Shown here piece by piece: positions 1-64,000 of a DNA stretch of 64,000 nt; within the stretch, counting starts at the first letter, position 1, and each line of letters opens with the position of its first letter. The stretch is from Methylorubrum salsuginis (GTDB lineage: Bacteria; Pseudomonadota; Alphaproteobacteria; Rhizobiales; Beijerinckiaceae). The position numbers were made by a program, and so were the translations under genes. The stretch covers positions 1-64,000 of the forward strand of contig NZ_FOSV01000009.1 of the NCBI RefSeq assembly GCF_900114375.1. Reading direction: 5' to 3'. The notes beneath the pieces were generated by a model. It was not told the origin of the DNA and ran no database searches. It saw only the letters and a program-made list of their open reading frames with translations.

Positions 1-2
1 GC

Positions 3-299
3 CGGCGCGGTCGACCGCGCCGACGCCCCGACAAGCTGCACGCCGACAAGGCCTACGAGGCCAAGGCGCGCCGCCAGGAGTGTCGGGCGCGTGGGATCGT
101 CCCACGCATCGCCCGCAAAGGCATCGAGAGCAGCCAAAAGCTCGGCCGCCACCGCTGGGTCGTGGAGCGCACTCACGCTTGGTTCAACCGCTTCCGCCGC
201 CTGCCCGTCCGCTACGAGCGCCGCGCCGACATCTACGACGCCTTCACCACCCTCGCAGCCAGCCTCATCACCCTCAACCAGATCAGACGGTTCTGTTAG
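3..299 (+). CDS. IS5-family transposase, C-terminal part (cut by window edge)
   Basis: The frame is open from the window edge to a TAG stop and reads as the last 98 residues of an IS5-group DDE transposase. The stretch RWVVERTHAW carries the expected third catalytic acid (Glu) in the usual context ahead of a NRFRRL motif, and the tail ends in LNQIRRFC. The N-terminal half with the two catalytic Asp residues lies left of the window. The stop abuts the point where istB of an IS21 element loses its normal sequence, so this element appears to have jumped into that istB. Whether the whole element is intact cannot be judged here. Confidence 0.85.
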   Translation, partial: RRGRPRRRPDKLHADKAYEAKARRQECRARGIVPRIARKGIESSQKLGRHRWVVERTHAWFNRFRRLPVRYERRADIYDAFTTLAASLITLNQIRRFC

Positions 300-400
300 G
301 CGCTCTTAACCGCGACCTTAATGATCTCGTCATAGGCCGCCTTCATCCCGAACAACTTCAGCTCGCCCATCGTGGCGAGGATCTGCTGGCGTTCCATCAT
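296..400 (-). pseudogene. istB: istB, 5' fragment interrupted by IS5-type element
   Basis: The ATG overlaps the istA stop in an ATGA arrangement, the classic coupling of the two IS21 genes. The first 30 or so codons read as a normal IstB start (MMERQQILATMGEL, then LFGMKAAYDEII). The reading frame then leaves the family pattern and stops at TAA inside the end of the IS5-type element. IstB is the AAA+ ATPase helper of the IstA transposase, so this copy is non-functional. The rest of istB should lie beyond the other end of the IS5 element, outside the window. The junction is at about 304 to 310. Confidence 0.8.
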
Positions 401-1896
401 CGGGCTCTCCTCAGGCTGTCGTAGCGGGCGCAGTCGGCAACGGGTTCGTGGCGTAGCCGCAGACCCTCGGGCGTCGGTAGGGTCACGGCCGCGGCGGGCT
501 CGCGCTGGCGAGCCAGGATGTTGAGGACGACGTCGGCCGAGTGGACGCCCTCGCGCAGCGCCTCGGCACAGGCAGCCTCGACCGCGGGCAGGCCATCGCC
601 GAGCACGGCGGTCAGGATCTCGACCATCTGCCGGTCGCCGTCGGCGCTGCCGGCGAGCTTGCGCCGGACTCGGTCGAGAGCGGCGGGCAGCACCCAGTCC
701 TTGAACGGCGCCCCGTTGCGCAACGCGCCGGGCTTGCGGGCGAGCACGGGAACGTAGTGCCAGGGATCGAACACCGTCTGGCCGCGGCCGAAGACGCGGG
801 CATGCTCGGCAACGATGCGGCCGTCCTGGCGGATCTCGACACGCTCGGCGTAGGCGCGCACCTCGACCGGGCGACCGATGGCCGAGGCGGCGACCGAGTA
901 CTTGTTGTTGTCGAAGCGCACGAGGCAGGTCGAGGAGACGGCGGCCGGCACGGCGTGGAAGCCGTCGAAGCGGCCGGCATAGGGCACCAGCGCCGCCCGC
1001 TCGGCCTCGAACCGCTCCCAGACGCTGCGCTCACGCTCCTCGGGATGAGGATGGGCCTTGGCGTAGGCGATCACCCCGTGGAGCAGCAGGGCGTTCAGTT
1101 CGTCGTAGCTCTTCACCCGGATGCGCGGGGTGAACAGGCGCTCGCGCACCAGCCCGACCTGGTTCTCGACCTGACCCTTCTCCCAGCCCGAGGCCGGCGT
1201 GCAGGCCACCGGCTCGACGAGGTAGTGCGAGCACATCTGCAGGAAGCGGCGATTGTAGGCGCGCTCGCGCCCGACGAAGATCGTCTCCACCGCGGTCTTC
1301 ATGTTGTCGTAGATCCCGCGCTGGCAGGCGCCGCGGAAGAAGGCGAACGCCCGGTCATGGGCGTCGAAGACCATCTCCTGGCTCTCACGCGGGTAGGCGC
1401 GCACGAACAGCATGCGCGAGTGGCAGAGCCTGATGTGGGCGACCTTGACCGTCGTGGTCACGCCGCCGATCAGTGCGATCTCGTGGCTCCAGTCGAACTG
1501 GTAGGCCTCGCCCGGGGCGAAGGAGAGCGGCACGAAGGCGGGCGCCGTGATGGCCGTGCGCTCCCGCTTCCAGCCCTTGGCGTAGCGGCGCACCGCGTCG
1601 TAGCCGCCCTCGTAGCCGAGCCCGCGCAGCACCTCGAACACCCGGATCAGGGTCAGCCGTTCGCGCGGCTGCCGGCTGGCGTTCGTGGCCAGCAACCGGT
1701 CGAGGTCGTCCCGCCATGGTCCCAGCTTGGGCAGCGGCTGCACCTCGCGCTCGTAGGCGAAACTGGTGGCTCCCGAGCGGATGACCTTGCGCACGGTGTT
1801 GCGGGAGACGTGCAGGTCGCGGACGATGTCCTTGATCGACCGGCCGCGGATGAAGAACTCGCGCCGGATGCGCGCAATCGTGTCCACGCCCTTCAT
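397..1896 (-). CDS. istA: IS21-family transposase IstA
   Basis: This 499-residue protein has the full IstA layout. There is an N-terminal helix-turn-helix at about 18 to 42 (SIKDIVRDLHVSRNTVRKVI), then an integrase-type catalytic core with candidate acids D135 (FDWSHE), D197 (IYDNMK) and E244 (GQVENQ), and a beta-rich C-terminus. It catalyses cut and strand transfer for IS21-family transposition together with IstB. The length is normal and the frame is intact, but the downstream istB is broken, so the element is probably immobile by itself. Upstream of the start lie two copies of the terminal repeat that marks the element's right end. Confidence 0.93.
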   Translation of the reverse strand: MKGVDTIARIRREFFIRGRSIKDIVRDLHVSRNTVRKVIRSGATSFAYEREVQPLPKLGPWRDDLDRLLATNASRQPRERLTLIRVFEVLRGLGYEGGYDAVRRYAKGWKRERTAITAPAFVPLSFAPGEAYQFDWSHEIALIGGVTTTVKVAHIRLCHSRMLFVRAYPRESQEMVFDAHDRAFAFFRGACQRGIYDNMKTAVETIFVGRERAYNRRFLQMCSHYLVEPVACTPASGWEKGQVENQVGLVRERLFTPRIRVKSYDELNALLLHGVIAYAKAHPHPEERERSVWERFEAERAALVPYAGRFDGFHAVPAAVSSTCLVRFDNNKYSVAASAIGRPVEVRAYAERVEIRQDGRIVAEHARVFGRGQTVFDPWHYVPVLARKPGALRNGAPFKDWVLPAALDRVRRKLAGSADGDRQMVEILTAVLGDGLPAVEAACAEALREGVHSADVVLNILARQREPAAAVTLPTPEGLRLRHEPVADCARYDSLRRAR

Positions 1897-1947
1897 CCCC
1901 CACCACCCGTCCGGTCGTCCCGGAGGGCAGTCTGCGAGAGCAAGCTT

Positions 1948-2007
1948 CAGGGGGTCAGAATTGGACGCCGATCCCCCGCATCAGGGGGTCAAAGTTGCAC
2001 GCCGAAA
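1948..2007. repeat. IS21 terminal multiple repeats
   Basis: Two direct copies of a 25 to 26 base unit begin with CAGGGGGTCA at 1948 and 1982. They share the pattern CAGGGGGTCARARTTGSACG followed by CCGA. Tandem copies of such a unit at the ends are typical transposase binding sites of IS21-family elements. Confidence 0.8.
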
Positions 2008-2008
2008 C

Positions 2009-2140
2009 ACATTCGTGCACATCTCAGCGGTCGAGAAGGCCGGCCTGCGCGACCTCGCCGACGGCCAGAAGATCTCGTATGAGGTGGTGGTCGACCAACG
2101 CCGCGGCAAAGCCTCGGCCGAGAACCTCAAGGTCGACTAG
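2009..2140 (+). pseudogene. cold-shock protein, C-terminal fragment left by IS21 insertion
   Basis: The 43 codons to the TAG stop read as the second half of a CspA-type cold-shock domain. RNP2 (FVHIS) sits at the very start, followed by GLRDLADGQKISYEV and a tail ending SAENLKVD. The N-terminal half with the start codon and RNP1 is absent because the IS21 terminal repeats begin immediately upstream. CspA-family proteins bind single-stranded nucleic acid; this copy should be dead unless read through from the IS element. Confidence 0.85.
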
Positions 2141-2142
2141 AC

Positions 2143-2198
2143 GATCGTTCGTGCCGGCAGCCGAGGTCGCGGCCGGCACGCGCGCACGACGAACGATC
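2143..2198. terminator. hairpin after cold-shock remnant
   Basis: Arms GATCGTTCGT (2143-2152) and ACGAACGATC (2189-2198) are perfect complements, and inner GCCGGC repeats can extend the stem. It lies three bases after the stop codon, a normal place for the original gene's terminator. There is no T-run. Confidence 0.5.
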
Positions 2199-2243
2199 CC
2201 ACTGCATCATCCTGTGCCTTGGGCAGCGCAGCAGAGGCCCAAC

Positions 2244-2429
2244 ATGGCTGGATCCAATTCGACCGGTCGCTCGGCGACCCTGACGATGGCCGACTTCAAC
2301 GAGCGTGCAAAGCGTGCCGTGGCCAAGACGCCGACGATCGAAAAGCCGCCGGAGAAGCGCCGCAACGCGCCGCGACCGAACAAGCCGCCGGTCGCAGCCA
2401 AGCCTGAGGGCGAGGCCGGGAACGAGTAG
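2244..2429 (+). CDS. small basic protein of unknown function
   Basis: A 61-residue protein starts MAGSNSTGRSATLTMADFNE, with a Lys/Pro-rich second half (KPPEKRRN, RPNKPPVAAKP). No signal peptide, membrane segment or known domain is visible. Composition suggests a disordered, possibly nucleic-acid-binding peptide. It was chosen over the longer upstream extension because the upstream sequence overlaps the cold-shock remnant in another frame. Confidence 0.5.
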   Translation: MAGSNSTGRSATLTMADFNERAKRAVAKTPTIEKPPEKRRNAPRPNKPPVAAKPEGEAGNE

Positions 2430-2527
2430 GCCGGCCGCGAGCAGAGCCTCGGGCAACCGCGACCTCGGCCTTCGTCGAGATGCAGGGTTTCGGCTGAGAC
2501 CTCGTGACATTGGCCGGAGACCCCGCG

Positions 2528-2860
2528 ATGAAGCGTCCCCGTACCACCGGCCATCTGGCCGAACCGCAGCCCCCGCGTGCAGCCCCGGCTGCCGAGCCTG
2601 AGCAGAGCGCAGCGGTCGAGGCCGCCGTGATGGCACTTCTGTCGCTCGTCGCGGCCGTCGAGACGCAGCCCGCTGGGCCAGCCACCAAGGCCTACCGGGC
2701 GGCGATCCTTCGAAAAGGCGAGGAAGCTGTCGCGGCGGGCGGGAGCGAGGTGCTGGAGGCAGTGTTGCGTCGGGTGTGCGACGCCGCCCCGGACCGCGCC
2801 GACCGCCGGGGGCGTATCCTGGCCGAGGCGTGGACGGGCCTGATCGACGCCCAGTCATGA
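2528..2860 (+). CDS. hypothetical protein, 110 residues
   Basis: The ATG is preceded by GGAGA at a fitting distance; a GTG 24 bases upstream is the alternative start. The first 35 residues are Pro/Ala-rich and probably flexible. The rest is predicted mostly helical (AAVMALLSLVAAVE, then KAYRAAILRKGEEAV and EVLEAVLRRVCDAA). No known family is recognised. It precedes the desaturase gene by about 110 bases on the same strand. Confidence 0.5.
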   Translation: MKRPRTTGHLAEPQPPRAAPAAEPEQSAAVEAAVMALLSLVAAVETQPAGPATKAYRAAILRKGEEAVAAGGSEVLEAVLRRVCDAAPDRADRRGRILAEAWTGLIDAQS

Positions 2861-2970
2861 TCAGTCGCCGACACGTCGCTTCTGGGCCCGGCGGTCGCGT
2901 TCGAAAGCCGTCCCACCCACCCGTCGGTCTCGCCCCCGACCATGCTCAACAGACAGGATCATCGACCATC

Positions 2971-4047
2971 GTGACCGGAGCGACCCCGAACGTGCCCGCA
3001 ACGTCCAGGCTCGCCAACGCGGCATCGCGACCCGACGAGGCGCAACTCGCGCGGGACGTGGCTCGGCACTGCGCCGCGTTCCGCGAGCCGATACGCAGGC
3101 TGGCTCTGCGTCAGGTCGCCGACACCCTGCTGCCGTACCTGATCCTCTGCACGCTGATGCTCGGCATGGCGGCGAACGGCTACGCGTTGCTGACCCTGCC
3201 GTTCGCCGTGCCGGCGGGCGGGCTGTTGGTCCGGCTCTTCATCATCCAGCACGATTGCGGGCACGGCTCGTTCCTGCCCTCACGCCGCGGCAATGACGGG
3301 CTCGGCCGCGCCTTGAGCCTTCTGACAGTGACGCCCTACGACAGCTGGAAGCGGGCCCACGCCCTGCACCATGCCTCCACCGGCGATCTCAGCCGCCGCG
3401 GCACCGGGGATATCCATACGCTGACCGTGCGCGAGTACCTCGCCCTGCCGCGTCGGAGCCGGCTCCGCTATCGCCTCTACCGCAACCCGTTCGTCCTGAT
3501 CGGGCTCGGTTCACCGCTCAACTTCCTCCTGCTGCAACGGCTGCCCTCCGGCGTCGGGCTCCCGTGGCGGACGGCGTGGCGCGATGTGCTGACGCTCGAT
3601 GCGATGCTGCTTGCCGGCCTCGCGCTCCTCACGCTCGCCGTCGGCGGCGTCGGGCCGGTGCTCTGGGTGTTTCTGCCGGTGATCAGCGTCGCCGCCTGGA
3701 TCGGGGGCTGGCTGTTCTACGTCCAGCACCAGTACGAGGAGACCGTCTGGGAAGAGGCCGACGCCTGGGATTTCCACCGCGCCGCCCTTGGCGGCAGTTC
3801 GTACTACGTTCTGCCGCGCGTCCTGCAGTGGTTCACCGGCAACGTCGGCCTGCACCATGTCCACCATCTGAACAGCCGCATCCCGAACTACCGCCTGCAG
3901 GAATGCCTGGACGGCCACGAGATCCTCGGCCGCGTCGGCCGTCTGACGCTGCGCGACAGCCTCGGCTGCCTGAACCTCGCACTCTGGGATGAAGAGGCGC
4001 GGAAGCTGGTCGGATTTGCACGCGTACGAAGGCTGCGGGTCGGTTGA
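2971..4047 (+). CDS. membrane fatty acid desaturase, omega-6 type
   Basis: From the GTG start the product is 358 residues. The three histidine boxes of membrane di-iron desaturases are all present: HDCGH at 94-98, HALHH at 130-134 and HHVHH at 295-299. Four hydrophobic segments (about 53-70, 76-92, 208-227 and 228-250) fit the usual topology. The spacing and the stretch VQHQYEETVW resemble the FAD2/omega-6 branch, which introduces a second double bond into membrane acyl chains; the regiospecificity is an inference. An upstream in-frame ATG at 2857 would add 38 residues without family-like sequence. The next gene, rsgA, follows after about 130 bases. Confidence 0.85.
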   Translation: MTGATPNVPATSRLANAASRPDEAQLARDVARHCAAFREPIRRLALRQVADTLLPYLILCTLMLGMAANGYALLTLPFAVPAGGLLVRLFIIQHDCGHGSFLPSRRGNDGLGRALSLLTVTPYDSWKRAHALHHASTGDLSRRGTGDIHTLTVREYLALPRRSRLRYRLYRNPFVLIGLGSPLNFLLLQRLPSGVGLPWRTAWRDVLTLDAMLLAGLALLTLAVGGVGPVLWVFLPVISVAAWIGGWLFYVQHQYEETVWEEADAWDFHRAALGGSSYYVLPRVLQWFTGNVGLHHVHHLNSRIPNYRLQECLDGHEILGRVGRLTLRDSLGCLNLALWDEEARKLVGFARVRRLRVG

Positions 4048-4176
4048 AGTTCGGCTCGAAGCAGTCCCGTAGCCTTGGCGGGGCGAAAGCCTGAGGGGGA
4101 GACTGCCCAACGCGTCTCGACGCACTCCCCTACACGCCGCTGGTCATGCGACCAGTGCCATGTCAGATGCAGGCCG

Positions 4177-5199
4177 GTGACCGATCATCCCGACGTCCTT
4201 CCGCCCGCATCGCTGACAAGCCTCGGTTGGCTCGACTTCTTCGAGGAGCAGCGCGAACCGGATGAGACGGGTCTCGTGCCCGTGCGGATCGCCACGGTTC
4301 ACCGCTCGCGCCTGACCGGGCTGTCGGAGACGGGATCGACCGAGCTGACGCTTGCCGTTCATACCAACACCGCCGATTTCGCCGTCGGCGATTGGGTTCT
4401 GGCTCACCCCCAGACCCGGATGCTTCACCGCCGTCTCAACCGGAAGACGGTCCTGGAGCGACGCGTCGAGGGCAGCCGGACCCTGCAGCCCGTCGCCGCC
4501 AACGTCGATACGCTGTTCATCGTCACCTCCTGCAACGCCGACTTCAATCAGGCGCGACTGGAGCGCTATCTGGCTCTGGCCAACCAGGGCGGTGCCGACC
4601 CGGTGATCCTGCTCACCAAAGCCGACATGGCGGCCGACGTCGATGTTTATCGCCGTCAGGCTGCTGCCTTGCAGCGCGGGCTCGATGTCGTGACCGTCAA
4701 TCCCCGGCTGCCAGTGGCGGCAGGGACCTTGGCCCCGTGGTGCGGGGTGGGGCAGACCGTGGCGCTGGTCGGCTCGTCCGGTGTCGGCAAATCGACACTG
4801 GTGAACACGCTCGCCGGTCCCGGGCAGGCGCTTCCCCAGGAAACCGGAGGCATTCGCGAGCACGACGCCAAGGGACGCCACACCACGACGTCGCGTTCCC
4901 TGCACGCCATTGCAGGGGGCGGCTGGGTGATCGACACGCCGGGGATGCGGACGCTGCACGTCAGCGACGCGGGGGAAGGGATCGCAACGCTGTTTGCCGA
5001 GATCACCGAACTCGCGCCCTCGTGCCGGTTTCGCGACTGTACGCACGCGCACGAACCCGGCTGCGCCGTGCAAGCCGCCGTCGCCGACGGCAGGCTCGAC
5101 CCAGAGCGCCTCATCCGCTGGCGCAAGCTCGTCGACGAGAACCGTGACGACACGCCCGCACCCACCGGGCCGCGCGGCCGACGGAGTGCCGGCGGGTAG
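4177..5199 (+). CDS. rsgA: ribosome small-subunit assembly GTPase RsgA
   Basis: From the GTG at 4177 the protein has 340 residues with the circularly permuted GTPase order typical of RsgA/YjeQ. After an OB-fold region come G4 (TKAD, 147-150), G1 (GSSGVGKST, 199-207) and G3 (DTPG, 253-256). The C-terminal zinc-binding set is C283, C288, H290 and C296. RsgA hydrolyses GTP on the 30S subunit during late maturation. Sequence upstream of 4177 stays open but looks unlike the family. The gene lies in an accessory region, so it may be a second copy of this function. Confidence 0.92.
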   Translation: MTDHPDVLPPASLTSLGWLDFFEEQREPDETGLVPVRIATVHRSRLTGLSETGSTELTLAVHTNTADFAVGDWVLAHPQTRMLHRRLNRKTVLERRVEGSRTLQPVAANVDTLFIVTSCNADFNQARLERYLALANQGGADPVILLTKADMAADVDVYRRQAAALQRGLDVVTVNPRLPVAAGTLAPWCGVGQTVALVGSSGVGKSTLVNTLAGPGQALPQETGGIREHDAKGRHTTTSRSLHAIAGGGWVIDTPGMRTLHVSDAGEGIATLFAEITELAPSCRFRDCTHAHEPGCAVQAAVADGRLDPERLIRWRKLVDENRDDTPAPTGPRGRRSAGG

Positions 5200-5235
5200 A
5201 CATCTTGAGAGTCTGTCGAGCTCGGCTGAAGTCCC

Positions 5236-5523
5236 TCAATCTACGCCGGATTCGAAGCATAAGCCTTCAGCCGGAGGCCCCTCTTGCGGTGCAAGGAGGA
5301 ATAGCAGCAAGGCAGCCGTAAATGCCTCCGGGTGCGAGTAATTGATCCCGTGGGCCGCGCCGGGGATGGCGGTAAGCCGCCCCCGAGGCAGAGAGGCAGC
5401 GAGGCTCGTCACTAACGCAAAGGGCACGATGCCGTCCCGCGTGCCCCAGACCGCGAGCGTCGGCTGAGAGACCCGGAACGCCTTTTCTCCGATGTGGTTG
5501 TCGACCATGCTCCTCAGGATCAC
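5236..5523 (-). pseudogene. alpha/beta-hydrolase, C-terminal fragment
   Basis: The 95 residues correspond to the last third of an alpha/beta-fold hydrolase. The acid in VWGTRDGIVPF and the histidine in PGAAHGINYSHPEAF are the expected second and third members of the catalytic triad. The nucleophile-elbow serine and the whole N-terminal two thirds are missing. The apparent GTG start overlaps the stop of the receiver gene upstream, and no hydrolase sequence is visible further upstream. It therefore looks like a deletion remnant fused behind another gene. Confidence 0.7.
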
Positions 5524-6026
5524 GTCTTGTCGGGCTCAGGGACTGGCGCCGCAGCGGCGCCGATCCCGGAACTCACATCGGCTCCGGTATGAACCGGCAC
5601 GCCGCCCGGCAACAGCGGCCCAGTCACCAGACTATTGTCAGGCTCCTCCGGCAGCCACTCCAGGCTGGCCTCCACCGCCCGGATGACATCCGCGAAGTCG
5701 TAGGGCTTGCGCAGCAGGTGCGCGCGCGGCGGCAACTCCCGTTCAAGATCTGCTCCGGCTCCAGTCGTGACAAAGATGCTGACGGATGGCCAGCGCTCAT
5801 GAACGATATGGGCGAGCACGACGCCGTTGCCGGGGATATGCCGTCCGGTGATCAGCACATGCACAGGCCCTCGCTGCTCAAGCACAGCGAGGGCCTCATT
5901 GGTGTTCCTGACTTCGATGGTTTCGAAGCCTGCATCTGTCAGCATGTCAGCTGTCACCATCCGGATAAGCTCATCGTGCTCAGCGATGAGGATGGCACGC
6001 GGTCTACGGCCCGTGATCACCGGCAC
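5520..6026 (-). CDS. stand-alone receiver domain lacking the phospho-acceptor Asp
   Basis: The 168-residue protein has a CheY-like receiver fold at about 10 to 125 (AILIAEHDELIRM, LITGRHIPGNG, VTTGA, LLRKPYD) and a Pro/Ala-rich tail. Conserved features are the acidic loop (E16, D18), T88 and K107. The position that normally holds the phosphorylated aspartate (LITD) is glycine, G61. It is therefore probably a pseudo-receiver that binds a partner without phosphotransfer, or a decaying gene. The downstream hydrolase remnant overlaps its stop by four bases and suggests the locus was rearranged. Confidence 0.75.
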   Translation of the reverse strand: MPVITGRRPRAILIAEHDELIRMVTADMLTDAGFETIEVRNTNEALAVLEQRGPVHVLITGRHIPGNGVVLAHIVHERWPSVSIFVTTGAGADLERELPPRAHLLRKPYDFADVIRAVEASLEWLPEEPDNSLVTGPLLPGGVPVHTGADVSSGIGAAAAPVPEPDKT

Positions 6027-6216
6027 TCTCCCAACTCAATCTCTGGTCGTCAGACCAGGGGCTGAGGAGCACTCCGGCTTGGCGATGTCGCCGCTCCATG
6101 GATAGGGGAGCCAGCGTTCTGTACCTGAAATTTGGTCGAGAGCCTAATTTACGTGCAAACTAACCGCCTGCTGGAAGGGCCTGAGCGGAGTCGATCGTGC
6201 CTTTAAATTGAGCGCG

Positions 6217-6483
6217 TCATAAATTACAGCCATTGTGCAGCGTTCCATTGCCCTTCGCCGTGCAGCTTTTGTTAATTTTGTTTTGCGGAAATGCCTCGGC
6301 CTCCTCGTCAGCACAAACGGGCAAGGCGCGAATTGCCTCAGTGAGAATGCATATCATCTCAGCGCGACTTTCCAGCATGACGGCGGGAGGTTCGCCCACA
6401 AGGCTGCGCCAAGCCGACATGAAATCCACCATTGACATCTGGTCCAAGGCTTCCGCCGAGGGTAGAGCCTGACGGTTCGTCAT
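6217..6483 (-). CDS. small conserved-looking hypothetical protein
   Basis: The ATG at 6483 was chosen because AAGGA lies just upstream; an in-frame ATG at 6501 is possible. The 88-residue product holds an amphipathic helical core (SMVDFMSAWRSLVGEPPAVM, then SRAEMICILTEAI). That core resembles a short protein I recall as common in Methylobacterium genomes, but no function is known. The last 25 residues are Lys/Asn/Cys-rich, unlike the core, and may come from a shifted or extended reading frame. Confidence 0.5.
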   Translation of the reverse strand: MTNRQALPSAEALDQMSMVDFMSAWRSLVGEPPAVMLESRAEMICILTEAIRALPVCADEEAEAFPQNKINKSCTAKGNGTLHNGCNL

Positions 6484-6626
6484 CCGGTCCTTCCCGTTCA
6501 CTGTACGGGCTACCGGGCAGCGCAGCGCTTGGTTTCAATACGGCGTCGCCATGGTGAATGAAGTCCTCGGCGAAAGCCTCAGTCGTCAGTGACTACAGCC
6601 CTGTTCATCGCCGAACACCAGTCCTT

Positions 6627-6725
6627 GCCGAGCCCATCACCGGCCGCGAAACAGACATCGACGGCGACACGCTCGACATCCGCGGGCAGCGGTTCCGTCT
6701 GCAAGGTGTTGACACACCCGCGAAA
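6627..6725 (+). pseudogene. thermonuclease (SNase-like) N-terminal remnant
   Basis: The 33 in-frame codons read PITGRETDIDGDTLDI, then RGQRFRLQGVDTPA. This is the first beta-strand pair and the metal-binding Asp context of staphylococcal-nuclease-like proteins. The match ends abruptly a few bases before the convergent kinase gene, and no continuation or signal sequence is seen. Non-functional remnant. Confidence 0.55.
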
Positions 6726-6729
6726 CATG

Positions 6730-8769
6730 TCAGGCCTTCCCCCCACCGAGGACGAGGCGCAGGGAGCGGGCGAGTTCTTCTCGCCGGTAGGGCTTGTTGA
6801 GGACCGGCAATTCGCCACGGCCGATGACTTGGCCCTCGTCGAGATTGGCCACGTAGCCCGAGGTCAGCAGGATCTTGATGCCGGGACGCACCCGCTCGGC
6901 CTCCGCGGCCAGTTGCGAGCCGTTCATTCCACCGGGCATCACCACGTCGGAGAACAGGATGTCGATGCGCTCGACGCCGCGTAGGTGCTCCAGCGCCTCG
7001 GCGGCGTTGCGGGCGACGATCACCCGGTAGCGCAGCTCCTCCAGGCTCTCGACTGCCATGCCGAGTACGGGTTCGTCGTCCTCGACCAGCAGGACGGTCT
7101 CGCCCTCGCCGGCCCGGCGCAGCGGCAGCGTGCCGACAGGGCCGGTCCCGATCTCCTCGCCCGCCGGGTCGGTCGAGCGCGGGAAGTAGAGGCTCACGCT
7201 CGTGCCCTGGCCGACCTCGGACTCGATCTGGGCAAAACCCTTGGCGCTGCGGGTGAAACCGTAGACTTGGCTGAGGCCGAGCCCTGTGCCCTTGCCAACC
7301 TCCTTGGTGGTGAAGAACGGCTCGAACACTCGCTGGATTCTCTCGGGCGGGATGCCGCTGCCGGTATCGGTGACGGAGATCACGACGTAGGGGCCGGGCG
7401 GCACGCCCTTGTCGGCAACGGCTGCCGTGCCGAGGCGGATGTTGCGGCTCAGCACGCAGATGCGCGCCCGACCCTCGCGGCCCTCCATGGCGTCGCGGGC
7501 GTTGACGATGAGGTTGAGCACCGCCGACTCGAACTGCGCCGGGTCGATCCGGATCGGGTCGAGCGCCGGATCGAGGTCGAAGGCGAGTTCCACCGCACCA
7601 GTCGCGGCGCGCTCGGCGAGAGGCTTGAAGTCGATCAGCAGCCGGTTCGGGTTGAGGGTCTGCGGTCGCAGCATCTGGCGGCGGGAGAAGGCCAGGAGTT
7701 GCTGGGTGAGCTGCTCGCCGCGGCGCGCCGCCCCCATCGCGGCCTCCGCCAGCCGCTTCACCCGTTCGACCTTCTCAGGCGCGCGCAGCATCATGTCGAG
7801 GCCGCCGACGATGACGGTGAGCAGGTTGTTGAAGTCGTGCGCCACGCCGCCGGTGAGCTGGCCGATCGACTCCATCTTCTGGGCCTGGCGCAGGGCCTCC
7901 TCGGTGACGTGCTGGTCGGTGCGGTCCATCAGGATGCCGGCGAGGCGCTGGGTCCCTGCGGCTTCGTCGTGCTTCACCTGGCCGCGCAGAGCGATCCAGC
8001 GCACCGTCCCGTCGATGCGGCGGATGCGGCATTTGAGGTCGAGCCGGCCGGTCTCGGCGACCGCGGCGAAGGCCGCCTCGACGCCGACGCGGTCCTCCTC
8101 GAGGACGTGGGCGAGGAAGCTCTGCCGGTCCCAAGACCGCCCCGCGCCTTCATAGCCGAACACAGCATCGAACCGGGGCGAGCAGCGAGCAAGGCCGGTG
8201 GTGCTGTCGATCTCCCACGAATTCATGCCGGCGGCGTCGAGGGCGAAGGCGAGGGCCCCGTGCGCGGCCTCGACCTCCCGCGTCCGTTCGGCGACGCGCC
8301 GCTCCAACTCCTCGTTCGCACGTCGCAACTGCGCCTGTGCCCGCTCCCGCTCGTGAAGATAGGCCTGCGCCTGATATTGCCGACGCCGCGCCCTCAGCGC
8401 CGAGAGGACGGCGCTGGTCAGCGTCTCGGCGTTGATCGGGCGCTCCAGTAGGACGACGTTGCCGAGACGCTGCAAGAGCTCCGCGGCCCGCCCCGTGCGG
8501 CGCCCGGCTTGGCGGGTGGCCAGCACGATGAAGGGGAAGTCCGACCACGGTTCCTGCGCGTCGAGCCAAGCGAACAGGTCCGCCGCGTCGCCCTCGGCGA
8601 GCGCCTCCTCCGTCGCCAGGGCCGTGCCCGCGCCGGACCGCAGCCCGCCCGCCCACGCGGCCGCATCGGCGCAGACCTGCCCGGTGAGCCCGGCGCGGCC
8701 CAGTACCTGCCCGATCACCGGCGCGTCGCGCCCGTGGGGGGCCAGGATGAGGACGCGTTCCTCGAGCAT
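6730..8769 (-). CDS. hybrid histidine kinase paired with KaiC-like ATPase
   Basis: From the ATG at 8769 the protein has 679 residues; a GTG at 8778 overlapping the kaiC stop is an alternative start. In order it has an N-terminal receiver-like domain (1-125) without a clear phospho-acceptor, a coiled coil (about 130-170), a PAS domain (172-290), and a HisKA region with H311 in GGVAHDFNNLL. Then comes an ATPase domain (N424; DTGSGIPP; GKGTGLGL) and a C-terminal receiver (560-676) with D608 in LFSDVVMPGG and K659. It should autophosphorylate H311 and pass phosphate to D608. No transmembrane segment is visible, so it is cytoplasmic. Tight coupling with the upstream ATPase gene suggests that ATPase is its input or partner. 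Confidence 0.9.
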   Translation of the reverse strand: MLEERVLILAPHGRDAPVIGQVLGRAGLTGQVCADAAAWAGGLRSGAGTALATEEALAEGDAADLFAWLDAQEPWSDFPFIVLATRQAGRRTGRAAELLQRLGNVVLLERPINAETLTSAVLSALRARRRQYQAQAYLHERERAQAQLRRANEELERRVAERTREVEAAHGALAFALDAAGMNSWEIDSTTGLARCSPRFDAVFGYEGAGRSWDRQSFLAHVLEEDRVGVEAAFAAVAETGRLDLKCRIRRIDGTVRWIALRGQVKHDEAAGTQRLAGILMDRTDQHVTEEALRQAQKMESIGQLTGGVAHDFNNLLTVIVGGLDMMLRAPEKVERVKRLAEAAMGAARRGEQLTQQLLAFSRRQMLRPQTLNPNRLLIDFKPLAERAATGAVELAFDLDPALDPIRIDPAQFESAVLNLIVNARDAMEGREGRARICVLSRNIRLGTAAVADKGVPPGPYVVISVTDTGSGIPPERIQRVFEPFFTTKEVGKGTGLGLSQVYGFTRSAKGFAQIESEVGQGTSVSLYFPRSTDPAGEEIGTGPVGTLPLRRAGEGETVLLVEDDEPVLGMAVESLEELRYRVIVARNAAEALEHLRGVERIDILFSDVVMPGGMNGSQLAAEAERVRPGIKILLTSGYVANLDEGQVIGRGELPVLNKPYRREELARSLRLVLGGGKA

Positions 8770-8774
8770 GGCGA

Positions 8775-10322
8775 TCACGCGTCGGTGCCCGGGGCGTCCG
8801 GCTCCGATAGCATCGCCACGCGTCCGCGATAGCTGGGCAGGCCGGTGAGCACGCCCTCGAAATCGGTCAGAATCGCCCCAACCTGCAGGCCGTCGGTCGA
8901 GAGCCGCAACTCCCGGATCGAGCGCTCGTGGGCGTTGACGCGGCTCTTCACCACGGAGAGGGCCGTGCGGATCTCGGCCCGCGCCTCGAAGAAGCGGAAC
9001 AGCAGGATGCAATCGCTCAGGTAGCTCAGATCGGTGTCGGTGCGGACCTCGCCGACAATGCCGTGCTGGCCGAGCACGAGAAGCGTGATGACGCCCTGCT
9101 GATTCAGGTAGCTCACCAGCTCGTGCATCTGCAGCAGGAGGAATTGCTCACCCGGCATCGCGTGCAGGTAGGCGTTCAAGCTGTCGATGGCCACGAAAGT
9201 CGAGCCACGCTCCTCCACGGCCTCGCGCACCATCATGGCGAACTCGCCCGGCGAGAGTTCGGCGGCGTCGATCTGCGTGATGGTGAGCCGCCCGGATTCG
9301 AGATGCGGCCGCAGGTCCATGCCGAGCAGCTTGGAACGGGCGAGCAGGGTCGCGAGGCCCTCGTCGAACAAGTAGTAGGTCGCGCTCTCGCCCCGCTCCA
9401 GCGCCGCGAGCATGCAGCGGATCCCGGTCGTCGTCTTGCCGACGCCGGAGGGACCAAGCAGGAGCGTGTTGGTGCCGGGCGACAATCCGCCGCCCAGCAG
9501 GAGGTCGAGTTCGGCCGAGCCGGTCGAGCGGGCTGTCGGCTCGAAGCGGCCGTGATGCTCGGCCGCGATCAGGCGCGGAAACACCCGGATCCCGCCGGTC
9601 TCCAGCGTGAAGTCGTGATAGCCGCCGCGGAACTTGATGCCGCGCATCTTGACGATGCGCAGGCGCCGCCGCTCGGAGCCGAATTCCCGCGTCGCCTGAC
9701 CGAGGGAGATGACACCGTGCGCAATGCTATGGAGTTGCACGTCGCCTGCCTCCGAGGTGCGGTCGTCGAGCATCAAGACGGTGCAGGCGCGCTTGGCGAA
9801 GAAATGCTTGAGGGCGAGGATCTGGCGGCGGTAGCGCAGCGGATTCTGGGCGAGAAGGCGCAGCTCCGACAGGCTGTCGAACACGACGCGCACGGGATTG
9901 ATCGCCTCGACGCGGGCGATGACCTCGCGGACGGTCTCGCCGAGTTCCACCTCCGAGGGGTGGAGGATTGACTGCTCGCTGTCGGGATCGAGCCCGAACT
10001 CGCTGACGAGTTCGTAGACGTCGACGCCGCCGAGCGACCAGCCGTGGGTCGCAGCCGCCGCCCGCAATTCGTCGGCGGTCTCCGAGAGGGTCACGTAGAG
10101 GCTCGGCTCGCCCTTGGCTGCACCGCCGAGCAGAAACTGCAGGGCGAGCGTAGTCTTGCCCGTGCCGGGCGTCCCCTCCACGAGATAGAGGCGGTCCGGG
10201 GTCAGGCCGCCGCACAGAACCTCGTCCAATCCGGGAAGACCGGTCGAGATGCGGGCTCCGGGACCGGGTCGGGCGCCTGGGGTGCCGGCAGGTTGGTTCA
10301 TCGGCTGCGTCGTCGCTCCCAT
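8775..10322 (-). CDS. KaiC-like tandem RecA ATPase
   Basis: The 515-residue protein has two KaiC/RecA domains. The first has Walker A GTPGTGKTT (50-58) and Walker B VVFDS near 146-150; the second has Walker A GPSGVGKTT (290-298) and Walker B VAIDS near 377-381. By eye, the KaiC phosphosite pair Ser-Thr aligns to S433-Y434 (DLSYLSD), so the serine is kept and the threonine replaced. No kaiA or kaiB is in the window. The downstream kinase gene starts within or just after its stop, so the two are surely co-transcribed. Circadian function should not be assumed; KaiC homologues in non-cyanobacteria often act in stress or signalling. An internal ATG at 10301 is also possible. Confidence 0.9.
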   Translation of the reverse strand: MGATTQPMNQPAGTPGARPGPGARISTGLPGLDEVLCGGLTPDRLYLVEGTPGTGKTTLALQFLLGGAAKGEPSLYVTLSETADELRAAAATHGWSLGGVDVYELVSEFGLDPDSEQSILHPSEVELGETVREVIARVEAINPVRVVFDSLSELRLLAQNPLRYRRQILALKHFFAKRACTVLMLDDRTSEAGDVQLHSIAHGVISLGQATREFGSERRRLRIVKMRGIKFRGGYHDFTLETGGIRVFPRLIAAEHHGRFEPTARSTGSAELDLLLGGGLSPGTNTLLLGPSGVGKTTTGIRCMLAALERGESATYYLFDEGLATLLARSKLLGMDLRPHLESGRLTITQIDAAELSPGEFAMMVREAVEERGSTFVAIDSLNAYLHAMPGEQFLLLQMHELVSYLNQQGVITLLVLGQHGIVGEVRTDTDLSYLSDCILLFRFFEARAEIRTALSVVKSRVNAHERSIRELRLSTDGLQVGAILTDFEGVLTGLPSYRGRVAMLSEPDAPGTDA

Positions 10323-10567
10323 TTCGTTCTAATGTCGTGGATGGTTTCGAAGCCGAGAGCCGCGAGGATCGGCGCCGACGGCCCCTACGCGCGGCTTCTC
10401 AACACCCTGCAGTGAACCGCCGAGCCGGCAGGAGGTTCAGCCCGCCGAACGGGCTATCTTTCCCTGAAAGAAAGGCGCAAGGTCTCGTCACCGTCGGAAG
10501 AGCGATCGTCAGGCTCCGATGGCTGAGGGCGCATGATGTCCCCGCCTGGATCGAACAGGCGGATGTC

Positions 10568-10816
10568 ATGACCAATATCGTCCAACTCAGAGACTATGAC
10601 GGCGGCACGGCTGCCTACCGGCTCTACGATGTCGGGTGCACCGGCCGTGAGGGGGCCGGGCGCACGCTGCGCGCCCGGAGCGACACCGAGGCGAAGGCGC
10701 TCGCCCTCATGCTGCTGGGCGATCATCCGATCGAACTCTGGGACCGGACGCGCTTCATCGCCCGCTACTGGCCCGGCAACCTTCCGATGGCGGTCTCGAT
10801 CGAGGCGCGTCAATGA
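10568..10816 (+). CDS. small hypothetical protein, 82 residues
   Basis: The protein begins MTNIVQLRDYDGGTAAYRLY and contains a helical middle (SDTEAKALALMLLGDHPIEL) and a C-terminal strand-like segment. No signal peptide or membrane segment is seen, and no family is recognised. It is divergent from the kaiC operon and sits 47 bases ahead of another small gene on the same strand, with which it could form a transcription unit. Confidence 0.55.
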   Translation: MTNIVQLRDYDGGTAAYRLYDVGCTGREGAGRTLRARSDTEAKALALMLLGDHPIELWDRTRFIARYWPGNLPMAVSIEARQ

Positions 10817-10863
10817 ACGCGCGTCACGTTCCGTCCCGACATTTTTGAACGAGGAGCCACGAC

Positions 10864-10992
10864 ATGGCCAACGAAAAGAAGCGCGGAAATCGCGAGACGA
10901 AGAAGCCGAAGAAGGCGACCCCGAAGGTCATCGCCGCCGCACCCTCCACCAAGGATGCGGTCTCGGCGGCGATCCGGTCGGCCAACCGTTAA
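10864..10992 (+). CDS. 42-residue Lys-rich peptide
   Basis: The ATG is preceded by a good ribosome-binding site (GAGGAG, 8 bases upstream). The product starts MANEKKRGNRETKKPKKATP, continues with a Pro/Ala stretch and ends in a short helix (DAVSAAIRSANR). The RGNRETKKPKK core looks like a family of tiny basic proteins I recall from Methylobacterium and rhizobia, of unknown role. It is probably co-transcribed with the preceding small gene. Confidence 0.6.
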   Translation: MANEKKRGNRETKKPKKATPKVIAAAPSTKDAVSAAIRSANR

Positions 10993-11990
10993 TCTGCCGT
11001 CGTCCGAATCCGCATGCGGCGCGGCCGATTTTAACGGCCGAAGCATGTGGCTAGGCTGCTCGATGCTATACCCCGGCGATCGGCACTGTCGTCGTCGCCG
11101 AGGGCGGAGGGGACGACCATCCGCCTCATCCGGGTCGAGCAGCCGCACCGCCATTTTGAAGACATATCACGGGTAGGCTGCGGCATCGCTCACAACCTCG
11201 ACCCCACTCTTAGTCCTTCTGGCTCGATACGCGGCGCCAAGTGCGAAGGAATGCCTGAGCGCTTTGGCTCCAGTGACCGTTCGACATCGATCCGAACGGC
11301 TATGGCCGAACTCCACTCAGCCTGACCATGCGAATGGCCTTACTGCCTTGGCGACGGCCGATGGCGAGACGACGTCTACGTCCTGGCGCTATGGTGCCGA
11401 CCGTATCATCTGCCTCGCCGTTGGTTCCGACAACGTTCTCGCGACCATCAGTCGGTTCGGGTGAGCGCCCGCGCACGCGGAGAACACTGCTGAGGCTGGA
11501 ACCTGCTAGGCAAGATCCATGGGGCCGTGATTTCTAAATTTTTACAGATGTTTTCGCACATTATGACTTTGTGCGGCTTCCATTAAATTTGTCTGTTTTG
11601 GGCTGAAGCGGTTAAGGAGGATATCCTCTCGATCTCTTGAGATATGATATCTTATTTGAACCTCAATTATTCTTACAAAGTCACTATCACTGCATTTTTT
11701 CTTTCAGGGCAATGGCAAGAGCATCGGCCGCAGCCATCATCGTAAGTTCGTGCTTTATCTCAGCCGTTGAAGGAAGACGCATTTTCGTCCGAAACGCAGC
11801 GTCGTAGACATTGTTGCGGCTCCTCTTTTAAATAATTATCAATGATAGTTAGTCATGAATATTAAAGATCGAAAGATTTTCGATGCCCATATTATATAAC
11901 GTTTCGACACATTTTCCGTTCCCAATCCTGAATCAAATTCATCATATAAATCAGAAGCGCCATGATTTCCGTGTTAATATCTTTGAGGTG
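10993..11990. other. gene-poor, partly AT-rich stretch
   Basis: No reading frame here looks like a protein. From about 11,525 to 11,990 the sequence is clearly richer in A and T than the surroundings, with runs such as TTTTTACAG and repeated ATATC motifs including the palindrome GAGGATATCCTC near 11,619. A weak hairpin CGGCCGATTTTAACGGCCG follows the 42-residue gene. The base composition points to imported or degraded DNA. Confidence 0.5.
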
Positions 11991-12103
11991 TGGTTCAGGG
12001 TGAGGCCCTCCCGCCGCAGCAGAATGAGCAGGCGCCGGTCGCCGAACCGGCGGCGCTCGCTGGCCAGGCTGCGCAGGCCTGCCCGCACGGCTGCATCGTC
12101 ACC
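11991..12103 (-). pseudogene. IS3-family orfB transposase fragment
   Basis: About 38 codons read DDAAVRAGLRSLASERRRFG, then DRRLLILLRREGLTLNH. This matches the conserved region just before the DDE core of IS3-family OrfB transposases (normally FGYRRL, then LLRREG and LNHKR). Both sides are lost: AT-rich DNA follows, and another gene remnant precedes. Confidence 0.65.
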
Positions 12104-12119
12104 GCGGGACAAAGCGTAG

Positions 12120-12165
12120 CGGTATAGTGCCGCCCTTCGTCGATATGAAATAAGTATCGTGGCAT
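12120..12165 (-). pseudogene. DUF6894-like N-terminus, truncated
   Basis: The codons from ATG read MPRYLFHIDEGRHYT, the usual start of small rhizobial/Methylobacterium DUF6894 proteins (MPRYFFH-type). The family pattern ends after about 15 residues where the IS3 fragment begins in another frame. It is very short, so the call is tentative. Confidence 0.4.
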
Positions 12166-12685
12166 TGATCGCTCGTCCAAATTGGGCGAGCGAATGTAGA
12201 GGGCGTGGCTACACTCGGATCGGCCGAGAGGGCACATTCTGTCGGCTCTTTTGACAAACTGGGGTAGTGCGGACCGGCTTGGGGATCGGAGACGCGCTCC
12301 CCGACCTCAAAAGGTCCGCTGCCGAGCGCCAAGCGGCCATTCCAGCGGCATCGGTCGAAGGTCGGGAAGTGGCGCATAGCCGAACAAGCTGGACGAACCT
12401 TAGCCATTCATAAATTCGTCTATTCTCGTCGAAGTTCAGGACAGGATTCAAAGTCGGTTTATCGCCTGCTCGCTGAAGCAGGTTTTCGGCAACGTATCGA
12501 CAGAATGCAAAGAGCCTCGACGGTGGCACAAGGTGGTGGTACAAAGGCGATCGGACCGTGCGGTCTAAGTATCTGTTTTCATTCATGTTTACTTGGAAAG
12601 TGGGCAATCCTTTCCTGGGCACCAACTGGGGCTGGATCCCATTGCCTCAAATCGGATTGCAAGGTAAGTGATCAAGCCATTGCAC
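12166..12685. other. stretch without a convincing gene
   Basis: Several short frames are open on both strands, but none has a ribosome-binding site together with recognisable protein character. The region separates the transposase remnants from the integrase and is probably decayed island DNA. Confidence 0.45.
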
Positions 12686-14245
12686 TTATAGCGGGTGCGA
12701 CGATACTCCCATTTGAAGCGATGGAATCTTCTCCAATTCTCGCTTCATCGCGGAGATTTCATACTCCCCGTAGCCGTCCCCGACCGTTCGGTGCGCGTGC
12801 CCGGTGATGGCGTCAGTCAGATCACCGGCCAAGCCGTAATTACGCGCGAGCGTCTTGAAGCGGTGCCGCCACGAGTGATTCGGCGCAAGCCTAGGATCGA
12901 TCAGCCCAAGGGCGCGAACCCAGCGACCTAGGATCTTTGTGCCATTGCCGCCGCGCTTGCCGAATTTATCCGGCGGCAGATCGGGGAACAGTGGCCCCCT
13001 GTTTTGGCTGCGCACGAACTCGAGGAAACCAGCGGCGAGGAGCGCCGAGTGGAGGGGTACCGTCCGCTCCGAGCCCGCGTTCTTCAGCGAGCCGGCTTCG
13101 GCGTCGAACCGCATCACGGCGATGCCATCGACTTCACTGAAATCCTCGACGCGCAACTGGCAGACCTCCGACAGCCGAGCGCCCGAGTACGCGCACACCA
13201 GCGGCACCCACCGCTTGACCGGGTCGCACTCACCCGCCGCTGCGGCGAGGATCTGAGTCGCCTCGGCGTCCTTGAAGCCGCGCTTGCCCTGGCCTGGCTT
13301 CTGCTTGACGCTGATGGTGATGCGCTCGGCGGGATTCTCAGGAAGCCGTCGGTTGTCGACACCCCAGCGCAGCACTGCCCGTACCGGCGCCAAGCGGCTC
13401 TCACGGATGGTCTTCGCAGACAGCCCCGATGCCACGAGGCTATCTTTCCAGGCAACGAGTTTGTCAGCTGTGACTCGCGTGGCGTCGTTGTCCCCGAGGA
13501 ATGCCGCGAGCTGCTGCATGACCCGCGTCCAGTCGTAGACCGTCTTCTCGACCGGCTTGCGCTCGGCGGCCCACCCCTTCACCAGATCGTCGAATGAGAC
13601 CTTGGCCGTCGGCGCCGAGCGCGGCGTGGGCGTTCGATCTGCGGATGGTGCACGCTCAGGCAGCGTCTCCACCACGTCACCGAGCGCGTGCCGTTCGAGG
13701 GTCAGGCTCGCGCGCTGGATGGCTGCAGAGACCGCCTGAGCCAGCGTGCGACGCCCGTCCGCGTCGAGCTGTAGGCCCTTCTTCGCGATGAGGGAGTCGG
13801 CTTGTTTAAGACACCACGCCTCCATGTCGTCCTCACCCCGATCAGCGTAGGCGCCGTGCAGAACCTGGTGAACGACGTCGGGACGGCCCCACAGCCCGAC
13901 CCGGCGCGGCTGCCACAGGCGCGCGAAAAGGTCGGTACGCCAGAAATTTTGGCTCGGGTTGTCGCGATGTAGGGCGATCCAGCGATCGTGAGCCGGCGCG
14001 GCCAGTTCGTGCGCTTCCCGCTCGCTCAGCACCGTAGGGCCAGCCGCGAGAGTCGCCCAGCGTGCCTCGATTTCGCGAACGGCATCGATAAAACGAGCGC
14101 GGGCGACCTCGGGGTCCTTCGTGCGCAGGCTGAGCTTCTCGAGAGACCGGCCGACCAGCGGACGTAGCGGGACCGGCACGGCTTTGCGGACGTAATAGAT
14201 TCCGCTGTCGGGATGCTTCCAGGGACGTGCCATCGGCAGGGGCAT
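12686..14245 (-). CDS. tyrosine recombinase (island integrase)
   Basis: From the ATG at 14245 the product is 519 residues; MARPWKHP at 14233 is another possible start. The N-terminus (PWKHPDSGIYYVRKAVPVPL) is of the DUF6538 type found in phage and island integrases. A SAM-like DNA-binding region lies at about 215-315 and the catalytic domain follows. Catalytic residues are R357 (YSGARLSEV), H457 and R460 (HSWRHRF), H483 (GHAHRT) and nucleophile Y492. The gene lies 85 bases past the 3' end of tRNA-Ser and runs away from it, as for elements that integrate into tRNA 3' ends. The frame is intact. Confidence 0.92.
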   Translation of the reverse strand: MPLPMARPWKHPDSGIYYVRKAVPVPLRPLVGRSLEKLSLRTKDPEVARARFIDAVREIEARWATLAAGPTVLSEREAHELAAPAHDRWIALHRDNPSQNFWRTDLFARLWQPRRVGLWGRPDVVHQVLHGAYADRGEDDMEAWCLKQADSLIAKKGLQLDADGRRTLAQAVSAAIQRASLTLERHALGDVVETLPERAPSADRTPTPRSAPTAKVSFDDLVKGWAAERKPVEKTVYDWTRVMQQLAAFLGDNDATRVTADKLVAWKDSLVASGLSAKTIRESRLAPVRAVLRWGVDNRRLPENPAERITISVKQKPGQGKRGFKDAEATQILAAAAGECDPVKRWVPLVCAYSGARLSEVCQLRVEDFSEVDGIAVMRFDAEAGSLKNAGSERTVPLHSALLAAGFLEFVRSQNRGPLFPDLPPDKFGKRGGNGTKILGRWVRALGLIDPRLAPNHSWRHRFKTLARNYGLAGDLTDAITGHAHRTVGDGYGEYEISAMKRELEKIPSLQMGVSSHPL

Positions 14246-14330
14246 ATGTACCACCCGAATGTACCAGTCGGGCCGTACGAACACGTTGCGGGTCAGCAAC
14301 TTACCGTGATGATTGAGCTTTTAGCAAGAT

Positions 14331-14420
14331 TGGCGGAGAGGGGGGGATTCGAACCCCCGATGCCCTTGCAGGCATGCCGCATTTCGAGTGCGGTGCATTC
14401 AACCGCTCTGCCACCTCTCC
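14331..14420 (-). tRNA. tRNA-Ser(CGA)
   Basis: The 90-base cloverleaf includes an encoded CCA. The acceptor stem pairs GGAGAGG with CCTCTCC, the anticodon arm is CCGCA-CTCGAAA-TGCGG with anticodon CGA, there is a long variable arm as expected for serine, and the T arm contains GGTTCGAATCC. The adjacent integrase suggests the 3' end is the attachment site. Confidence 0.96.
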
Positions 14421-14563
14421 GCAGAGGTGTCGTGACGACGGGAAGCGCCCTAGCATGCGGGGTGGCGCTCCACAAGCCGCCTTCGCAATTGTCGTGGCGC
14501 GATCCTGCCCCGGCGTCGCATCGGGCCTTGCCGCGGGCCGGGCGGCGGTGTTGATGCGGGGGC

Positions 14564-15877
14564 ATGTCCGATCTGTTCGCCTCCGCCGGTCTCGAGGCGG
14601 GTGCCCCGCGTCCGCTCGCCGACCGGCTGCGCCCGCGTCGCCTGGCCGAGGTCGTGGGCCAGGAGCACCTGACCGGCCCCGACGGGGCGCTGACCCGGCT
14701 GCTGGCGGGGAAGTCGCTCGGTTCGCTCGTGTTCTGGGGGCCGCCCGGCACCGGCAAGACCACCGTGGCGCGGCTTCTCGCCCACGAGACCGATCTCGAC
14801 TTCGAGCAGATCTCGGCGATCTTCTCGGGCATCGCGGACTTGCGAAAGGTGTTCGAGGCGGCGCGCCGTCGCCGGTCCACCGGGCGGGGCACGCTGCTCT
14901 TCGTCGACGAGATCCACCGCTTCAACCGGGCGCAGCTCGACGCCTTCCTGCCCGTGATGGAAGACGGCACCGTCACGCTCGTCGGCGCCACCACCGAGAA
15001 CCCGTCCTTCGAGCTGAACGCGGCGCTCCTCTCCCGCGCCCGCGTGCTCCTATTTCGGGCCCTCGATCCGGCGGCGCTCGCCCGGCTCCTGGCACGGGCC
15101 GAGCAGATGGAGAGCCGTCCGCTGCCCCTCGACGAGGAGGCCCGCGCCGCCCTGGTGCGGATGGCCGACGGCGACGGACGCGCCGCCCTGACGCTCGCCG
15201 AAGAGGTCTGGCGTTCGGCCCGGCCCGGCGAGACGCTCGACGCCGAGACGCTCCAAGTGCTGGTGCAGCGCCGGGCGCCGATCTACGACAAGGCGCAGGA
15301 GGGGCATTACAACCTCATCTCCGCCCTGCATAAGACCGTGCGCGGCTCCGACCCCGACGCGGCGCTGTACTATCTCTGCCGGATGCTGGATGCGGGCGAG
15401 GATCGCCTGTTCATTGCCCGCCGCCTCGTCCGGATGGCGGTGGAGGATGTCGGCCTCGCCGACCCGCAGGCTTTGGTCGTGGCGAATGCGGCAAAAGACG
15501 CCTTCGATTTCCTCGGCTCGCCGGAAGGCGAACTGGCCCTGGCGCAGGTCACGGTCTACCTCGCCTGCGCGCCCAAATCGAACGCGGTCTACAACGCCTA
15601 CAAGGCTGCCACCCGGGTCGCCAAGGCCAACGGCTCGCTGCCGCCGCCGCGCACCATCCTGAATGCCCCGACCGGGCTGATGCGCAAGATCGGTTACGGC
15701 GAGGGCTACCGCTACGACCACGACGAGCCCGACGCCTTCTCCGGCCAGGATTACTGGCCCGAAGGCCTCGGGCGGCAGCATTTCTACGAGCCGACCGACC
15801 GCGGCATGGAGACCCGGTACGGTGAGCGCCTCGCATGGTGGGAGCGGCTGCGCCGGGAGCGGCGCGGCGAGGAATAG
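14564..15877 (+). CDS. rarA: replication-associated recombination protein A (RarA/MgsA)
   Basis: The 437-residue AAA+ ATPase has Walker A GPPGTGKTT (59-67), Walker B LLFVDEIHRF (111-120), sensor 1 in GATTENPSF and the C-terminal MgsA domain with LISALHKTVRGSDPDAALYY. RarA acts with clamp-loader-like chemistry at stalled replication forks. It is the first gene on the chromosomal side of the tRNA-Ser and marks the return to core genome. ubiB follows after 124 bases on the same strand. Confidence 0.95.
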   Translation: MSDLFASAGLEAGAPRPLADRLRPRRLAEVVGQEHLTGPDGALTRLLAGKSLGSLVFWGPPGTGKTTVARLLAHETDLDFEQISAIFSGIADLRKVFEAARRRRSTGRGTLLFVDEIHRFNRAQLDAFLPVMEDGTVTLVGATTENPSFELNAALLSRARVLLFRALDPAALARLLARAEQMESRPLPLDEEARAALVRMADGDGRAALTLAEEVWRSARPGETLDAETLQVLVQRRAPIYDKAQEGHYNLISALHKTVRGSDPDAALYYLCRMLDAGEDRLFIARRLVRMAVEDVGLADPQALVVANAAKDAFDFLGSPEGELALAQVTVYLACAPKSNAVYNAYKAATRVAKANGSLPPPRTILNAPTGLMRKIGYGEGYRYDHDEPDAFSGQDYWPEGLGRQHFYEPTDRGMETRYGERLAWWERLRRERRGEE

Positions 15878-16001
15878 GCATCGCGCTCTCGCCGCATCCC
15901 AAAAAAGCCCCATGGGCATGGCCTGTGCGAGCGCCCCGGCGAGGGCCGCTCCGGCGGCCCGGCGCCGAGCCTCCCCCAGCGCGGCACGCTCCAGAGATCG
16001 A

Positions 16002-17633
16002 ATGCTCAAGACCGCCTTCGTCGCCGCGCGCGATCGCCAGCGCCTCTCCGAGATCGCCTCGGTCCTGATCGGCTTCGGCCTGACCAAGGTCGTGGACCGG
16101 CTCGGCCTGCACAACATCCCGCTGATCCCGCGCCGCACCCCGCGGGTCGACGTCACCCGCCTGTCCCAGCCCGAGCGCCTGCGCCGCGCCATCGAGACGC
16201 TGGGGCCGACCTTCATCAAGTTCGGCCAGATCCTGGCGAGCCGGCCCGACCTGCTCTCGCCGGTCTGGACCGACGAGCTGGAGAAGCTGCACAGCCAGGT
16301 GAAGCCGGTGCCGTGGGCGCTGATCGGGCCGCAGCTCGAGGCCGATCTCGGCGCGCCGCCCGAGCAGGTCTTCGCCGAGTTCGACATCGAGCCGATCGCC
16401 TCGGCCTCCATCGCCCAGGTCTATCGGGCCCGCCTGCATTCGGGCGAGGAGGTCGTGGTCAAGGTTCTGCGGCCGGGCCTGCGCAAGGTGATCGAGGCGG
16501 ACCTTCGGCTGATGGCGCACGGCGCCCGCATCGTCGAGGCGGAGTGGCCCGAGATGGCCCGCTACCAGCCCCAGGAGCAGATGCGCCACCTCGCCAACGG
16601 ACTCAACGGCGAGCTCGACCTGCTCAACGAGGCCCGCAACTGCGAGATGATCGCCGAAATCTTTGCGGGCCGCGACGACATCGTCATCCCCAAGATCCAC
16701 TGGGAATGGTGCTCCGAGCGGGTGCTGGTGCAGGAGTTCATCCACGGCGTCTCGCCCAACGACGCGGCGGCCCTCAAGGCGCTCGGTGCCGACAAGAAGG
16801 CGCTGGCGCAGAAAGGGTGCGACGCTTTCCTGCGCATGGCCCTGATCGAGGGCGTGTTCCACGCCGATCCGCATCCGGGCAACCTGCTGGTGATGCCGAA
16901 CGACCGCATCGGCTTCATCGATTTCGGCATCGTCGGGCGCCTGTCGCAGAAGCGGCGCCAGCAACTGCTCGTGCTGATCGGCGCCATGCTCAAGCAGGAC
17001 GTCGACGGCCTGATGGCCACGCTCCTCGACTGGACCGGCACCTCGAACCCGGACCTGACCAAGCTCGAGCAATCGGCCCAGAACTTCGTCCAGACCCATT
17101 CCTCGATCCCGCTCAATCTCGGGCTGGTGCTCACCGATTTCATGACCATGGCCCGCGAGAACGACCTCGCGATGCCGACCGATCTGGCGATCCTGTTCAA
17201 GGGGCTCGTCACCGCCGACGGGGTGATGCGGCAGCTCGATCCGAATTTCGACCTATTCTCCGCCGCCGGCCCGACCGTGCGGGCTTCCATGCGTCAGCAG
17301 TTCAACCTGCGCGGCCTGATGCGCAAGGCCGAGTCGCTCGGCACCGGTCTGTTCGGCGCGGCCTCCGAGCTGCCGACGCTGATCCACCTGATGCTGGTGC
17401 GGCTCAAGCAGGGCCGCGTCACCGTCGAGATCGAGCTTAAAGGTATGGACAAGCTCGTGCGCGGCATCGAGCGCGGCGCGGCCCGTGTCGCCGTCGGCCT
17501 CGTCGTGGCGGCCTTCGCGACCCAGCTCGCGCCGCGCCTGATCGATCTCGGCACGCCGGTCTTCGTCATCATCGGCCTGACGATTGCCATGCTCGGCGTC
17601 GGTTGGCTGCTGCTGCTCAGCCGCGATCGCTGA
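16002..17633 (+). CDS. ubiB: UbiB/ABC1-family atypical kinase
   Basis: From the ATG at 16002 the product is 543 residues. Family hallmarks are KFGQ (73-76), the Ala-rich loop ASASIAQVY (134-142), Lys154 (VVVKV), HADPHPGNL (288-296) and DFG (307-309). Two C-terminal membrane helices anchor it (about 488-510 and 515-538). UbiB proteins are needed for aerobic ubiquinone synthesis, probably as ATPases that make lipid intermediates accessible. The frame stays open upstream of 16002, but that part lacks family sequence. Confidence 0.93.
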   Translation: MLKTAFVAARDRQRLSEIASVLIGFGLTKVVDRLGLHNIPLIPRRTPRVDVTRLSQPERLRRAIETLGPTFIKFGQILASRPDLLSPVWTDELEKLHSQVKPVPWALIGPQLEADLGAPPEQVFAEFDIEPIASASIAQVYRARLHSGEEVVVKVLRPGLRKVIEADLRLMAHGARIVEAEWPEMARYQPQEQMRHLANGLNGELDLLNEARNCEMIAEIFAGRDDIVIPKIHWEWCSERVLVQEFIHGVSPNDAAALKALGADKKALAQKGCDAFLRMALIEGVFHADPHPGNLLVMPNDRIGFIDFGIVGRLSQKRRQQLLVLIGAMLKQDVDGLMATLLDWTGTSNPDLTKLEQSAQNFVQTHSSIPLNLGLVLTDFMTMARENDLAMPTDLAILFKGLVTADGVMRQLDPNFDLFSAAGPTVRASMRQQFNLRGLMRKAESLGTGLFGAASELPTLIHLMLVRLKQGRVTVEIELKGMDKLVRGIERGAARVAVGLVVAAFATQLAPRLIDLGTPVFVIIGLTIAMLGVGWLLLLSRDR

Positions 17634-17919
17634 GCCGGATCAGAACCCGGCGTCTGGGGCTCAGGTTCGGTCAAGTTTTTCGCCTTGCCCGAAATCTTTT
17701 CTGAAATTTCAATTCAGTTGTCGAGTTCGCGAAATCTGTTAACTTGAGGCGGTACCGAGTCGCGGCCCGCATGGGGGCGCGGCGGGACCACGACGCGGAT
17801 TCCTTGCGGGTCCGAGTTCCCGTTGAAGCCCCGGCATCAGACCACGAAGCCTCTCCGGCTCGCGTGACGCGCCGACGCGACCCGAGGCCGGGTCGAGAGC
17901 GAGCGCCAGGGGGACTTCG

Positions 17920-19038
17920 ATGCGAACCGGCCTGGACGGCGGCTTCGGGCTCGCCGAGATCGAGCGCGTCCGCAGTGACGTGGTGTTGCCGCGCATCGGC
18001 GAGGCCGATTCGCGATCCGCCGCTTTGCAGGGCATCCCCGAGCCGCAGGGGGGCTGCGCGGAATGGCCCGGTTGCGTCGTCGGTGCTGGGCGCCTGCCCC
18101 CGCAGGTCCTTGCGGCCGACGCGGACATCGTCCGCCCCTTCGCGGCGAGCCCTGACGGCGTCGCGCTGCTGGATGCCGCCGGTCGCGTCGTCGCCGCCAA
18201 TCCCCGGGCCGGCGCGCCGTGCGGCGGCGCCTGGACCGAGGGGTGGGACGGGCCGGAGGGCCGCGCCGCGGCGGAGGCCGCGCTCGTGCTCGCCCGCACC
18301 GGCAGCCCGGCCCGGTTTCGCGCCGCCACGGGCCCGCTCTCCTGGGACGTGACGGTGACGCCGGTCGCGGGCCCGCGCCCGCGCCTCCTCGCGGTCGCCC
18401 GCGACGTCTCCGAGCAGCGTCAGGGCGAAGCGCGCCAAGCGGTGCTGCTGATGGAGATGGAGCACCGGCTCAAGAACACCCTCGCCATCGTTCAGGCGAT
18501 CGCCACCCAGACCCTGCGCAACGCGCCCTCGCTCCCGGCGGCGGCGGATTCGCTCGGCGCGCGGATGCTGGCGCTGGCCCAGGCGCACGATGTGCTGATG
18601 CAGGGGGCCTGGGCCAGCGCTTCGCTGCGTGGCCTCATCGACGGCGCGGTCCGCCTGCACGGTGACGAGACGCCCGAGCGGTTCCAGATCACCGGTCCGG
18701 AGATCATGGTCGGCCCGCGGGCGGCGCTCACGCTGGCCCTGATGCTGCACGAACTCGGCACCAACGCCGCGAAGTACGGCGCCCTGTCGAATCCGGGCGG
18801 GCATGTCCGCATCGGCTGGCGGATCGCGGGCGAGGCCGGAGGCGAGTGGCTCTGGTTCCGCTGGGCCGAGCATGGCGGTCCGCCGGTGACGCCGCCGGCC
18901 CGCAGCGGCTTCGGCTCCCGCCTGATCGAGCGCAGCCTCGTTCACAGTTTCGGCGGCAGCGCCCGCCTGCGCTATCCGCGCGGCGGCGTCGTCATGGCCC
19001 TGGTGGCGCCGCTGGCCGCGGTCGCCGCCGAGGGTTGA
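17920..19038 (+). CDS. HWE-type sensor histidine kinase
   Basis: The 372-residue soluble protein has a weak PAS-like domain at about 70 to 165 (PDGVALLDAAGRVVAANP) and an HWE/HisKA_2 kinase module. The phospho-accepting H182 lies in EMEHRLKNTL, the N box is HELGTNAAKYG with N282, and the glycine region is SGFGSRLI. No membrane segment and no adjacent response regulator are present, so its partner is encoded elsewhere. Such orphan kinases are numerous in this bacterial group. The sensory signal cannot be deduced. Confidence 0.88.
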   Translation: MRTGLDGGFGLAEIERVRSDVVLPRIGEADSRSAALQGIPEPQGGCAEWPGCVVGAGRLPPQVLAADADIVRPFAASPDGVALLDAAGRVVAANPRAGAPCGGAWTEGWDGPEGRAAAEAALVLARTGSPARFRAATGPLSWDVTVTPVAGPRPRLLAVARDVSEQRQGEARQAVLLMEMEHRLKNTLAIVQAIATQTLRNAPSLPAAADSLGARMLALAQAHDVLMQGAWASASLRGLIDGAVRLHGDETPERFQITGPEIMVGPRAALTLALMLHELGTNAAKYGALSNPGGHVRIGWRIAGEAGGEWLWFRWAEHGGPPVTPPARSGFGSRLIERSLVHSFGGSARLRYPRGGVVMALVAPLAAVAAEG

Positions 19039-19099
19039 GGCTCCCGCCCCGGGAAGCGTTCCCCGGGACGTGCGTGTGGTCGGTCGTGCGTGCCGTCGG

Positions 19100-19279
19100 T
19101 CAGGCGCGGATGGCGGGCTTCGCCTTGAGGGCGGTGGCGAGCGCCTTGAGCTGCCGGTCGAGGTCGGCCAGCTCGTTCAGGGCGATGGTCTTGTGGCCCG
19201 CCTTGACCGCGCGCTCGATGTCGCTGACCTGCGAGGAGGCCATGCGCTTCAGTTCGGTCGCGAGTTGTTCCCTGGTCAT
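19100..19279 (-). CDS. small helical hypothetical protein
   Basis: The ATG at 19279 follows AAGGAGCGCC, a strong ribosome-binding site, which decides this start over an upstream in-frame ATG. The 59 residues are predicted as two amphipathic helices (REQLATELKRMASSQVSDIE and LNELADLDRQLKALATAL), like a helical hairpin or short coiled coil. There is no known function, and the gene is convergent with the preceding kinase gene. Confidence 0.6.
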   Translation of the reverse strand: MTREQLATELKRMASSQVSDIERAVKAGHKTIALNELADLDRQLKALATALKAKPAIRA

Positions 19280-19564
19280 CGGCGCTCCTTTCAACACCAA
19301 GGCTCGATGGCTCGTCCGCGGCACGGCCGCCGCACCGCGGCTGCCCCAAGAGGCGGCGACGGCGCGGGAGCTTCCGCAGAAGGCCCTGAGGCCGGTGATA
19401 GGCGCTTAGCCTTAACCGGTGGTTTTTGCCGGACGCATTTCGTTCACCCCGGCCGGCGGGGCGGTCGTGCCGGCCGCGGCGGCTGCGCCGCCTTCCCCTG
19501 GATTGCCACGCTCCGGTCTCGGCTTTTAGACCAGACTCAGCGCACCGAAGAATCCGAGAAGCCC

Positions 19565-21061
<1,497 letters not shown>

Positions 21062-21079
21062 CCGGGCGGCGTAAGACCC

Positions 21080-21108
21080 ATCGGCGATGATCCCGACTCA
21101 TCGCCGAT
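21080..21108. repeat. palindromic repeat, family A copy 1
   Basis: Arms ATCGGCGATGA and TCATCGCCGAT flank TCCCGAC. Nearly the same sequence occurs downstream of the outer-membrane protein gene at 53493, in both cases just after a stop codon. It may serve as a terminator or a mobile palindrome. Confidence 0.7.
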
Positions 21109-21315
21109 TGCCCCCTCGCCGCCGGCCCGGATGGCAAGGGACGGCGCGGGGGCACAGGCTGCCGGGCGGGAGGTTCGGTAGGCGGCCGAGCGGGCATCCG
21201 GGTCCACTGATCGATCCACGATTTCAGGGGGCTTCCGCGACACCGCCCAGGTTGCGAATCGCGGCCTGTTTGCTTAACCCTGCCATCGGTCGAACTTGAG
21301 CAAGGAGAGGACCGT

Positions 21316-21384
21316 ATGAGCGTCATGCCAGCCTTCTCTCCTCTCGGAATCGCTGCGATCCGAGTTCGCACGGGACGCGCCTAA
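21316..21384 (+). CDS. possible 22-residue leader peptide
   Basis: A very strong ribosome-binding site (AAGGAGAGG) precedes an ATG opening a frame for MSVMPAFSPLGIAAIRVRTG and two more residues before TAA. It lies 140 bases ahead of the ABC exporter gene on the same strand. It could be a translated upstream frame that affects the transporter; there is no further support. Confidence 0.25.
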   Translation: MSVMPAFSPLGIAAIRVRTGRA

Positions 21385-21523
21385 GCGCCGTCCTCGCCGT
21401 CGCCGGCCTGAGCGGCCCCACGGTTCTCCTCATCCTCCCCGATCCGACCTCGCCGGTCTGCGCCGACCCCGTCGCGTGGGCCCGCGCCTTTCGGAGCCGA
21501 CGCTTGCGCGTCGGGCGCGTGTC

Positions 21524-23311
21524 ATGTCCTTGACTTCTCCCCAGCGCACGGACGCGGTCCGTCGCGTCGTCGCGTTCGTCGCCCGCGGCTGGCGCAAGCG
21601 GCTCGCCTTGGTCTTCGGTCTCGTCGCCGCCGTCACGCTCGCGACGCTGGCGGACGTGATGCTGCCGATCTATGCCGGCCGCCTCGTCGATGCGCTGGCG
21701 GGCGCCGAGCGCGAGGCGGCACTCGGCGCCGCGATGCCGGCCTTTGCGGCCATGACCGGCTTGAGTCTCGTGGCGGTCGGGCTGCGCCACGTCTCCTGGG
21801 CCCTCGTCGTGCCGCTGACGCTCGGCACCATGTCGGACGTACTCGGCGACAGTTTCGCGCGCGTCCAGCGCTTGTCCACGGAGTGGCACGCCAGCACCTT
21901 CGCGGGCTCGACCGTGCGCAAGATCTCCCGTGGGATGTGGGCGATCGACAGCCTCAACGACGTGCTGCTGCTCTCGCTGCTGCCCTCTCTCGTCGTGCTC
22001 GCCGGGACCACCGTGGTGCTCGGCCTGCACTGGCCGGCGATGGGGGCTGTGGTCGGGATCGGTGCGCTCGTCTACGTCGCGGCGTCCGTGTTCCTGGCGA
22101 CCCGGGTGATCGCGCCCGCCGCCACGCTGTCGAACGCCCTCGATACGCGGCTGGGCGGCGCGCTGTCGGATGCGGTCGGCAACAACGCCGTGGTCAAGGC
22201 GTTCGGCGCGGAGGCACGCGAGGAGGCGCGGCTCGCCCGCATCCTCGGCCGTTGGCGGCGGCGCACGCACCGCACGTGGATGATCGTGACGTGGAGCGGC
22301 ACGGCGCAGCTCGCGCTGCTGCTCGCCTTCCGCACCGCCATCGTCGCCACGGCCTTGTGGCTCTGGTGGGTCGCGCAGGCGAGCCCCGGCGAGGTCGCCT
22401 ACGTGCTCACCACCTACTTCGTGGTGCACAGCTACCTCCGCGACATCGGCGGGCAGATCAACCACCTGCAAAGAGCCGTCAACGAGATGGAGGAACTGGT
22501 CGCGCTGGAGAGCGAGCCGGCGGGCGTCGCCGACCGGCCGGGCGCCGTGCCGCTTCAGGTCTCGGGCGGAGCGATCCGGTTCGAGGATGTACGCTTCCAT
22601 TATGGCGATCACCGTGCGCCGCTCTACGACGGTCTGTCGGTGACGCTTCCCGCCGGTCAGCGGGTCGGCCTCGTCGGCCGCTCGGGCTCGGGCAAGACCA
22701 CCTTCGTCAAGCTGATCCAGCGGCTTTACGACGTGGCGGGCGGGCGGGTCACCATCGACGGGCAGGATGTGGCGGGGGCCACCCAGGCGAGCCTTCGGGC
22801 GCAGGTCGCGATCGTGCCGCAGGAGCCGGTGCTGTTCCACCGCTCGCTCGCCGAGAACATCGCCTACGGCCGGCCGGGCGCCGCGCCGGAGGCGATCGAG
22901 CGGGCGGCGCGGCTTGCCAACGCGCACGATTTCATCGCGCGCCTGCCGAAGGGCTACGCCACGCCCGTCGGCGAGCGGGGGGTGAAGCTCTCGGGCGGCG
23001 AGCGCCAGCGGGTGGCGCTCGCCCGCGCGTTCCTGGCCGACGCGCCGATCCTGATCCTCGACGAGGCGACGTCCAGCCTCGATTCGGAATCGGAGGCTCT
23101 GGTGCAGGAGGCGATGGAGCGGCTGATGGCCGGGCGAACCGCGATCGTGGTGGCGCACCGCCTCTCGACGGTGCGAGCGCTCGACCGCATCCTCGTGTTC
23201 GACCGTGGGCGCATCGTCGAGGACGGACCCCACGCCGCCCTGATGCGCCGCCCGAACGGCGCCTACCGCTCGCTGTTCGAGCGGCAATCGGTGCTGGCGC
23301 AGAGCGCGTGA
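21524..23311 (+). CDS. ABC exporter, fused membrane and ATPase domains
   Basis: The 595-residue half-transporter has a six-helix exporter domain at about 25 to 325 and an ATPase domain at 350 to 590. The ATPase has Walker A GRSGSGKTT (385-393), Q-loop VPQEPVLF, signature LSGGE (489-493), Walker B ILILDE (509-514) and the switch His in VAHRLS. It should act as a homodimer that exports a lipid, drug or peptide; the substrate cannot be deduced. MSLTSP was taken as start because the upstream extension is not family-like. It is convergent with ecm across a strong hairpin. Confidence 0.9.
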   Translation: MSLTSPQRTDAVRRVVAFVARGWRKRLALVFGLVAAVTLATLADVMLPIYAGRLVDALAGAEREAALGAAMPAFAAMTGLSLVAVGLRHVSWALVVPLTLGTMSDVLGDSFARVQRLSTEWHASTFAGSTVRKISRGMWAIDSLNDVLLLSLLPSLVVLAGTTVVLGLHWPAMGAVVGIGALVYVAASVFLATRVIAPAATLSNALDTRLGGALSDAVGNNAVVKAFGAEAREEARLARILGRWRRRTHRTWMIVTWSGTAQLALLLAFRTAIVATALWLWWVAQASPGEVAYVLTTYFVVHSYLRDIGGQINHLQRAVNEMEELVALESEPAGVADRPGAVPLQVSGGAIRFEDVRFHYGDHRAPLYDGLSVTLPAGQRVGLVGRSGSGKTTFVKLIQRLYDVAGGRVTIDGQDVAGATQASLRAQVAIVPQEPVLFHRSLAENIAYGRPGAAPEAIERAARLANAHDFIARLPKGYATPVGERGVKLSGGERQRVALARAFLADAPILILDEATSSLDSESEALVQEAMERLMAGRTAIVVAHRLSTVRALDRILVFDRGRIVEDGPHAALMRRPNGAYRSLFERQSVLAQSA

Positions 23312-23317
23312 ATGTTT

Positions 23318-23345
23318 CCCCTCTCCCCGCATGCGGGGAGAGGGG
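23318..23345. terminator. bidirectional hairpin between ABC exporter and ecm
   Basis: Perfect 13-base arms CCCCTCTCCCCGC and GCGGGGAGAGGGG are separated by AT. The hairpin lies between two convergent stop codons, 7 bases after one and 17 after the other. Confidence 0.65.
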
Positions 23346-23361
23346 ATGCGCTTCCGCCCGC

Positions 23362-25443
23362 TCAGAACACCTGCGCGGCGTTTCCGTTGCTCTTCGGCGC
23401 ACCCGGCACGCCGGCCGCGGCGTCCGCCTTGTCGGCGGCGCGCTTGTCGAGGGCGCGTTCCACCACCTTGGCGAGCCCGACCATGATCTTGTCGAGCTCG
23501 TAGTCCTTCGGCGTGTAGACGGCGGTGACGCCCATGTTCTTGAGAACCAGCTCGTCCTCGGGCGAGATGATGCCGCCGACCACGACCGGCACGTGGTCGA
23601 GCCCGGCCTCGCGCAGCTTCGCCTTCACCTCGCGCACCAGCGGCACGTGGGAGCCCGATAGCACCGACAGACCGATGACGTGGGCGCCGCGCTCCACCGC
23701 CTTGGCGACGATCTCGGTCGGCGTCTGGCGGATGCCGTCATAGGTCACGTCGAAGCCCACATCCCGGGCGCGCAGAGCGATCTGCTCGGCGCCGTTGGAG
23801 TGGCCGTCGAGTCCGGGCTTGCCGACCACGAGCTTCGGCGTCTCGCCGAGGCGCTCGCCGAGATCGGCGATGAGGAGTTTGGCTTCTTCCGCCGCGCCGG
23901 ACGACACCGTTTGAAGGGTGACGCCGGTGGGGGCGCGGTACTCGCCGAACACCTGGCGCAGGCGCCCGCCCCACTCGCCCGTCGTCACGCCGGCCTTCGC
24001 GGCGGCGATCGAGACCGGCATGATGTTGGCGCCCGAGCGCGCGGCGGCTTCGAGGTCGTCGAGCGCCTTGGTCACCGCCTTGTCGTCGCGCTTGGCGCGC
24101 CACTCGCGGATGCGGGCCTCGGCCTCCATCTCGACGGTCTCGGAGACGGTGAAGATCGCGCCTTCGCCGGCCGTCAGCGGCGAGGGCTCGCCGTTCTGCC
24201 ACTTGTTGACGCCGACCACGATCTGCTCGCCGCGCTCGATCGCGGCGATGCGCTTGGCGTTCGATTCCACCAGAGCCCGCTTCAACTCGCCCGCCTCGAC
24301 GGCGGTGACGGCGCCGCCGAGTTCGGCGATGCGCTTCAGCTCGGCGCGGGTCTGCTCCTTGAGCGCCTCGACGCGCGCCTCGATCACCTTCGAGCCGTCG
24401 AAGATGTCGTCGTATTCGAGCAGATCGGTCTCGAAGGCCAGGATCTGCTGCATCCGCATCGACCATTGCTGGTCCCAGGGGCGCGGCAGGCCGAGCGCCT
24501 CGTTCCAGGCCGGGAGCTGCACCGCGCGGGCGCGGGCGCGCTTCGAGAGGGTGACGGCCAGCATCTCGATCAGGATGCGGTGGACGTTATTTTCGGGTTG
24601 CTGTTCCGTCAGTCCGAGACTGTTGACCTGCACGCCATACCGAAAAATGCGCTTCTTGGCGTCGGTGATGCCGTAGCGCTCCTGGGCGATCTCGTCCCAC
24701 AGCTCGGCGAAGGCCCGCATCTTGCAGATCTCGGTGACGAACCGCATCCCGGCGTTCACGAAGAACGAGATGCGGCTGAAGACGTTCGAGAAGTTGGCCT
24801 CGTCGAAATCCGGGTCCGCGCGCACGGTGTCGAGCACCGCGATGGCGATGGCGAGCGCGTAGGACAGTTCCTGGACCGGCGTCGCGCCCGCTTCCTGCAG
24901 ATGGTAGGAGCAGACGTTCATCGGATTCCACTTCGGCACTTCCTTGGTCGTGAACAGGATCACGTCCTTGGTCAGCCGCAGCGAGGGCGCGGGCGGGAAC
25001 ACGTAGGTGCCGCGCGACAGGTATTCCTTGATGATGTCGTTCTGCGTGGTGCCCTGCAGCGCCGAGATCGGCGCGCCCTGCTCCTCCGCCACCGCGAGAT
25101 AGAGCGACAGCAGCCACGGCGCCGTGGCGTTGATCGTCATCGAGGTGTTCATCTGCGCCAGCGGAATCTGGTCGAACAGCGTGCGCATGTCGCCCAGATG
25201 CGCCACCGAGACGCCGACCTTGCCGACCTCGCCGCGGGCGAGCTCGTCGTCCGGATCGTAGCCGGTCTGGGTCGGCAAATCGAAGGCGACCGAGAGACCG
25301 GTCTGGCCCTTGGCGAGGTTGCCGCGATAGAGCTTGTTGGATTCCGCCGCGTTGGAGTGGCCGGCATAGGTCCGGATCAGCCAAGGCTTATCGCGCTCGG
25401 GCTTGTCGTTCTTGGTCTCGGCGACGCTCGCGGTGGCGCTCAT
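23362..25443 (-). CDS. ecm: ethylmalonyl-CoA mutase (coenzyme B12-dependent)
   Basis: From the ATG at 25443 the product is 693 residues. The N-terminal barrel domain (about 25-520) starts with the mutase pattern IRTYAGHSNAAESNKLYR and GLSVAFDLPTQTGYD. The C-terminal cobalamin domain holds DGHSNG with the lower-ligand His near 548, then GLSVLSG and VVVGGIISPED. It converts ethylmalonyl-CoA to methylsuccinyl-CoA in the ethylmalonyl-CoA pathway. The first gene description in Methylorubrum extorquens was meaA. Methylmalonyl-CoA mutase is the close alternative, but the single-chain MeaA-like form and the neighbouring ccr support Ecm. Confidence 0.93.
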   Translation of the reverse strand: MSATASVAETKNDKPERDKPWLIRTYAGHSNAAESNKLYRGNLAKGQTGLSVAFDLPTQTGYDPDDELARGEVGKVGVSVAHLGDMRTLFDQIPLAQMNTSMTINATAPWLLSLYLAVAEEQGAPISALQGTTQNDIIKEYLSRGTYVFPPAPSLRLTKDVILFTTKEVPKWNPMNVCSYHLQEAGATPVQELSYALAIAIAVLDTVRADPDFDEANFSNVFSRISFFVNAGMRFVTEICKMRAFAELWDEIAQERYGITDAKKRIFRYGVQVNSLGLTEQQPENNVHRILIEMLAVTLSKRARARAVQLPAWNEALGLPRPWDQQWSMRMQQILAFETDLLEYDDIFDGSKVIEARVEALKEQTRAELKRIAELGGAVTAVEAGELKRALVESNAKRIAAIERGEQIVVGVNKWQNGEPSPLTAGEGAIFTVSETVEMEAEARIREWRAKRDDKAVTKALDDLEAAARSGANIMPVSIAAAKAGVTTGEWGGRLRQVFGEYRAPTGVTLQTVSSGAAEEAKLLIADLGERLGETPKLVVGKPGLDGHSNGAEQIALRARDVGFDVTYDGIRQTPTEIVAKAVERGAHVIGLSVLSGSHVPLVREVKAKLREAGLDHVPVVVGGIISPEDELVLKNMGVTAVYTPKDYELDKIMVGLAKVVERALDKRAADKADAAAGVPGAPKSNGNAAQVF

Positions 25444-25636
25444 CCGGCTCGACTCCCTCAACAGTCTTACTTGCGCGCCACGCGCGCGATGTGGGCGGCA
25501 CCGTAGCGAAGCGGCGGCGGCCCGTCATCTGGGAGAAAGGTCGAGGGGCGGCTCTAGCCTTGAGGAAAACTTGACGAGTCGGTGAAGGAGAATTTGCGAC
25601 CGGGCCCGCCCCGGATGCGGCGGGCCCGATCGTGGC

Positions 25637-26080
25637 TCATCGCGCGCCACAGACGCGCATCCGGCCCGCACCGCCGTTGCTCTGATGGCTCTTCGCGTGG
25701 CCGATCGAGCCGGTCATGTCCTGGGTCGGGTTGCCGCCGGGGCGCTTCACGACGATGTCGCAGCGCTCGAAGCTGCGGCTGCCGGGAAACGAAATCGCCG
25801 GCAGGCCGCCGAGAGCCGGGGCGACCAGGACGGGAGCGCCGACCCGGCTCGGTGCCGGCAGCGAGCCGACCCGATCGACGTCGGGCGCGATGCTCGACCA
25901 ATGCGAGGCCGGCCGGCCCGCGGCGATCCGATTGCTCTTGGTCTTGTCGATTTTAGCCTTCTTCACGATCGTCCGCGACGGGGGCCGATCCTGGCCGGCG
26001 GCCGGGCGCGCATCGGCCGGCAGGGTGGTGGTGGCAACGAGGGCGAGGGAGAGCGAGGCGAGGGCGAGAAGACGCGGCAA
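25637..26080 (-). CDS. secreted hypothetical protein
   Basis: The 147-residue protein starts with a signal peptide (MPRLLALASLSLALVATTTL, cleavage likely after ADA). A Lys-rich linker (IVKKAKIDKTKSNRI) and a Pro/Gly-rich middle follow. Two cysteines, in FERCDIVVKR and at the C-terminus (MRVCGAR), could form a disulfide. No known domain is recognised. It lies between ecm and ccr but on its own, with 193 bases to the ecm start, so a pathway role is only a matter of position. Confidence 0.65.
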   Translation of the reverse strand: MPRLLALASLSLALVATTTLPADARPAAGQDRPPSRTIVKKAKIDKTKSNRIAAGRPASHWSSIAPDVDRVGSLPAPSRVGAPVLVAPALGGLPAISFPGSRSFERCDIVVKRPGGNPTQDMTGSIGHAKSHQSNGGAGRMRVCGAR

Positions 26081-26520
26081 GGTTCTGCTCCGAAAAGTGA
26101 CAGATGCTGATTAAACGAACGGCACCCGCATGTTCATTGAGCGATTTTTTCGAAGATGTGCGTTTAGTCACAAGGTAAGTTCGAAGATTTAATCCTGATA
26201 ATTCGAAAATTTCTCGATGGATTATTTCTAGAGACGGCGTTGCGGCTTGGATGGCCAGGGCGCGGCGGCCGAGGCCGGAAAGCCCAAGGCGCGACTTTGC
26301 CGCGTCCAAATCCGCTTCGGATCGCGATCCCGGCGGCTTCGAAAAGATTATTTTGCATTCACGTGGGTCGATGTAGATCGATGCCTATTTTTTGTGCGGA
26401 TCGGAGGAAGCCTCGCCTTTTAGGCCACTTGGAAGGCCCGAAACATCATGCATATAGCTTCCGCCAAGTTCGCAGCGGCGCCTACGCCCGCGGACCAGCA
26501 ATCGAACAGGGAGTGCCACG
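26081..26520. promoter_or_regulatory. ccr upstream region
   Basis: This 440-base gap between divergent genes has a local AT-rich patch near 26,160-26,240 (AATCCTGATAATTCGAAAAT, TTATTTCTAGAG), suitable for a promoter of ccr. In M. extorquens AM1 ccr is known to be activated by the TetR-type regulator CcrR. I could not pick out its operator with confidence. No gene is seen. Confidence 0.45.
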
Positions 26521-27819
26521 ATGGCGGAGAGCGCAGCGCCGGCCTGGACCGGGCAGACGGCGGAAGCCAAGGACCTTTACGAACTCGGTGAGATCCCGCC
26601 GCTCGGCCACGTGCCGGCCAAGATGTATGCCTGGGCGATCCGCCGGGAGCGCCATGGGCCGCCGGAGCAATCGCACCAGCTCGAAGTGCTGCCGGTGTGG
26701 GACATCGGCGACGACGAGGTGCTGGTCTACGTCATGGCCGCGGGCGTGAACTACAACGGCGTCTGGGCGGGCCTGGGCGAGCCGATCTCGCCGTTCGACG
26801 TGCACAAGGGCGAGTACCACATCGCCGGTTCCGACGCTTCGGGCATCGTCTGGAAGGTCGGCGCCAAGGTGAAGCGCTGGAAGGTCGGCGACGAGGTCAT
26901 CGTCCACTGCAACCGCGACGACGGCGACGACGAGGAGTGCAACGGCGGCGATCCGATGTTCTCGCCCTCGCAGCGCATCTGGGGTTACGAGACGGGCGAC
27001 GGCTCGTTCGCGCAGTTCTGCCGGGTGCAGTCGCGCCAGCTGATGAAGCGCCCGCAGCACCTCACCTGGGAAGAGGCCGCCTGCTACACCCTCACCCTCG
27101 CCACCGCCTACCGCATGCTGTTCGGCCACGCGCCGCACACGGTCCGTCCGGGCCAGAACGTGCTGGTGTGGGGCGCCTCGGGCGGCCTCGGCGTGTTCGC
27201 GGTGCAGCTCTGCGCGGCGTCGGGTGCCAACGCCATCGCGGTGATCTCGGACGACACGAAGCGCGACTACGTGATGTCGCTCGGCGCCAAGGGCGTCATC
27301 AACCGCAAGGACTTCGATTGCTGGGGCCAGCTGCCGAAGGTCAACTCGCCCGAATACAACACCTGGCTCAAGGAAGCCCGGAAGTTCGGCAAGGCGATCT
27401 GGGACATCACCGGCAAGGGCAACGACGTCGACATCGTGTTCGAGCATCCGGGCGAGTCGACCTTCCCGGTCTCGACGCTCGTGGCCAAGCGCGGCGGCAT
27501 GATCGTGTTCTGCGCCGGCACCACCGGCTTCAACATCACCTTCGATGCCCGCTACGTCTGGATGCGCCAGAAGCGCATCCAGGGCTCGCACTTCGCCCAC
27601 CTCAAGCAGGCCTCGGCCGCGAACCAGTTCGTGATCGACCGGCGCATCGACCCCTGCATGAGCGAGGTGCTGCCCTGGGACAAGATCCCGGCCGCCCACA
27701 CCAAGATGTGGAAGAACCAGCACCCGCCGGGCAACATGGCGGTGCTCGTGAACTCGACCCGCGCCGGTCTGCGCACCGTCGAGGACGTGATCGAGGCGGG
27801 GCCCCTCAAGGCCATGTGA
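26521..27819 (+). CDS. ccr: crotonyl-CoA carboxylase/reductase
   Basis: The 432-residue medium-chain dehydrogenase/reductase has a GroES-like catalytic domain and a Rossmann domain with VLVWGASGGLGVFAVQL at about 215-230. The family-specific AAGVNYNGVWA (73-83), WGYETGDGSFAQF and SHFAHLKQ segments are those of Ccr rather than of plain quinone reductases. It carries out NADPH-dependent reductive carboxylation of crotonyl-CoA to (2S)-ethylmalonyl-CoA, the key step of the ethylmalonyl-CoA pathway. The product goes on to Ecm, encoded just upstream on the other strand. ATG follows GGGAG at 26508. A hairpin terminator lies 54 bases after the stop. Confidence 0.96.
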   Translation: MAESAAPAWTGQTAEAKDLYELGEIPPLGHVPAKMYAWAIRRERHGPPEQSHQLEVLPVWDIGDDEVLVYVMAAGVNYNGVWAGLGEPISPFDVHKGEYHIAGSDASGIVWKVGAKVKRWKVGDEVIVHCNRDDGDDEECNGGDPMFSPSQRIWGYETGDGSFAQFCRVQSRQLMKRPQHLTWEEAACYTLTLATAYRMLFGHAPHTVRPGQNVLVWGASGGLGVFAVQLCAASGANAIAVISDDTKRDYVMSLGAKGVINRKDFDCWGQLPKVNSPEYNTWLKEARKFGKAIWDITGKGNDVDIVFEHPGESTFPVSTLVAKRGGMIVFCAGTTGFNITFDARYVWMRQKRIQGSHFAHLKQASAANQFVIDRRIDPCMSEVLPWDKIPAAHTKMWKNQHPPGNMAVLVNSTRAGLRTVEDVIEAGPLKAM

Positions 27820-27872
27820 GCCGCGCGGGCGGGGCGTGACAGCAGCGCTCCACCGTGCTTCGAAGACATAAG

Positions 27873-27904
27873 GAAGCCGCCGTCCCGGCCGGGGCGGCGG
27901 CTTC
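27873..27904 (+). terminator. ccr terminator hairpin
   Basis: Arms GAAGCCGCCG and CGGCGGCTTC are perfect complements and an inner CCC/GGG extends the stem. It sits between ccr and the next gene. There is no T-run. Confidence 0.6.
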
Positions 27905-27923
27905 ACGCATATCGGGGGCGGAC

Positions 27924-28130
27924 ATGAAGACCACGGCCCTGATCCTCGGCCTGATCCTGGCCGCCGCGACCTTCCTCTGGTTCTTCTACTTCGTGCCGCT
28001 CGGCTGCGCGATGAACACGACCGGCTGCCGGGAGCGCTTCACCGTGTGGAGCGGCGCCGGCCTGCTCCATTTCTGGCTGCCGTTCCTCGTCGCGCTCACA
28101 GCCGTGCTCTATGGCGTGAGCCGGCGCTAA
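27924..28130 (+). CDS. small membrane protein
   Basis: The 68-residue protein has two transmembrane helices: TALILGLILAAATFLWFFYF near residues 3-23 and a second near 44-64 (LLHFWLPFLVALTAVLYGV). A short loop between them contains two cysteines (GCAMNTTGC). The family is unknown. Its stop overlaps the stop of the convergent DUF3617 gene by four bases. Confidence 0.6.
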   Translation: MKTTALILGLILAAATFLWFFYFVPLGCAMNTTGCRERFTVWSGAGLLHFWLPFLVALTAVLYGVSRR

Positions 28131-28621
28131 CGAGCGGGCGCCGGCATCTTCACGACCTTGCCGTCGGGCAGGATGATGTCGCCGGGGCTCTGGCCGGCCT
28201 CGCAGGGGCCGAGATAGGTCGCGTCGATCACCATCTGGCGCTGCACCGGGGCCTTGGCGCCGGGCATGCCGGTGAGCGTCGTGTCCACCACCATGTGGAT
28301 CTTGCTGTCGAAATCGCCGGTGATCACGCTCTTGGCCGCGGCCTGGATCGTGCCGATCTTGCAGTCGCTCGCGCCTTCGTAGCCCGCACTCGTCTTGGTC
28401 ATGGTGTTCTTGGTGCAGTTCTGGCCCGCGCCGAAGGCGCCCTGGGAGAACTGATCGGTCTTGGAATCGATGCACTGGCGGGCGGTGACGTTGCCTTCCG
28501 GCGTGATCGTCTTGCTCTCCCACAGGCCGGCCCTGCGGGCCGGCATCGTCTCCGCTGCGGCGAGGGTGCCGGCAGCGGACAGGGCGGTGGCGATTCCGAT
28601 TCCGATGAGACGAACGTGCAC
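28127..28621 (-). CDS. DUF3617 periplasmic protein
   Basis: The GTG at 28621 follows AGGAGAACCC, a clear ribosome-binding site, giving 164 residues. A signal peptide (IGIGIATALSAAGTLAAA) precedes the domain, which starts with the family's RRAGLWESKT. Four cysteines are well placed for disulfides (QC, NCTK, DCKIG, PCEAG). DUF3617 proteins are exported single-domain proteins of unknown function. A short frame upstream of the GTG stays open but lacks family sequence. Confidence 0.8.
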   Translation of the reverse strand: MHVRLIGIGIATALSAAGTLAAAETMPARRAGLWESKTITPEGNVTARQCIDSKTDQFSQGAFGAGQNCTKNTMTKTSAGYEGASDCKIGTIQAAAKSVITGDFDSKIHMVVDTTLTGMPGAKAPVQRQMVIDATYLGPCEAGQSPGDIILPDGKVVKMPAPAR

Positions 28622-28912
28622 GGGTTCTCCTGGGTCGACGCGGCGCAAAAGGCCGCTTCGAGGGCGAGGGGTACCCAATGTGCCGGTACGGCACAAGCCT
28701 GGAGGGCGGAGATAGAACAAGAACAGACCGTCGGTTATGCTGGATCTACCGCGGTTTTACGGTTCGATCATCGCTGAATAGCCTGAGGCGAATGCGCCCG
28801 CTTCTGGATTTGGGGCAGGCTGCTCCGGGCGGGATACTGCCCTGCTCGGCCCCCTCTTGCCGCCGCCGGCCGCGATGGCACAACGGCGTCTTCCGCAGCC
28901 GAGGTCCGCCCC

Positions 28913-29215
28913 TTGTCCGACGACGACGATGCTTACGTGTACGACGAGGCGACCGGCGAATGGCGCCCGGCCTCGGAGATGGCGACCGCGAGCGCGACCC
29001 GGGCCGAGGTGCGGGATGCCTCCGGCAATGTCCTCGCCGACGGCGATGCCGTGGTCCTGATCAAGGATCTGAAGGTAAAGGGCGCCGGCCAGACCCTGAA
29101 GCAAGGGACGGTGATCCGCTCGATCCGCCTCACGGACGATCCGGAGGAGATCGATTGCCGGCACGACAGCATCAAGGGCCTCGTGCTGCGCACCGAATTC
29201 GTGCGCAAGCGCTGA
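28913..29215 (+). CDS. PhnA/YjdM-like protein
   Basis: The C-terminal two thirds match the PhnA domain: VRDASGNVLADGDAVVLIKD, then LKVKG, IRSIRLTDDPEEIDC and LRTEFVRK. The N-terminal zinc-ribbon cysteines of full PhnA are absent; an acidic stretch (SDDDDAYVYDE) replaces them. The start is TTG, the only initiation codon that fits the domain boundary. Despite the old name, this family has no proven role in phosphonate breakdown. It stands alone. Confidence 0.75.
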   Translation: MSDDDDAYVYDEATGEWRPASEMATASATRAEVRDASGNVLADGDAVVLIKDLKVKGAGQTLKQGTVIRSIRLTDDPEEIDCRHDSIKGLVLRTEFVRKR

Positions 29216-29225
29216 CGACCGGGGA

Positions 29226-29402
29226 TCAGCGCCGCTTCGGTTCGTCCTGCCGCAGGTGGCGCTCGTAGCCCTCCTGCTTGGCCTCCCGCTCCTTGATGAG
29301 GTCGGCGTAAGCCTGCCGCATCTCGGGCGACACCGCCACGCTCTTGCCCTTGGAGGGCTTGCGCTTGGGCGCCTTCTTGAAGGTGTCGGGCGTCTCGGCC
29401 AT
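29226..29402 (-). CDS. 58-residue basic hypothetical protein
   Basis: The product starts MAETPDTFKKAPKRKPSKGK, followed by a helix rich in charged residues (SPEMRQAYADLIKEREAKQE) and ends in PKRR. It is a typical small Lys/Arg-rich protein with no known domain. It is divergent from leuD, whose start is 168 bases away. Confidence 0.55.
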   Translation of the reverse strand: MAETPDTFKKAPKRKPSKGKSVAVSPEMRQAYADLIKEREAKQEGYERHLRQDEPKRR

Positions 29403-29570
29403 GTCGTGCGGCTTCCCCCTCGCTGGACGGCGCGATGGAAGCGGGGCTTGAAGCGCTGGGGCGCCGGCCATGCGCGGCACCTTCCGGCGCGGCGGCCCCG
29501 CTGCTAGAACGCGCCGGACATCGGAACGGGACCAACATAACCGTTCCGCGCGACGGTATCGAGACGAGCC

Positions 29571-30173
29571 ATGGAAAAGTTCACGACCCTTGAGGGCGTC
29601 GCCGCGCCCATGCGGATCATCAACGTCGACACCGACCGGATCATCCCGAAGCAGTATCTCAAGACGATCAAGCGCACCGGGCTGGGCACGGGCCTGTTCT
29701 CGGAGATGCGCTACAACGACGACGGCTCGGAAAAGCCCGACTTCGTCCTCAACCAGCCCGCCTATCGCAACGCCAAGATCCTGGTGGTGGGCGACAATTT
29801 CGGCTGCGGCTCCTCGCGCGAGCACGCCCCCTGGGCGCTCGCCGATTTCGGCATCCGCTGCGTGATCTCGACGAGCTTCGCCGACATCTTCTTCAACAAC
29901 TGCGCCAAGAACGGCATCCTGGCGATCGTCGTCTCGGCCGACGACCTCGAAAAGCTGTTCCTCGACGCCGAGCGCGGCGCCAACGCGACGCTGACGATCG
30001 ATCTGGCCGCCCAGACCATCAAGGGCCCGGACGGCGGCACGCTGCATTTCGACATCGACGAGGGCCGCAAGCACAACCTGCTCAACGGCCTCGACGAAAT
30101 CGGCCTGACGCTGGAGCGGGCCCCGGCCATCGCGGATTTCGAGGCGAAGCTCGCGCAACGCGAGTGGGCCTGA
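29571..30173 (+). CDS. leuD: 3-isopropylmalate dehydratase small subunit
   Basis: The 200-residue protein shows the LeuD pattern: [14 protein letters not shown] at 17-30, then [13 protein letters not shown] at 74-86. It is the swivelling domain that pairs with LeuC to isomerise 2- and 3-isopropylmalate in leucine synthesis. leuC is not in the window, so the two subunits are encoded apart, which is common in this group. A terminator hairpin follows directly. Confidence 0.96.
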
Positions 30174-30180
30174 GCGCCCT

Positions 30181-30200
30181 CCCCCGGCGCGAGCCGGGGG
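30181..30200. terminator. leuD terminator hairpin (bidirectional)
   Basis: Arms CCCCCGGC and GCCGGGGG surround GCGA, eight bases after the leuD stop and ten before the stop of the convergent small gene. Confidence 0.6.
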
Positions 30201-30209
30201 CATAGTGGA

Positions 30210-30524
30210 TCAGTGCCGCTCGCTCGGCTTCGTGCGGAACGGGCGCAGCATCCAGGCGAGGCGTCCGATCTCGTCGTCGCGGCGGGCCTGCTTGGCGTCG
30301 CCCCGATCCGTGTTGATCTCGTGCATCACCTGGCCGAGCAGCGGCGGCAGCGCCTGTCCATAGGCGTCGAGCAATTCGGCGGCCTCGACGAGGGCGCGCA
30401 GCTGCAGGTCCGGGATCGGCCGACGCTCGATCTGCGCGTCGAGGGCTTGGTCGGCCAGCAGGGTGGCGAGGCGCGAGACCTCCGACAGCCGTGCCGGCGA
30501 GGAATGGGCGATGCCGCTGCTCAT
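30210..30524 (-). CDS. hypothetical helical protein, 104 residues
   Basis: The ATG at 30524 is preceded by AAGGGAG, which favours it over a longer in-frame start. The product is predicted all-helical (RLSEVSRLATLLADQALDAQ; LRALVEAAELLDAYGQALPP) with a basic tail (RLAWMLRPFRTKPSERH). There is no signal peptide and no recognised family. Confidence 0.55.
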   Translation of the reverse strand: MSSGIAHSSPARLSEVSRLATLLADQALDAQIERRPIPDLQLRALVEAAELLDAYGQALPPLLGQVMHEINTDRGDAKQARRDDEIGRLAWMLRPFRTKPSERH

Positions 30525-30610
30525 GGATAACGCTCCCTTCGAGTCCGAGCCCGCTGAAGCTAGCCCGGTAAGGTGAGCCAATCGTTAGGGTGCCCTTCCG
30601 CGCACTGTCC

Positions 30611-31084
30611 TCATCCGGCAGCGGCGCGCTCCAGGGCGGCGACGTCGATCTTCACCATCCCCTGCATCGCGGTGAAAACGCGGGCGGCCCGAGCCGGATC
30701 GGCGTCGGCCAGCAGGCGCGGCAGCCTCTCGGGAAAGATCTGCCAGGGCACGCCCCAGCGGTCGCGCAGCCAGCCGCAGGCGATCTCGGATCCGCCTTCC
30801 GTCAGCGCTGCCCAGAGGCGATCGACCTCGGCTTGGTCGGCACACGGCACCGAGATCGAGGCGGCGGTGCCGTACTCGGCTCGGCTGCCGCCATTCAAGG
30901 CCTGGAAGTTCTGGCCGCCGAGCGTGAAGGCGATCAGGATCACGTCGCCTGCCTGCCCCGCCGGCCACGGGCCCGGCGCACGCTGGACATGGTCGATGCG
31001 CGAGTCGGGGATCAGCGAGACGTAGCGGCTCACCGCGGCTTCCGCGTCCCGCTCGAACCAGAGGCAGGTGCTGACCTTCGGCAT
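30611..31084 (-). CDS. VOC-family protein (PhnB-like 3-demethylubiquinone methyltransferase fold)
   Basis: The 157-residue protein begins MPKVSTCLWFERDAEAAVSR and continues IAFTLGGQNFQALNGG, with a C-terminal WGVPWQIFPERLPRLL. This is the pattern of the PhnB/YdcC-type vicinal-oxygen-chelate proteins, often labelled 3-demethylubiquinone-9 3-methyltransferase. No methyltransferase motif is visible and the true substrate is unknown. It is one of four consecutive small genes on this strand, but the gaps (about 70 to 130 bases) do not prove an operon. Confidence 0.8.
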   Translation of the reverse strand: MPKVSTCLWFERDAEAAVSRYVSLIPDSRIDHVQRAPGPWPAGQAGDVILIAFTLGGQNFQALNGGSRAEYGTAASISVPCADQAEVDRLWAALTEGGSEIACGWLRDRWGVPWQIFPERLPRLLADADPARAARVFTAMQGMVKIDVAALERAAAG

Positions 31085-31154
31085 GGCGTGTCCTCGCGGC
31101 TCGGTGCTGGCGTCGAGGATAGCCGGTCCGCGGGCGGCGAACCAACCCTGTGGC

Positions 31155-31454
31155 TCAGCGGGCCGATTTGTGGCGCCCGCCGGAGCCGAGCACGCTCTGG
31201 AGCACGCCCCGGCTCGAGGGGCTGAGGCCACGGTCGCCGGGCAGTCGGCGCGGATCGGCCCGGTCCAAGCGCTCGATCTCCACGGCGCACCGGCGCACTG
31301 CGTCGCCGACCCCGGCGCGGCGGGCGCGGGCGCCGTCGAGTTCGAACCGCAGGCACACGGCGAGGTCGGCCTTGAGGTCGTCGAAGGCCGCGGCCCTGGC
31401 CTCCGGGATGAAGACGAGACTGAGCAGGGCGAGCGCGGCGGCGCGGGCGGACAT
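31155..31454 (-). CDS. exported hypothetical protein, 99 residues
   Basis: A signal peptide (MSARAAALALLSLVFIPEAR, cleavage after ARA) leads a short Arg-rich mature part with two cysteines (AVCLRFEL and RRCAVEIER) that could pair. The C-terminus is Ser/Gly-rich and basic. The family is unknown. Confidence 0.5.
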   Translation of the reverse strand: MSARAAALALLSLVFIPEARAAAFDDLKADLAVCLRFELDGARARRAGVGDAVRRCAVEIERLDRADPRRLPGDRGLSPSSRGVLQSVLGSGGRHKSAR

Positions 31455-31553
31455 GGAACGGCTCCGGTTGGTCGGTCGAAGCCGACAACGCGGCAATCGG
31501 CCGATCGTCACGGTCAGCGCGACACTTCCCTGCCCGAAGGGTTGAGCGCTGCC

Positions 31554-32024
31554 CTATCGGCTCCAGCGCCCGAGACGCCGGGTCTTCCAGCGCTCGCCGC
31601 GGGGCAGCTCTGCGCCCGGCAACTCCTTGCGCTTGCGCGGCGTGGGAGCGGACGGAGCGGCCTCTTCCGGCGGCGGCGGCGCCGCGGCGATCACGGGCTC
31701 GGCCACGACCGGGATTTCGCGCGCCACCGGCGGCGGGCTGACCGGGAGCGGATGCTTGCGCGGGCGCCCGCGGGGGCGGCGCGGCGGAGCGTCCTCGGCG
31801 ACCGGCGGCGGGGCGGGCTCGATCTCCGGCACCTCCGGCTCGATCAGGTTCGGCAGCACCCGGCGCTTCTCGGCGGCCGGCTCGCGCGGGGCGGCAGGAG
31901 TCGAAAACAGGGTCTGCGGAGTGGGCGCCGAAGGAGCGGCGACACGGGTCGGGATGATCGTCGAGGTGCGGCGGCCCGTCGATTTGACTTCGACGGTAAA
32001 GGACCGCCGAGAAACATTGCGCAT
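31554..32024 (-). CDS. Pro-rich protein with AT-hook-like motif
   Basis: The 156-residue protein starts MRNVSRRSFTVEVKSTGRR, continues with long Pro/Ala/Glu-rich stretches and holds RRPRGRPRKHP at about residues 82-92, the core shape of an AT-hook that binds the minor groove of AT-rich DNA. The C-terminus is basic (ERWKTRRLGRWSR). No other domain is seen. A disordered DNA-binding or nucleoid-associated role is an inference from the motif only. Confidence 0.6.
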   Translation of the reverse strand: MRNVSRRSFTVEVKSTGRRTSTIIPTRVAAPSAPTPQTLFSTPAAPREPAAEKRRVLPNLIEPEVPEIEPAPPPVAEDAPPRRPRGRPRKHPLPVSPPPVAREIPVVAEPVIAAAPPPPEEAAPSAPTPRKRKELPGAELPRGERWKTRRLGRWSR

Positions 32025-32232
32025 GTGGCAAGACTTCCAGGCCGGATTGATCCGGCCGACACGATGAGGATAGAGACGCGATCTTAACGAAACAGAACCG
32101 GGCTTCGCTCGGTCGCGAATTGGCGACTCGCGAGGTGGCCTACGTCTCGACGGTCGTAGACTGCAAAGCGACGGTCACGCAAGGCACAAACCGTGCCGAG
32201 CCGTAAAACCATAAAGATCGTGTCGGAGAAAC

Positions 32233-32307
32233 TGGAGCGGGCGAAGGGATTCGAACCCTCGACCCCAACCTTGGCAAGGTTGTGCTCTACCCCTGAGCTA
32301 CACCCGC
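32233..32307 (-). tRNA. tRNA-Gly(GCC), copy 1
   Basis: The 75-base cloverleaf includes CCA. The acceptor stem pairs GCGGGTG with CGCCCGC, the anticodon arm is CAACC-TTGCCAA-GGTTG with anticodon GCC, and the T arm contains GGTTCGAATCC. Confidence 0.96.
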
Positions 32308-32363
32308 TCACTGTCACGACTGCGAGCCCTAGGGCCCCTTCGTGAAATACCGATCAGAGAAAC

Positions 32364-32438
32364 TGGAGCGGGCGAAGGGATTCGAACCCTCGACCCCAAC
32401 CTTGGCAAGGTTGTGCTCTACCCCTGAGCTACACCCGC
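32364..32438 (-). tRNA. tRNA-Gly(GCC), copy 2
   Basis: This 75-base gene is identical to the other tRNA-Gly copy 56 bases away. The identity continues past the CCA into the 3' flank (GAGAAAC on the plus strand), so the pair arose by recent tandem duplication or is kept alike by gene conversion. Confidence 0.96.
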
Positions 32439-32545
32439 TCGTCTCGTCCCGTTCGGCGCCGCCCGTGGGCCTCGCCGTCGGTGGGCGTTCTAAACACCAT
32501 TCCGCCCCGCGGTGCAAGCGCGAACTTCGCTTTTCGTTGGCGGGC

Positions 32546-33019
32546 TCACCATGCCTCCGCCGGAGCCCGGCCTTCGCGGATTTCGTCGAGCCGGGTGCGG
32601 GTCGCCCGCGTGGTGTCGGGCGGCAGGGCGTCGAGGGAGAAGAAGCCGCATTCGGCGATCTCGCGGTCGGGCCGCTTCGGGCCGATGACCGTGAAGGCCG
32701 GGACGACGTAGACCGCGATGTGGTCCCGCCGCGGCGCCCGCGCGTTGAGGAAGAAGCCGTGCAGCCGCAGCGGCGCGCCCGGCTCGACGACGATCTCGGC
32801 CTCCTCGCGGAACTCCCGGCGCATCGCCTCGGGGGCGCTCTCGCCGGGATCGATCCCGCCGCCGGGCAGGTGCCAGCCCGCGACATAGGTGTGGCGGATG
32901 AGGCAGACGCGGCCTTCTTCGTCGATCGCCACGCCCCGCACGCCCAGCGTCATGCCGCGGGTGAGGAGACCGGCGCGCATGACGAGGCCGTAGAGCCAGG
33001 GGCGGTCGAGACTGAACAT
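32546..33019 (-). CDS. Nudix hydrolase
   Basis: The 157-residue protein has a Nudix box at 54-76 (GGIDPGESAPEAMRREFREE, then AEI). All catalytic acids are present, but the late Gly of the consensus is Glu (E75). The first strands (TRGMTLGVRGVAIDEEG and WHLPGGG) match the fold. It should hydrolyse a nucleoside diphosphate linked to some group X; the substrate is unknown. A family-B repeat begins just upstream of its start. Confidence 0.88.
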   Translation of the reverse strand: MFSLDRPWLYGLVMRAGLLTRGMTLGVRGVAIDEEGRVCLIRHTYVAGWHLPGGGIDPGESAPEAMRREFREEAEIVVEPGAPLRLHGFFLNARAPRRDHIAVYVVPAFTVIGPKRPDREIAECGFFSLDALPPDTTRATRTRLDEIREGRAPAEAW

Positions 33020-33031
33020 GGCCCGTGTCTC

Positions 33032-33081
33032 TAGAGCATCGGCCCGAAAGGTGGGAACCGGCTTTCGGAAAAAGCCGATGC
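33032..33081. repeat. extragenic palindromic repeat, family B
   Basis: The unit begins TAGAGCATCGGCCCGAAAGG, continues through CCGGCTTTCGGAAAAAGC and ends CGATGC, so outer arms GCATCGGC and GCCGATGC and inner arms CCGAAAG and CTTTCGG form a nested hairpin. Related copies occur at 44064, 60486 and 60556. Confidence 0.75.
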
Positions 33082-33104
33082 GGCACAGGAATCTAGCGCC
33101 GCCC

Positions 33105-33800
33105 TCAGGCGACCGTCAGCCTGAGGCTGCCGACGCCCTCGATCCGGGCGTGGAGCGTTTGCCCCCGCGCCACCGGCCCGACGCCGGACGGCGTGCCGGT
33201 GAAGATCAGGTCGCCCGGATGGAGCTCGAAATAGGTCGAGAGCAGGGCCACCTGCTCTGGGACCGACCAGATCATCTCGGAGAGGTCGCCGCGCTGGCGC
33301 TCGGCCCCGTCGCAATCGAGCGTGATCGCCCCCGCCCTGGGGTGCCCGATAACGCCCGCCGGATGGAGCGGGCCGACGGGCGCGGAGAAATCGGCCGCCT
33401 TGCCCATCTCCCAGGGGCGCGACAGGCGCTTGGCCTCGTCCTGAAGGTCGCGCCGGGTCATGTCGAGGCCCACCGCGTAGCCGTAGACGTGGCCGCCGGC
33501 CGTCTCGACCGGGATGTCGCGCCCGCCCCGGCCCAGAGCCGCCACCAACTCTACCTCGAAATGGTAGTTTTCGGTGCGCGGCGGATAGGGGTGCTCGGCG
33601 GTCTCGCCTTCGGGGACGATCTGCAGCGTGTCGGCGGGCTTGAGGAAGAAGAACGGCGGGTCGCGCTCGTCGGCGCCCATCTCGCGGGCATGGGCCCGGT
33701 AGTTGCGCCCGACGCAGTAGACCCGGCGCACCGGAAACAGGTCGGCGCTGCCATGGATCGGCAAGGCGGGGCGCGGCGGGTTCGGGATCACGGACAGCAT
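33105..33800 (-). CDS. fumarylacetoacetate hydrolase-family protein
   Basis: From the ATG at 33800 the protein has 231 residues; a longer form from 33839 is possible. The family pattern is clear: VYCVGRNYRAHAREMG, FFFLKPAD, the metal ligands E82 and E84 (FEVELVAALG) and D113 (YAVGLDMTRRD), and a C-terminal TGTPSGVGPV. Small members of this family act as acylpyruvate hydrolases or oxaloacetate decarboxylases; which one cannot be said. The divergent FAD oxidoreductase gene starts 170 bases away. Confidence 0.88.
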   Translation of the reverse strand: MLSVIPNPPRPALPIHGSADLFPVRRVYCVGRNYRAHAREMGADERDPPFFFLKPADTLQIVPEGETAEHPYPPRTENYHFEVELVAALGRGGRDIPVETAGGHVYGYAVGLDMTRRDLQDEAKRLSRPWEMGKAADFSAPVGPLHPAGVIGHPRAGAITLDCDGAERQRGDLSEMIWSVPEQVALLSTYFELHPGDLIFTGTPSGVGPVARGQTLHARIEGVGSLRLTVA

Positions 33801-33973
33801 GGCGGCAAGCGGCCTCGGGTCGATGGCGTCGGACTTCAATGTAGCGCAGGTCGCGCGGCCTCGCGCCGCGGATCGATAACGGCGAAGGGGCTTCCCGCGT
33901 GCCGTGGCCGTCCGTGCAAAAACTGGCCGGGCGGCCTATCATCCCCGACCCGTTCCGAGGCCCCTGCCCACCG

Positions 33974-35422
33974 ATGCCCGACACCTCTTCCGCGCGCCTC
34001 ATCGCCACCCTCACGGAGCGGCTCGGCGCGCGCCATGTGCGGGCCGACGCGGAGGCCTTGGCGCCGCATCTCGTCGAGTCCCGCGGGCTCTATCGCGGCC
34101 ACGCGCTGGCCCTGGTCGAGCCGGGCAGCACCGCGGAGGTGGCGTTCACGGTCGCGGCCTGCGCGCAGGCGCGGGTGCCGGTGACGGCCCAGGGCGGCAA
34201 TACCGGGCTCGTCGGCGGCGGCGTGCCGTTCGGCGGGATCGTGCTCTCGCTGAACCGCCTGAACCGCCTGCGCGCGGTCGATCCGCTGGGCGCCAGCATG
34301 ACGGTGGAGGCCGGCATGATCCTCGCCGACGTGCAGGCGGCGGCGGAAGAGGCCGGAATGCTCTTTCCCCTGTCCTGGGCGGCCGAGGGCACGGCCCGCA
34401 TCGGCGGCGGCATCGCCACCAATGCCGGGGGGCTCGCGGTTCTGGCCTACGGCAATGCCCGCGACCTCGTCCTCGGCCTCGAAGTCGTGCTCGCCGACGG
34501 GCGCGTCTGGAACGGGCTGAAGGCTTTGCGCAAGAACAACGCCGGCTACGACCTCAAGCACGCCTTCATTGGCTCGGAGGGCACGCTCGGCATCATCACC
34601 GCCGCGACCCTGAAGCTGTTTCCACGCGTCCTGTCGCGCAGCGTCGGCTTCGTCGGCCTGCCCTCGGCCCGCGCGGCGCTCGCCCTGTTCGAGCGGCTGC
34701 GGGCCGGGGCCGACCGGGGGCTGACCGCCTTCGAGTACATCCCCCGCTTCGGCCTGGAGATGGTCCTGCGCCACGGCATCGATGTGCGGGCGCCGCTGGA
34801 AGGCCAGCACGCGGCCTACGCTCTGGTGGAGCTCTCCTCGCCGCGCCCCGGCGCCGACACCCGCTCCGAACTGGAGGCGTTGCTCGCCGAGGCGATGGAG
34901 GCGGGTCTCGTCGAGGACGCCACCATCGGCGGCTCCGCGGCCCAGGACGCCGCCCTGTGGCGCCTGCGCGAGATGCTGCCGGAGGTGCAGAAGGCCGAGG
35001 GCGGCTCGATCAAGCACGACGTATCGCTGCCGCTGTCCCGGCTCGCCGACTTCCTGGAAGAGGCGGAAGCGGCGTGTCTTGCCGCGATGCCGGGCCTGCG
35101 CCCTTGCCCGTTCGGGCATTTCGGCGACGGCAACATCCACTTCAACCTCACCCAGCCCATCGGCATGGACAAGGCGGCGTTCCTGGCCGAGTGGGCCCGC
35201 TTCAACGACATCGTCCACGGCATCGTCGAGCGGATGGACGGTTCGATCGCCGCCGAGCACGGCGTCGGCCTGATCAAGCGCGACGAACTCGCTCGTACCG
35301 CCGACCCGGTCGGCCTCGACCTGATGCGCCGCCTCAAGGCCGCCCTCGATCCGCACGATCTGCTCAACCCCGGCAAGGTCGTGGCGCTCTCCAACGACCC
35401 GCCCCCCGCCCTGCCGGTGTGA
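33974..35422 (+). CDS. FAD-binding oxidoreductase of GlcD / D-2-hydroxyacid dehydrogenase type
   Basis: The 482-residue protein has the PCMH/VAO FAD-binding loop at about 70-85 (VTAQGGNTGLVGGGVP), followed by RIGGGIATNAGG and GSEGTLGIITAATLKL. The C-terminal cap holds FGHFGDGNIHFN and EHGVGLIKRDEL, with the His/Asn pattern of the D-lactate, glycolate and D-2-hydroxyglutarate dehydrogenases. It should oxidise a D-2-hydroxy acid and pass electrons on via FAD. The exact substrate is open. No glcE or glcF partners follow, so it is a single-subunit form. Confidence 0.9.
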   Translation: MPDTSSARLIATLTERLGARHVRADAEALAPHLVESRGLYRGHALALVEPGSTAEVAFTVAACAQARVPVTAQGGNTGLVGGGVPFGGIVLSLNRLNRLRAVDPLGASMTVEAGMILADVQAAAEEAGMLFPLSWAAEGTARIGGGIATNAGGLAVLAYGNARDLVLGLEVVLADGRVWNGLKALRKNNAGYDLKHAFIGSEGTLGIITAATLKLFPRVLSRSVGFVGLPSARAALALFERLRAGADRGLTAFEYIPRFGLEMVLRHGIDVRAPLEGQHAAYALVELSSPRPGADTRSELEALLAEAMEAGLVEDATIGGSAAQDAALWRLREMLPEVQKAEGGSIKHDVSLPLSRLADFLEEAEAACLAAMPGLRPCPFGHFGDGNIHFNLTQPIGMDKAAFLAEWARFNDIVHGIVERMDGSIAAEHGVGLIKRDELARTADPVGLDLMRRLKAALDPHDLLNPGKVVALSNDPPPALPV

Positions 35423-35800
35423 GACGCAAGGCCGCGTTGCGGGAACGATGCGACCGCGCGGCGGCATTCGTCCTGTGAGGCCGCGCACACCAGGGCCTGC
35501 GCCAGCCGTCTCGGTACTCCAACGGTCATTGTGCATCGCACAAGAAATCGGCATGATCCTCCCCCAAAGCGTGGGGAATCAGCCTTGCGCGCAACCGGAA
35601 ACGCGGCCCGGATGATGGAAGCGTTAACCATTGCGGCCCGACAATCGCCTGAAACGGCGAGGCTCGGCGGGTTTTCCCGCCTCGGTTTCGTCGCATGGCA
35701 CACTTACCTCATCCCCCATGCTGCGCTGCGGCGCATCGGAGAGCTCGGCGCCTCGCGCCGGCGATCCGTTCGACCCGGAAGCTTCCGAAAGGAGATCGAC
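35423..35800. other. intergenic stretch before DUF2218 gene
   Basis: The 378 bases hold no gene I can support. A frame continuous with the DUF2218 gene stays open for 90 codons upstream, but it lacks conserved character and the strong ribosome-binding site sits directly at 35791. Promoter elements for the downstream gene are expected here; none is distinctive. Confidence 0.4.
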
Positions 35801-36094
35801 ATGCCCACCTCCCAGGCCCGTGTTCCGACCGCGGAAGCGAGCCGTTACCTGAAGCAGCTCTGCCGCCACTGGAGCCACAAGTTCCCCGTCGAGGCGAACG
35901 AGGAGCATGGCCGCGTGCCCTTCGGCGAGGACCGCATCTGCACCTTCGAGGCCAGTGCCGACGCCCTGCTGATGCGCGTCGCCACGCCCGACCCCGCCGC
36001 CCTGACCCGGCTGGAAAACGTCGTCTCCGACCATCTCCTGCGCTTTGCCTTCCGGGAGAATCTGGGCGAGATCACATGGTCGCGCGCCGCCTGA
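35801..36094 (+). CDS. DUF2218 protein
   Basis: The ATG follows AAAGGAGATCGAC, which decides the start. The 97 residues match DUF2218: SRYLKQLCRHWSHKFPVE, GRVPFGEDRICTFEA, and a helix LTRLENVVSDHLLRFAFRE. These are small soluble proteins of unknown function, often near metal-uptake genes; here the neighbour is an aminopeptidase 53 bases downstream, perhaps in one transcription unit. Confidence 0.85.
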   Translation: MPTSQARVPTAEASRYLKQLCRHWSHKFPVEANEEHGRVPFGEDRICTFEASADALLMRVATPDPAALTRLENVVSDHLLRFAFRENLGEITWSRAA

Positions 36095-36147
36095 TACGAC
36101 CCTGAGGGCCGGCGCGCATCGGGACGACCCGCAAGGAAGGCTCCACG

Positions 36148-37395
36148 ATGACCGCCACCCCCCTCCCCGCCTTCACCGAGCGCCTCGACAGGCTGGCCGA
36201 GGTAGCGGTCCGGGTCGGCCTTGGGTTGAAGCCCGGCCAGGAACTGGTGATGACGGCGCCCCTCGAGGCGGTGCCGCTCGCCCGCGCCATCACCGAGCAC
36301 GCCTACCGGGCCGGCGCCTCGCTGGTCACCACCTTCTACGCGGACGACGCCGCGACGCTCGCCCGCTTCGCCCATGCCCCCGACGCGGCCTTCGACCACG
36401 CCGCGGGCTGGCTCTATGCGGGCATGGCCGACGCCTACCGCAACGGCGCCGCGCGGCTCGCCATCTCCGGCGACGACCCCTCGCTGCTCGCCGGCCAGGA
36501 CCCCGCCAAGGTCGCCCGCGCCAACCGGGCGCGCTCCCGCGCCTACGTGCCGGCGCTGGAACTGATCGCGGGGTTTTCGACCAACTGGACCATCGTCTCG
36601 GCCGCGACCAAGCCCTGGGCCCGCACGGTCTTCCCCGACCTTCTCGAGGACGAGGCGCTGGCGCGGTTGTGGGACGCGGTGTTCGCCGCCTCGCGCATCG
36701 ACGGGCCGGACCCGGTCTCGGCTTGGGCGTCGCATAACGCCGATCTGCGCGCCCGCACCGAGCGGCTCAATGCTTCGCGGTTCTCCGCGCTCCGCTTCAC
36801 CGGCCCCGGCACCGACCTGACGGTGGGGCTCGCCGACGACCATGAATGGTGCGGCGGTGCCACGACCGCCAAGAACGGCATCGTCTGCAACGCCAACATC
36901 CCGACGGAAGAGGTCTTCACCACCCCGCACAAGGATCGGGTCGAGGGGTTCGTGTCGAGCACCAAGCCCCTGTCCTACCAGGGCACGCTGATCGACGATA
37001 TCCGCGTGCGCTTCTCCGAAGGGCGCATCGTCGAGGCCACCGCTCGCACCGGCGCCGACGTGCTCGCCAAGGTGTTGGAGACCGACGAGGGCGCCGCCCG
37101 CCTCGGCGAGGTCGCCCTGGTGCCGGCGTCTTCCGCGATCTCGGCCTCGGGTCTCCTGTTCTACAACACCCTCTACGACGAGAACGCCGCGAGCCACATC
37201 GCGCTGGGCCAAGCCTATTCGAAGTGTTTCCTGAACGGCGGCGAGGGCCTGAGCGAGGCCGACCTGACCGACCGCGGCGCCAACCGCAGCCTGATCCACA
37301 TCGATTGGATGATCGGCTCGGCCGAAATCGACGTCGACGGCCTCACCGCGACGGGCGAGGCCGTGCCGGTGATGCGCAAGGGCGAGTGGGTCTGA
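36148..37395 (+). CDS. M29-family aminopeptidase (AmpS/PepS type)
   Basis: The 415-residue protein follows the M29 pattern throughout: RLAEVAVRVGLGLKPGQELV near the start, VCNANIPTEEVFTTPHKDRV (metal-site Glu and His) at about 250, YDENAASHIALGQAY at about 350 and SLIHIDWMIGS near the end. These dimeric metallopeptidases remove N-terminal residues. Length and frame are normal. It is likely co-transcribed with the DUF2218 gene. Confidence 0.92.
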   Translation: MTATPLPAFTERLDRLAEVAVRVGLGLKPGQELVMTAPLEAVPLARAITEHAYRAGASLVTTFYADDAATLARFAHAPDAAFDHAAGWLYAGMADAYRNGAARLAISGDDPSLLAGQDPAKVARANRARSRAYVPALELIAGFSTNWTIVSAATKPWARTVFPDLLEDEALARLWDAVFAASRIDGPDPVSAWASHNADLRARTERLNASRFSALRFTGPGTDLTVGLADDHEWCGGATTAKNGIVCNANIPTEEVFTTPHKDRVEGFVSSTKPLSYQGTLIDDIRVRFSEGRIVEATARTGADVLAKVLETDEGAARLGEVALVPASSAISASGLLFYNTLYDENAASHIALGQAYSKCFLNGGEGLSEADLTDRGANRSLIHIDWMIGSAEIDVDGLTATGEAVPVMRKGEWV

Positions 37396-37465
37396 AGGAT
37401 CGCCCTTTCGCGCGGCGGTGCGTTTGGCTTAAGCAACGGCCCCTTCGCCGCAGCGCCGCGAGTTC

Positions 37466-38509
37466 ATGACATCCGACCGGTCCTTCGTTCTGGTGATCCA
37501 TCAATATCGATGGCACACCCCGATCCTGGGCCCGCTCGCCGTCCGCCTCGGTGCCGATAACGAGGTCCTCGGCCTGACCATGGCGGCGTTCGAGGCCGCC
37601 TGGGACGACGGCTCCTGGCAGCGGGAGCGCGTCCCGGACCTCGTCGTCGTGGCCGATGCCGGCACCGCGGTGCATCTGCGCGCCCGTCTGCCCGACGCCC
37701 TGATCCTGCATGTCGGCCACGGCCTCATCAGCAAGAACGTGCCCGGCCAGACCTACGGCGCGGCCGATTACGTCTGCGTCGCGAGTGAGGCCGCCGCCGC
37801 GCGCTTGACCGCGCGGGGCCACGTGCCGCGCCGCGGCTTCCTCCCGACCGGGCTGATCCAGGCCGATCCGCTGTTTGCCGGCGCGTCCGGCCGCGACGGC
37901 GTCCGGGTGCCGGGCTGCACGGCCAGCCTCGTCTACGCGCCGACCTGGAACCCCTCGCTGTCCTCCGCGCCGATGCTCGGCGACGCGCTGGTGACGCTGA
38001 TGCGCGGCGCCGAGGATGGGGTCGGCATCCTCATCAAGCCCCATCCCCACATCGCGGTGGCGGCGCCCGAGTGGATCGAGACGTGGCGCGACTGTGCCAG
38101 GAACCACCCCAACGTCATCGTCCATCCGCCCGAGGCCGACCTGATACCGGCCCTGCTCGGGGCCGACCTTCTGGTCTCCGACGCCTCCTCGGCGATTTTC
38201 CACTTTCTCGCGCTCAACCGCCCGATCGTACTCATCGACAACCCCGAGCGCTTCGCGACGCCCGAATGCTACGACCCCGACGGCATCGAGTGGCGTTGGC
38301 GCGACATCGGGACCCGGGTCGAGTTCGTCGGCGAGCTGGCCACCGCTGTCCTGACGGCGCTGGCCGACCCGGAGCGCAACGAGGCGGCACGGATGGAGCG
38401 GCGCGCCGACCTGTTCGGCGAGCGCACCGACGGCTGCGCTCTCGACCGGGTGGGGGCCGCCGCCGAACGGATCTTGCGCGAGACACGCCAGGAGAATGGA
38501 CGAGGATGA
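37466..38509 (+). CDS. TagB/TagF-like glycerophosphotransferase
   Basis: The 347-residue soluble protein has a GT-B-like layout with the signature residues of CDP-glycerol:poly(glycerophosphate) transferases: HGL at 85-87, YAPTWN at 157-162, KPHP at 191-194 and SDASS at 238-242, followed by FHFLALNRPIVLID. These enzymes move a polyol phosphate from a CDP donor onto a surface polymer and are best known from Gram-positive teichoic acid synthesis. The next gene, a cytidylyltransferase, overlaps by four bases and would make the CDP-activated donor. Acceptor and polyol are unknown. Confidence 0.82.
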   Translation: MTSDRSFVLVIHQYRWHTPILGPLAVRLGADNEVLGLTMAAFEAAWDDGSWQRERVPDLVVVADAGTAVHLRARLPDALILHVGHGLISKNVPGQTYGAADYVCVASEAAAARLTARGHVPRRGFLPTGLIQADPLFAGASGRDGVRVPGCTASLVYAPTWNPSLSSAPMLGDALVTLMRGAEDGVGILIKPHPHIAVAAPEWIETWRDCARNHPNVIVHPPEADLIPALLGADLLVSDASSAIFHFLALNRPIVLIDNPERFATPECYDPDGIEWRWRDIGTRVEFVGELATAVLTALADPERNEAARMERRADLFGERTDGCALDRVGAAAERILRETRQENGRG

Positions 38510-38958
38510 CTTCGGTCTACGCCAAGGTCGTGGTCGACCTGTTCCATCCCGGCCATGTCCGCTTCTTCGCCGCCGCCCGGGCCTTGGGCGACCGGCTCAC
38601 GGTCTGCGTCGTGCCCGATGCGCGAGTGGCGGCCTACAAGGGGCGCCCGCCGTTGCTGACCCTGGAGGAGCGCGTCGAGATGGTCGCGTCCTGCCGCCAT
38701 GTCGATGCGGTGGTGACCGACGGCCCGAAGGTGATCGATCGCGCCTTCCTGGCGCGGTTCGGCCACGACCTCTACGCCTATGGCGGAGCGGATGCCGCCG
38801 AACTCGCGGTGAAGCGCGCCGATTGCGCGGACCTGCCGGAGGCGATGCGGGCCGAGATCCCCTACACGCCGGGCATCTCCTCGACGCTGCTGCGCCGCCG
38901 GCTCGCCGATCAGATCGGCGGAAGCCCTACAGGCCCGGCCCCTTCGCGGCCCCGATAA
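38506..38958 (+). CDS. cytidylyltransferase of glycerol-3-phosphate type (TagD-like)
   Basis: The 150-residue protein carries the nucleotidyltransferase motif HPGH at 14-17 (VVDLFHPGHVRFF) and a C-terminal YTPGISSTLLRRRL, equivalent to the ISTT motif of TagD. VEMVASCRHVDAVV fits the family core. It should couple CTP to glycerol phosphate or a similar phosphoalcohol such as phosphoethanolamine. Translation is coupled to the upstream transferase gene through an ATGA overlap. Its 3' end overlaps the convergent DUF1223 gene by 32 bases. Confidence 0.82.
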   Translation: MTSVYAKVVVDLFHPGHVRFFAAARALGDRLTVCVVPDARVAAYKGRPPLLTLEERVEMVASCRHVDAVVTDGPKVIDRAFLARFGHDLYAYGGADAAELAVKRADCADLPEAMRAEIPYTPGISSTLLRRRLADQIGGSPTGPAPSRPR

Positions 38959-39661
38959 TCCGCCCGGCCCGATTCGGACCGCTCGCCTGCAAGAGCACGG
39001 CGTAGCCGTCTGCGCCGTTGATCCGGGCGGTGGCGCGGGACAGCTCGAACCGGGTCGCCGCGCCGGTCCACGTCCCGACCCGATGGAAGCCCCGCACGAC
39101 GTTGGCGTAGACGGCCACGCGCCCCTCGTTGGCACCGTGCCCGATCACCACCGGGCGGCTGCGGACGACCGGCACCAGCCAGATCTCCGCCGGACGCGCC
39201 GTGGAATCGGCCTCGATGTCGATGACGATGTGGTCGTTGCGCTCGCACACCTTCACCCGCACCGGCAACGGCCCGGATTCCGCGACGAGGCGCGACAGCC
39301 GGCTCCGGTCGGAGCCGGGGATCAGCTCGCGGCCGCTCACCACCGCCTGCGGCGTGGCGAGTTGGTGAAAGCGGTTCTGGACGGCGTAGGCGCGCTGGCG
39401 CTCGTCGAAGGCGTGCTCGGCCAGCGTGTCCTTCCAGCCGAGATAGTCCCAGTAGGTCACCGGCACGGTCAGCGCGAGCAGGCCCGGCTCGCGGCTGAAC
39501 TCGCCGGCCAAGCGGTCGGCGGCGAGGCAGGCGGAGCAGCCCTGGCTCGTGAACATCTCGACCACCGCCCGCACCGGCGGGGCGGGCTCGGGACCGGCGG
39601 AGGCCGGGCGGACGGGGAGCGCGAGGGCCGTCGCAAGCAGCACCGCCCGCGCGCTCCGCAT
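38927..39661 (-). CDS. DUF1223 secreted thioredoxin-like protein
   Basis: The 244-residue protein has a signal peptide (MRSARAVLLATALALPVRPA, cleavage after ASA), then VVEMFTSQGCSACLAADRLA with the C42-x-x-C45 pair on a thioredoxin-like fold. DYLGWKDTLAEHAFDERQRAYA is strongly typical of DUF1223. It should sit in the periplasm; function unknown, possibly redox. Its ATG overlaps the last base of the acyltransferase stop (TGATG), so the two are translationally coupled. Confidence 0.88.
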   Translation of the reverse strand: MRSARAVLLATALALPVRPASAGPEPAPPVRAVVEMFTSQGCSACLAADRLAGEFSREPGLLALTVPVTYWDYLGWKDTLAEHAFDERQRAYAVQNRFHQLATPQAVVSGRELIPGSDRSRLSRLVAESGPLPVRVKVCERNDHIVIDIEADSTARPAEIWLVPVVRSRPVVIGHGANEGRVAVYANVVRGFHRVGTWTGAATRFELSRATARINGADGYAVLLQASGPNRAGRIIGAAKGPGL

Positions 39662-40668
39662 CAGCGGCCCCGCGCCGCGTCGAGGGCGGGCTCGGTGGCG
39701 ACCGGGTTCGACGCCGGGATCGGGGGCGTCGCGGCCCCCTTCGGCAGCATCGAGGGCCGCCAGCGGCGGTGCATCCACAGCCACTGGCCGGGATGCTCGC
39801 GCACCCACGCCTCGATGACCGAGGTCATCGCCTGCATCGCGCCCTGCACGTCGATCAGCCCGTCCGGTCCACGGGGCAGGTCGAGGGCCGGCGTCAGCTC
39901 GAGCAGGAAACGCCCGCCGTCCTTGCGCACCACGCGAACCCCGTGGACCGGGCAATCGTGATGGCGGGCGAGCTTGCCGAGCAGCGGGTTGACCAGCACC
40001 GGCCGGTCGAAGAAGCGCACCACCACGCCGCGGGTGAAGTGCTGGTCGATCAACTGGCCGAGATGCCCGCCCCGCTCCACCGCGCCCTGCATGGCGAAGA
40101 CCGCGCCGGGGCCGGAGGCGGCCAGCCCCCCCATGGTCTTGCGGCGCACCTCCTGCACCAGCTGCGCGGCGGCCGGGTTGTTCGGCGGGCGAAACACCGC
40201 CGTCGTCTCCAGCCCGAACTTTTGGGCGCAGATCGCCGGCAGCTCCCAGTTGGCGAGATGCGCCGAAAAGATCAGTCCCGGCTTGCCGTCGTCGCGGATC
40301 GCCTCGAAATATTCGGCCCCCCGCACCTCCATGCGCTGGCTCGCCGGATCGGCGGGATCGTGGTCGAAGATCGTGTCGAGATGGGCGTATTCGGCGCCGG
40401 TGCGGCCGAGATTGTCCCAGGCCTCCCGCGCGATCGCCTGCAACTGCGCCTCGTCCCACTCGGGATAGGCGGCGCGGAGATTGGCCATCGCGGTCCGGTG
40501 CGAGGGCAGGCGGGGCCCGAGCGTGCGGGTGATCCGGCCGCCGACATCGCTCGCCCGGTCGGTGCCCAGGGCACGGGCGAGCCAGAAAACGATCCGGATC
40601 AGCGGAACGGTCGCGAAGCCCGCCAGCCGTGGCAGGTTGCGCCGGAGGATCAGCGCGAGACGCAGCAC
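39661..40668 (-). CDS. lysophospholipid/lipid A acyltransferase (LpxL/HtrB family)
   Basis: The 335-residue protein has one N-terminal hydrophobic segment and the family's HX4E motif (H137-LANW-E142). GGHLGQLIDQHFTRGVVVRF and VREHPGQWLWMHRRWRPS complete the pattern. It should transfer a secondary acyl chain onto lipid A precursors at the inner membrane; the exact position and chain length are open. A Pro/Ala-rich tail follows the domain. The DUF1223 gene is coupled downstream. Confidence 0.9.
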   Translation of the reverse strand: MLRLALILRRNLPRLAGFATVPLIRIVFWLARALGTDRASDVGGRITRTLGPRLPSHRTAMANLRAAYPEWDEAQLQAIAREAWDNLGRTGAEYAHLDTIFDHDPADPASQRMEVRGAEYFEAIRDDGKPGLIFSAHLANWELPAICAQKFGLETTAVFRPPNNPAAAQLVQEVRRKTMGGLAASGPGAVFAMQGAVERGGHLGQLIDQHFTRGVVVRFFDRPVLVNPLLGKLARHHDCPVHGVRVVRKDGGRFLLELTPALDLPRGPDGLIDVQGAMQAMTSVIEAWVREHPGQWLWMHRRWRPSMLPKGAATPPIPASNPVATEPALDAARGR

Positions 40669-40851
40669 GGGCGGCTCATCGAGGCGTGGGCATGATCGAT
40701 TGGATACCGGCTGTCATGGTTCAGCGGTACCAGTAGCACGCGCGCCGCACGGGCGGATGCGACATTTTCCATTTTGTATCCAGAGAGTTTGCCGCATCAG
40801 GGCCATCCGGATTTCCGAATCGTCCCGGCTGCCGCAGGGTTTAGAATGCGC

Positions 40852-40887
40852 GAGAGCCGCCGGCCCGTCTCCGGGCCGGCGGCTCTC
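40852..40887 (-). terminator. terminator hairpin downstream of phaB
   Basis: Perfect 16-base arms GAGAGCCGCCGGCCCG and CGGGCCGGCGGCTCTC surround TCTC. It lies about 105 bases past the phaB stop; the convergent direction has no close gene. Confidence 0.65.
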
Positions 40888-40993
40888 GCTCGCAAGATCG
40901 TGCTCTTCATCGCGTCGTAGGGACCAAGACCGTCGGTCCTGTTTCCTACGTCCGGCGGACGACCGCCGCCCCGCAGGCGCCGGAAGCGGTCGA

Positions 40994-41722
40994 TCAGACG
41001 AAGTGCTGACCGCCGTTGATGGTGATGGTCGAGCCGTTGACGAAGCCGGCCTCGTCCGCCGCCAGGTACTCGACCGCGTGGGCGATCTCGTCGGCCTCGC
41101 CGAGGCGGCCGGTCGGGATCGTCGAGATGATCTTGTTGCGGATGTCCTCCGGCACGGCCATCACCATCTCGGTGGCGATGTAGCCCGGCGCGATCACGTT
41201 CACGGTGATGCCCTTGGAGGCGCTCTCCTGCGCCAGGGCCTTGGCGAAGCCGATCACGCCGGCCTTGGCGGCGGAGTAGTTGGTCTGGCCGGCCTGGCCC
41301 TTCTGGCCGTTGATCGACGAGATGATGATGATCCGGCCGAAGCCGCGCGAGCGCATGCCCTCGATCAGCGGGCGGGTGCAGGTGAACATCGAGTCGAGGT
41401 TGGTCTTGATGACCGCCTGCCACTTCTCGAAGGTCATCTTGTGGAAGGCGCCGTCGCGGGTGATGCCGGCGTTGTTGACCAGGATGTCGATCGGGCCGAC
41501 CTCGGCCTCGATCGCCTTGATGCCGGCTTCGCAGCTCGCCAGATCGCCGACGTCGAACTTGAACACCGGGATGCCGGTCTCGGCCTTGAAGGCGTTGGCG
41601 GCCTCGTCGTTGCCGCCGTAATTGGCGGCGACCTTGTAGCCCTTCTCCTTCAGGCGCTTGGAGATGGCGGCGCCGATGCCGCGCGTTCCGCCCGTGACGA
41701 GGGCGACGCGTTCCTGAGCCAT
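40994..41722 (-). CDS. phaB: acetoacetyl-CoA reductase
   Basis: The 242-residue SDR protein has the cofactor motif GGTRGIG (11-17), NNAG (83-86) and the triad S136, Y149, K153. Sequence segments such as ITRDGAFHKMTFEKW and INGQKGQAGQTNYSAAKAG are those of PhaB rather than FabG. It reduces acetoacetyl-CoA to (R)-3-hydroxybutyryl-CoA with NADPH, feeding both polyhydroxybutyrate and the ethylmalonyl-CoA pathway. phaA lies upstream on the same strand, 165 bases away, with a hairpin between them. Confidence 0.95.
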   Translation of the reverse strand: MAQERVALVTGGTRGIGAAISKRLKEKGYKVAANYGGNDEAANAFKAETGIPVFKFDVGDLASCEAGIKAIEAEVGPIDILVNNAGITRDGAFHKMTFEKWQAVIKTNLDSMFTCTRPLIEGMRSRGFGRIIIISSINGQKGQAGQTNYSAAKAGVIGFAKALAQESASKGITVNVIAPGYIATEMVMAVPEDIRNKIISTIPTGRLGEADEIAHAVEYLAADEAGFVNGSTITINGGQHFV

Positions 41723-41887
41723 GGTTTCCTCCGTGTGTTGGGTCGTGTTCTGATCGGACCGTGGCTGTGCTTCTAACCCGGCCCTGCCGGGGGCGGCACG
41801 CCATTTAAATTTCCGCTGCGGTCAAAGCGGATTTGCGCAAATTTTCTTGAGGTCCGGAAGGGCCGTGCGGCCCTCCCGGAAGCCGGC

Positions 41888-43072
41888 TCAGACGCGCTCG
41901 ACGCACATGGCGACGCCCATGCCGCCGCCGATGCAGAGGGTGGCGAGGCCCTTCCTGGCGTCGCGGCGCTTCAGCTCGTGCAGCAGGGTGATGAGGACGC
42001 GGGCGCCGGACGCGCCGATCGGGTGGCCGATGGCGATGGCGCCGCCGTTGACGTTCACCTTCGCGTCGTCCCAGCCCATGTCCTTGTTGACCGCGAGCGC
42101 CTGGGCCGCGAAGGCCTCGTTGGCCTCGATCAGGTCGAGGTCGGACGGCTTCCAGCCGGCCTTCTCCAGGGCCTTGCGCGAGGCCGGGATCGGGCCGGTG
42201 CCCATCACCTTCGGATCGACGCCCGCGGTCGCCCAGGACACGATCTTGGCGAGCGGCTTGATCCCGCGCTTCTCGGCTTCCGAGGCCGACATCAGCACGA
42301 GGGCGGCGGCGCCGTCGTTGAGGCCGGACGCGTTGGCGGCGGTCACCGTGCCGTCCTTGGTGAAGGCGGGCTTGAGCTTGGCCATCGCCTCGACGGTGGC
42401 GCCGTCGCGGATGTACTCGTCGGTGTCGACGACGACGTCGCCCTTGCGGCCCTTCACGGTGACGGGGGCGATCTCCTCCTTGAAGCGGCCCTCCTTGCGG
42501 GCGGCCTCGGCCTTGTTCTGCGAGCGGACCGCGAACTCGTCCTGCTGCTCACGGGTGAGCTGGAAGGCCTGAGCCACGTTCTCGGCGGTCTGACCCATGT
42601 GGTAGCCGTTGAAGGCGTCCCACAGGCCGTCCTTGATCATGGTGTCGACGAGCTTCATGTCGCCCATCTTCTGGCCGGCGCGCAGGTACTGCGCGTGGGG
42701 GCTGAGCGACATCGATTCCTGGCCGCCCGCGACGATGACCGTGGCGTCGCCGTTGGCGATCTGCTGCATGCCGACCGCGACGGTGCGCAGGCCCGAACCG
42801 CAGACCTGGTTGAGGCCCCAGGCGGTGGCCTTCTCGGGGATGCCCGCGGCGATGGCGGCCTGACGGGCCGGGTTCTGGCCGGCGGCGGCGGTGAGCACCT
42901 GGCCGAAGATCACCTCGTCCACGTCGTCGGGCGAGACGCCGGCCCGCTCCAGGGCGGCCTTGATCGCCACCGCGCCGAGTTCGTGGGCCGGCACGCTGCC
43001 GAAGGCGCCCGCGAACGAGCCGACCGGCGTGCGCGCCGCCCCGACAATGACGATATCTTCGCTGGCTGCCAT
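41888..43072 (-). CDS. phaA: acetyl-CoA acetyltransferase (beta-ketothiolase)
   Basis: The 394-residue thiolase has nucleophile C91 (NQVCGSGLR), H350 ([14 protein letters not shown]) and C380 (LCIGGGMG). The start at 43072 gives the normal family N-terminus [20 protein letters not shown]. It condenses two acetyl-CoA into acetoacetyl-CoA, the first step towards PHB and the ethylmalonyl-CoA pathway. It is followed by phaB and faces phaR across about 300 bases that should hold both promoters. Confidence 0.96.
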
Positions 43073-43370
43073 CGTGCGTTCTCCTCGTTCCGGCGGCGCG
43101 ATCATGAGAGGACTCGAAGCGTCCGGCGCGCGGCCTGCCGTTCACCGGATGAAGAGCGCGAGACACCCGAAGTCAAGCCAGAGCGCAGACAACCCCGCCT
43201 CTTCGTCGCGTGGAAGTGGGGACGGCGCGGCGGGAATCTTCGGGACAAGAGATAAATTGCTGTTTTCGACGCCGGGCGAGTGCCTTAAGGTCGTCTTCGG
43301 ACGAAAGAAAAGCCCGCCCGCGCGCGGGCGGCCGGCAACGTAAGCGGAGCGGTGAGCTTTGCGCGGACTC

Positions 43371-43991
43371 ATGAGCGAAGCGGGAGGCGTCTCAGCGATG
43401 GCCGAGAGCGGCAGGGCGCACCAGACCGTCATCAAGAAATACGCCAACCGGCGACTCTACCACACCGGCACGTCGACCTACGTCACCCTCGAAGACCTCG
43501 CCACGATGGTGCAGAACGGCGAGGATTTCATCGTCTACGACGCGCGCTCGGGCGACGACATCACCCGCTCGGTGCTGACGCAGATCATCTTCGAGCAGGA
43601 GAACAAGGCCGGCGACGACAACCTGTTGCCGGTGGCCTTCCTGCGCCAGCTGATTCGCTTCTACGGCGACAGCATGCGCACCATGGTGCCGAGCTTCCTC
43701 GAATTCTCCATGGCGAACTTCGCCAAGGACCAGGACGGCCTGCGCGAGAAGCTGGCCCAGAGCTTCGGCCCCTCCGCCTTCCAGCAGGCGGTGCAGGAGC
43801 AGGTCCGGGCGAACATGACCTTCTTCGGCGACGCCATGAAGATGTTCACCGGCGGCTTCGGCCCCCCTGCCCCGCCCGCCACCCCGCCCGCGACGCCCCC
43901 CGCCCCTGTCACCGGCGGTGGCGATCTCGACGAGCTGAAGAAGCAGATGGCCGAGATGCAGGCGCGGCTGGACTCGCTGGCGCGGAAGTAA
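43371..43991 (+). CDS. phaR: polyhydroxyalkanoate synthesis regulator PhaR
   Basis: The 206-residue protein (197 from the internal ATG at 43398) starts the PHB_acc_N domain with TVIKKYANRRLYHTGTSTYV, followed by LEDLATMVQNGEDFIVYDA and repeated PHB_acc modules. A Pro-rich linker and a C-terminal coiled coil (LDELKKQMAEMQARLDSLAR) complete it. PhaR binds PHB and DNA and represses granule-protein genes; in M. extorquens its homologue also affects acetyl-CoA flux. It is divergent from phaA. Confidence 0.93.
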   Translation: MSEAGGVSAMAESGRAHQTVIKKYANRRLYHTGTSTYVTLEDLATMVQNGEDFIVYDARSGDDITRSVLTQIIFEQENKAGDDNLLPVAFLRQLIRFYGDSMRTMVPSFLEFSMANFAKDQDGLREKLAQSFGPSAFQQAVQEQVRANMTFFGDAMKMFTGGFGPPAPPATPPATPPAPVTGGGDLDELKKQMAEMQARLDSLARK

Positions 43992-44010
43992 GGTTCGACC
44001 CGACCCGCCG

Positions 44011-44053
44011 ACGCAAGAAGGCCCTGGATCCCGGATCCAGGGCCTTCTTGCGT
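44011..44053. terminator. perfect bidirectional terminator hairpin
   Basis: Two 21-base arms (44011-44031 and 44033-44053; ACGCAAGAAGGCC... and its complement) are exact, with only one base between them. It lies between the convergent phaR and corA genes, ending in GTCTTCCC on the plus strand. Confidence 0.8.
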
Positions 44054-44063
44054 CTTCCCATGC

Positions 44064-44114
44064 GGTATCGGCTCGCTCGGAAAGCCGGTTCCCGTCGTTC
44101 GGGCCGAGGCTCTA
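44064..44114. repeat. extragenic palindromic repeat, family B (inverted, diverged)
   Basis: The plus strand reads ATCGGCTCGCTCGGAAAGCC, then GGTTCCCG and TTCGGGCCGAGGCTCTA, the reverse complement of the 33032 copy with several changes. Its end is the corA stop codon: the unit's TAG is the stop. Confidence 0.65.
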
Positions 44115-45116
44115 CAGCCACTTCTTCCAGCGGAAGAATACGTAGGGCAGCACCGCCGCCACCACCATCATCACCACGGCGGACGGGTAGCCGAAGTGCC
44201 ATTTCAGCTCCGGCATGATCTCGAAGTTCATGCCGTAGATCGAGGCGATCAGGGTGGGCGGCATGAACACCACCGCCATGACCGAGAACAGCTTGATGAT
44301 GTTGTTCTGCTCGAGGTTCACCAGCCCGAGCGTCGCGTCGAGCAGGAACTGGATCTTGGACGAGAGGAAGGTCGCGTGCTCTTCCAGCGACTGGAGGTCG
44401 CGCAAGGTGGAGCGTACGTCCTCGCGCAACTCGCGCGGCGCCTTGCTGGTGCGGTAGGTCGCCGAGAGCGAGAGCAGGATGCGCTCCATCGAGACGAGGC
44501 TCTCGCGCTGCTTCGAGATCAGGTCGCCGTGCCGCCCCAGCGCGCGCAAAGTGTCCTGCAGGGCGGTGTTGCGGGCCGACGGATCGTCCCGCTCCTCGAA
44601 GATTTTTCGCGACAATCGGTCGATGCGCTCGCCTTGCAACTGGAGCACGTCGGCCGCGCGGTCGATCACCGCCTCGATCAGCCCGGCCAGGATCGTCTCG
44701 CCGGTGGTCGAGCGCGAGGGGCCGTTGCCGGTGGTGCGGCCCGCACGCTGGGCGTACATCCGGAACGCCTGCGGCTCCTCGTAGCGCACCGTCACGAGGC
44801 GGTTGCCGCGCAGGATGAAGGTGATGCCGGCAAGTCCCGGCTCCTCGGAATCGCTCACCTTCGAGAGCACACGCCCCGTCATGTAGCGGGCGCCCTCCTC
44901 GACATAGAGGAGCTCGGACGGCTCGATGTCCTTCATCTCCTCCCGTGTCGGCACTTGGATGCCCATGAAGGATTCGACCTTCACGTCCTCCTCGCGGGTC
45001 GGGCGGATCATGTCGAGCCAGACCGTGTCCTCGGGGATCGCGTCCTGCAATTCCAGGGGGCGGCGCTCCAGCAGGGTCTGCGCGCCGCCGGGGACCGGCT
45101 GGTGGATGAAGATCAA
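44112..45116 (-). CDS. corA: CorA-type magnesium/divalent metal transporter
   Basis: The 334-residue protein has a long cytoplasmic N-terminal domain, a helical neck (RDLQSLEEHATFLSSKIQFL) and two C-terminal membrane helices (about 270-292 and 302-325). The selectivity motif YGMNFE with MPEL lies between them. CorA forms a pentameric Mg2+ channel. It begins 21 bases after the end of the SDR gene and could be co-transcribed with the three-gene operon upstream, though the functions do not match. Confidence 0.94.
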   Translation of the reverse strand: MIFIHQPVPGGAQTLLERRPLELQDAIPEDTVWLDMIRPTREEDVKVESFMGIQVPTREEMKDIEPSELLYVEEGARYMTGRVLSKVSDSEEPGLAGITFILRGNRLVTVRYEEPQAFRMYAQRAGRTTGNGPSRSTTGETILAGLIEAVIDRAADVLQLQGERIDRLSRKIFEERDDPSARNTALQDTLRALGRHGDLISKQRESLVSMERILLSLSATYRTSKAPRELREDVRSTLRDLQSLEEHATFLSSKIQFLLDATLGLVNLEQNNIIKLFSVMAVVFMPPTLIASIYGMNFEIMPELKWHFGYPSAVVMMVVAAVLPYVFFRWKKWL

Positions 45117-45137
45117 GGGCGGACTCGGGATCGGGCT

Positions 45138-45992
45138 TCAGTCGAGGGCGCCGGGCGGCGGCTCGCTCGCATCCGGCACGAAGAAGTCCGGCGCAAGGGG
45201 GACGCCCGCTGTGACGCGATATTTTGAAAACTCCGTGACACCCTGCTCGGCCAGGAAGCTGTCGTCGATGAGGAAGCGGCCGGTGGTCTCGCGGGACGGC
45301 TTCAGGAACAGCGCGTGGGCGGCATCCGCCATGATTTCGGGCGTGCGGCTCGCCTGCATCAGGGCGTCGCCCCCGAGCAGGTTCTGCACCGCCGCCGTGG
45401 CGATGGTGGTGCGCGGCCACAGGGCGTTGACCGCGATGCCCTTGCCCCGCAATTCGCCCGAGAGCCCGAGCACGCACAGCGACATGCCGAACTTCGCCAT
45501 GGTGTAGGCGAGATGCGGCGAAAACCACTTCTGCGCCATGTCGAGCGGCGGCGACAGCATCAGGATGTGCGGGTTGTCGGCCTTCTCCAGATGCGGGATC
45601 GCGTGCTTGCTGACCATGAAGGTGCCGCGCGCGTTGATCTGATGCATCAGGTCGTAGCGCTTCATCTCGGTGTTGGCCGTGTTCGTCAGCGAGATCGCGC
45701 TGGCGTTGTTCACGACGATGTCGATCCCACCGAATTTTTTGGCTGTTTGGTCGAGCGCATCTTTGACCGCGTCTTCGTCTCTGACATCGACCACCATCGG
45801 CAGGGCCTTGCCGCCGGCCCGCTCGATGGCCTCGGCCGCCGTGTGGATCGTGCCCTCCAGCTTCGGATGCGGCGTGTCGGTCTTGGCCGCGATCGCGACG
45901 TTGGCGCCGTCGCGGGCGGCGCGCAGGCCGATGGCGAGCCCGATGCCGCGCGAGGCGCCGGTGATGAACAGCGTCTTTCCCTGGAGGCTCAT
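45138..45992 (-). CDS. short-chain dehydrogenase, HSDL2-like
   Basis: The 284-residue SDR has TGASRGIG (11-18), VVNNASAISL and the active-site pair in HLAYTMAKFG (Y-x3-K). The order TLFITGASRGIG, KTDTPHPKLEGTIHTAA and LMLSPPLDM is characteristic of the HSDL2/sterol-carrier-like branch. That branch is tied to fatty-acid or sterol metabolism, without an established substrate. Its ATG overlaps the stop of the preceding SDR gene, so both are in one operon with the enoyl-CoA hydratase. Confidence 0.88.
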   Translation of the reverse strand: MSLQGKTLFITGASRGIGLAIGLRAARDGANVAIAAKTDTPHPKLEGTIHTAAEAIERAGGKALPMVVDVRDEDAVKDALDQTAKKFGGIDIVVNNASAISLTNTANTEMKRYDLMHQINARGTFMVSKHAIPHLEKADNPHILMLSPPLDMAQKWFSPHLAYTMAKFGMSLCVLGLSGELRGKGIAVNALWPRTTIATAAVQNLLGGDALMQASRTPEIMADAAHALFLKPSRETTGRFLIDDSFLAEQGVTEFSKYRVTAGVPLAPDFFVPDASEPPPGALD

Positions 45993-46834
45993 GCGTCCCT
46001 CGCGATGCGGAAGCGCTCCGGACGGCGCCCGTCTTCGTCGGTGAAGCCGTAGTCTTGCGCCAAGTCCCCGGCATGGAGGATGGCGCCGGCCCGGGTCAGT
46101 ACGTCCGGGTCGGCGGCGAGCGCGGCGAGCGCCCGGCCGGCATAGAGTGGGCTCTCGGTCGCCATCTCGGTCTGGCCCGCGTCGCGCACCCGCTCGGTGG
46201 CCACGAAACCCGGCGAGAGGCCCAGAGCGCAGACGCCGTGCGGCTTCAGCTCCGCCGCGCAGGCGAAGGCGAGGCGGTTCGTCACCGACTTGGCGAGATC
46301 GTAATAGAGGTCGCCGAGATAATCCTCGGTGCCGAACGAGACGAAGGCGAAGAGCCCGCTCTTCGCCGACACCATGGCGGGCGCCACAGCGCGCGCCAGC
46401 AGCAGCCCCGGATAGGGGCCGGTCCCCAGAAACCCCGAAAACGGCTCGGCCGAGCGGCGCCAGAACGGCGTGCCCCAGCTCGCCCCGTCGGGATAGCGCT
46501 CGCCGTCATAGCCCTCGTTGCCGCCCCAGACGCTGGAGACCGCCACATCGATCCGGCCGAAGCGACGCAGGGCCCAGTGGACCAACTCGTCCACCTGACG
46601 CTCGCTGGTGTGGTCGCACAGGTAGTGGTGCCCCTCGCCTCCCGCCGCATCGACGGCGCGGGCCGCGTCCTCGATGGTCTCGGGCCGGGTCTCGGTGCGC
46701 CGCCCGGTCTCGGAGGAGCGGGCGGTGACGATCACGGTCGCGCCGGCCTCGCCGAGGCCCCGGGCGATGCCCCGCCCGACCCCGCGCGAGGCCCCGGCGA
46801 CGAGGCAGACCTTTCCGCGCAAAGGCAGGCTCAC
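45989..46834 (-). CDS. short-chain dehydrogenase, DHRS1-like
   Basis: The 281-residue SDR starts from a GTG overlapping the enoyl-CoA hydratase stop. It has VAGASRGVGRGIARGL for the cofactor, the YYDLAKSVTNRLAF active-site helix (Y-x3-K) and VSSVWGGNEGYDG in the position used by DHRS1-type enzymes. It should reduce or oxidise a carbonyl/alcohol using NAD(P); the substrate is unknown. It is the middle gene of a tightly overlapping three-gene operon. Confidence 0.87.
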   Translation of the reverse strand: MSLPLRGKVCLVAGASRGVGRGIARGLGEAGATVIVTARSSETGRRTETRPETIEDAARAVDAAGGEGHHYLCDHTSERQVDELVHWALRRFGRIDVAVSSVWGGNEGYDGERYPDGASWGTPFWRRSAEPFSGFLGTGPYPGLLLARAVAPAMVSAKSGLFAFVSFGTEDYLGDLYYDLAKSVTNRLAFACAAELKPHGVCALGLSPGFVATERVRDAGQTEMATESPLYAGRALAALAADPDVLTRAGAILHAGDLAQDYGFTDEDGRRPERFRIARDA

Positions 46835-47604
46835 GGCTTGCGTGCACCGGACAGGAAGCGGGCGAAGGCGGCTTGCGCCTCCTCCGAGGCCAGCCGCTCG
46901 GAGAAGGCTTGCGCCTCCGCCTCGATCGCGGCCTCCACCGCCGCCTGATCCCCGCGGATCAGCGCCCGCGTCGCCGCCACCGCCTCCCGCGGCAGGGTGG
47001 CGAGCCGGGCGGCTTTTTCGAGTGCATGCGCCTCCACCTCGTCGGAGGGCAGGAGCGCGTTGGCGAGGCCGAGCGACACGGCGGTCTCGGCGTCGAAGGT
47101 TTCCGACAGGAGCAGCAGGGCCGAGGCCCGCGCGATGCCGATCCGGCGCGGCAGCAGGTAGCTCGCGGCGGCCTCCGGCACGAGGCCGAGTTCGACGAAG
47201 GGCATGCGAAACCGGCTCTGCGGCCCGACGAAGACGAGGTCGCAATGCAGGCAGAGGGTGGTGCCGACGCCGACCGCGAGCCCGTCGATGGCCGCCACCA
47301 GCGGCGTGCGGGTGCGGGCGAGCTGCCGGATGAAGTGCAGGGCCGGCATATCGAAGAACGAGCCGCCCTTCGCCGCCGCGACGAAGTCGGCCAGATCGTT
47401 GCCGGCGGTGAAGGCACCGGGCAGCCCGGCCAGCACCACCGCGCCGACTTTTTCGGATTTGTCCGCCTCGGCGAGTGCCTCGCGCAGGGCGTCGTACATG
47501 GCGCCGGTCAGCGCGTTCTTCTTCTCCGGACGGTTCATCCGGATCAGCCGCACGCCGTCCGCACGGTCCTCGACGATGACGTGCTCGCTGGTTTGCCCGC
47601 TCAT
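46831..47604 (-). CDS. enoyl-CoA hydratase/isomerase family protein
   Basis: The 257-residue crotonase-fold protein has the two oxyanion-hole segments (GAFTAGNDLADF and IDGLAVGVGTTL) and the Glu in PFVELGLVPEAAAS. It should hydrate or isomerise an enoyl-CoA; the exact reaction is open. It is the first gene of an operon with two SDR genes, pointing to a short side pathway for a CoA thioester. The upstream gap to katG is 132 bases. Confidence 0.9.
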   Translation of the reverse strand: MSGQTSEHVIVEDRADGVRLIRMNRPEKKNALTGAMYDALREALAEADKSEKVGAVVLAGLPGAFTAGNDLADFVAAAKGGSFFDMPALHFIRQLARTRTPLVAAIDGLAVGVGTTLCLHCDLVFVGPQSRFRMPFVELGLVPEAAASYLLPRRIGIARASALLLLSETFDAETAVSLGLANALLPSDEVEAHALEKAARLATLPREAVAATRALIRGDQAAVEAAIEAEAQAFSERLASEEAQAAFARFLSGARKP

Positions 47605-47690
47605 GCGCGAAAAGCTCCCCGCGCCCTGCCCCGCCTCTCCTTCGGACGGATGGCGGGGATTGTCGAGGGGTGGTCGCCTCGAACGGAAAA

Positions 47691-47712
47691 CGGGCGGCCA
47701 ACCGGCCGCCCG
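47691..47712 (-). terminator. katG terminator
   Basis: Arms CGGGCGGCC and GGCCGCCCG flank a four-base loop. On the minus strand the stem is followed by GTTTTCCGTTC, a T-rich tail, 25 bases after the katG stop. Confidence 0.75.
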
Positions 47713-47736
47713 CTCGCTCCAACGACGGCCGTCCGA

Positions 47737-50010
47737 TCAGACCCGCAGGTCGAACCGGTCGAGGTTCATCACCTTGTCCCAGACCTTCACGAAATCGCGC
47801 ACGAAGCGCTTGTGTCCGTCGGCGCCGGCATAGACCTCCGTCACCGCGCGCAGTTGCGCGTTCGAACCGAAGACGAGGTCGCAGCGGGTGGCCGTGTACT
47901 TCGTCTGCCCGCTTTCGCGGTCGTCGAGGGTGAAGGACATTCCGGCCGGGTCCGCCTTCTTCCACTCATAGTCCATGCTGGTCAGCACGGTGAAGAAGTC
48001 GTTGGTCAGCACGCCGACGCGGTCGGTGAAGATGCCGTGGTTCGAGCCGTCGTGGTTCAGGTTGAGCGCGCGGGTGCCGCCGGCCAGCACCACCCATTCG
48101 GGGGCGGTAAGCGCCAGGAGGTTCGCCCGGTCGAGGAAGACCTCCTCGGGTGCGACCTTTCCGCCCGTGATCTCGGCGAAGCGGTCGTCGATGTAGTTGC
48201 GGAAACCGTCGACCACGGGCTTCAGCCACTCGAAGCTCGCCTCGTCGGTGAGTTCGGACGTGGTGTCCATCCGCCCCGGCGCGAACGGCACCGTGACATC
48301 GACGCCGGCCTCTTGAGCCGCCTTCTCCACTGCGGCGCAGCCGCCGAGCACGATCAGGTCGGCGAGCGAGACCGTCTTTCCGCCGGTCGCCTTACCGTTG
48401 AAGCTCGAGGCGACGCCCCGCAGCGTCTCGATCACCGGCACGGCGCGGCGGTTGACCGACCAGCCGATCTGCGGGGCGAGTGCGATGCGGGCGCCGTTCG
48501 CGCCGCCGCGCTTGTCGCTCTTGCGGTAGGTCGAGGCGGACGAGAACGCCGTGAAGGCGAGGTCCGATACCGAATGGCCGCTGGCGAGAATTTCCGCCTT
48601 GAGAGCCGAGATGTCCGCGGCATCGATCACCGGATGGTCGAGCGCCGGGATCGGGTCCTGCCAGATCAGGTCGTTCTCGAGCTTCTTCTCCGGGCCGAGA
48701 TAGCGCTCCTTCGGACCCATGTCACGGTGGGTGAGCTTGTACCACGCCTTCGAGAACTCCAGCGTGAAGTAGTCGAAATCTTCCAGGAACTTCTGGCAAA
48801 TTTCACGATAGACCGGATCGACCTTCAGCGCGATGTCGCTGGTCATCATCATCAGCGGATGGGTCTTGCCCGGAATATGCGCGTCGGGGGTGCGCGGCGC
48901 ATTCGGGTCGGTCGGCTCCCACTGCAGGGCACCGGCCGGGCTCTTGGTCTGCTTCCAGTCGAACTTGAAGAGGTTGGTGAGGTAGTCGTTGTCCCACGAG
49001 GTGGGGTTCGGCACCCACGAGCCCTCGATGCCGTTCGTCATCGTCTGCTCGGCGGAGCCCTTGCCCTCCGGGTTGTGCCAGCCCAGCCCCATCGCCTCCA
49101 TCGGGGCGATCTCCGGCGGCGGGCCGATCCGGTCGGCCTTGACCATGCCGTGGCTCTTGCCGAAAGCGTGGCCGCCCGCGATCAGCGCCACCGTCTCCAC
49201 GTCGTTCATCGCCATGCGGGTGAAGGTGACGCGGATGTCGTGCGCGGACGCAGCCGGATCGCCGCTGGCGTAGGGGCCTTCCGGGTTCACGTAGATCAGC
49301 GCCTGATGCGAGGCCGCGAGCGGCTGCTCCAGATCGTAATCGGGGTCGCCGTTTTGGCCGCGCCAGCGCTTATCGCGGTTCACCATCTCGTCGGGAGACT
49401 TGACGTTGTGCGGGTCCCACAGCTCCGGGCCCCAGTAGGTGGCGTTGTCGGCCTCCCAGGCGTCGCGGCGACCGCCGGCGAAGCCGTAGGTCGGGAAGTT
49501 CATGATCTCGAGGGCGACGGTGCCGGTCAGCACCATCAGGTCGGCCCAGGACAGGGCGTTGCCGTATTTCTGCTTGATCGGCCAGATCAGGCGGCGGGAC
49601 TTGTCGGTGTTGCCGTTGTCCCACCAGCTGCTGATCGGGGCGAAGCGCTGGAGGCCCTCGCCGGCGCCGCCGCGCCCGTCGGCGATGCGGTAGGTGCCGG
49701 CCGAGTGCCAGGCCATGCGGATCATCTGCGGGCCGTAATTGCCGTAATCGGACGGCCACCACGACACCGAACTCGTCAGGAACGAGCGGATATCGGCTTT
49801 CAGCTCCTCGTAATTGATCGATTCGAAGGCTGCCTTGTAGTCGAAGTCGGGCCCGAGCGGGTCGGCCTGCGGTCCGTTCTGGTGCAGCGTCTCGACCCGC
49901 AGGCGGTCGGGATACCACTGCTCCAACGTCGGCGGCGAGGCGAACGTGCCGCCGACGCGGTCCCCGCCGAAGGGGCATTTGCCCGAAAGGACATCGGTAT
50001 AGGTTTCCAT
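47737..50010 (-). CDS. katG: catalase-peroxidase
   Basis: The 757-residue protein has the distal haem site R98, W101, H102 ([10 protein letters not shown]), the proximal H281 ([14 protein letters not shown]) and all three residues of the Met-Tyr-Trp adduct (W101, Y240, M266) needed for catalase activity. The second, degenerate peroxidase domain is complete. The ATG at 50010 gives [16 protein letters not shown], the usual start with a short extension. It removes hydrogen peroxide. A terminator follows. No regulator gene such as oxyR is adjacent. Confidence 0.96.
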
Positions 50011-50343
50011 GGTCCTTCCCCTTTTCGTCACTGCGCGCGCGCAAGCGGCGGGGAGGGCCGAGATCCGGCCTCGCGTCCCGCACGGATGCGACGCGACCGG
50101 CCTTCGGCAATCGGGCCGGCAGCCGGAGCGTCCTGTCCATCAAGGCTGCCGTCGGGACTGTTCGGTGCTCGAACGGCTGGCCTCAAGCGCTCAGGCCGCC
50201 GAATGTTCCCGAGCTTGGCCGGCGCCATTTCGGCGCACCTTCGAGGGCGGCGTCGGGGGTGGATCTCGGCGTGTCGCGACCCAGCGGGACCGTGCCGGAG
50301 GGCGGGGGCCAGGGGCCCTTCACCGTTCGAACGCGCGAGCCCG
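50011..50343. promoter_or_regulatory. upstream region of katG
   Basis: This 333-base gap lies upstream of katG and downstream of the isomerase gene. It should hold the katG promoter, and an OxyR-type site would be expected from work on other alphaproteobacteria. I see no clear such palindrome and no gene. Confidence 0.35.
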
Positions 50344-51363
50344 CTACGCGACGCCGGTGCGCAACAGATCGTGATAATGCACGAGGCCCACGGGGCGTCC
50401 GTCCTCGACCACGACGAGGGCGGTGATCTTCATCGCCTCCTGGATCTGCAAGGCTTTCGCCAGCAGGGTCTCGGGCGTGATCGTGCGGGGGTTGCGGGTC
50501 ATCACCGCATCCACCGCGAGGGCGTCGAGGCCGTCCTTGAAGAAGATCGCGCGGCGCACGTCGCCGTCGGTGACGATGCCGGCGAGCCGCCCCTCGGCAT
50601 CGGTCACCAGCACCGAGCCGAAGCCCTTGGCGTCGATCTCGGCCACCGCCGCCCGCATCGGGGTGCCGAGCGCCACGATCGGCAGGCGTTCGCCGCCATG
50701 CATCACCTCGCGCACCTGACGCAGCGAGGCGCCGAGCTTGCCGCCGGGATGGAACACGGAGAAATCGCGGGCCGAGAAGCCGCGGGCCTCGAGCAGCGCC
50801 ACGGCCAGCGCGTCGCCCAGCGCCAGCTGCATCGCCGTCGAGGTCGTCGGCGCCAGCCCGTTGGGACAGGCTTCCTTGGCCTTCGGCAGCGTCAGGCAGA
50901 TGTCGGCCTCGCGGCCGAGCGTCGAGCCAGCGTTGCAGGTGATCGCCACGAGCGCGACGCCGTAGCGGCGGGTGTAGCCGATGATGTCGGCGAGTTCCGT
51001 GGTCTCGCCTGACCACGACAGGGCCAGCACCACGTCCTCGGGTTGGACCATGCCGAGATCGCCGTGGCTCGCCTCGGCCGGGTGGACGTAGAGGGCCGGC
51101 GTGCCGGTGGAGGCCATGGTCGCGGCGATCTTGCGGGCGACGTGGCCGGACTTGCCCATGCCGGTGCAGATCACCCGGCCGCGCCCGGCGCCGATCCGCG
51201 CCACGGCACGCGCGAAGGCCGCCCCCATGCCGTTGCCGATCGCCGCCATCAGGCAGGCGAGGCCCTCGCGTTCGGTCTCGATGGTGCGCAGGGCCGAAGC
51301 CACGGCCGACATGTGGGCCGCATCGTCGCCGTCCGTCGCCTCGATCCGCTGGGCAAGGGCCAT
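50344..51363 (-). CDS. KpsF/GutQ/KdsD-type arabinose-5-phosphate isomerase
   Basis: The 339-residue protein has an N-terminal SIS domain (GMGKSGH at 68-74; HPAEASHGDLGM; LALSWSGETTEL) and two C-terminal CBS domains (about 218-275 and 285-339). It interconverts ribulose-5-phosphate and arabinose-5-phosphate, the first step towards Kdo for lipopolysaccharide or capsule. The start was set at MALAQRIEATDGDD; the frame is open far upstream but not family-like. The divergent outer-membrane protein gene begins 293 bases away. Confidence 0.92.
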   Translation of the reverse strand: MALAQRIEATDGDDAAHMSAVASALRTIETEREGLACLMAAIGNGMGAAFARAVARIGAGRGRVICTGMGKSGHVARKIAATMASTGTPALYVHPAEASHGDLGMVQPEDVVLALSWSGETTELADIIGYTRRYGVALVAITCNAGSTLGREADICLTLPKAKEACPNGLAPTTSTAMQLALGDALAVALLEARGFSARDFSVFHPGGKLGASLRQVREVMHGGERLPIVALGTPMRAAVAEIDAKGFGSVLVTDAEGRLAGIVTDGDVRRAIFFKDGLDALAVDAVMTRNPRTITPETLLAKALQIQEAMKITALVVVEDGRPVGLVHYHDLLRTGVA

Positions 51364-51655
51364 GTGGGGGTCCGGTCTGTCGTCTCGTCTCTCGCGTGCG
51401 TTCTTAGCCGTGAATGTGGTCGCAAGGGGGCTATCGCTCGGTCTCGCGCGCGGGCCGGGCGGAGGCCGCCCCGAACCGCGCCGAAACCGGCCGTTAACCC
51501 TGTCCGGTATAGCTCGGTTAACCATGGCGGGCCCGTGGGACGGGTCCGCCGACGGCATCGAGGGAAGAGCGCAGGCGGTGACACGCGAGCGGCCGATCAC
51601 GGGAGAGCGCGCGAGCCGCGCCGGGGCGGGCCGCCTCGCCCCGCCGCGTGATGTC

Positions 51656-53467
51656 ATGCGAGGCCCCGTCTGGGCCCTCGCCGCCGCCCTGGTGGTGGCA
51701 CCGCTCGCCAGCCCGGCTCTCGCCCAGGATGCGGGCCCATCCGCGGCCGATCCGTCCGCCGCCCCGGCGGAGGGCGCCGAGGCGCCCGCCCGCGCCGGGC
51801 CCCGCACCTCCGGAATCGAGACGCGTTCGCCCCTGCGCAGCGGCTCGATCGCGTCCGGGCTCGGCGCCGCGAACACGGGCTCGTCGAACGCGGGCGCCAC
51901 GAACACGGGCTCGTCGACCCTCGGTACGACCGGCGCCAGCCTCTTCGGCCCCCGCGCCCCGGTCTCCTCGGGCGACGCTTCCGCGCCATCGACCGATTCG
52001 GGCGATGGGAGCGTCTCGCGTCTGCCGCGCTTCCGCACCGCCCCCGGCACCACCGGCGGCGCGACGGTCAACGGCGCCCGGCCCTCGCTGCTGCGCCAGC
52101 GGGCGGCGCCGCCGCGCCGGCTCGGCTCGGCGACCAGGCAGATCACGCAGGCGCGTACGCAGCAGAGCACCACCGACCTGCGCCTGACGCCGGTGGTCCA
52201 GAATCCCGTCTCCGGCGTGCCGCTGCCGATCCCGTTCGCACGGCTCGGCCTCGTCAACCCGGTCGGCGTGCTGGGGCTCGGCCTCGGGCTCGGCACCACC
52301 GAACTGGGCGGCCTGAAACCCGTCGATCCGGCCTATGCGCCGCTCGGGTTTCGCCTCGGCACCTTCACGCTGCTGCCGGCCTTCACCCAGAGCCTCGGCT
52401 ACGACACCAATCCGAACCAGACCACGGCGCGGGCCGCCCAGCCCTCCCTCGTCCTGCGCAGCGAGGGGGAACTGGCGGTCCGCTCCGACTGGTCCCAGGC
52501 CGAATTCAACAGCCAGATGCGCGGCAGCTACCTCGAATATCCGGACAACCCGGATGCCAGCCGCCCCAACGCGGTCGGCGTCTCGCGGCTGCGGATCGAC
52601 GCCAACCGCGACACCCGCATCGACGTGGAGACGCGCTTCCTGCTCGACAGCCAGCGCACCGGCAGCCCCGACCTCAACGCCGCGACCGCGAGCCGCCCGC
52701 TCTTCGCGACCTACGGCGCGACGGTGGGGGTGCAGGAGACCTTCAACCGGCTGCAGCTCTCGCTGCGCGGCTCGCTCGACCGGCAGGTCTACGAGGATGC
52801 GCGCCTGTCGAACGGCACGGTGATCCGCCAGAGCGACCGCGACGCCAACCAGTACGGCGTGCGGCTGCGGGCGGGCTACGAGGTGTCGCCGGCGTTCACG
52901 CCCTTCGTCGAGACGCTGATCGACACCCGCGTCTACGACACGCCGGTCGATCAATACGGGCTGCGGCGCGATTCCGACGGCATCGCATTCACGGCCGGCG
53001 CCAGCGTCGAGCTGAACCGCGCCCTCACTGCCGAAGTCTCGGCGGGGATGCAGCACCGCTCCTACGTCGATCGTTCGCTCCGGCCGATCGACGCGCCGCT
53101 CGTCAGCGCGGCGCTGATCTGGACGGTCTCGCCGCTGACGACGGTGCGCTTCAACCAGCAGACCGGCGTGATCGAGACGGCCGTACCGGGCTCCAGCGGC
53201 GCCTTCACCGACGTGGCGTCGCTGGAGGTGCAGCACGACCTGTTCCGCAACCTCTCGATCAATCTCGGCGGCACCTACCTCTCCACCACCTACGAGGGCG
53301 TCGCGATCCGCGAGCGCGGCTACTCCGTCTTCGCCCGGCTCGATTACCGCTTCAACCGCTGGCTCACCTTCCGCGGCAGCTACATCTGGTCGACGCTCAA
53401 CAGCACCAGCGCCAATTCGAGCTACGAGGGGCACGCCGTGCTGCTCGGCGTGCGGGTGAATCCCTGA
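51656..53467 (+). CDS. outer-membrane beta-barrel protein (BBP2-like)
   Basis: The 603-residue protein has a signal peptide (MRGPVWALAAALVVAPLASP, cleavage after ALA) and a low-complexity N-terminal third rich in Ala, Ser and Pro. That third contains internal repeats NTGSSNAG, TNTGSST and further copies. From about residue 215 alternating strands follow to the C-terminus GHAVLLGVRVNP. The pattern, including SLGYDTNPNQ near the barrel start, resembles exported BBP2_2 barrels in alphaproteobacteria. A role in polysaccharide export is known for some relatives; here it is an inference from the neighbouring sugar genes. Confidence 0.78.
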   Translation: MRGPVWALAAALVVAPLASPALAQDAGPSAADPSAAPAEGAEAPARAGPRTSGIETRSPLRSGSIASGLGAANTGSSNAGATNTGSSTLGTTGASLFGPRAPVSSGDASAPSTDSGDGSVSRLPRFRTAPGTTGGATVNGARPSLLRQRAAPPRRLGSATRQITQARTQQSTTDLRLTPVVQNPVSGVPLPIPFARLGLVNPVGVLGLGLGLGTTELGGLKPVDPAYAPLGFRLGTFTLLPAFTQSLGYDTNPNQTTARAAQPSLVLRSEGELAVRSDWSQAEFNSQMRGSYLEYPDNPDASRPNAVGVSRLRIDANRDTRIDVETRFLLDSQRTGSPDLNAATASRPLFATYGATVGVQETFNRLQLSLRGSLDRQVYEDARLSNGTVIRQSDRDANQYGVRLRAGYEVSPAFTPFVETLIDTRVYDTPVDQYGLRRDSDGIAFTAGASVELNRALTAEVSAGMQHRSYVDRSLRPIDAPLVSAALIWTVSPLTTVRFNQQTGVIETAVPGSSGAFTDVASLEVQHDLFRNLSINLGGTYLSTTYEGVAIRERGYSVFARLDYRFNRWLTFRGSYIWSTLNSTSANSSYEGHAVLLGVRVNP

Positions 53468-53492
53468 AAGCCCTTCCGGGCGGTGTCATGCC

Positions 53493-53523
53493 AATCGGCG
53501 ATGATCCTGACTCATCGCCGATT
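53493..53523. repeat. palindromic repeat, family A copy 2
   Basis: Arms AATCGGCGATGA and TCATCGCCGATT flank TCCTGAC, nearly the same as the copy at 21080. It lies 25 bases past a stop codon. Confidence 0.7.
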
Positions 53524-53562
53524 GCTCCCCGCGACGGCGCGGCGGCGGGCCTCCGCCGGACG

Positions 53563-53593
53563 CACGGAACAGGACCATCGGTCCTGTTCCGTG
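53563..53593. terminator. bidirectional hairpin between barrel protein and kinase genes
   Basis: Arms CACGGAACAGGACC and GGTCCTGTTCCGTG are perfect complements around ATC, between two convergent genes. Confidence 0.7.
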
Positions 53594-53624
53594 CCGCTCG
53601 GTATTCCGGCACGGTTGCCCGCCC

Positions 53625-55358
53625 TCACGCCAGCGGGTTGAGGGCCGGGTTGCGTTCCGGCATCGGCGCGGCGAGCGTCAGGTGGAACCCTTCCGGCGCG
53701 TAATCCGTCGTGATCGTCGCCTGGACCTGGGTCGTCAGCACCCGCTGCAGCAGGCGCGAGCCGAAGCCCTGACGGGTCGGCGGGGCGACCGGAGGGCCGC
53801 CGCTCTCGCGCCAGTCGAGGTGGAGTCTCCCGTCGCGGACGTCCCAAGTGATGGCGACGCGCCCGCGGCCGGTCGAGAGGGCGCCGTACTTGGCCGCGTT
53901 GGTGGTCAGCTCGTGGATCGCCATGCCGATCGGCACGGCGATGTCGGAGGGCAGATCGACCGGGGGACCGTCGAGCGCGATGCGCAGGTCCGGCGAGGTC
54001 TCGGTCTCGCTCTCGGCGTAGGGCATCAGCTCGGAGGCCAGCAGGTCGCGCAGGCGCGCGGTCTGCCAGGTGGCCTCGGTCAGGACGCTGTGGGTGTGGG
54101 CCAGCGACTTGATGCGGCCGACGAAGGCCTCGTGGAAGCTGTCGATGCTGGTGGCCGTGCGCGCCGTCGAGCCGACGATGGCCTGCACGGTGGCGAGCGT
54201 GTTCTTCACCCGGTGGTGCAACTCGCGGATCAGGAGGCTGCGCCGCTCCTCCGATTGGTGCCGGTCGGTCACGTCGGCCACGACCCCGATCAGGCGGCGC
54301 GGCAGCGCGCCGGCGCGCCCCCGCTCGAACTTGCCCGCCATGTCGATGGTGCGCCACGTGCCGTCGTCGTGGCGGCGGATGCGGCCGGTGGCGTGGAGGA
54401 TCGTGTCGTCGCGCAAGGCCCGCACGATGGCCTGGCGGAAGGCCGGGCGGTCGTCGGGATGCAGGATCTCCTTGAGGAAGGTGGACTTGCCGATGCTGCC
54501 CTCTTCCGGCCGGCGGCCGAACAGGGCGAACATCCGCTCGTTCTCCCAGGTCGCCCTGTCGTCGAGGACGTGCCACTCGAAGATGCCGAGATTGGCCACG
54601 GTGGTGGCGACCCGCAGCCGCTCCTCACGCTCGGCGAGGGCGACGCGGGCTTCGACCCGGGTGGTGATGTCCTGCACCACGCCGACGATGCCGACCGGCG
54701 TGCCGTCCCCGGAGAGGACAGCCTCGCCACGGGCGCCGATCCAGATCTCGGCCTCGTCCGCGGCGCGGCGGAAGCGCGTCTGGAATTCGTAAGGCCGGCC
54801 CTGACGGATCGCCTCGGAGACGGCCGTGCCGATGCGCTCCGCATCGTCCGGATCGATCCGCCCGCGCATCGCCGCCCAGGTGACCGAGCGGCCGGGGGCG
54901 TAGCCCAAAATCTGCGCGGCGCGGCGGGAGAAGGCCATCTCGCCGGTGGTGAGGTCCCAGCGCCATTCGCCGAGGCCCGCGGCGGTCAGCGCGTCGCGGT
55001 TCTGCTCGGCCCGGACCAGCTCGTCGGCATCGACCTCCTCGGCCACCGCCACCGTCTCGCCGCCCGCTTCCTCCGAGAGGGACAGGCGCAGGTCGATGCC
55101 GCCGCCGTCGGCCCGGCGCCAGCGGCGGATGCCGGGCTCGATCGTCTGCCCGCTGTCCAGCACGGTGGCGGCGGCCCGCCCGTCGAGGGCGCCGGGCGGG
55201 TGCCCGAGCCAGCCGCACAGGCGTGGGTTGGCGGCGCGGATGGTGCGGCCGTCGGGCGAGAGGATGGCGAGACCGACCGGGGCGGCATCGAAGGCAGCCC
55301 GGTACAGGCCGGGCGAGACATCCGGCGATCGAGAGCCCTGGTCCGCCCGTTCGAGCAA
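53625..55358 (-). CDS. HWE-type histidine kinase with three PAS domains
   Basis: The 577-residue soluble protein has three PAS domains in a row (about 15-110, 118-235 and 245-365), each ending in a PAC-like segment, then an HWE/HisKA_2 module. The module has ELHHRVKNTL at 380-389, the N box HELTTNAAKYG and QGFGSRLL. Cysteine for a LOV-type flavin adduct is not seen in the PAS cores. No response regulator is adjacent. The ATPase core is close in sequence to the other HWE kinase at 17920. Signal unknown. Confidence 0.88.
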   Translation of the reverse strand: MLERADQGSRSPDVSPGLYRAAFDAAPVGLAILSPDGRTIRAANPRLCGWLGHPPGALDGRAAATVLDSGQTIEPGIRRWRRADGGGIDLRLSLSEEAGGETVAVAEEVDADELVRAEQNRDALTAAGLGEWRWDLTTGEMAFSRRAAQILGYAPGRSVTWAAMRGRIDPDDAERIGTAVSEAIRQGRPYEFQTRFRRAADEAEIWIGARGEAVLSGDGTPVGIVGVVQDITTRVEARVALAEREERLRVATTVANLGIFEWHVLDDRATWENERMFALFGRRPEEGSIGKSTFLKEILHPDDRPAFRQAIVRALRDDTILHATGRIRRHDDGTWRTIDMAGKFERGRAGALPRRLIGVVADVTDRHQSEERRSLLIRELHHRVKNTLATVQAIVGSTARTATSIDSFHEAFVGRIKSLAHTHSVLTEATWQTARLRDLLASELMPYAESETETSPDLRIALDGPPVDLPSDIAVPIGMAIHELTTNAAKYGALSTGRGRVAITWDVRDGRLHLDWRESGGPPVAPPTRQGFGSRLLQRVLTTQVQATITTDYAPEGFHLTLAAPMPERNPALNPLA

Positions 55359-55443
55359 TCCGTTCCCCGTTCAGCAGCCCGGGCCGCTCCCTTCAGCATG
55401 GCCGAGGGCGCGGCGACCGGCAAGGCCACGGCGGAGGCAAGCC

Positions 55444-56373
55444 CTAACTTGGCCGCCGGGTCAACAGCTTGGGTGAAGCACCCGCGAGCCAGCGCGTCGC
55501 GCGCAGCACCGCGCCGGCCTCGCCGGGGCCGCCCCGCAGCAGCGCCCGAGCGAGGCGAACCGGCAGGTTGACCGTGAACGCCGCCGCGAGGACGCCGAGG
55601 AGGGCGGCCGTGCCGTGATGCTTCTGTGCGTAGAGCGCCTGGGCGCGCAGGAAGTAGAACAGCCGCCGGTCCTTCACGCCCTCGGTCGTCCCCTGGCCGC
55701 GATGGCGGATCACGGCCCGTGCGGCATGGCACACGGCAAAGCCGGCCCGACCCGTCCGGGTGCAGAGGTCGGCATCCTCCCAGTAGACGAAGAAGCGCTC
55801 GTCGAAGCCGCCGAGTCGGGCGAAGAGCGGGCGGCGGATCATCAGGAACGCACCCATCACGGCGTCCACGGGGCGCGTGTCGGCGTGGTCCCAGTCGAGC
55901 CGGAAATGCGGAGGGATGCGCACCGGCAGGAGCCGATCGAGAAACAGGGTGTGGGCGACGAGGCTGAAGGCGGTGGGCGTGCGTGCGCAGGTGCGATGGG
56001 TCGCGCCGTCCTCGTCCACGAGGCGCGCGCCGACGATGCCGGTGCGGGAATTCGCCTCCAGCACCGCGCGGGCCTGCCCGATCCCGTCCCGGCTCACCTC
56101 GGTGTCGGGGTTGAGGAACAGGATCGCATCCGCCGAGCCGGCGGCCGCCCCCTGGTTGCAGGCGCGGGCGAAGCCGAGGTTTTCGGAATTGCGCAGCACG
56201 GTGACTTGAAGCCCCGGCCGCTCCGGTCCCTCGGCCGAGCCGTCGGTGGAGGCGTTGTCCACCACGACGACGCGCAGCGCCGCCGCGTCGGCGCAGGCGG
56301 CGAGGCTCGACAGGCAGGCGGCGAGCTGCGGACCGGCGTTCCAGTTGACGATGACGACGTCGAGCGGGGTCAC
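55444..56373 (-). CDS. family 2 glycosyltransferase
   Basis: The GTG at 56373 overlaps the stop of the preceding transferase gene. The 309-residue protein has the GT2 start VVIVNWNAGPQL, VVVDNASTDGS, the LFLNPDTEV site (DxD equivalent) and GAFLMIRRPLFARLGGFDERFF with WEDADL. This is the rhamnosyltransferase/WcaA-like type that adds sugars to O-antigen or exopolysaccharide. A C-terminal hydrophobic stretch may attach it to the membrane. Two GT2 genes in tandem suggest work on the same glycan. Confidence 0.88.
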   Translation of the reverse strand: MTPLDVVIVNWNAGPQLAACLSSLAACADAAALRVVVVDNASTDGSAEGPERPGLQVTVLRNSENLGFARACNQGAAAGSADAILFLNPDTEVSRDGIGQARAVLEANSRTGIVGARLVDEDGATHRTCARTPTAFSLVAHTLFLDRLLPVRIPPHFRLDWDHADTRPVDAVMGAFLMIRRPLFARLGGFDERFFVYWEDADLCTRTGRAGFAVCHAARAVIRHRGQGTTEGVKDRRLFYFLRAQALYAQKHHGTAALLGVLAAAFTVNLPVRLARALLRGGPGEAGAVLRATRWLAGASPKLLTRRPS

Positions 56374-57272
56374 GGGGGAGCGTCCGCAGGGCGCCCGAGC
56401 CGCCCGCGCAGGCCGTCGGCGACGGCCGACAGGAGGCGCGCGAGGAGGGCGGGGCGGTAGCCGTGATGGGCCCAGTGGAGCCCGATCTGCGCCGGCAGAT
56501 AGGCCATCTGCTTGAGCTTCCACCGGGCCGGCACATGCGGCAGGCGCCAGCTATAGGCGGTGTTGCGCAGGTAGACCGCCATGCGGAACGACGGCTGGTC
56601 GGGCATCGCCAGCGGCAGGAAGCGGGCGCGGATCGTGCCGCGGCCGACGCTGTGGGGGATCGCGGTGGCCGGGTCCATCCAGCAGGAAAAACCCCGACTC
56701 CACGCGCGAAAACACCATTCGAGATCGACCGCGTCGATGAAGAAGTCCTCGCGGAACGGGCCTATCTTTTGGAACGTCGCGAGATCGATGAGTGAGCCGG
56801 AGGTCGCCAGGAACTCCACCGGCAGCAGGGCGCCGTGGGGCGTGATGCCCGGGCGGAGCGGATAGCGCGGCGCCTTGTGGCCGGGGTTCGGCGCGGGCGC
56901 CGGGCCGACGAGCGCGGGCGGCGGGGTCACGGCAGCGAGGCGGTCGAGGGCGAGGCCGAGCGCGTGAGCCGTCTCGGGGGTGGTGTCGGCGTCCTGATCG
57001 AGCAGGAACACGCGAGCGTATCCCGCGGCGGCGGCGGCCTCGCACAGCCGGTCGAGGGCGGCGCCGATGCCGTCGTTGCGGCCTTCCCCCAGACGCGTCA
57101 CGCCCGCCGCATCGAGCCGCGCCAGCGCATCGGCCGGGAGGCCGCCGTTGTCGTAGACGAAGACCGATAGGTGCCCGGAAAAGCGCTCGACGATCCGCGC
57201 CACCTGCGCGGAAGTCGGGCGGAAGAACACGACCGCGACGGCGGTGTCGTGGGTGGGGGCGGAGGGCGTCAC
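56370..57272 (-). CDS. family 2 glycosyltransferase, rhamnosyltransferase-like
   Basis: The 300-residue protein starts with GTG and has VYDNGGLPADAL and VFLLDQDADTTP (DxD-type site). FIDAVDLEWCFRAWSRGF is typical of the RfbF/WbbL rhamnosyltransferase-like branch. The donor sugar cannot be deduced with certainty. It is translationally coupled to the other GT2 gene downstream (GTGA overlap). The upstream M48 protease gene is on the same strand, 45 bases away. Confidence 0.87.
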   Translation of the reverse strand: MTPSAPTHDTAVAVVFFRPTSAQVARIVERFSGHLSVFVYDNGGLPADALARLDAAGVTRLGEGRNDGIGAALDRLCEAAAAAGYARVFLLDQDADTTPETAHALGLALDRLAAVTPPPALVGPAPAPNPGHKAPRYPLRPGITPHGALLPVEFLATSGSLIDLATFQKIGPFREDFFIDAVDLEWCFRAWSRGFSCWMDPATAIPHSVGRGTIRARFLPLAMPDQPSFRMAVYLRNTAYSWRLPHVPARWKLKQMAYLPAQIGLHWAHHGYRPALLARLLSAVADGLRGRLGRPADAPP

Positions 57273-57317
57273 CGGGATGGCCTAGGACAGGAGGCGCCGA
57301 CGGAGCAAGCCGTGCGC

Positions 57318-58814
57318 CTATTCCACCACCAGCTTGTAGCTCTGCCCCGGCTTCACGCTCGCCCCGCGTTCCAGCCCGTTCAGCACGAGGAAGCGCTCGG
57401 CGGCGCGGTCCGGCACGATCATGCGGCGGGACAGGCTCTCCACCGTGTCGCCCGGCGCGGCGGTGACGAGGCGCAGATGGGCGGGCTTGAGGCTGGCGGC
57501 CTCCTCGGGCTCGAGCGGGCGCAGACTCTCGATCCAGCGGCGGAAGGCCGGATCGGGATCGGTCGCGCCCTTGGCCGCCATGATCATGCGATAGGTGGTC
57601 TCGCCGACGCGGATCGCCGCGAGGCGGAAGGTCCAGTCCTTGCCCTTCGACAGGGCGGTGACCGCCGGGTTGCCGCCGACGATGCGGTTCTCCACCGAAC
57701 CGGCATCGATGCCGTCGTTCCATGTGGCGCGCAGCACGTCCTCCAGGCCGCGGTCGGCGCTGGCCTCGACCTGATCGAACAGCAGGCGGCGGCTGCCCTC
57801 CGGCGTGGTGCCGAGCACGGCGTTGCGGGTGTTCTCGATTGTAAAGGCGTCGGGCACCTCGAAGGCGATGCGCAGGCCCGGATGCAGGAAGCGGCGGGCG
57901 CGCACCATGCCCTCGCCGGGGTTGTCGCCGTAGGCGACCCCGTCGATGGCCGCGAGGTAGCGGGCGCGCTCGTCCACGCCGAGGCCGGGGGCGCCGATGC
58001 GCCGGGCCGCGCGGGTGACGAGCGCGATCCGCTCGGTGGTGGCCGGATGCGTCGCCAGCATGTCGGGCTCGCTCGCCGTGCCGGTGCCGGACTTGAGCGC
58101 CAGGGTGCGGTTGAGCGCCTCCAGGAAGCGGCTCGCGCCGAACGGATCGTAGCCGGCCTGGGCCAGCACCCGCACGCCGCTGGTATCGGCCTCGAATTCC
58201 TGCTCGCGGGAGAAGCGGGCGAGCGTGAACTTCGACTGGTTCTCGAGCTGCGCCCCCGTCACCGGATCGTTCAGCACGTCGGCCACGACCCGGCTGACGA
58301 GCTGCGAGCGGAGCGCCATCTCGCTGCGGGCGGTGGCGTGGCGGAGCGTCACGTGGGCGATCTCGTGGGCGAGCACCGCCGCGACTTCCGAGGTGTCGGT
58401 GGCGAGCGCCAGCAGGCCTCGAGTGACGTAGAGCCGGCCGCTCGGGAGCGCGAAGGCGTTGACGACGGGCGAATCGAGCAGCGTCACCGCATAGGCCTCG
58501 TCGGGCCGCTCGCTCGCCTTCACCAGCCGCTCGGTCACCTCGGTGAGAAGCTTCAGGGCGGCGGGCGACCGGTACTCGCCGCCGAAGGAGGCCACGAGCT
58601 TGGCGTGATCGGCGTCATCGCCGGTGCGGGCGCGGCCGGTGGTCTTGGGCGCCTGCTCCGGCACCTTGATGACCGCGGGCGTGATGACGCTACCGGTCTG
58701 ATCGCCGGCACAGGCCGAGAGCAGGGCCGCGAGCGCGGCACTCCCGGCAAGCCCCGCGAGCAGCCGCGCGCAAGCGCCCCGCCGCACCGATCCGATGTGC
58801 CGATGCCCCGTCAT
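57318..58814 (-). CDS. M48-family metalloprotease lipoprotein with LysM-like end
   Basis: The 498-residue protein has a lipobox LSAC with C35 after a hydrophobic signal. The M48 zinc motif HEIAH lies at 150-154 and the third ligand in EQEFEAD near 206. The C-terminal 50 residues (VTAAPGDTVESLSRRMIV, then LNGLERGASVKPGQSYKLV) look like a LysM-type wall-binding module. It should act in the periplasm, anchored to a membrane, in protein quality control like BepA/LoiP relatives. It is followed on the same strand by the GT2 genes and preceded by a nuclease-fold gene. Confidence 0.9.
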   Translation of the reverse strand: MTGHRHIGSVRRGACARLLAGLAGSAALAALLSACAGDQTGSVITPAVIKVPEQAPKTTGRARTGDDADHAKLVASFGGEYRSPAALKLLTEVTERLVKASERPDEAYAVTLLDSPVVNAFALPSGRLYVTRGLLALATDTSEVAAVLAHEIAHVTLRHATARSEMALRSQLVSRVVADVLNDPVTGAQLENQSKFTLARFSREQEFEADTSGVRVLAQAGYDPFGASRFLEALNRTLALKSGTGTASEPDMLATHPATTERIALVTRAARRIGAPGLGVDERARYLAAIDGVAYGDNPGEGMVRARRFLHPGLRIAFEVPDAFTIENTRNAVLGTTPEGSRRLLFDQVEASADRGLEDVLRATWNDGIDAGSVENRIVGGNPAVTALSKGKDWTFRLAAIRVGETTYRMIMAAKGATDPDPAFRRWIESLRPLEPEEAASLKPAHLRLVTAAPGDTVESLSRRMIVPDRAAERFLVLNGLERGASVKPGQSYKLVVE

Positions 58815-58819
58815 GCCGT

Positions 58820-59641
58820 TCAGCGCCGCAGCGCCCGCTCCCCCTCGACCACCTCGATCGCGTCCCGGGTATCCAAGTCGATCACCGGACCCCGCCGCAT
58901 CTCGACCGTACCGCGGATGCGCACGAGGCGCCCCCTTAGCGTGGCCGTAGACAAACCATGTTCGGCCATCCCGCGCCAAGTGCGTTTCTGCACGATGACC
59001 GTGAGGCCCTGCATCCCACGCGGGGCGAAGTCCAGATACGTGCGCGCGCTGCGCTCCCCGACATGCAGGATGCGCCCCTCGACGACGGCGAATCGCCCGG
59101 CCCGCGCGGTGAGCGCGGCGGCGTCCGTGGCCTCGATGGGACCCGCCTTCCAGAGGCCGAGCCCGGCCGCGCGGGGCACCGCCTCCAGCGCCCTCAGGGA
59201 CGGGCGGCACAGGGCATCCGCCTCGCCGGGATCGGCCTGGGCGAGGCCCGCCGCGATCAGGCCGCCGGCCAGATCCGTCGGCTCCGCGCCCTCCGTCACG
59301 ACATCGGCCCGGCGGCGGCCCCAGCGGTCCTCGCTGCCGCGCTCGGTCAGGGCGAGCGGCGTATCGCGGAACGACAGAAGCCAGGCGCGGGCCGCGGCAT
59401 CCGCCTCCGGTTCGTCGGGCCAGCGCAGATCCGACAGCACGGCGCGCGCCCCGGAGGCGAGGACGAGTTCGCCGCGCAGGCCCAGTCCGGCGAGCCGGTC
59501 GGCCCGCGCCGTGCCGGCGCGGCAGGCTTCGTCCGCATGGGCGGAGAACGGCAGCGCCCCGCAGGCGGCGAGCAGCCACAGGGCGCCGCCCCGGCGGGCG
59601 GGGCGGTTGAGTGTCGGCGCGATGGCGGGCGTTGGGATCAC
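58820..59641 (-). CDS. exported protein with degenerate thermonuclease-like domain
   Basis: The GTG at 59641 gives 273 residues with a signal peptide (LWLLAACGALPFSAHA). An SNase-like segment follows: GELVLASGARAVLSDLRWPD, TERGSEDRWGRRRADVV and LIAAGLAQADP. Some catalytic acids of active nucleases are replaced, so nuclease activity is doubtful. A second OB-like part (VVEGRILHVGERSARTYLDF, then VRIRGTVEMRRGPVIDLD) ends the protein. It sits 5 bases upstream of the M48 protease gene and is surely co-transcribed with it. Confidence 0.72.
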   Translation of the reverse strand: MIPTPAIAPTLNRPARRGGALWLLAACGALPFSAHADEACRAGTARADRLAGLGLRGELVLASGARAVLSDLRWPDEPEADAAARAWLLSFRDTPLALTERGSEDRWGRRRADVVTEGAEPTDLAGGLIAAGLAQADPGEADALCRPSLRALEAVPRAAGLGLWKAGPIEATDAAALTARAGRFAVVEGRILHVGERSARTYLDFAPRGMQGLTVIVQKRTWRGMAEHGLSTATLRGRLVRIRGTVEMRRGPVIDLDTRDAIEVVEGERALRR

Positions 59642-59924
59642 GGCGCGCGTCTCGGGTCGGCCTCGTCGGAAGCGGAGGCCAGGATTGCGGCGGATCGTGC
59701 CGGGATCGGGGCCGAGGATCCCGTTCCGGCGGATTCGGCAACCCTGCGGCGGGTTCGCCACACTCGGCGCGCGCCCGCTGCGTCGGGTGAGGCCCTCCCG
59801 CCACACCGGTCCGAAATCCGGTCAAGGCTCCGCTTTTCCCGCCCCGCTTGTCCCGGGCGCCTTGCCGCCATCGCATTTGGCCGCGACGGGAGCCGCAGGT
59901 TCGCCAAGGAAGTAAGGGATCTCG

Positions 59925-60488
59925 ATGCCGCGCGGGTTGCTCTCGACCACAGCCTGTCTCGCGCTCGCAGCGAGCCTCGGCGCCTGCGGCACGTCGCGCT
60001 TCGACAGTCCGCGGCCGCGCCCGCAGGCCGCCCTGGAGCCCGCCACGCCGGCCCTGCCCTCGGGCCGGGTGACGAGCGAGCCGCTCGCGCCGCCGCCCGG
60101 CGCCAGCGCCGCCCCGGTCGATGCGCCGCCGAGCGTGGCCGCAGCCCCCTCCCCGGCCCTGGAGCCCGAGCCGCTGCCGCCGCCGCCCGCCCCGGCGCCC
60201 GTCGTCGCCACCGGCCGCTCCTCGGTGGTGGGTTCGTGGAACGCCACCGATGCCACCGGCAGCTGCAAGGTCTCGCTGTCCAGCGCGCCCGCCCTCGACC
60301 TGTACAAGGCCTCGACCTCGGGCTGCGCCAACAAGGATCTCGCCAAGGTTTCGGCGTGGGATTTTCGAGACGGCGAGGTCTACCTCTATCAGCCCGGCGG
60401 CACCGTCACGGCGCGCCTGCGACAGTCCGGCGGCAGCCTCGACGGCGCCTTGTCGAAGTCGGGCGCACAGCTCGCCCTGGCACGTTAG
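59925..60488 (+). CDS. Inh/AprI-domain lipoprotein (Omp19-like)
   Basis: The 187-residue protein has lipobox LGAC with C21, a Pro/Ala-rich linker (about 30-95) and a C-terminal Inh domain: VVGSWNATDATGSCKVSLSS, STSGCANKDLAKVSAWDF and AQLALAR. The two cysteines form the expected disulfide. The domain is shared with metalloprotease inhibitors of the AprI type and with the outer-membrane lipoprotein Omp19 of Brucella. It is divergent from the M48 protease operon across 283 bases. The stop TAG is also the first triplet of a family-B repeat. Confidence 0.85.
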   Translation: MPRGLLSTTACLALAASLGACGTSRFDSPRPRPQAALEPATPALPSGRVTSEPLAPPPGASAAPVDAPPSVAAAPSPALEPEPLPPPPAPAPVVATGRSSVVGSWNATDATGSCKVSLSSAPALDLYKASTSGCANKDLAKVSAWDFRDGEVYLYQPGGTVTARLRQSGGSLDGALSKSGAQLALAR

Positions 60489-60538
60489 AGCATCGGTCCG
60501 AAAGGTGGCCATCGGCTTTCGGAAGACAGCCGATGCTC
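60486..60538. repeat. extragenic palindromic repeat, family B (copy after Inh gene)
   Basis: The plus strand reads TAGAGCATCGGTCCGAAAGG, then the inner CGGCTTTCGGAAGACAGC and CGATGCTCT. The TAG is the stop codon of the upstream gene. Confidence 0.75.
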
Positions 60539-60555
60539 TCCGTTCTTGGGCCGCA

Positions 60556-60605
60556 TCGTCTTTTTCCGAAAGCCGGAAACCACCTTTCGGGACGATGCTC
60601 AAGCC
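60556..60605. repeat. extragenic palindromic repeat, family B (inverted copy)
   Basis: The plus strand reads GCATCGTCTTTTTCCGAAAG, then CCGGAAACCACCTTTCGGGA and CGATGCTC, so this copy lies head to head with the one 18 bases upstream. The rest of the gap to 60803 holds a third, weak trace (CCCGAAGGACGC...GGCTTTCGAGAA) and no gene. Confidence 0.75.
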
Positions 60606-60803
60606 GGAGGCCGGCGCGACCGACGTTCCTGCGCGCCCGGAACCGGTTCGAGGTTCCCGGGGCGGCGGGGCCATCCGTCTCGATCGTCGGGCCCGAAGGA
60701 CGCAGCGGCTTTCGAGAAGAGCCGCGCGCCACAGGAGTTTTAGAATACCGTCCTCAAGCCCGGTCCCGGGACGGGCGCGGGCGGGGAACGACGGGACGGC
60801 CCG

Positions 60804-61685
60804 TCAGGCCGCTCCCCGCGCCTCCTCGCCGCCCGCATTCACGAAGCTCTTCAACTCGTCGAGGGAGCCGAAGGTGAAGCGGCCCCGCGGCGTGTCGGCC
60901 TCGATCGAGCCGTCGGAGAACATTACGTAGGTGTTGGCGCCCGACGCGTAGCTGCCGACCGCATGGCGTTCCGGCTCCGCTGCCGGCTCGGGCTCTGCCT
61001 CGTGCTCCGTCTCCGCGCTCGCCGCCGCCGCCGGTTCGGAAACCGGAGCGGGTTCCGGCTCCGGTTCCGGCGCAGGCGGCTCGGGGGTCAGATCGAGGGC
61101 GGGGCGCAGGCCGATGCCCTCGGCGACGGCCAGGCTCGGCTCGGACTCCGCCGCCGGGGCGGCGAACAGGGCGTCGTCCTCCCCCTCGCGACGAGGCGGC
61201 TCCTCCGGCAGGAGATCGGGCAGCAACGGCTCCGCCTCCGTCCGGCTCCCGGCCGCGGGCTCGGGATCCTCGAACACCGGCTCGGTGCCGCGCCCGCCCG
61301 GACGGATCGCGCCGAGGCCGAGCCCCGCGAGCCCTGCGGTTCCCGCCAACGCTCCCGCCGAGGGCGGCTCGACGGACGGCGCCGCGAGCACCGGATCGCT
61401 CGGGGCGGCGAGCCACGGTGCGGCGTCGGCCGTGGGCGGCACCGGAACGGCGCCCTGTTGGCGGAACCCCTCCTCGCGCAGGCGGATGACGGCGCGCTGC
61501 ACCCGGCGCAGCCGATCCACCACCGCCGACAGGCCGAGCAGGATCACCCCGGCGGATGCCGCGGTCGAGCCGCCGATCACCATGGCGAGTCCGCTCTCCA
61601 GCCGTACGTAGGGAAAGCCCTGGACCACGGCGGCGATGCCGCCGAGGATCATGACGAGACTGAGCGCGAGCAGCGCGACGACCAT
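60804..61685 (-). CDS. membrane-anchored protein with acidic linker and short C-terminal cap
   Basis: The 293-residue protein starts with two membrane helices (about 2-22 and 32-54), followed by a basic amphipathic helix (VVDRLRRVQRAVIRLREEGF). A linker of 150 residues rich in Glu, Pro and Ala follows, with repeats such as PEPEPEPAP. The last 45 residues form a compact module (YASGANTYVMFSDGSIEADT, then PRGRFTFGSLDELKSFV) that looks folded. I recognise no known domain. It is convergent with the repeat cluster and divergent from sodB. Confidence 0.7.
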   Translation of the reverse strand: MVVALLALSLVMILGGIAAVVQGFPYVRLESGLAMVIGGSTAASAGVILLGLSAVVDRLRRVQRAVIRLREEGFRQQGAVPVPPTADAAPWLAAPSDPVLAAPSVEPPSAGALAGTAGLAGLGLGAIRPGGRGTEPVFEDPEPAAGSRTEAEPLLPDLLPEEPPRREGEDDALFAAPAAESEPSLAVAEGIGLRPALDLTPEPPAPEPEPEPAPVSEPAAAASAETEHEAEPEPAAEPERHAVGSYASGANTYVMFSDGSIEADTPRGRFTFGSLDELKSFVNAGGEEARGAA

Positions 61686-61938
61686 GGTACTCTCGACTGA
61701 CTGTCGCGGGCGGCGGGAGCGGACAGGATAACCCCCGGAACCGGCATTGCAAAATTCGCCGCCGACGTTGCACGGGGAAATCGGGCGTTTCCGCGGCTTT
61801 GCCCCCCTTTGCGCACAGTTCGCAGCGTTGCCGAGCCGGGGCGACCGACTTACCTACCGGCCGTCGCCTCGCCGGCCCGCCCTCGGGCGCGCCACACAGG
61901 TCCCGTGCCCGCGAGGCCCGGATAACCAGGAGACCCCG

Positions 61939-62538
61939 ATGACGTTCACCCTGCCGGAGCTGCCCTACGCCTACGACGCGCTGGGGCCCTACATGTCGAA
62001 GGAGACCCTCGAGTTCCACCACGACAAGCACCACAAGGCCTACGTCGACACGGGCAACAAGCTGCTCGAAGGCACCGATCTCGCCGGCAAGAGCGTCGAG
62101 GAGATCGTCAAGGCGAGCTACGGCACGAACCAGGCGCTGTTCAACAACGCCGGCCAGCACTTCAACCACCTCCATTTCTGGAACTGGATGAAGCCCAACG
62201 GCGGCGGCCAGCCCCCGCAGGCGCTCGCCTCCAAGATCGACGAGGATCTCGGCGGCTACGAGAAGTTCAAGGCCGACTTCATCCAGGCCGGCATCGGCCA
62301 GTTCGGCTCAGGCTGGGCGTGGCTCGCGGTCAAGGACGGCAAGCTCGCCATCATGAAGACCCCCAACGGCGAGAACCCGCTGGTCCACGGCGCCACCCCG
62401 ATCCTCGGCGTCGACGTGTGGGAGCACTCCTACTACATCGACTACCGCAACCGCCGGCCCGACTACCTCAAGGCGTTCGTCGAGAACCTCGTGAATTGGG
62501 AGTATGTCGAGAAGCTGTACGGCGAGGCGAAGGCCTGA
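61939..62538 (+). CDS. sodB: iron/manganese superoxide dismutase
   Basis: The 199-residue protein has metal ligands H27 (FHHDKHH), H77 (FNHLHFW), D159 and H163 (DVWEHSYY). Q73 (NNAGQHFNH) sits where iron enzymes have Gln, so an iron type is favoured, though cambialistic use is possible. It converts superoxide to peroxide and oxygen. The ATG follows CAGGAGACCCCG. A rho-independent terminator lies downstream. With katG it gives this window both steps of superoxide removal. Confidence 0.95.
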   Translation: MTFTLPELPYAYDALGPYMSKETLEFHHDKHHKAYVDTGNKLLEGTDLAGKSVEEIVKASYGTNQALFNNAGQHFNHLHFWNWMKPNGGGQPPQALASKIDEDLGGYEKFKADFIQAGIGQFGSGWAWLAVKDGKLAIMKTPNGENPLVHGATPILGVDVWEHSYYIDYRNRRPDYLKAFVENLVNWEYVEKLYGEAKA

Positions 62539-62564
62539 TCGGCTTTTTCTGACACGTGATGTCC

Positions 62565-62597
62565 GGGCCGCCCCATCGCCGATGGGGCGGCCCTTTT
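62565..62597 (+). terminator. sodB rho-independent terminator
   Basis: Arms GGGCCGCCCCAT and ATGGGGCGGCCC around CGCCG are followed by TTTT, 27 bases past the sodB stop. Confidence 0.88.
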
Positions 62598-62676
62598 CGT
62601 GCCCGGCGTGGCGCGGCGGTCATTGCCCCGGCGCGGACCCGCGCCGTACTCGTCGGTCGGGCTTTCATCCCACCCA

Positions 62677-62795
62677 CACCCTCATCCTGAGGTGCCGCGT
62701 CAGCGGCCTCGAAGGAGGGCTCCAGGGACCGCTGAGACTTCTGGAGCCCTCCTTCGAGGCCTCCGCTGTGCTGCGGCACCTCAGGATGAGGGTGC
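62677..62795. repeat. large interrupted inverted repeat
   Basis: Outer arms CACCCTCATCCTGAGGTGCC (62677) and GGCACCTCAGGATGAGGGTG (about 62775) are complementary. Inner 21-base arms at 62705-62725 and 62741-62761 (GGCCTCGAAGGAGGGCTCCA and its complement) are exact. The whole can fold into a hairpin of about 120 bases. The CTCATCCTGAGG/GAAGGAGGGC pattern is one I recall as an abundant dispersed repeat in rhizobial genomes. Confidence 0.8.
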
Positions 62796-62867
62796 GGGTG
62801 GGAGAGCCGGGTCCGGCGGCGGAGCCTTTTCCGCGGTCGTACGGGATCGGTCCGAAAAGAGAAAAAA

Positions 62868-64000
62868 ATGATCCGCTCGATCCTCTCCGTCGGCGGCTGG
62901 ACGCTGGTCTCGCGGGTCACCGGGTTCGCCCGCGACGTGGTGACGGCGGCCGTGATGGGGGCAGGACCCGTCGCCGACGCCTTCGTCGTCGCCTTCCGCC
63001 TACCGAACCACTTTCGCGCGATCTTCGGCGAGGGGGCGTTCAACACCGCCTTCGTGCCGGCCTATGCGCGGCTCGAGGAGGCAGGCGAGGCCGGCGCCGC
63101 GCAACGGTTTGCGGATCGCGTCTTCACCCTGATGCTGCTGGTGCAGGTGGGCCTGCTGGCTCTGGCGCTACCCGCGATGCCCTGGGTGGTGCGCGCCCTG
63201 GCGCCGGGCTTTTCCGAGGATGCCGAGCGGTTTTCGCTCGCCGTCGATCTCACCCGGATCACCTTCCCCTACCTGCTGTTCATGACGCTGGTGACGCTGT
63301 TCTCCGGCATCCTGAACGCGCATCGCCGTTTCGCCGCCGCCGCGGGCGCGCCGGTGCTGCTCAACCTCGCGATGCTGGTGGCGCTGGCTCTGGCCTTTCT
63401 GTTCCCGAACGCGGCCTACGCCGCCGCCTGGGGCGTGTCGGTGTCGGGCGTGCTGCAATTCGCCCTCGTCTGGTGGGCTGCCCGCCGCGGGGCCTACGCG
63501 CCGCGGCTGATGCGCCCCAGCTTCCGCGACCCCGACATGGTCCGCTTCTTCAAGGTGCTCGGCCCCGCGGTGATCGGCTCGGCCGGGTTCCAGATCGCGT
63601 CCTTCGCCGACACCATCATCGCGAGCTTTCTGCCGGTCGGGGCGGTCTCGGCGCTCTACTACGCGGACCGGCTCTATCAGCTCCCCTTCGGCGTCATCGC
63701 CATCGCGGCCGGCACCGTGCTGTTGCCCGAGATGAGCCGCCGGCTCGCCGCCGGAGACGTGGAGGGCGCGCATGCGGCGCAGAACCGGGCGGCGGGATTC
63801 TCGCTCGCGCTGTCGGCCCCCTTCGCGGTGGCCTTCCTGACCCTGCCGGGGTCGATCATGGCGGCCCTGTTCCAGCGTGGCGCCTTCACCGCCGAGGACG
63901 CGGCCCGCTCGGCGGCAGTGCTCGCCGCCTACGGGCTGGCCCTGCCGGCGGCGGTGCTGGTGCGGTCGGCTCTGGCGAGCTTCTACGCCCGGCAGGACAC
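62868..64000 (+). CDS. murJ: lipid II flippase MurJ (cut by window edge)
   Basis: The first 377 residues are present. The start MIRSILSVGGWTLVSRVTGF and ARDVVTAAVMGAGPVADAFV with FRLPNHFRAIFGEGAFNTAF are the family signature of MurJ/MviN. Many membrane helices follow, and PYLLFMTLVTLFSGILNAHRRFA and YYADRLYQLPFGVIAIAAGT match well. It flips undecaprenyl-linked peptidoglycan precursor across the inner membrane. The remaining third lies right of the window. Upstream is the large inverted repeat, with GAAAAAA just before the ATG and no clear ribosome-binding site. Confidence 0.95.
   Translation, partial: MIRSILSVGGWTLVSRVTGFARDVVTAAVMGAGPVADAFVVAFRLPNHFRAIFGEGAFNTAFVPAYARLEEAGEAGAAQRFADRVFTLMLLVQVGLLALALPAMPWVVRALAPGFSEDAERFSLAVDLTRITFPYLLFMTLVTLFSGILNAHRRFAAAAGAPVLLNLAMLVALALAFLFPNAAYAAAWGVSVSGVLQFALVWWAARRGAYAPRLMRPSFRDPDMVRFFKVLGPAVIGSAGFQIASFADTIIASFLPVGAVSALYYADRLYQLPFGVIAIAAGTVLLPEMSRRLAAGDVEGAHAAQNRAAGFSLALSAPFAVAFLTLPGSIMAALFQRGAFTAEDAARSAAVLAAYGLALPAAVLVRSALASFYARQD

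Follow-up and report, generated by a model that had tools for sequence, protein, structure and literature searches.

Enzymes of the PF04464 family that act alongside cytidylyltransferases are already established in Gram-negative bacteria, according to the available portions of PMC5974469 and PMC11666461. The first of these gives H444 and H584 as the catalytic histidines of TagF and, in the same portion, describes TPR domains in TagF-like capsule polymerases. A second kind of PF04464 enzyme adds a single phospho-group to a sugar: FgtA (PA1091) and Clostridioides difficile CD0244 are each reported to be needed for the phospho-(N-methyl/N,N-dimethyl)threonine found on flagellin sugar, with CDP-threonine as the proposed donor (excerpts of PMC10714395 and PMC11833859). 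On the donor side, CDP-glycerate synthesis is already known from the Caulobacter CTP:phosphoglycerate cytidylyltransferase CpgD, which resembles IMPCT and choline-phosphate enzymes of a fold unrelated to the one considered below (PMC12275187 and PMC13228409, in part).

The locus described here lies in a 64,000-nucleotide stretch of the Methylorubrum salsuginis genome, hereafter the window. ORF1 (37466..38509, + strand, 347 aa) scores 42.5 bits against PF04464 (Glyphos_transf), above the Pfam gathering cut-off of 22.1, and ORF2 (38506..38958, + strand, 150 aa) scores 59.1 bits against PF01467 (CTP_transf_like), for which the Pfam cut-off is 21. These scores and coordinates bear out the initial annotation's description of a transferase and cytidylyltransferase pair overlapping by four bases. 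The stop and start codons meet in an ATGA (38506..38509, + strand), which suggests coupled translation. The overlap is also four bases, with a GTG start, in the predicted genes of L141/G498; in G005 there is a gap between the two genes, and in G027 the ORF2 frame is open upstream through a repeat, so that its start position is ambiguous. In the aligned ORF1 orthologues, an in-frame Met matches the start at 37466; their starts were picked by hand, and longer frames are present in some.

The sequence motifs expected of the two families are present. The first catalytic His of TagF-type enzymes aligns with ORF1 His85, in an HGLISKN motif (codon 37718..37720, + strand), and the second (TagF H584) with His193, in a KPHP motif (38042..38044, + strand), giving the HG and KxHP pair of PF04464; both residues are kept in 13/13 rows of the ORF1 alignment. 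ORF2 has the HxGH catalytic signature of CCT and ECT enzymes, as HPGH (38545..38556, + strand). Both genes are real and under purifying selection: dN/dS against G000 for the orthologues in G005, G027 and G498 (the last taken from contig L015) was 0.28-0.31 for the transferase and 0.19-0.22 for the cytidylyltransferase.

We consider it likely that the pair is a two-enzyme decoration cassette that synthesizes a CDP-alcohol and attaches a single phospho-alcohol, in phosphodiester linkage, to a glycan. ORF2 would convert CTP and a small phospho-alcohol to CDP-alcohol and PPi, and ORF1 would then join the CDP-alcohol to an acceptor hydroxyl, giving acceptor-O-P-alcohol and CMP, that is, a phosphodiester-linked cap and no polymer. 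Reaction direction and chemistry are those that family knowledge would predict for the two enzymes, and the relationship to FgtA points to a glycan acceptor, possibly protein-linked. Single addition is likelier than polymerization because no glycosyltransferase, flippase or lipid-carrier gene adjoins the pair and because the nearest described relative of ORF1 transfers just one group. The upstream neighbor of ORF1 encodes an M29 peptidase, while downstream of ORF2, on the opposite strand, lie a DUF1223 gene and a gene for an LpxL-type lipid A lauroyl acyltransferase (NF005120, 465.6 bits, cut-off 273); no acceptor, glycosyltransferase, flagellar, polymer, linkage-unit or lipid-carrier genes were found adjoining the pair. 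The earlier statement that no polymer-synthesis gene is adjacent is thus correct, and the proposal of a minimal pair for decoration, as opposed to a polymer locus, is supported. The two activities it proposed, CDP-alcohol synthesis followed by phospho-alcohol transfer, also find support in the family assignments. The pair would work like teichoic-acid chemistry but with enzymes from different branches, so that a teichoic-acid label appears to fit only loosely.

The description of ORF1 as TagB/TagF-like stands at the level of the family, but the closest described relative that we found is an FgtA-type phosphotransferase domain. When an HMM of the ORF1 group was run on the open frames of fetched loci (53 rows in total), the group itself scored 602-667 bits and four TPR/FgtA-group proteins (G516, G397, G325 and the PF04464 domain of L072) scored 135-236 bits, the FgtA-type L072 row being at 135 bits; all remaining rows scored 70 bits or less. 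In a maximum likelihood tree of 49 rows, built without three partial cassette-gene copies and two rows shorter than 200 aa, the ORF1 clade (support 100/97) is joined by the L072 domain at 99/84. Together with the other three proteins of the TPR group, they form a clade (92/88) apart from the 40 other PF04464 rows. ORF1 therefore falls in the sequence clade of the FgtA/CD0244-type phosphotransferases, with the caution that L072 sits on a long branch (1.86) whose exact position is uncertain, and that likeness to CD0244 is drawn from its description, not from its sequence.

The L072 protein, from Pseudomonas aeruginosa, has 1694 aa and includes a GT2 domain; its gene is located in the flgL-fliC interval, which also contains genes for a methyltransferase, a HAD phosphatase and an NTP transferase. 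We call it FgtA-type because this position and these neighbors match PA1088-PA1091 as described in the accessible part of PMC11833859, although the record uses another name. Like FgtA and CD0244, ORF1 has a PF04464 domain and a cytidylyltransferase gene in its locus, and we propose that it, too, adds a single phospho-group to a sugar. It differs from L072 in consisting of a single domain of 347 aa and in having a partner of the HxGH type, whereas L072 sits in a flagellar locus and has a MobA/IspD-type partner; neither a flagellar locus nor a companion glycosyltransferase, as in the FgtA/CD0244 systems, was found at ORF1. TPR repeats were detected by Pfam in L036 (G325) and L037 (G397) and by eye only in L136 (G516). 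Pfam lists none in L072, and ORF1 itself lacks the TPR domain of its relatives. The company of TPR domains is in any case not specific, because TagF-like capsule polymerases also carry them.

The likeness of ORF1 to TagB, TagF, TarL, Cps3D and Cps7A consists of the PF04464 domain, the two catalytic His and the presence of TagF and TarL among its fold matches. In contrast, at the sequence level ORF1 matches the solved Cps3D (E 0.032) and TarL (E 0.077) only marginally, and the polymer, linkage-unit or lipid-carrier genes that go with such enzymes do not adjoin it. The TagF-like plasmid row L142, whose branch is long (2.44), is placed in another part of the tree; it is the sole TagF-like row of a tree that is without characterized TagB, TagF or capsule enzymes. 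A structural model of ORF1 built from three sequences (pLDDT 69.0, pTM 0.68) has UDP-GlcNAc 2-epimerases, TagF and TarL among its top matches, with TM scores of 0.36-0.54 by query length for the best 50. This makes a GT-B/TagF-type fold plausible, at no great precision.

The relatives of ORF1 differ in the cytidylyltransferase that accompanies them. L036 lies beside an IspD-type cytidylyltransferase and a mannitol dehydrogenase-type gene, L072 has the MobA/IspD-type enzyme alongside, and L136 has an apparently IspD-like gene (read by eye); in L037, no cytidylyltransferase was recognized among the genes predicted near its TPR transferase. For L037, L136, L140, L105 and L151-L154, the neighbors were identified mostly by visual inspection of the gene predictions and not by Pfam. 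This distribution fits a donor module of ORF1-type transferases that may have been exchanged among unrelated cytidylyltransferases. Conversely, the ORF2-like domain occurs at the C-terminus of proteins of about 520 aa in 5/250 genomes searched from the order to which G590 belongs, and the five share one genus, g394. The middle part of these fused proteins matches LicD (13.1 of 22.6 bits) and NTP_transf_5 (17 of 31.2 bits) below the Pfam cut-offs, and carries a motif that we take to be typical of LicD/fukutin-type enzymes. Fusion of an ORF2-type domain to a transferase-like domain would link ORF2 to the transfer of its own product. The first 100 residues of the fused proteins resemble TPR repeats on visual inspection alone, and Pfam reports none in this part.

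ORF2 proved to be TagD-like at the superfamily level only. It exceeds the cut-off of the general NCBIfam domain TIGR00125 (48.5 vs. 27.7 bits), but its score against TagD (TIGR01518) is 29.9 bits for a cut-off of 165.4. It scores higher than this, at 52 bits, against HldE/RfaE domain II (TIGR02199), also below the cut-off (181.5). A profile search of the PDB ranked ethanolamine-phosphate enzymes first, followed by choline-phosphate enzymes, Fom1 and TagD; the best match was 3elb (PCYT2; E 1.6e-27 summed over two domains of 54.6 and 44.3 bits), and CCT was matched at E 8.8e-12. In a single-sequence search, Fom1 came second, ahead of the choline-phosphate enzymes, and TagD lower than all these. 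In a tree of 29 rows, ORF2 belongs to a separate clade of nine rows (99/99) on a long stem, which includes the g394 fused proteins. The TagD-type rows lie in another group, and the placement of ECT and Fom1 was not resolved in this tree, which left out the second ECT domain and both CCT stretches (partial sequence) and took in only part of the other matches.

The residues predicted to line the ORF2 pocket were numbered by alignment to Plasmodium CCT (PfCCT), with roles taken from the available portion of PMC6060094. The phosphate-binding Lys663 is kept as ORF2 Lys45, and the positions of CCT T761 and T762 are occupied by hydroxyl residues. Asp623 is replaced by Lys7 (codon 38524..38526, + strand), Tyr626 by Val10, Trp692 by Lys75 and Arg755 by Tyr120 (codon 38863..38865, + strand), so that the choline subsite formed by D623 and W692 reads Lys7 and Lys75 in ORF2. 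Asp623 is among the residues of CCT that move to fit the ligand, and the choline subsite makes charged and cation-pi contacts (PMC6060094, same portion). The RTEG(I/V)ST signature, as given there, is also absent from ORF2, which reads YTPGISST. Position 7 is K/R in 10/10 distinct rows of the ORF2 clade and in 0/28 other rows with a letter at that position (20 others are gapped). Position 75 is K/R in the five rows paired with PF04464 but V, P, S, P and A in the five fused rows, and position 7 alone is therefore a clade-wide mark. Lys75 and Tyr120 on their own are not diagnostic because both occur outside the ORF2 clade, where three rows have Lys at 75 and seven have Tyr at 120. An AlphaFold model of ORF2 (pLDDT 56.9) was too poor for any reading of the pocket to be drawn from it.

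Compared with PCYT2 and CCT, its best PDB profile matches, ORF2 thus has Lys at the Trp692-equivalent position and shares with its clade Lys/Arg at the Asp623 equivalent. A basic residue at position 7 suggests an anionic head group, but this residue might instead contact the phosphate. On the strength of these pocket residues, the alcohol is probably not simply glycerol, and the substrate is probably an acidic phospho-alcohol such as phosphoglycerate. A more specific proposal, which we put forward tentatively and regard as unlikely, is that ORF2 and the g394 fused proteins are an unrecognized cytidylyltransferase family for an acidic phospho-alcohol, in the simplest case 2- or 3-phosphoglycerate, making CDP-glycerate, and that the cassette caps glycans, perhaps on exported proteins, with phosphoglycerate. 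Since 2-phosphoglycerate is a central metabolite in a serine-cycle methylotroph, a phosphoglycerate donor would be cheap. If ORF2 uses phosphoglycerate, its reaction would be that of CpgD, catalyzed by an enzyme of unrelated fold. A literature search on CDP-glycerate cytidylyltransferases in one open-access library returned only the CpgD work and a meeting report.

The initial annotation had suggested glycerol phosphate or a related group; with glycerol phosphate, ORF2 would be a glycerol-3-phosphate cytidylyltransferase and ORF1 would add glycerol phosphate to a surface glycan. We think this unlikely. There is a superfamily match to TIGR01518 (E 5e-7, below its cut-off), TagD chains appear in the PDB searches, TagD shares the HxGH cytidylyltransferase superfamily and the conserved Lys45, and PF04464 enzymes of Gram-negative capsules transfer glycerol or hexose phosphate (PMC5974469 and PMC11666461, in part). 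On the other hand, ethanolamine- and choline-phosphate types and Fom1 outrank TagD in both PDB searches, Tyr120 takes the place of the RTEGIST Arg, and ORF2 has Lys7-Val8-Val9-Val10 for Tyr-Gly-Thr-Phe, Lys7 aligning with a Tyr in the annotated TagD of L142. With a score short of the TagD cut-off and a place outside the TagD-type group of the tree, ORF2 cannot be called TagD, and glycerol phosphate is not indicated by alcohol-pocket positions that are unlike those of TagD and of the choline and ethanolamine enzymes alike.

A lipid acceptor, with the phospho-alcohol placed as a headgroup on an envelope lipid and not on a glycan, is considerably less probable. What speaks for it is the lipid A acyltransferase gene adjoining the cassette, and the fact that Caulobacter makes CDP-glycerate, the proposed donor for the anionic sphingolipid CPG2 (PMC12275187, in part). 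The acyltransferase is present in 99/99 genus genomes and the cassette in 4/111, so that their proximity is uninformative, and we rejected a functional link between the two. ORF1 groups with the FgtA-type domain, and the Pfam domain of Caulobacter CC_1159, taken as CpgA by our reading of gene order, presumably represents a different family from that of ORF1. In the available portions of PMC11324152 and PMC13228409, CC_1159 is a predicted transferase with a Pfam domain associated with displacing CMP from a CDP-alcohol, and CpgD is given a different fold; the CpgA/CpgD sphingolipid pathway consists of different enzyme kinds and was rejected as the same system. We also dismiss as very improbable a phosphonate tailoring pair, in which ORF2 would activate a phosphonate such as hydroxyethyl- or aminoethylphosphonate as the C-terminal cytidylyltransferase domain of Fom1 does: the EIPYTPGISST stretch, with its Tyr at the ORF2 Tyr120 position, and the loss of the Gly of the GTFD-type motif are common to ORF2 and Fom1, and fusions of PF01467 domains with PEP mutase are frequent (PMC6697681, in part), but ORF2 has no such fusion, the PEP mutase family was found in 0/3 cassette genomes (G000, G005 and G027) vs. 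11/14 control genomes, and the phosphonate would need to be scavenged.

The pair is a clean accessory insertion at a single site. A profile search with ORF1 found it in 4/111 genus genomes (G000, G005, G027 and G498), and in all four the pair lies between the M29 gene and the acyltransferase gene. We inspected 30 of the 99 acyltransferase loci: four had the cassette, 22 had M29 and LpxL genes without it, and the remaining four had no M29 match within the stretch examined. In G488, the top acyltransferase match (89%), 62 bp between matching flanks take the place of positions 37403..38925, indicating that the insertion is essentially the two genes only. The DUF1223 gene was rejected as a partner, as it adjoins the cassette in G000, was not seen beside those of G005, G027 and G498, and occurs in several loci without the cassette. 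Nor is the base composition foreign, GC being 0.71 in both genes vs. 0.69 for the window.

Silent divergence is uneven. Between G000 and G005, dS was 0.82 for ORF1 and 0.50 for ORF2, vs. 0.24-0.50 for the flanks; between G005 and G498, it was 0.65 and 0.71, respectively, vs. 0.22-0.44. One or both cassette genes therefore seem older than the genes around them, which would fit an exchange; the pattern differs between pairs, however, and is only suggestive. For the first of these comparisons, dN/dS was 0.31 for ORF1 and 0.22 for ORF2, with flanking genes at 0.11-0.25.

The novelty lies in the ORF2 clade and its pocket, together with the compact pairing of ORF2 with an FgtA-type transferase. If our reading is correct, the logic of cytidylyl activation followed by phosphodiester transfer, known from teichoic acids, capsules and flagellin glycans, also exists as a stand-alone two-gene cassette, with donor enzymes swapped between unrelated folds. 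ORF2 represents an uncharacterized cytidylyltransferase branch with a distinctive pocket, and would yield a CDP-alcohol that is new or seldom encountered. The few methylobacterial strains that carry the pair would gain a charged mark on their surface or proteins that is absent in close relatives. That such decoration is not described for methylobacteria, as had been claimed, meets no contradiction: nothing relevant on methylobacteria and surface glycans was found among the matches listed in one open-access library (title and start of abstract), a weak negative.

A pattern-limited scan of genome contigs found the pair at two loci, L015 and L016. The first is the G498 contig, titled Methylorubrum populi. 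The second, from a metagenome-assembled genome labelled Gammaproteobacteria, has the pair at 53% (ORF1) and 62% (ORF2) identity, again with a 4-base overlap, and the pairing is thus kept in all five known loci (G000, G005, G027, G498/L015 and L016). Scans of viral contigs with both profiles gave 38 and 57 pattern stretches, none of them confirmed. A match on a Streptomyces plasmid (H3) is split and lies beside a 288-base gene annotated as hypothetical protein, with uninformative neighbors. In the other proteobacterial genomes L137 and L138, PF04464 genes adjoin PF01467 genes of the GTFD type or similar. At L016, two more genes follow the pair with 4-base overlaps, the first alanine-racemase-N/YggS-like and the second encoding a Stf0-type sulfotransferase.

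The five genomes of genus g394 that encode the fused protein (~520 aa, with a C-terminal ORF2-like domain) all carry, divergent from its gene, a gene whose product, 199-216 aa long, is by eye an RTX-type repeat protein. These gene pairs lie at L105:7627-9906, L151:7844-10182, L152:7757-10423, L153:6216-8602 and L154:5783-8253, and the wider surroundings of the fused-protein gene are partly unlike among the five genomes. The divergently encoded RTX-type protein may be the target of modification at these loci. A search of G881, also of genus g394, for a fused protein with the ORF2-like domain found none.

In L136:1-10403 (G516), as read by eye, genes for a TPR-PF04464 protein and for what looks like an IspD-type enzyme are near one on the opposite strand for a very large repeat protein, with 2252 aa within the stretch. 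At L036:9197-12491, in the alphaproteobacterium G325, TPR-PF04464, IspD-type and mannitol-dehydrogenase-type genes are consecutive, and this row looks like a complete set for CDP-polyol synthesis and use. The PF04464 protein at L140:6785-10983 in G689 (HMM hit L116) has two apparent nucleotidyltransferase genes close by, as judged by eye; this locus is possibly another CDP-alcohol system.

In the window, the end of ORF2 is overlapped by a gene on the other strand with a Pfam match to DUF1223 (38945-39700). Some relatives that lack the cassette have the DUF1223 gene, and none was seen adjoining the cassette in G005, G027 or G498; the intergenic site is therefore variable in two ways. Within the G027 cassette, the two genes are separated by a short repeat of GVSGAGTA units (L006:1896-2016), open in the ORF2 frame and absent from G000.

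In the MAG contig labelled Gammaproteobacteria (L016:8342-9792), two more genes come after the pair, each with a 4-base overlap: the first is alanine-racemase-N/YggS-like and the second encodes a Stf0 sulfotransferase. The PLP lysine of E. coli YggS lies within AVSKT; at this site the L016 YggS-like protein seems to read AASEH.
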